Shown piece after piece: positions 1 through 6,503 of a DNA stretch of 6,503 nt. The DNA lies in assembly GCA_016928495.1 (NCBI GenBank), contig JAFGKQ010000317.1, positions 1 to 6,503 on the forward strand. Reading direction: 5' to 3'. The position numbers and the translations under genes were made by a program. How positions within the stretch are numbered: position 1 is the stretch's first letter; the number at the start of each line of letters is the position of its first letter. The notes below the pieces were generated by a model, which ran no database searches, was not told the origin of the DNA, and worked only from the letters and a program-made list of their open reading frames with translations. The stretch comes from Candidatus Fermentibacterales bacterium (GTDB lineage Bacteria; Fermentibacterota; Fermentibacteria; Fermentibacterales; JAFGKQ01).

Positions 1-974
1 CCCGCCGAGCGCTCCAGCAACTGCTCGAGCGCCCTTTCGCCTATGGCGTGCAGCACGGGAACCAGACCCGAGCCCTCCACCTCCAGGAGGGCCCTCTCGA
101 GGTCGTCGCCGTCCCAGAGCAGCTCCCCCGAGGACGCTGTTCCGGTGTAGCATCCGGCGATCGCAGCGGTCCTCGCGCCGATCGAGCCGTCGAGGAAGAA
201 CTTGATCCCCGAGACCCTGATCCACTCCGGGTCCCACCCCGCCTCGCCTGCCAGCCTCTCCGCGCATTCCAGGGCAAGCCCGAAGTGCTTCCATGGAACA
301 CCCAGGTTGAGCCTGACGACGCCCTCGAGATCCGGCCCGAGCTTCAGCAGCGCCCTGAGCCCCGGCCCTCCCTCCATGCTGAAACAGGCAGTCACTCCGC
401 GCGAAGAGGCCTCCCCGGAAGCGAACCGCAGGGCCTTCTCGTACTCCTCCATGGTTGGGGGGAACAGCTCCTCGAAGCCGAGAACCGCGCTCTCCGTCAG
501 AACCCCCGTCTCCCGGTCCACGAACTCGAGCTCAGCGGGGAGCATCTCCAGGAGGGCCGAGCTCGCTATGCCGAGGTGCCCGCATACCCTTCGAACGAGC
601 ACCGGTGCGCTCCCACAGGCGCGATCGAGGTCCCTCCTGTCCGGCAGCTCCCGGTCCCGCCAGCGGCTCTCGTCGAAGCTGTGAGCGCGGACGATCCCCT
701 CACGACCCGCGGCCGCCCGCGACAGGACATCGAGAAGCTCCTGCCGGCTGCCGACGCCCGAGAGATCCGGGTGCAGGGACCTGAGGCCCATTCCAGTGAA
801 GTGGCAGTGGGCATCCACGAACGAGGGCATCAGGAAGCCGCTTCCGCCCGAAGCCGGCTCGATCGATGCCACCCTGCCGTCCGCAGTCAGGCTCAGGCGG
901 GCGCCGTCCACCACCGGACCCTCGCCCGTCCAGAGCCGCCCGCACTCGATGCTGCGCAGTCGGTCCCCGGTCAG
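1..974 (-). CDS. YtcJ-type amidohydrolase (Amidohydro_3 family), C-terminus beyond window
   Basis: Metal-dependent hydrolase of the amidohydrolase superfamily, nearest to the YtcJ group (related to N-substituted formamide deformylase). The substrate cannot be read from sequence; a cytosolic C-N bond hydrolase is the family expectation. The frame is open to the left edge, giving 324 codons. Visible in order: an N-terminal beta segment containing RLWTGEGPVVDGARL (residues 13-27), the metal-binding HxH in PSFVDAHCHF (H56, H58), FDESRWRDRELP (100-111), the family block LVRRVCGHLGIASSAL (126-141), GIKFFLDGSIGARTAA (256-271, with K258 as the likely metal-bridging lysine and D262) and the histidine block LHAIGERA (308-315, H309). 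Family members are about 520-550 residues, so roughly 200 residues, including the last catalytic Asp, lie outside. No ATG, GTG or TTG gives the conserved N-terminus; the best start is a CTG at 974-972 overlapping the stop of the GGDEF gene, which implies translational coupling. The family is certain to high confidence; the start is not. Confidence 0.85.
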   Translation of the reverse strand, partial: MTGDRLRSIECGRLWTGEGPVVDGARLSLTADGRVASIEPASGGSGFLMPSFVDAHCHFTGMGLRSLHPDLSGVGSRQELLDVLSRAAAGREGIVRAHSFDESRWRDRELPDRRDLDRACGSAPVLVRRVCGHLGIASSALLEMLPAELEFVDRETGVLTESAVLGFEELFPPTMEEYEKALRFASGEASSRGVTACFSMEGGPGLRALLKLGPDLEGVVRLNLGVPWKHFGLALECAERLAGEAGWDPEWIRVSGIKFFLDGSIGARTAAIAGCYTGTASSGELLWDGDDLERALLEVEGSGLVPVLHAIGERALEQLLERSA

Positions 975-2014
975 AGCTTCCTCGCCTCCAGATGGTGTAT
1001 CATCAGCTCGAACTGGCTCTCCTCCACCTCGAAGGAGAAGAAGGTGGAGCTGCCCCGCCTCTCGACCTTCCCGACCCGGCCCCTGACCTCGGACGTGACC
1101 AGCCCGCCCGGGGGAAGGGGCCCGTCTGCCATCATCCTCGTCCCTCTGCCGGGGTCCGATATCTCCCGGGCCTCTATGTCCGTAGGGTCCCCGCCATGAC
1201 TGAACCAGCGGGCGAGGATGACGTAGCTGCCCTCCACGACGTTGGCTGCCTCGGGTATGCGGACCTCCAGCCAGACCGTCTCCTCGCGCTCTCCCTTGCC
1301 GCCCTCGAACAGGACGGCCTGGTTCCTGCCGAGCTGCTTCGCCCTGTAGAGGGCCTTGTCGGCGGCGACGAGCAGCTCGTCCCCGGAGACCGACGGGAAG
1401 GTGCTCACCCCGAGGGAGATCATCACGGAAAGAGGCACAGTCGGGGCGTTCCGGGACGCAGGATCCTCGCCGGGCTGCCGATCGGCCTCACCGGCTCCGG
1501 ACACCCTGCGTGCGGTCCCGAAGAGCATGCTTCCGGAGGGGGCCGGACGCGCCTCCCTGCGCCGCGAGCCGGCTGGCGCCTCCGCCAGGTCCAGCGGGCT
1601 GTCGCGGACGAGCCTGCAGAGCCTCTCGGCCGTCGCCAGAGCCTCGAGGGAGCCGCAGTTGGGGAGCAGGACGGTCATCTCCTCTCCGCCGTACCTGTAG
1701 GCCTCGCCCCTGTACCTGACGGCCGACCTGATCAGGGTTGCAACGTGCAGGAGCACCACGTCCCCGACCTCGTGCCCCCACTTGTCGTTGAAGGCCTTGA
1801 AGTGGTCTATGTCCACCATGATCGCGGACATGGGCATGCGCTCGGCGCCCATGGCCCTGAGCAGCATCGGCAGGTCCTCATCCAGGTCCATCCTGGGGGG
1901 AAGGCCTGTCACAGGGTCGGGCTCCCTGGCGTGCTCGGGGGTGATAAGCCAGCTCGTGTGCAGGCCCCTCTCTCGTTCCGGAACGGATGCCCCTGGCGGT
2001 ACAGTGGCGATCAT
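971..2014 (-). CDS. GGDEF-domain protein with a non-canonical GGEEM motif and a PilZ-like C-terminal segment
   Basis: Soluble 347-residue protein with no membrane segment or signal peptide. Residues 31-237 form a GGDEF domain: DPVTGLPPR (32-41), the metal-binding stretch MVDIDHFKAFNDKWGHEVGD (66-85, D68), RYGGEEMTVLLP (107-118) and the closing ISLGVSTFPS plus AADKALYRAKQLGRNQ (199-232). The active-site loop is GGEEM, not GG(D/E)EF. The product-inhibition RxxD site is degenerate: Arg is at R100 but the Asp position is Gly. A low-complexity, Arg/Ala-rich insert (about 146-190) interrupts the domain. Residues 243-347 are not typical GGDEF sequence; E284-I-S-D-P-G289 resembles the PilZ motif [D/N]xSxxG, followed by a G-V-x-x-V strand pattern and a final helix, but no clear RxxxR is present. 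It could be a diguanylate cyclase with altered efficiency or a c-di-GMP/GTP receptor. The ATG at 2014 has only a weak AGGTG upstream. The gene is translationally coupled to the amidohydrolase that follows. Confidence 0.88.
   Translation of the reverse strand: MIATVPPGASVPERERGLHTSWLITPEHAREPDPVTGLPPRMDLDEDLPMLLRAMGAERMPMSAIMVDIDHFKAFNDKWGHEVGDVVLLHVATLIRSAVRYRGEAYRYGGEEMTVLLPNCGSLEALATAERLCRLVRDSPLDLAEAPAGSRRREARPAPSGSMLFGTARRVSGAGEADRQPGEDPASRNAPTVPLSVMISLGVSTFPSVSGDELLVAADKALYRAKQLGRNQAVLFEGGKGEREETVWLEVRIPEAANVVEGSYVILARWFSHGGDPTDIEAREISDPGRGTRMMADGPLPPGGLVTSEVRGRVGKVERRGSSTFFSFEVEESQFELMIHHLEARKL
975..989 (-). promoter_or_regulatory. Ribosome binding site and stop/start overlap deciding a CTG start
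   Basis: On the minus strand GGAGG (989-985) and GAGG (983-980) precede a CTG at 974-972. The four bases CTGA contain both this candidate start and the TGA stop (973-971) of the upstream gene. This is the usual ATGA-type coupling arrangement with CTG in place of ATG. The spacing from GAGG is 5 bases and from GGAGG 10 bases. The reading frame upstream of the CTG has no stop for some distance but also no standard start, so CTG is preferred by elimination. Inference only. Confidence 0.45.
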
Positions 2015-2105
2015 AATCAGCGGGCACCTGGAACGAAAGCTGACAAAGCGTTATCTTAGCGCGGCAACGCGACAGAAGCTGAAACGGATGCTGAGGGGTG
2101 CAGGC
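2015..2105. promoter_or_regulatory. Divergent intergenic region between the GGDEF gene and lipoprotein 1
   Basis: This 91-base gap must hold the start signals for both directions. On the minus strand TAAGAT (2058-2053) is a plausible -10 box for the GGDEF gene, without a convincing -35. An imperfect dyad, GCGTTATCTTAGCGC (2048-2062), overlaps it; outer arms GCG/CGC and inner TA/TA match, two positions do not. It could be an operator or chance. On the plus strand only weak candidates such as TATCTT (2052-2057) are present. Confidence 0.3.
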
Positions 2106-2627
2106 ATGACCCGGGCCGCAACAGGTTCGACCTTCTGCGTTCTTGCTCTGGTACTGGGCTTCGCGGTGGCGCTTGCAGGGTGCGCGTCCGGCAAGGCGCA
2201 GGACGTGAGAACCGCATGCGCCGACTTCCGTGAGCTTCTCGCGGAAGGCAACACGATGGCAGCCTACGCCAGGCTCTCGGGGAGCACCAGGGCACTGCTG
2301 GACGAGGCGGCGCGCAGCCTGGAGGCCCTGGGCATCGAGGCCGTGGGGGACGGCGCCACGCTGTTCGAGCTGCTGAGCACCGAGACCGGCCTCGTCTCCC
2401 TGATGTCCGAGCCCGGGCCCGTCTTCATGCTTTCGGACACACTGGCGGAGATCGAGCTGTACACGCCGGGCAATCTCGACTCGTCCCGGTTCCTGCTGTG
2501 TCTCGAGGACGGCGTGTGGAGACCGGAGATGACCGCCTTCTTCCTGGACAGGCTCAGGCACGATCTCCAGGGCACCGGTGCCGATCCGGACAGCCTGCTC
2601 GGACTGGGGGAGTGGGCGCACGACTGA
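2106..2627 (+). CDS. Putative lipoprotein 1 with an NTF2-like or DUF4878-like domain
   Basis: Exported lipoprotein of 173 residues, function unknown. The N-terminus has an Arg at position 3, a hydrophobic stretch (11-25) and a lipobox VALAGC, placing the lipidated cysteine at residue 26. The mature part begins with a short helix pattern, ACADFRELLAEGNTMAAYARLSGSTRALLDEA, and ends with LLCLEDGVWRPEMTAFFLDRL (130-150). The same order (helix, glycine/alanine-rich turn, 'S-x-TR', later 'x-x-G-V-W') occurs in the N-terminal part of the lipoprotein at 2824-3900, so the two are probably diverged paralogues; this layout is common in small NTF2-like (DUF4878-type) lipoproteins. The start at 2106 is chosen over ATG 2088 because GAGGGG (2093-2098) lies 7 bases upstream and the signal peptide is then of normal length. 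It shares orientation with the next gene, 196 bases away. Confidence 0.82.
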   Translation: MTRAATGSTFCVLALVLGFAVALAGCASGKAQDVRTACADFRELLAEGNTMAAYARLSGSTRALLDEAARSLEALGIEAVGDGATLFELLSTETGLVSLMSEPGPVFMLSDTLAEIELYTPGNLDSSRFLLCLEDGVWRPEMTAFFLDRLRHDLQGTGADPDSLLGLGEWAHD

Positions 2628-2645
2628 CCTCCGCAGTGCCGCTAC

Positions 2646-2674
2646 TTGATCGCCGTCTATTCACTTGGTATGTA
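2646..2674 (+). promoter_or_regulatory. Candidate sigma-70-type promoter for lipoprotein 2
   Basis: TTGATC (2646-2651) and TATGTA (2669-2674) are separated by 17 bases. The match to TTGACA/TATAAT is modest (4 of 6 and 3 of 6), but this is an AT-richer patch in an otherwise GC-rich gap and it lies directly after the stop of lipoprotein 1. A start near 2681 would leave a leader of about 140 bases. The consensus may differ in this lineage. Confidence 0.3.
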
Positions 2675-2688
2675 TTGCGGAACCGGAG

Positions 2689-2723
2689 CGGGAGCGGCCG
2701 GCGCCGAAGCAACTCCGCTCCCG
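2689..2723 (+). other. Stable hairpin in the leader of lipoprotein 2
   Basis: CGGGAGCGG (2689-2697) and CCGCTCCCG (2715-2723) are perfect 9-base inverted arms around a 17-base loop that itself contains the palindrome CCGGCGCCGG. No T-run follows, so it is not a standard intrinsic terminator for the gene ending at 2627. It could be a leader structure, an mRNA-stabilising element, or a Rho-independent-like 3' end in a lineage with weak T-tracts. Nothing else is recognisable in 2628-2823 except the candidate promoter and the ribosome binding site GGGAGGG at 2808-2814. Confidence 0.4.
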
Positions 2724-2823
2724 TGGTGGCACGACGAAACGGCTCATTCAGCACCAGGAGCGATTCGTTCAACGGTACGGACGCGGTAGCGTGCTCGTAC
2801 ACATACAGGGAGGGATGGACCCT

Positions 2824-3900
2824 ATGATCAGGACCAGGCTGTTCCTGGCGGCGTCAGTGCTTCTGCTGCTCGCGACCGGCTGCGGCAGGTCGGCTGAGGA
2901 GCAGGCGGTTGTAGACGCCTACGAGGCCTTCGTGTCGAAAGTGGAGACTTCCGACTGGGCCGGCGCCTACGACTGCTTCAGCACCAATACCAGGGAATTC
3001 ATCGATCTGCTCGCCACCGGGATGTACAACTGGGGAGCCTCGGATACCGACGACGGCAGGGAGCTCTTCGTGAATCTCATGGAGGAGAGCGGCGAGGAGA
3101 TCACAGACATCTCCCGCAGCATCAGCTCCCTCACCGTGACCGGGCAGCGCGCGACCGTTGTCACCGCTACCGATGAAGGTGACGAGACCAACAGCTTCGT
3201 GATGGAGAACGGCGTCTGGAAGCTCGACTGGGAGGACTTCCTCTACGTGAGCGTGGACGAGGCCCTTCAGGAGATCGGCTTCAGCGTCGACGAGCTCCTT
3301 CCTGCCTACATCGAGACGGGCGAGGGTGAGGCCTTCGTCGAGATCACCAACGCACTCGGCAGTTGGACCATCCGGTACGTCTACGTCGACCCCTCCGACG
3401 CTCCCTGGGGCGATGACCGGTTGGGCGAGGAGCTGCTCTATCCGGGAGACGTGATAACGATCCACGTAGATCCGGGAACCTACGACATCCAGGTCGAGGA
3501 CGAGGACGGCGACACCTACACCCTCTGGGGCGTGGACCTCGATGCCGGCGGCTACTACTGGGAAGTCACCCTCGGCGACATCGACGGCGGCTGGACCGAT
3601 GAGGGCGAGGGCGGCGGATACTACGAGACCGGCGATGGCACCGCCCCTGTCACCATCTACAACGACCTGGGCTCATGGACCATCTGGTACGTCTACGTCG
3701 ATCCCTCGGATGCTCCGTGGGGCGATGACCGCCTCGGCAGCGACCTGCTCTACCCCGGTGAGACCATCACCGTCTGGGTCGATCCGGGCGAGTACGACCT
3801 CAGGGTCCAGGACGAGGACGACGACACCTACACCCTCTGGAACGTCAGCGTGGGTGAGGCCGGGTATAGCTGGGATGTCAGCCTCGACGACATAGACTGA
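2824..3900 (+). CDS. Putative lipoprotein 2: NTF2-like domain plus two tandem 85-residue acidic beta repeats
   Basis: Secreted lipoprotein of 358 residues, function unknown. MIRTRLFLAASVLLLLATGC is a signal peptide with its lipobox cysteine at residue 20. Residues 27-145 (VVDAYEAFVSKVETSDWAG, FSTNTREFIDLL, then MENGVWKLDWEDF at 127-139) resemble an NTF2-like/DUF4878-type domain and echo lipoprotein 1. After a short linker, two repeats follow: residues 170-254 and 274-358, joined by a Gly/Glu-rich linker. Each contains LGSWTI-x-YVYVDPSDAPWG, then DDRLG, LLYPG, VDPG, YD and an acidic DED-x-DTYTLW, a pattern I associate with small beta-sandwich modules in secreted bacterial proteins. The acidic loops could bind calcium (inference). 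The protein is very acidic. ATG 2824 is preferred to ATG 2815 because GGGAGGG (2808-2814) is 9 bases from it but directly abuts the other. A terminator follows at 3939-3978. Confidence 0.85.
   Translation: MIRTRLFLAASVLLLLATGCGRSAEEQAVVDAYEAFVSKVETSDWAGAYDCFSTNTREFIDLLATGMYNWGASDTDDGRELFVNLMEESGEEITDISRSISSLTVTGQRATVVTATDEGDETNSFVMENGVWKLDWEDFLYVSVDEALQEIGFSVDELLPAYIETGEGEAFVEITNALGSWTIRYVYVDPSDAPWGDDRLGEELLYPGDVITIHVDPGTYDIQVEDEDGDTYTLWGVDLDAGGYYWEVTLGDIDGGWTDEGEGGGYYETGDGTAPVTIYNDLGSWTIWYVYVDPSDAPWGDDRLGSDLLYPGETITVWVDPGEYDLRVQDEDDDTYTLWNVSVGEAGYSWDVSLDDID
3331..3585 (+). repeat. Coding repeat, copy 1 (residues 170-254 of lipoprotein 2)
   Basis: First of two 85-residue units of exactly equal length, starting AFVEITNALGSW and ending VTLGDID. 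By hand alignment without gaps it matches copy 2 at 59 of 85 residues (about 69%). The longest identical block is YVYVDPSDAPWGDDRLG. At DNA level that block differs from copy 2 mainly at third codon positions, indicating an old duplication kept under protein-level selection. Confidence 0.92.
3643..3897 (+). repeat. Coding repeat, copy 2 (residues 274-358 of lipoprotein 2)
   Basis: Second unit, starting APVTIYNDLGSW and ending VSLDDID immediately before the stop codon, so the protein ends exactly at the domain boundary. It is separated from copy 1 by a 19-residue Gly/Glu-rich linker. Conserved positions include W12, the Y-V-Y-V-D strand, PSDAPWGDD, LLYPG, VDPG, YD and DTYTLW. Confidence 0.92.
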
Positions 3901-3904
3901 GAGC

Positions 3905-3922
3905 CGGGCGGTCACCCGCCCG
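3905..3922 (+). other. Short GC hairpin just after the lipoprotein 2 stop codon
   Basis: CGGGCGG (3905-3911) and CCGCCCG (3916-3922) are perfect 7-base arms around TCAC. It sits 4 bases after the stop and 16 bases before the larger terminator stem. It has no T-tract and is probably part of a tandem 3'-end structure. Confidence 0.5.
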
Positions 3923-3938
3923 AAGACACGAGACAGCG

Positions 3939-3978
3939 AAGGGCCGGAGTGCTGTGTCCAGCTCCGGCCCTTCTTCTT
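3939..3978 (+). terminator. Intrinsic terminator of the lipoprotein transcript
   Basis: AAGGGCCGGAG (3939-3949) pairs perfectly with CTCCGGCCCTT (3962-3972), an 11-base stem with a 12-base loop, followed by a pyrimidine run TTCTTCTT ending at 3978. It lies 38 bases after the stop of lipoprotein 2. Read on the minus strand the tail lacks a T-run, so it mainly serves the plus-strand genes. Confidence 0.8.
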
Positions 3979-3993
3979 GCACCCTGCTGCTGC

Positions 3994-4042
3994 GGGCGCA
4001 CGCCCCGAGCGCCCGGCCGGCCATGAGCCCCACTCAGGCCGG
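3994..4042 (-). terminator. Candidate 3'-end hairpins for the pilin transcript
   Basis: Two inverted repeats lie downstream of the pilin stop codon. The stronger one pairs CCGGCC and TGAG (4017-4022, 4024-4027) with CTCA and GGCCGG (4033-4042), a 10-pair stem with one bulged A and a CCCCA loop. A weaker one pairs GGGCGC (3994-3999) with GCGCCC (4009-4014). No T-run follows on the minus strand, so termination could be Rho-dependent, or the hairpin may only protect the mRNA end. The rest of 4043-4093 shows nothing recognisable. Confidence 0.4.
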
Positions 4043-4093
4043 ACGGCGCCCGGTCGTATGTCAGCTCATCCGCTTCCCCCCTCGGCGATCATG

Positions 4094-4465
4094 TCAGATC
4101 CAGCTCGCTATTCCGTCTATGATGCTGCCGTGGTCGACGGCAGGCCCGTTGTTCGGACATGTGACTCTGTAGGCGTGGCCGTGCGCGTTCAGGACGTAAA
4201 GGTCGCCCGGGTGCCCTATGGGGCATTCCAGCACACTGGCGTTCCCCATCACCAGGTCCAGGTTGGTGAAGTCCATGGTGTACGAGTCGTACTTCGCGTA
4301 GTAGACCGCCTCCGCCGAGGCCAGCGCCCTCATGTTGGTCCGGCAGGAGGACTGGTTGGCCTGGTCCTTGACCGACGTGAACTTGGGAATGGCGATTGCC
4401 GCGAGGATGCCTATGATCACCACCACGATCATCAGCTCGATCAGAGTGAAGCCGCGGCGTATCAT
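4094..4465 (-). CDS. Type IV pilin-like major-subunit candidate (class III signal peptide)
   Basis: Prepilin of 123 residues: MIRRG leader of five residues, then a processing site G5/F6 for the prepilin peptidase and the N-methylated FTLIE motif with the conserved Glu at mature position 5 (E10). The hydrophobic helix runs from residue 7 to about 27 and ends in IPKF. The soluble domain is small, with cysteines at 41, 81 and 103; C81 and C103 frame a ECPIG...YRVTCPNN loop of the kind that forms the C-terminal disulfide in short pilins, and the end is DHGSIIDGIASW. The size suits a type IVa/pseudopilin subunit; a pseudopilin of a type II secretion system cannot be excluded, since no pil or gsp genes are in view. 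ATG 4465 is chosen over ATG 4483 because GGAGGA (4480-4475) is 9 bases upstream and the leader then has normal length. It is transcribed alone from a sigma-54 promoter. Confidence 0.93.
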   Translation of the reverse strand: MIRRGFTLIELMIVVVIIGILAAIAIPKFTSVKDQANQSSCRTNMRALASAEAVYYAKYDSYTMDFTNLDLVMGNASVLECPIGHPGDLYVLNAHGHAYRVTCPNNGPAVDHGSIIDGIASWI

Positions 4466-4490
4466 GGAGCCTGCTCCTCCCATGGTTTTT

Positions 4491-4501
4491 TCATGACATG
4501 A
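4491..4501. promoter_or_regulatory. Small dyad at the predicted pilin transcription start
   Basis: TCATG-A-CATGA is a perfect 11-base palindrome about 12 bases downstream of the -12 element, so it would surround the transcription start. A run of six A on the minus strand (4491-4486) follows. It could be a repressor site or chance. Confidence 0.25.
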
Positions 4502-4506
4502 CTAAC

Positions 4507-4522
4507 GCAAGATTCGTGCCAG
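4507..4522 (-). promoter_or_regulatory. Sigma-54 (RpoN) -24/-12 promoter of the pilin gene
   Basis: On the minus strand CTGGCACGAATCTTGC matches the consensus YTGGCACG-N4-TTGC at every defined position. The invariant GG (4520-4519) and GC (4508-4507) are separated by 10 bases, the required spacing. The predicted start is near 4495, giving a leader of about 30 bases to the ATG at 4465. Sigma-54 control of major pilin genes through the PilS/PilR two-component system is established in Pseudomonas, Geobacter and Myxococcus, so the context agrees with the motif. Confidence 0.88.
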
Positions 4523-4559
4523 AGCAGGTCGGTTGCGATTGCTACCGTTAAGCGTCTAT

Positions 4560-4577
4560 CAGGTTCATTAAAACCTG
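4560..4577. promoter_or_regulatory. Inverted repeat upstream of the sigma-54 promoter, candidate enhancer site
   Basis: CAGGTT (4560-4565) and AACCTG (4572-4577) are perfect arms with a 6-base AT-rich spacer. The centre is about 74 bases upstream of the predicted pilin start, close to the usual range for bacterial enhancer-binding proteins of the NtrC/PilR class. A partial half-site, CAGGTC, occurs at 4525-4530. That this is a regulator site is inference from position and symmetry. Confidence 0.5.
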
Positions 4578-4585
4578 TTGATCCA

Positions 4586-4626
4586 GGCGTGACGAGCCGG
4601 GAAGACACTCCGGCTTGCGTCATGCC
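4586..4626 (-). terminator. Long hairpin after the methyltransferase gene, candidate terminator
   Basis: GGCG-TGACG-AGCCGG (4586-4600) pairs with CCGGCT, a two-base TG bulge, then CGTCA-TGCC (4610-4626), counting one G-T wobble, giving about 15 pairs with a 9-base loop. It begins 19 bases after the methyltransferase stop and lies before the pilin promoter, so it probably separates the glycan operon from the pilin unit. The minus-strand tail lacks an immediate T-run; a TTTT occurs about 12 bases later. Confidence 0.5.
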
Positions 4627-4645
4627 ATTCGCTACTTGCAGAAAG

Positions 4646-5458
4646 CTAGGATGCCCCTGAGGGTCTTGCGGCCACTCCCATGATCGAGGAGCCGAGGGGC
4701 AATCGCAGGCCACGCTCCGCCAGCCAGCACTCCGGAAGCCCCGCGAGCAGCAGCAGCCCGTTGAGGCCGGGCACGACTCTGAGGTCTCCGGTGCAGGACC
4801 GCTCCGGCGGTAGCCTCCGGAGCCTCGACAGAAGACGCTTCGCTGCCAGCAGCGGGAACGTCGTGGCCATGAAGTAGCTCAGATAGCGTATCTCCAGACC
4901 TGAAGCCATGAGGAGATCAGCGATCTCCCTCCGGTGATAGCGCCTGAGATGGCCGCTCGCCTCGTCGAACCCGCTCCAGAGCCACTGGCAGGCCGGAACG
5001 GTGATCATCAGAAGCCCATCGCCGGCCAGGTATCCCGCTAGTCTTCCCACGAGCTCAGCGTGCTTCTCGACGTGCTCCAGGACATCCAGCAGCATGATCA
5101 GGCTGAAGCGCCCACGAAGGGGCAGCGCCGAGGCGTCTCCTGCCACGAGGCTGGCAGCGGGGCCGGCCTGCCTGGCGCGGGCCAGCCCCTCCGGATTGAA
5201 GTCCATGCCGATGACCTGCCTGCCGCCCAGAACCGGCAGGATAGAGCGCAGCATGCTGCCCGTGCCGCAACCGACCTCCAGCACGGGGTCCTCCGGCAGC
5301 TCGGGTTCCAGCCTCTCCAGAAGCCCCCGGATGATCCTGGTGCGCATCCTGAACCAGAAGTGCCTGCTCTCGGACCTCGAGACCCGGACGTAGTGCGCGG
5401 GATCGTAGCGCTCGTGCCTGGACGGCCGCGCTCGCTCGGTCCCCGGATGGTCAGGCAC
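4646..5458 (-). CDS. Class I SAM-dependent methyltransferase, surface-glycan type
   Basis: Cytosolic methyltransferase of 270 residues with the Rossmann fold order: HFWFRMRTRII (33-43), SAM-binding motif I VLEVGCGTG (59-67), acidic D86 in VIGMDFNPE for the ribose, GDASALPL (108-114), LLDVLEHV (123-130) and LLMITVPA (149-156). The block FDEASGHLRRYHRREIADLLMASGLEI (164-190) and the C-terminal LPLGSSIMGVA (253-263) are typical of uncharacterised methyltransferases found in polysaccharide and lipid-linked sugar clusters. The acceptor is unknown; a sugar or lipid carrier is inferred from the adjacent aminotransferase. The start is GTG at 5458-5456, overlapping the end of that gene by 8 bases (GTGCCTGA); no clear ribosome binding site is present, so translation is probably coupled. 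A hairpin follows the stop. Confidence 0.88.
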   Translation of the reverse strand: MPDHPGTERARPSRHERYDPAHYVRVSRSESRHFWFRMRTRIIRGLLERLEPELPEDPVLEVGCGTGSMLRSILPVLGGRQVIGMDFNPEGLARARQAGPAASLVAGDASALPLRGRFSLIMLLDVLEHVEKHAELVGRLAGYLAGDGLLMITVPACQWLWSGFDEASGHLRRYHRREIADLLMASGLEIRYLSYFMATTFPLLAAKRLLSRLRRLPPERSCTGDLRVVPGLNGLLLLAGLPECWLAERGLRLPLGSSIMGVAARPSGAS

Positions 5459-6503
5459 GGCCGAAGCTTCGCACCGTCTCGATGACGAAGTCCTGGTCGC
5501 TCTCCGACAGGTCGTTATAGAAAGGCAATCTCAATAGTCTCGGGCTGACTGACTCCGTAACGGGGCACTGGCCCTCCCTGCCCCCGAAGGACCTTCCCAT
5601 CCTGGACAGGTGCAGGGGCAGGTAGTGAAAGACGGCGAGTATCCCCGATGCCCTCAGATGGCTCAGCATGGCATCACGTGAGTCCTCGCCCGGCATCAGC
5701 ACGTGGAAGAGGTGGTATGCGTGTCCGCAGTGGGCCGGAACGACGGGCAACCGGACTCCCGCCTCGCAGGCCCAGTCCGACAGCCCATCCCGGTAGCGCT
5801 CCCATATACTCCTGCGCCTGTCGAAGATGCCCTCGTGGCTCTCGAGCTGAGCCAGAAGGAAAGCGGCCAGCATGTCCGAGGGAACGTAGCTGGAGCCAAG
5901 GTCCACCCAGGAGTACTTGTCCACCTCTCCGCGGAAGAAGCGGCTGCGGTCCGTGCCCTTCTCCCGCAATACCTCGGCCCTCGCAACAAGGGAGGCATCG
6001 TTCACTATGAGCGCCCCTCCCTCCCCGCAGGTGTAGCTCTTGGTCTCGTGAAAGCTCAGCGTTCCCATCAGTCCGATAGTCCCGAGCGGACGCCCGCGGT
6101 AGCTGCCGAACAGGCCGTGGGCGTTGTCCTCGACGCAGGCCACGCCTCTCTCCGAGATGATGGCCAGAATAGCTTCCATCTCGCAACCCACTCCGGCGTA
6201 GTGCACCGGCACCACGGCCCTTGTGCGATCGGTGAGAGAGCCCTCCAACAGCCTCTCGTCCATGTTGAGGGTGTCGGGGCGGATGTCCGCGAACACGGGC
6301 GTCGCTCCCCTCAGGACGAAGGCGTTCACGGTGGAGACGAAGGTGAAGGATGGAACGATCACCTCGTCACCGGGCCGGATGTCGAGCAGAAGCGCGGCCA
6401 TCTCCAGAGCGTGCGTGCAGGATGTGGTCAGGAGCACCCGATCGGCTGACAGGCGATCCTCCAGCAGCCCCTCGCAGCGCCTGGTGAACCTGCCGGCGCC
6501 GGA
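5451..6503 (-). CDS. wecE: dTDP-4-amino-4,6-dideoxygalactose transaminase (WecE/RffA-like), N-terminus beyond window
   Basis: PLP-dependent aminotransferase of the DegT/DnrJ/EryC1/StrS family. WecE converts dTDP-4-keto-6-deoxyglucose to dTDP-4-amino-4,6-dideoxygalactose (dTDP-Fuc4N) with glutamate as amino donor. 350 codons are visible and the frame is open at the right edge; about 30 residues are missing. From memory of the E. coli protein, long blocks match: LEMAALLLDI-x-PGDEVI, PSFTFVSTVNAFVLRGA, TDRTRAVVPVHYAGVGCEM, EDNAHG, GTIG, SFHETKSYTCGEGGA (PLP lysine encoded at 6041-6039), REKGTDRSRFFRGEVDKYSW, DLGSSYVPSD, AVFHYLPLH and RLLRLPFYNDLS. This similarity is beyond the general family, so the WecE subgroup is well supported. 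Exact sugar specificity is inferred. Outside enterics such genes feed O-antigen, capsule or protein-glycosylation pathways. It overlaps the methyltransferase by 8 bases and is presumably in one operon. A GTG at 6437 is internal, not the start. Confidence 0.93.
   Translation of the reverse strand, partial: SGAGRFTRRCEGLLEDRLSADRVLLTTSCTHALEMAALLLDIRPGDEVIVPSFTFVSTVNAFVLRGATPVFADIRPDTLNMDERLLEGSLTDRTRAVVPVHYAGVGCEMEAILAIISERGVACVEDNAHGLFGSYRGRPLGTIGLMGTLSFHETKSYTCGEGGALIVNDASLVARAEVLREKGTDRSRFFRGEVDKYSWVDLGSSYVPSDMLAAFLLAQLESHEGIFDRRRSIWERYRDGLSDWACEAGVRLPVVPAHCGHAYHLFHVLMPGEDSRDAMLSHLRASGILAVFHYLPLHLSRMGRSFGGREGQCPVTESVSPRLLRLPFYNDLSESDQDFVIETVRSFGRA

Follow-up and report, generated by a model that had tools for sequence, protein, structure and literature searches.

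The pilin gene of the window, i.e. the whole stretch of 6,503 nt analysed here, is preceded by a sigma-54 promoter, and comparison with other genomes points to a PilR-type response regulator as its activator. We consider it quite likely that this gene is transcribed from the RpoN promoter at 4521-4507 under a PilR-type activator acting at degenerate copies of TTGCA-N3-TGCAA at 4648-4615, and that a CAGGTT dyad in the same intergenic region is incidental. Computational analysis revealed the promoter element, rpoN together with pilS-pilR, the conservation of the TTGCA dyad in two phyla, its linkage to pilR and a recognition helix shared by the PilR proteins concerned.

The window pilin gene and its sigma-54 promoter

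The type IV pilin gene is located at 4094..4465 on the minus strand and encodes 123 aa from the ATG at 4465, with the prepilin N-terminus MIRR-GFTLIELMIVVVIIGIL. The product matches the Pfam N_methyl family (E 1.4e-8), and its nearest NCBIfam model is Myxococcus PilA, with a score under the cut-off of the model. Homologues are present in 60 of the 60 genomes searched, and the window pilin clusters with the second pilin class (support 95/90). The gene adjoins methyltransferase and sugar-aminotransferase genes and lies outside the pil cluster. It converges with a lipoprotein-like gene on the plus strand (2821-3900), which has no Pfam match; a tandemly duplicated unit of ~100 aa (SWTIxYVYVDPSDAPWGDDRLG... 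x2) makes up its C-terminal half. Between the two genes lies a perfect 12-bp inverted repeat, GAAGGGCCGGAG-N12-CTCCGGCCCTTC (3938-3973), which is probably a terminator common to both, with a loop above the limit of the terminator scanner.

The first-pass annotation had recognized a canonical GG-N10-GC motif ahead of the pilin, and this motif proved to be part of a perfect sigma-54 element. The -24/-12 promoter TGGCACGAATCTTGC at 4521-4507 on the minus strand agrees with TGGCACG-N4-TTGC, the context of its GG-N10-GC, at 11 of 11 fixed positions; it is the sole exact match in the window and is above chance. The last C of TGGCACGAATCTTGC (4507) is separated by 41 bases from the pilin ATG (4465), and the start site of transcription would be placed near 4496-4495. 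A Shine-Dalgarno sequence, GGGAGGAG, is predicted from the sequence at 4481-4474 on the minus strand, 8 nt from the ATG. TGGCACG-N4-TTGC has five exact matches in the assembly, a Candidatus Fermentibacterota MAG of 2.3 Mb (81% complete), and two of these matches precede its two pilin genes. A -24/-12 element likewise precedes the majority of the major-pilin homologues that we examined from the order, 36-88 bp ahead of the GF codon in their prepilin motif, and the earlier promoter call is therefore well supported. Neither a sigma-70 promoter nor a terminator was found near the CAGGTT dyad in the window.

The genome encodes the factors with which such a promoter would function

The arrangement of an RpoN promoter, a short leader, a ribosome binding site and the pilin gene, as originally proposed, is borne out by the conservation of the -24/-12 element across the order and by the presence of rpoN in the genome. 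A fragment of this gene covering the C-terminal DNA-binding domain was recovered at the edge of a contig, and full matches were obtained in 29 of the 29 relatives searched. A search of the genome with the PF00309 profile gave no match to rpoN because the gene is cut by the contig end.

A pilR-like enhancer-binding gene, which the first-pass annotation had suggested looking for, was found in a pilC-pilS-pilR-pilin cluster. This cluster, on contig C191 of the genome (G000), encodes PilC, a PilS-like HisKA/HATPase kinase, a PilR regulator of the Response_reg-Sigma54_activat-HTH_8 architecture carrying a GSFTGA variant in the sigma-54-contact loop, and a paralogue of the window pilin, which also has a perfect sigma-54 element ahead. 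The gene order pilC-pilS-pilR-pilA is known in Myxococcus and Geobacter. C191 also encodes a protein resembling O-mannosyltransferases, with a Pfam score under the cut-off. In addition, a 134-aa protein without a Pfam match is encoded between pilR and the pilin gene (G000:C191, L122:6063-6467, plus strand); its C-terminus resembles that of the pilin (HGSIVDGIPSW), and it is devoid of the prepilin GFTLIE motif. Six sigma-54-activator AAA+ domains in the genome, that of PilR included, are well scored, and a seventh match is weak.

TTGCA-N3-TGCAA is conserved upstream of sigma-54 pilin promoters

As judged from the sequence comparison, the conserved upstream element of the pilins in the phylum is TTGCA-N3-TGCAA, not the CAGGTT dyad. 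Among 37 sigma-54 pilin promoters of Fermentibacterota, 15 carry a perfect copy upstream of the -24/-12 element and 29 a copy with at most one mismatch, counts that are not independent trials because the relatives, all from outside the genus and family of the window organism, share ancestry. Controls with shuffled sequences and with other spacers bear on chance and not on phylogeny: at most one mismatch was reached in a mean of 0.4 and a maximum of 3 promoters in the shuffles, and the 29 promoters obtained with a spacer of 3 compare with no more than four for each of the other spacers from 0 to 10. Two groups of distances, 71-75 and 86-98 bp, predominate between the dyad and the -24 element. 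IHF sites between operator and promoter showed no excess over shuffles.

We searched 42 genomes for the exact module consisting of TTGCA-N3-TGCAA, 62-92 bp and TGGYA-N7-TGC. It occurred 19 times genome-wide, 18 of them preceding pilin homologues, and the reversed control gave no occurrence in the same genomes. The exception (L179:1502-1603, corresponding to G035:C2:13001-13102) is followed by a reading frame that, judged by eye, is metallo-beta-lactamase-fold-like. PilR orthologues are encoded within ~3 kb of pilins with a TTGCA dyad in more than 20 genomes. In Sabulitectum, pilR is the gene immediately preceding the pilin gene, and throughout the Sabulitectum group the dyad is located past the stop codon of pilR, ahead of the pilin.

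The same element was detected in Zixibacteria, where 18 of 37 sigma-54 pilin promoters have it with at most one mismatch (0.6 in shuffles), again with spacer 3 only and at 108-153 bp from the promoter. In the Zixibacteria loci L262-L300, the distances from dyad to promoter step by ~9-11 bp (108, 117, 126, 135, 147), which suggests helical phasing. Eisenbacteria carry the dyad at one locus, and none of the remaining homologous loci with a sigma-54 element, mostly from Proteobacteria and Myxococcota, has it with at most one mismatch.

The PilR proteins encoded beside pilins in Fermentibacterota, Zixibacteria and Eisenbacteria have the recognition-helix pattern G-I-[ND]-x-[ST]-T-L-[HY]-R-[RK] in common. 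Their helices read STLHRR or STLYRK, in contrast to RSFRYR or RSMRYR in the PilR of Myxococcus and Pseudomonas; the PilR-like proteins of Pyxidicoccus and Pseudomonas contain F-R-S-x-R-Y-R-L in the recognition helix. LuxO, the quorum-sensing regulator of Vibrio, also has a recognition helix of the STxYRK kind.

Degenerate TTGCA-type sites lie upstream of the window promoter

The window contains no TTGCA-N3-TGCAA site with one mismatch or fewer; its best sites have two. One candidate site of the LuxO/PilR type, TGGCATGACGCAA (4627-4615, minus strand, two mismatches), is located 93 bp ahead of the -24 element. A second candidate, TAGCTTTCTGCAA (4648-4636, minus strand, two mismatches), is positioned exactly 21 bp, or two helical turns, upstream of TGGCATGACGCAA and overlaps CTGCAAGTAGCGA (4641-4629, minus strand). 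The latter, 107 bp from the -24 element and closely following the methyltransferase stop codon, may supply the activator region with its upstream half-site(s). Two or more sites with at most two mismatches arose in 0.26% of the shuffles of this region (P 0.0026).

The sister pilins G024, G012 and G007, which belong to the second pilin class, have the TTGCA dyad at 94-95 bp. Moreover, the window shares CTGCAAGT with two sister promoters, that of G039, where it lies at an identical distance, and that of G024, where the distance differs by 5 bp (probability in shuffles ~0.02 each); the DNA around CTGCAAGT is otherwise unalignable with that of G039 and G024 (background identity 0.23-0.33). One of the degenerate TTGCA-type sites of the window overlaps CTGCAAGT. 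The two-mismatch sites could be decayed ones, and the ancestral PilR region, at the stop codon of the methyltransferase gene, would be recognizable but decayed, because the 21-bp-spaced sites and CTGCAAGT persist at the expected positions.

As the genome has six well-scored activator domains, another activator could serve the window pilin. The sigma-54 promoter would then be real, and activation of the gene would fall to an enhancer-binding protein different from PilR or would need no specific upstream site. The five activator domains besides PilR, the degeneracy of the TTGCA sites and the location of the gene beside methyltransferase and sugar-aminotransferase genes agree with such control, but the sister pilins keep the site at 94-95 bp and the window itself retains CTGCAAGT at the conserved position, and we regard this explanation as rather unlikely compared with activation by PilR.

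The CAGGTT dyad is probably incidental

A CAGGTT-N6-AACCTG repeat had been described upstream of the pilin and interpreted as the enhancer-binding site. The repeat is indeed present in the intergenic region at 4560..4577 (not assigned to a strand), 38 bp ahead of the -24 element, and its 6-bp arms are perfect. Such a dyad is hardly above chance: in shuffles of the 150-bp region upstream of the window pilin, a perfect 6-N6-6 palindrome appeared in 3.5%, and when all spacers of 0-12 were allowed, 30% contained a 6-bp dyad. Further sites upstream of -24/-12 elements, which the interpretation led one to look for, were not found in the genome; the copy at 4560-4577 is the sole exact one in the assembly, no close match lies upstream of any of the other sigma-54-like sites, and the dyad is absent at the paralogous pilin on C191. 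With up to two mismatches allowed, two of the 37 sigma-54 pilin regions contain it, namely those of the window and G024, and the G024 copy, CAAGTTGCGAAAAGCCTG, overlaps TTGCA-type sites of its own; at any other pilin examined the dyad is not conserved. Both motifs had been expected to be kept among relatives, and among those examined this holds for the promoter but not for the CAGGTT dyad.

Across 42 genomes, 35 exact copies of CAGGTT-N6-AACCTG were counted, and spacers N3-N9 pooled gave 159 sites; the words CAGGTT and AACCTG are therefore common in themselves. About 24 of the 35 copies fall in reading frames of at least 300 aa, and ~14 of these encode the kinase N-box Q-V-x-x-N-L; in two genomes of the Sabulitectum group, the gene concerned is pilS itself. 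A sequence coding for this histidine-kinase N-box naturally takes the palindromic form CAGGTT-N6-AACCTG (window 4560-4577; L145, L170, L174 and others), so palindrome scans in kinase-rich genomes will return the dyad spuriously. We rejected the dyad as the mark of a regulon, given the abundance of the N3-N9 spacers (159 vs 35) and the coding location of most N6 copies. A histidine-kinase remnant in the window was also rejected; the frame reads SRLDQQVLMNLIDA and has no Pfam match.

Being unconserved at other pilins, unlinked to sigma-54 elsewhere in the genome and represented mainly by coding words, the dyad lost its standing as an enhancer-binding site; it is probably incidental, and we conclude that pilins of the lineage do not use it as their operator. 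That it is instead a lineage-specific operator, for the activator, a repressor or another factor, which replaced the decayed TTGCA sites in the genus, is improbable: its perfect intergenic arms 38 bp from the -24 element, the degeneracy of the TTGCA sites and a set of relatives drawn entirely from outside the genus would fit, but it is a single exact copy, the other sigma-54-like sites have no close match upstream, it is missing from the paralogous pilin and the pilins of relatives, and 3.5-30% of shuffles contain a comparable dyad, depending on the spacers allowed.

Discussion

Returning to PilR as the activator of the window pilin, we propose that PilS would activate PilR, encoded on C191 beside pilC, pilS and the paralogous pilin. 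PilR may then bind the degenerate, 21-bp-spaced TTGCA-N3-TGCAA copies at 4648-4615 and loop from these upstream sites to the RpoN holoenzyme at 4521-4507, which would transcribe the window pilin from ~4496. TTGCA-N3-TGCAA would represent the ancestral pilin enhancer of Fermentibacterota, occurring also in Zixibacteria. We infer that PilR binds this sequence and still does so at the degenerate sites of the window; the signal and the output strength of the PilS/PilR route are presumptive.

More generally, it appears likely that the PilR of Fermentibacterota and Zixibacteria, and possibly of Eisenbacteria, recognizes a LuxO-type TTGCA-N3-TGCAA operator conserved ahead of major pilins. If so, the PilR family would hold at least two classes of operator and recognition helix, and the DNA specificity of LuxO would not be confined to Vibrio quorum sensing and may predate it, the LuxO operator occurring outside quorum sensing. 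For two uncultured phyla, the association would supply a cis-regulatory code of type IV pilin control that is open to testing, and would tie this code to a response regulator with a recognition helix that varies together with the operator. It also prevents CAGGTT from being wrongly annotated as an operator. Our literature search covered open-access sources, and TTGCA-N3-TGCAA could have been described earlier as a PilR operator, for example in the survey of Geobacter PilR to which PMC6058289 refers.

The system resembles the PilS-PilR/sigma-54 control of pilA in Pseudomonas, Myxococcus and Geobacter in the order pilC-pilS-pilR-pilin, in the sigma-54 promoter of the pilin and in an NtrC-type response regulator with a Fis-type HTH. 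The operator differs from that of P. aeruginosa PilR, whose reported elements are TGT-N11-AGA and GTCT (PMC6058289), and so does the recognition helix. The core operator is identical to the upstream activating site of LuxO at the qrr promoters of Vibrionaceae (TTGCA-N3-TGCAA / TTGCAWWWTGCAA; PMC3352281, PMC10162802), which is also located upstream of a sigma-54 promoter, and LuxO is an NtrC-type response regulator, as is PilR here. This likeness implies neither a quorum system nor a qrr RNA: whereas LuxO serves qrr in Vibrionaceae, the operator in Fermentibacterota and Zixibacteria precedes type IV pilins, beside pilR.
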